Shown here in pieces: positions 1-5,193 of a stretch of DNA of 5,193 bases. This stretch comes from Candidatus Krumholzibacteriia bacterium (GTDB taxonomy: Bacteria; Krumholzibacteriota; Krumholzibacteria; WVZY01; JAKEHA01). The notes below the pieces were generated by a model. It saw nothing but the letters and a program-made list of their open reading frames with translations, was not told where the DNA came from and did no database searches. How positions within the stretch are numbered: position 1 is the first letter of the stretch; every line of letters begins with the position of its first letter. A program made the position numbers and the translations under genes. The stretch spans positions 1-5,193 of the forward strand of contig JAOTVO010000203.1 of the NCBI GenBank assembly GCA_029863355.1. Reading direction: 5' to 3'.

Positions 1-520
1 CGAGCTGGGGGTACGCACGATTTTCAACTTGTTGGGCCCGCTCACGAACCCGGCGCACGTGCGGCGGCAGGTGATGGGGATCTACGACCCGTCACTCACG
101 GAGACGGCCGCCGCGGTGCTGGCAGTGCTGGGCTCGGAGCGGGCCTATGTGGTGCACGGCATGGACGGCACGGACGAGGTGTCGGTGTGCAGTGACACGA
201 AAGTCACGGAGCTGCGCGACGGGCGCATCGAATCATTCGTTTTCAAGCCCGAGTCGGTCGGCATCAAGCGCTCGACACCGGAGGGGATCGCGGGCGGTAC
301 GCCAGCGGAGAACGCGAAAGCGATCGCCGCGATCCTCTCTGGCGAGCGCGGGCCCCGGCGCGACGCGGTGGTACTGAACGCGGCCTTCGCGATCACGGTG
401 GCGGGCGCGGCGAACACGGTGGCGGACGGGGTGGGGATGGCGGAGCTCTCTATCGACAGCGGCGCGGCGGCGGCCGCGCTGGAAGCGCTGCGCGTTACCT
501 CTGCTTCACTTTCAGACTGA
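1..520 (+). CDS. trpD: Anthranilate phosphoribosyltransferase, C-terminal half (5' end outside window)
   Basis: TrpD transfers phosphoribosyl from PRPP to anthranilate, the second step of tryptophan synthesis, in the cytoplasm. The reading frame enters at base 2 and ends with TGA at 518-520, giving 172 residues. Full TrpD is about 340, so roughly half is present. Visible family signatures are RTIFNLLGPLTNPA (fragment residues 5-18), the HGMDGTDE motif (52-59) whose Asp-Glu pair binds magnesium in this family, GGTPAENA (98-105) and the late helix VLNAAFAITVAG (124-135). No frameshift or internal stop is seen. An in-frame TTG at 29 is not a real start, because conserved sequence continues upstream of it. 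The last 26 bases overlap the tail of the convergent gene on the minus strand. The next trp gene on this strand lies more than 2.3 kb downstream with its own promoter, so trpD probably ends its own transcription unit. Identification is secure. Confidence 0.96.
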   Translation, partial: ELGVRTIFNLLGPLTNPAHVRRQVMGIYDPSLTETAAAVLAVLGSERAYVVHGMDGTDEVSVCSDTKVTELRDGRIESFVFKPESVGIKRSTPEGIAGGTPAENAKAIAAILSGERGPRRDAVVLNAAFAITVAGAANTVADGVGMAELSIDSGAAAAALEALRVTSASLSD

Positions 521-2114
521 CCACGAAGCTCTCCCCTTCTCTCTGAATCTTGAACATTACGGTGCCGTCGTCGCGCACGGTCTGCAGGAGGCTGCGGTGG
601 GCGGTGGCCTTGCGGGTCGCGAGGTCGAAGCCGTTGATACCCTCGATCACGTCGCCGGCGCGCACGCCGGCGATGTAGGCGTCGCTCGCCTGTGCGACGG
701 ACGTCACGGCGAAATCGTTGTCCCAGAACATGTCGTCGATCTTGGGCTCGAAGCCGAAGGGGTGGATGCGGCGGCGGCAGGTGTGCTCGAGCGTGGTGGG
801 GTAGGCGTGGCCCACGCGCACCATGAGGTCCCCCCCACCGGCGGCTTTGGCCAGGCCGGCCATGAACGGCTCGATGGGCGTCCAGATGGCCGCGCGCCCG
901 CGCTTGGCGCGGTTGACGTGCTCGACGATGATCCCGATGCCGTGCCGTTCGGCGATCTCGTGGAGGAGCCACGCGTAGGTGTTCTCGGCGCCGGCGTAAA
1001 TCTTGAGGAAGCGCTCCCTGCCCCACTTGGCGTTGTAGTCGTAGGGGACGGGCCAGGCGTCGGCGCCGAGCTTCTCCCACACGATGGGGATGAGGTAGTC
1101 GAACTGGTAGAAGTGGGACCAGTCGTCGGCGATGCGGCTGAAGGGCTGGAACTTCTCGCGGTCGCCGATGGAGGGCTGGAACGCGATGCGCGCCATCTCG
1201 TGGCCGAAGCCGATGATGCCGATGCCGTCGGGCGAGAGGAAATCCTCGGCGGTGGTATGGACGAAGCACCAGAAGGTACTGAGCGCGTCGGTGTACATCT
1301 TGGGTTTCCGTTGGTCGGCGGGGTCGGCATAGATGTAGACGGTGACGCGCTCGGGAAAGAGGAGGTGGTAGCGGTGGATGGCCTCGCAATAGGTGTCGAG
1401 GAGACGCGCGATGGTGCGCACGTCGGATTTGGCGAGGGTGTCGTAATGAATGGTCACGCGGGTGCCCTCCACGCGCGCGAGGCGCCGGGGATCTTTTTTC
1501 CATACGGCAAGGCTGTCAATTGTTATGGCATCGCCCCCTCTTTGCAGGGTGCCAGCGGCGATACCATCCTCCGGGAGCCATACGCCGTCGCTGTGCCGGC
1601 GCACGGCGAAGTCCCAGCCACTCAGGTCCGAGAAACCGGTGAAGACGCCGGGGATATGCTCGCTCGTCTGCGCGGTATAGACGAGGCAGACGCGGCGGGG
1701 CTTGCCGGTATCGGTGGGATGGGGCGCAGTGAAGACGGCGCGGATGTCGCGCCCGGCGTAGGACCGGCCCTGGATCTCGACGCGGTCGTCGAATAGCGCG
1801 AAGGGCGCCTGCGCGAGCGCGGCGCGCACGACGCGGTTCTGCGCCGCGGTGCCGATGGCGAAGAGGTCGTGCGCGGCGAGGAGCGAGTCGGACGCGGCGC
1901 TCTCCGCCACGACGGGCACGGGCACGCCGAGCTGGAGCTCGAGGTAGGACTGGACCCACTGCGCGTAGTCGGCGTGGGTGCCGTACACGATCAGCGGACG
2001 GCCCTCGAGCGCCTGCCGGCGGACCTGGTAGATGTCGGCCCGCACGGCGGGCGCAAGCGCGAGCGCTTGCGCGAGCGCTACGGTGAAAGCGGCACAGGCG
2101 ACGAAACGCGGCAT
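495..2114 (-). CDS. Exported protein with degenerate peptidase-MA-like centre and C-terminal PDZ domain
   Basis: The protein has 539 residues. Residues 1-26 look like a Sec signal peptide: a short basic start, an Ala/Leu/Val core and a likely cut after AVRA, so it should act outside the cytoplasmic membrane. Residues 35-175 form an alpha/beta-looking N-terminal region (LIVYGTHADY, FAIGTAAQN). Residues 215-400 resemble gluzincin/peptidase-MA-like domains, with GFGHEMAR at 302-309 followed by IVWEKLG at 344-350. In active members the first motif is HExxH and a downstream Glu is the third zinc ligand. Here the second His is Arg309, so zinc catalysis is doubtful. Residues about 465-535 form a PDZ domain with AGVRAGDVIEGING at 482-495. 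The ATG follows AAGGAG (plus-strand CTCCTT, 2119-2124) and lies one base after the stop of the upstream gene, so the two are translationally coupled. The substrate is unknown. It could be a pseudo-protease or binding protein. The domain assignment is by eye. Confidence 0.85.
   Translation of the reverse strand: MPRFVACAAFTVALAQALALAPAVRADIYQVRRQALEGRPLIVYGTHADYAQWVQSYLELQLGVPVPVVAESAASDSLLAAHDLFAIGTAAQNRVVRAALAQAPFALFDDRVEIQGRSYAGRDIRAVFTAPHPTDTGKPRRVCLVYTAQTSEHIPGVFTGFSDLSGWDFAVRRHSDGVWLPEDGIAAGTLQRGGDAITIDSLAVWKKDPRRLARVEGTRVTIHYDTLAKSDVRTIARLLDTYCEAIHRYHLLFPERVTVYIYADPADQRKPKMYTDALSTFWCFVHTTAEDFLSPDGIGIIGFGHEMARIAFQPSIGDREKFQPFSRIADDWSHFYQFDYLIPIVWEKLGADAWPVPYDYNAKWGRERFLKIYAGAENTYAWLLHEIAERHGIGIIVEHVNRAKRGRAAIWTPIEPFMAGLAKAAGGGDLMVRVGHAYPTTLEHTCRRRIHPFGFEPKIDDMFWDNDFAVTSVAQASDAYIAGVRAGDVIEGINGFDLATRKATAHRSLLQTVRDDGTVMFKIQREGESFVVSLKVKQR
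2051..2072. repeat. Perfect 10-bp inverted repeat inside a signal-peptide coding region
   Basis: GCGCAAGCGC (2051-2060) is followed by GA and then its exact reverse complement GCGCTTGCGC (2063-2072). It lies about 45 bases inside the minus-strand exported-protein gene and encodes part of the Ala/Leu-rich signal core. As RNA it would fold to a 9-bp stem with a 4-base loop. It may only reflect repeated Ala and Leu codons. Confidence 0.6.
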
Positions 2115-2115
2115 G

Positions 2116-2553
2116 TCACTCCTTCAAGTACAAAGACGAGCTGCCGTAGTCGATCACGGCGGACTGGGCGTCGAACACGTCGGCGCCGAGGATAGCGTCG
2201 ATGGGCGCGCACCCCTTGCAGGCGAGGCCCTCGTTGACGTGCGAGAGGTCCATCGCCATCAGGGTGCGCACGCGCGGGGCGACGTCGCCGAGGGTGAGCG
2301 TGCCGCCGGTGGTGGCGTAGACGTCGAGCGTCACGCCGCCGGCGCCCCCGCCGCGGGTTTCCTGCCGCTCCATGCCGAGGCCCAGCTCGGTCGCCAGGGT
2401 CAGGCTCACGATGGTGGCGCCGGCCCCCGTGTCGACGATCACCGTCACGGGGCGCCCGTTGACGGCGCCCTCGGTCTGGAAGTGGCCGGCGGGGTTGCGG
2501 GAGAGCGGAACGCGGCGGTAGCCGTCCTGGAGGAGAAAGGTTTCGAGATTCAT
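2116..2553 (-). CDS. Retropepsin-like (clan AA) aspartic protease homologue
   Basis: This 145-residue protein matches the bacterial clan AA aspartic protease pattern. It has a beta-strand entry GRPVTVIV, the catalytic-type triad Asp41-Thr42-Gly43 in VIVDTGAGATIVS, and a C-terminal PIDAILGADVFDAQSAVIDY (117-136) that matches the family's ILG-D...IDY signature. Such domains act as homodimers with one Asp per subunit. The length fits a single domain with little else. There is no signal peptide or membrane segment. Residues 112-115 hold a CKGC pair that could bind metal or form a disulphide. The ATG at 2551-2553 has AGGA six bases upstream (plus-strand 2560-2563). It is the first gene of a two-gene minus-strand unit, and its TGA is one base before the ATG of the exported PDZ protein, which suggests a joint function. 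The fold is likely; proteolytic activity and substrate are inference. Confidence 0.85.
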   Translation of the reverse strand: MNLETFLLQDGYRRVPLSRNPAGHFQTEGAVNGRPVTVIVDTGAGATIVSLTLATELGLGMERQETRGGGAGGVTLDVYATTGGTLTLGDVAPRVRTLMAMDLSHVNEGLACKGCAPIDAILGADVFDAQSAVIDYGSSSLYLKE

Positions 2554-2569
2554 GAGAGTTCCTGATCCG

Positions 2570-2575
2570 ATGATA
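2570..2575 (-). promoter_or_regulatory. Weak candidate -10 box for the minus-strand gene pair
   Basis: On the minus strand the bases read TATCAT, five of six matches to the sigma70 -10 consensus. They lie about 17 bases before the ATG of the aspartic-protease gene. No good -35 is found at 17-18 bases upstream (best match three of six), and the implied start site would fall at the Shine-Dalgarno sequence. The call is therefore tentative. Confidence 0.22.
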
Positions 2576-2611
2576 CGCCTGCGCTACCGGCGATGTTCCC
2601 CTTCATGAGCA

Positions 2612-2641
2612 TTGACACGGCCCCCCTGCAACCGCTACACT
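2612..2641 (+). promoter_or_regulatory. Sigma70-type promoter of the trp leader and trpCFB
   Basis: A perfect -35 box TTGACA (2612-2617) is separated by 18 bases from TACACT (2636-2641), a four-of-six match to the -10 consensus. The expected transcription start is about 2647-2650, immediately before the leader-peptide ATG at 2652, so the leader mRNA would have almost no 5' untranslated region. It faces away from the minus-strand pair and is the only clear promoter between that pair and trpC. Confidence 0.7.
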
Positions 2642-2651
2642 ATTCCTTGTC

Positions 2652-2717
2652 ATGAGTCGCCTGAGCCAAGCCACGATGCTCGATCCGCACCGATTTTGGT
2701 GTTGGTATCCCCGCTAG
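2652..2717 (+). CDS. trpL: trp leader peptide (attenuation peptide), 21 aa
   Basis: This short frame starts at ATG 2652 and stops at TAG 2715-2717. It encodes 21 residues ending in FWCWYPR, with Trp codons at 2697-2699 and 2703-2705. Two Trp codons so close together, just before a stop and a terminator upstream of trpC, are the hallmark of a leader peptide whose translation senses charged tRNA-Trp. No Shine-Dalgarno precedes either ATG 2652 or the alternative in-frame ATG 2676 (13 residues). With the promoter predicted at 2612-2641, translation at 2652 would be leaderless or nearly so. Known Sinorhizobium meliloti trpL is translated from a leaderless transcript, which gives a precedent. The peptide itself probably has no enzymatic role. 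The main uncertainty is which ATG is used, not whether the element is real. Confidence 0.88.
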   Translation: MSRLSQATMLDPHRFWCWYPR

Positions 2718-2792
2718 GGATAGTGGGCTCGTTGCTGGCCTGGGCGAAGTAGTCACTCACATACTAACCTGATTCGCAACCACCCGCTATCC
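2706..2792 (+). promoter_or_regulatory. trp attenuator: pause hairpin (1:2) and antiterminator (2:3)
   Basis: Segment 1, TATCCC (2706-2711), overlaps the leader's last codons and pairs perfectly with GGGATA (2717-2722) across a 5-base loop to form the pause hairpin. Segment 2, GGATAGTGGG (2718-2727), pairs over ten positions, one a G-U wobble, with segment 3, CCCGCTATCC (2783-2792). A further 5-bp stem, GTTGC 2731-2735 with GCAAC 2776-2780, extends it. Segment 3 is also the left arm of the terminator, so the two structures exclude each other. A ribosome stalled at the Trp codons would cover segment 1 and free segment 2 to make the antiterminator. A ribosome at the TAG stop would cover segment 2 and let the terminator form. 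Pairing is read directly from the sequence; the mechanism follows the classical enteric model. Confidence 0.87.
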
Positions 2793-2813
2793 GAGAGGAA
2801 GCGGGCTTTTTTT
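2783..2813 (+). terminator. Intrinsic terminator of the trp attenuator (3:4 hairpin)
   Basis: CCCGCT (2783-2788) and TCC (2790-2792) pair with GGA (2797-2799) and AGCGGG (2800-2805). This gives a 9-bp stem with one bulged A (2789) and a GAGA tetraloop. One C and then seven T's (2807-2813) follow. The right arm and T-run lie before the trpC ribosome-binding site, so termination here would give a leader RNA of about 165 bases and no trpC expression. Confidence 0.93.
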
Positions 2814-2837
2814 GTTCTGGCGCGGGAGGTACGAGGA

Positions 2838-3623
2838 ATGGGGTTCCTGGAGACGATCGTTGCTGAGAAGCGGGATGACGTAATAAGGAAGTCGCGCGCG
2901 GTGCCGCTGGCGCGCCTCGAGGATGCTGCGAAGGCGGTACCGTTGCGCGACTTCCGAGCCGCTCTCTTGGGGCGCGCGGGGTCTGTGATCGCGGAGCTGA
3001 AGCTCCGGACGCCTACGATCCCAGGCTTCGCGAACGGCGGCGACCCGGCGGCCCTGGCGTGTATATACGCAGAGGCGGGCGCGGCGGCGGTGAGCGTGGT
3101 GACGGAGGCGGCGCGCTTCGGCACCTCTCTGGAGACAGTTACCTACGTGCGTATGGCGGTGGACCTGCCGGTCCTGGCGAAGGACTTCGTGATCGACCCG
3201 TACCAGATCGTCGAGGCGCGGGCGGCGGGAGCGGATGCGGTGCTTCTCATTGCACGGTTGGTGGATGGTTCGTTACTCGCCGATTTGGTAGGGCGGGTTC
3301 AAGGATTGGGGATGGAAGCGATTGTGGAAGTGCATGATGAAAAGGATTTGGATTCCGCGCGTGCTGCGCACGCGCGGTGTGTGGGCCTCAACAACCGGAA
3401 CCTCGACACGATGGAAGTTTCTTTGGACACGACGCGGCGGCTGGCGCCGCTGGTGCCCGCGGACGTGACGGTGATCGCGGAGAGCGGCATTCGCACGCGC
3501 GCGGACATCGACGACCTGGCGGCGCACGGCGCGCAGGCCTTTCTGGTGGGCGGGGCGCTCTTGGAGGCAGAGGACCCGGGCGCGTTGTTGCGCGCCCTGA
3601 CGACGAAGGAGGTGGCGGCATGA
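2838..3623 (+). CDS. trpC: Indole-3-glycerol phosphate synthase
   Basis: TrpC closes the indole ring of CdRP, with loss of CO2 and water, to give indole-3-glycerol phosphate. The 261-residue length is normal for a single-domain (beta/alpha)8 enzyme. Family catalytic residues are all seen: Glu53 and Lys55 in VIAELK, Lys115 in LPVLAKDFVID, Glu164 in IVEVHDE, Asn185 in GLNNRNL and Ser216 in AESGI. DPYQIVEARAAGADAVLLIA (120-139) is also typical. Some normally well-kept positions differ. The usual KRxSPS segment reads KLRTPT (55-60), and LRKDF reads LAKDF. ATG 2838 is preceded by GGGAGG (2824-2829) at a good distance. The gene is the first structural gene behind the attenuator, and its TGA overlaps the ATG of trpF (ATGA at 3620-3623). 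Function is confident, and the active site looks intact. Confidence 0.95.
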   Translation: MGFLETIVAEKRDDVIRKSRAVPLARLEDAAKAVPLRDFRAALLGRAGSVIAELKLRTPTIPGFANGGDPAALACIYAEAGAAAVSVVTEAARFGTSLETVTYVRMAVDLPVLAKDFVIDPYQIVEARAAGADAVLLIARLVDGSLLADLVGRVQGLGMEAIVEVHDEKDLDSARAAHARCVGLNNRNLDTMEVSLDTTRRLAPLVPADVTVIAESGIRTRADIDDLAAHGAQAFLVGGALLEAEDPGALLRALTTKEVAA

Positions 3624-4264
3624 GCAGAGCACGGGTGAAGATCTGCGGCATCATGACCCCCGAGGACGCGCGCATGGCCTACGCGGCGGGCGCGGACTAC
3701 CTGGGCCTCATCTTCACGGACAGCGCGCGCCAGGTGGACGCGGCGCGCGCGCGCAAGATTCGCGAGGCGGTGCCGGACGTAAAACTGGTGGGCGTCTTTC
3801 GCGACGCGCCGGCGGAGGAAGTGGCGGCGACGGTGCGCCATAGTGGCGTCGACCTGGTGCAGCTCCACGGGCGCGAGACGCCGGGCTATTGCGCGCGCGT
3901 GCTGCTCTTGGCGGGCCGCCCGGTGATCAAGGCCTTCGCCTTGAATGGGCGCGCGTTTCCGGACACGAGCGGCCTGGCCGCCTACGAATCGGCGAGCTTC
4001 ATCCTCTTCGACACGGACAAGAACGGCGGCGGGCCGGCGATCCCGGAAGACGTGGCGGCGCGCATCTGGCCGGAGGCGGCGCGGCGGCGGCGGCAGGGCT
4101 TCCGCATCTTCCTCGCCGGCGCGCTGGATCCGCAGAACGTGCGCGAGGCGGTGGCGGTGACGAGCGCCTTCTGCGTGGATGTCTGCCGCGGCGTGGAGAG
4201 CGCGCCCGGTATCAAGGACGCCGCCCTGGTGCAGCGCTTCATCGCGGAGGCGAAACGGCATTGA
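3620..4264 (+). CDS. trpF: Phosphoribosylanthranilate isomerase
   Basis: TrpF isomerises N-(5-phosphoribosyl)anthranilate to CdRP, between the TrpD and TrpC steps. It is 214 residues long, normal for this monofunctional (beta/alpha)8 enzyme. The N-terminal VKICGI (residues 6-11) holds the catalytic Cys. [14 protein letters not shown] carries the catalytic-type Asp and the phosphate-loop glycines. [14 protein letters not shown] and [16 protein letters not shown] are the late phosphate-binding strands. The usual VDVSSGVE reads VDVCRGVE, and the usual SPRxV reads SARQV, both mild departures. The start is fixed by a textbook AAGGAGGT (3606-3613) six bases upstream, inside the end of trpC, with an ATGA stop/start overlap that implies translational coupling. 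A longer open frame running upstream to 3377 in the same phase is only an extension into trpC. Its TGA overlaps the trpB start. Confidence 0.95.
4246..4250 (+). promoter_or_regulatory. Ribosome-binding site that fixes the TTG start of trpB
   Basis: GGAGG inside the last codons of trpF lies ten bases before TTG 4261, which overlaps the trpF stop as TTGA. It supports TTG 4261 over the second in-frame TTG at 4282, which has only a weaker purine stretch before it. No ATG exists in frame before the first conserved TrpB residues. Confidence 0.7.
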
Positions 4265-5193
4265 GCGGCCGGGAAGAGACGTTGCGCGCGGACGAAAAGG
4301 CCCGCGCCCGCAGGGGACGCTTCGGCGCCTACGGGGGCCAGTACGTCCCCGAGACGCTCATGCCCTGCCTGGAGGAGCTGGAGGCGGCGTACGCGTCGGC
4401 GCTCACCGATCCTGCGTTCGCAGAGGAGCTGAAAGGCCTTCTGCGCGCGTTCGGGGGGCGCCCGACGCCGCTTCTCTTTGCCGAACGCTGGAGCGAGCGT
4501 TTCGGCGGCGGCGCGCGTGTGCACTTGAAGCGCGAGGACCTGGCGCACACGGGCGCGCACAAGATCAACAACTGCCTGGGGCAGGCGATCCTGGCGCGGC
4601 GCATGGGCAAGACACGCATCGTCGCGGAGACGGGCGCGGGTCAGCACGGCGTGGCCACGGCCGCGGTGTGCGCGCGCTTCGGCCTGGACTGCACGATCTA
4701 CATGGGCGAGGTGGACATGGCGCGCCAGCGCCCCAACGTGCTGCGCATGCGCCTCCTGGGCGCGGAGGTGATTCCGGTGCGCGCGGGCACGCGCACGCTC
4801 AAGGACGCCACCAACGAGACCATCCGCGACTGGGTGACGAACGTGCGCACGACGCACTACATCATCGGCTCCGCGGTGGGTCCGCACCCCTACCCCACCA
4901 TCGTGCGCGATTTCCAGCGCGTGATCGGCGACGAGACGCGCGCGCAGATCGTGGAGGCTAACGGAAGCCTCCCCGACGGTGTGATCGCTTGCGTGGGCGG
5001 CGGCTCGAACGCCATCGGCATCTTCTCGGCGTTTCTCGACGACCGGGACGTGCGCCTCTACGGCGTGGAGGCCGGCGGCTCGAGCGAGGGGCACGCCGCC
5101 GCGCTCGACCGGGGGCGCCCCGGCGTGTTGCACGGGGCGCTCTCGTATCTTCTGCAGAACGAGGATGGGCAGGTGATCGGCGCGCACTCGGTG
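4261..5193 (+). CDS. trpB: Tryptophan synthase beta chain (3' end outside window)
   Basis: TrpB uses PLP to condense serine with indole supplied by TrpA. The frame runs from TTG 4261 to the window edge, 311 residues of an expected 400 or so. The fold begins with the hallmark [16 protein letters not shown] (19-34). [17 protein letters not shown] (88-104) carries the PLP Schiff-base Lys101. Glu123 in AETGAGQHG (122-130) is the catalytic acid equivalent. CVGGGSN (244-250) is the PLP phosphate loop. [21 protein letters not shown] (150-170) is the classical TrpB1-type COMM region rather than TrpB2. Residues 1-18 are a charged extension before the conserved start ([14 protein letters not shown]). 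The gene was easy to miss because it starts with TTG and runs off the edge. It overlaps the trpF stop by four bases, and trpA is the expected next gene. Confidence 0.95.

Follow-up and report, generated by a model that had tools for sequence, protein, structure and literature searches.

The trpL-trpE leader of Escherichia coli operates by an alternative hairpin logic (PMC1183508), and in Sinorhizobium meliloti the RNA rnTrpL, which starts with the ATG of trpL, destabilizes trpDC mRNA in trans (PMC7298713). Classical attenuators with double or triple UGG codons and a conserved gGCC-rGCy-GGCC triple have been predicted in Corynebacterium and Streptomyces, including those before trpB1EDGC and trpB2A of C. 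diphtheriae and one before trpS2 of a streptomycete (PMC1262725). For Pseudomonas putida, Olekhnovich and Gussin 2001 name a trpGDC attenuator in their title, as cited in PMC8297930; the citing paper itself describes premature 3' ends before trpGDC of P. aeruginosa, which lie beside a possible uORF and were called regulated in azithromycin-treated biofilms only. For the trpC-led operon trpCXBA of S. coelicolor, the available text of PMC5036795 mentions no leader attenuator. The trp leader of Bacillus subtilis carries 11 (G/U)AG triplets (PMC4027176). With regard to phylogenetic range, leader-peptide systems besides that of ermC had, to the knowledge of the authors of PMC2965389 in 2010, been demonstrated in no phyla other than Proteobacteria and Actinobacteria, and a histidine leader-peptide case in Firmicutes was new in that study.

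Here, we analyzed a stretch of DNA of 5,193 nucleotides (the window), in which positions 2652-2813 very probably constitute a ribosome-mediated trp attenuator that would sense charged tRNA-Trp and control trpC-trpF-trpB. As in E. coli trpL-trpE, a short frame with Trp codons is combined with a terminator that ends in a T-run, and the same detector finds both; however, the E. coli leader peptide has 14 residues with adjacent Trp residues (WW) and precedes trpE, whereas the frame in the window encodes 21 residues with W-C-W and precedes trpC. Among known systems, S. meliloti rnTrpL most closely resembles the W-x-W leader described here, which is predicted to be near-leaderless: the RNA starts at the ATG in S. 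meliloti and is predicted to start near it in the window, the trp genes are on separate operons in both, and the Trp residues are at positions 10 and 12 in S. meliloti vs 16 and 18 in the window (PMC7298713). The two differ in that trpL of S. meliloti precedes trpE(G), with trpDC being affected in trans, while the leader in the window precedes trpC directly.

The original prediction emphasized that the element stands before trpC and not before trpE. This position holds, but it is less singular than implied, because attenuators before trp operons that are not led by trpE have been predicted (trpB2A) or reported (trpGDC). The C. diphtheriae trpB2A operon resembles that of the window in being a late-gene operon with its own, already predicted attenuator, although Corynebacterium and Streptomyces belong to another phylum and have another gene order. 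Similarly, P. putida has split trp genes and an attenuated operon that is not led by trpE, but this operon begins with trpG and contains trpD, unlike the trpC-led operon of the window. In the literature searched, we found no description of a leader attenuator directly before trpC; most subscription papers lay outside this search, and the absence is unproven. The same search found no literature joining "Krumholzibacteria" and "leader peptide." The mechanism is a known one, in an uncommon place and in an under-described lineage.

Organization of the trp genes and of the putative trpC leader

The features of the window are collected in Table 1. Pfam matches identify the genes downstream of the element as trpC, trpF, and trpB, in agreement with the original prediction; trpB may start at the TTG at 4261, its start codon not being settled. 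The gap between the nearest inverted gene and trpC is 284 nt. By splitting the trp genes, the minus-strand gene pair would leave trpC in need of its own promoter and control. Because trpD ends 2.1 kb before the predicted promoter and behind two inverted genes, it would not be on the trpC transcript. The claim that trpD is outside the reach of the element is thus correct for this promoter, and for this promoter only.

Within the minus-strand pair, the retropepsin-like gene stands directly before the gene for the 539-aa protein. The latter protein appears to be close to an orphan family and had, among 7,998 scored candidates, one scored homologue (P0121, 91%), which is encoded on a metagenome contig of 2,399 bases.

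Table 1. Features of the window, with coordinates given on the forward strand; the roles of the promoter and leader elements are predicted
Feature	Position	Strand	Details
trpD, 3' part	2..520	+	PF00591, E 5.7e-47
Two genes between trpD and trpC	495-2553	-	
Gene for 539-aa protein	about 495/498-2114	-	Weak C-terminal PDZ match, 22 bits (Pfam cut-off 27)
Gene with retropepsin-like aspartyl protease domain	2116-2553	-	PF13650, E 8.8e-13
Sigma-70-like promoter	2612..2641	+	TTGACA-18 nt-TACACT; 10/12 consensus matches
Leader peptide frame	2652..2717	+	MSRLSQATMLDPHRFWCWYPR-stop; 21 codons; W16-C17-W18, proposed regulatory codons
Pause (1:2) hairpin	2706..2722	+	2706-2711/2717-2722
Antiterminator	2718-2727/2783-2792	+	10 pairs, one G-U; 5' arm is region 2
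Second antiterminator helix	2731-2735/2776-2780	+	Missed by the original prediction
Intrinsic terminator	2783..2813	+	Stem 2783-2805 with one bulged A, loop GAGA, T7 at 2807-2813
trpC, indole-3-glycerol phosphate synthase	2838..3623	+	PF00218, E 9.9e-71; GGGAGG upstream
trpF	3620..4264	+	PF00697, E 8.4e-39; ATGA overlap with trpC
trpB, 5' part	4261..5193	+	PF00291, E 1.8e-35 for 4264-5193; continues past the window end

Upstream of the leader frame, a putative promoter was recognized by consensus match alone; it is the one promoter-like site found in 2500-2900, where 0.2 would be expected from shuffles. Transcription usually starts 5 to 9 nt after the -10 box, which would place the RNA start at about 2646-2650. 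Since the leader ATG follows the -10 box by 10 nt, it would lie at or a few bases from the RNA 5' end. The putative leader frame provides closely spaced Trp codons upstream of trp genes (TGG TGT TGG at 2697-2705, ahead of the stop codon at 2715-2717); Trp accounts for 15 of the 1469 residues encoded by trpC, trpF, the 5' part of trpB, and the minus-strand gene pair. No Shine-Dalgarno site precedes the leader ATG, and we count this against the attenuator reading.

An overlapping 46-codon frame on the plus strand (2612-2752) holds one Trp. Because this frame starts with a TTG located within the -35 box, it would be absent from the predicted RNA.

Mutually exclusive hairpins and a simulated ribosome switch

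Read directly from the sequence, the frame and its codons, the alternative pairings, the T-run, and the gene order bear out the original prediction, which had placed a leader with Trp-Cys-Trp, a pause hairpin, an antiterminator, and a terminator with seven T's at these positions. The terminator hairpin (-15.1 kcal/mol) is on the same strand as the leader frame and the first structural gene and lies between them, 24 nt from the trpC ATG. Antiterminator and terminator exclude each other, with 2783-2792 being common to both. In folds without a ribosome, the full leader adopted the terminator with a probability of 0.97-1.0, and the pause hairpin had a pairing probability of 0.47-0.61; transcription may pause at the latter. 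With a ribosome edge at 2714-2717, the 10-pair antiterminator helix had a probability of 0.98-1.0. The second antiterminator helix reached 0.98-0.99 when the ribosome was stalled at W16 or W18.

Our own detector gave three terminator matches on the plus strand of the window, of which only the one in the trpC leader is intergenic, and none on the minus strand, for which the hairpin is no terminator because it lacks an A-run. A consensus terminator scan listed none in 2500-2900; the bulged stem is outside the stem and loop limits of that scan, and the terminator call is therefore based on our detector together with the folds. The overall stability of the leader was only mildly unusual (z -1.8, with 8 of 200 shuffles being equally stable); we take the layout, and not the stability, as the evidence.

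We modeled the switch as the equilibrium fold of the RNA beyond an assumed ribosome edge, which was set at the start of the A-site codon + 12. Simulated stalls at W16, C17, W18, and Y19 gave antiterminator probabilities of 0.97, 0.79, 0.99, and 0.26, respectively, while a ribosome at P20, R21, or the stop codon gave 0.00 for the antiterminator and 0.99 for the terminator. When the edge was moved one base at a time, the switch boundary was between edges 2717 and 2719. With this assumed footprint, a ribosome on the Trp codons would free the antiterminator arm, and a ribosome on the stop codon would mask it. Stalls at codons 3-9 and 14-15 also favored the antiterminator (0.81-0.97), and stalls at codons 10-12 gave antiterminator probabilities of 0.05-0.23. 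In the equilibrium model, antiterminator formation is hence not confined to stalls at Trp codons, which argues against a simple picture. For the E. coli trp attenuator, in which the co-transcriptional order matters, the same model gave the terminator at 0.94-0.95 even when the ribosome was stalled. Because the model fails on the E. coli attenuator, we use it as a plausibility check and not as a validated predictor; the comparison also suggests that the thermodynamic balance between antiterminator and terminator is shifted further toward the antiterminator in the window than in E. coli. The ribosome-dependent switch under assumed edges is an in silico result, which shows that the parts would be able to work as a switch and does not imply that they do.

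In vivo, we propose, RNA polymerase would start at about 2646-2652, followed by a ribosome that translates the leader of 21 codons. When Trp-tRNA is scarce, this ribosome would halt at W16 or W18 and cover part or all of 2706-2711, thereby leaving 2718-2727 free; the antiterminator (2718-2727/2783-2792 together with 2731-2735/2776-2780) would form, and the polymerase would read into trpC-trpF-trpB. With ample Trp-tRNA, in contrast, the ribosome would reach the stop codon at 2715-2717 and cover 2718-2727, so that the terminator stem 2783-2805 would form and transcription would end at about 2807-2813. Untranslated RNA would also take the terminator fold.

A role in trans, either additional to the function in cis or replacing it, is conceivable for the short frame or for the terminated leader RNA (approximately 160 nt), in analogy to Sinorhizobium rnTrpL and its peptide. 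The leader ATG, which is predicted to coincide with the RNA start or to lie close to it, is reminiscent of S. meliloti rnTrpL (PMC7298713), and trpD is on a separate transcript here, but the cis logic alone accounts for the sequence, and we consider a role in trans unlikely.

Chance level and other explanations for the leader

We also considered that a plain intrinsic terminator constitutively limits read-through into trpC, with a Trp-containing ORF upstream of it by chance and no ribosome sensing. As a null, we used 155,924 dinucleotide-preserving shuffles of 2567-2837 and a detector that had been corrected on the E. coli control. Separately, the parts were common, with any terminator-like hairpin in 17,802 and any Trp-rich short leader frame in 10,767 of these shuffles. 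In contrast, a terminator downstream of a Trp-rich leader occurred in 264 of the 155,924 shuffles, and a working switch was found in 17 using loose thresholds and in 2 using strict, window-like thresholds, which were set after seeing the window. Moreover, the 5' arm of the 10-pair antiterminator starts at the base right after the leader stop codon, a position at which a ribosome terminating translation would mask it. Finally, there is no recognizable plus-strand gene between the end of trpD (520) and the leader that would need a terminator: the longer plus-strand frames between the trpD end and the promoter are antisense to the two minus-strand genes, and the three such frames that were scanned had no Pfam match. 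A plain terminator with a chance ORF is, in our assessment, very unlikely.

As a control using real sequences, 113 trpC loci (1,921,462 strand-summed bases, in which L081-L084 repeat four genomes) were found to contain 59 leader-terminator pairs and 1 loose switch, which is in L015 and does not adjoin trpC. The L015 case is an isolated leader and terminator on the reverse strand (11376-11510) of a Dehalococcoidia contig that passes the loose switch test.

A terminator upstream of trp genes is also a feature of T-box and TRAP leaders, but such a Trp-responsive leader is extremely improbable here: neither requires a leader peptide with Trp codons, a search of Rfam to an E value of 5 matched no T-box, and 2649-2837 (189 nt) has 8 irregularly spaced (G/U)AG triplets instead of the about 11 regular repeats of a TRAP binding site. 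In fact, this Rfam search yielded no element of any kind that overlapped the leader. The order and strand of the parts, the in silico ribosome geometry, the chance level, and the lack of Rfam overlap thus support the ribosome-mediated attenuator that had originally been predicted. The Rfam match to L31-Actinobacteria at 2999-3053 (E 1; 21.6 bits, with a cut-off of 35) is internal to trpC, and we regard it as a chance match.

Relatives of TrpC and TrpB

Among the listed proteins, the closest relative of TrpC was P0002 (87%), which is encoded on a JGI metagenome contig of 17,282 bases; the next ones were P0003 (64% over 98% of the query) and P0068 (67% over 84%). The 120 listed relatives of TrpB include P0122 (94%; longest contig 17,282 bases) and P0123 (86%), and the lineage-named matches among these 120 were P0127 (77%) from Latescibacterota and P0145, P0230, and P0238 (72-76%) from Krumholzibacteria. 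We calculated a TrpC tree of 160 rows, which represent the window, 85 loci, and 74 of the 119 further proteins listed. In this tree, the window and the 74 proteins formed a 75-row clade (SH-aLRT 99) without any locus row, and P0075 from Candidatus Latescibacteria is the sole lineage-named protein in the clade. On the basis of these two proteins, TrpC and TrpB, we tentatively assign the organism to this part of the FCB group. No TrpC relatives were found in viral contigs.

A wider reading, which is less likely than not to hold in all its parts, would be that ribosome-mediated attenuation operates in a candidate-phylum bacterium near Latescibacterota/Krumholzibacteria and that the pathway is split there, such that the late steps (trpC-trpF-trpB) may have their own near-leaderless Trp sensor, acting either on its own or in coordination, in trans, with the genes for making anthranilate. 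The attenuator would extend a textbook mechanism to a lineage for which there is no report in the literature searched, as well as to a trpC-led operon. If the other trp genes are separately controlled, one could ask whether each splitting of an operon leads to a new attenuator and what advantage there is in tuning the late steps of the pathway alone.

Survey of trpC and trpE loci for similar leaders

We collected 233 trpC loci, which represent the best matches of each search only, and scanned 225 of them after the removal of 8 duplicates; 13 of the 225 had <700 nt upstream. trpC is possibly the first gene in 33 of the 225 loci; in 22 of these, the nearest 100-codon frame on the same strand is 120 nt or more upstream, and the other 11 have no such frame in the stretch. 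A leader with a terminator was present in a single locus (L119), which failed the switch test. Among the 225 loci, there was hence no convincing equivalent attenuator, and we count this against the attenuator reading. As a control, we scanned 60 trpE loci, to which the phyla of L028 and L006 contributed 30 each (the best ones among 60 genomes per phylum), and found a leader with a terminator in 6 of the 60. None of the 60 passed the switch test, with L251 being unscorable at the stop codon; the sensitivity of the survey is therefore low, and its negative result for trpC is weak. These data suggest that an attenuator before trpC is uncommon, while absence elsewhere cannot be shown by this survey.

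A TrpC search of genome contigs gave best segments of 57-58%. In a simple scan upstream of 80 such loci (up to 700 nt each), 10 had a short frame and a terminator; judged from peptide and position, and not case by case, these are likely coding-sequence or chance cases. Among the 6 trpE loci with a leader and a terminator, L251 has upstream of trpE a leader that ends in RWRWRA, with a GC-rich hairpin and a T-rich tail 9 nt past the stop codon. This is likely an attenuator before trpE and the sole plausible one of the 6.
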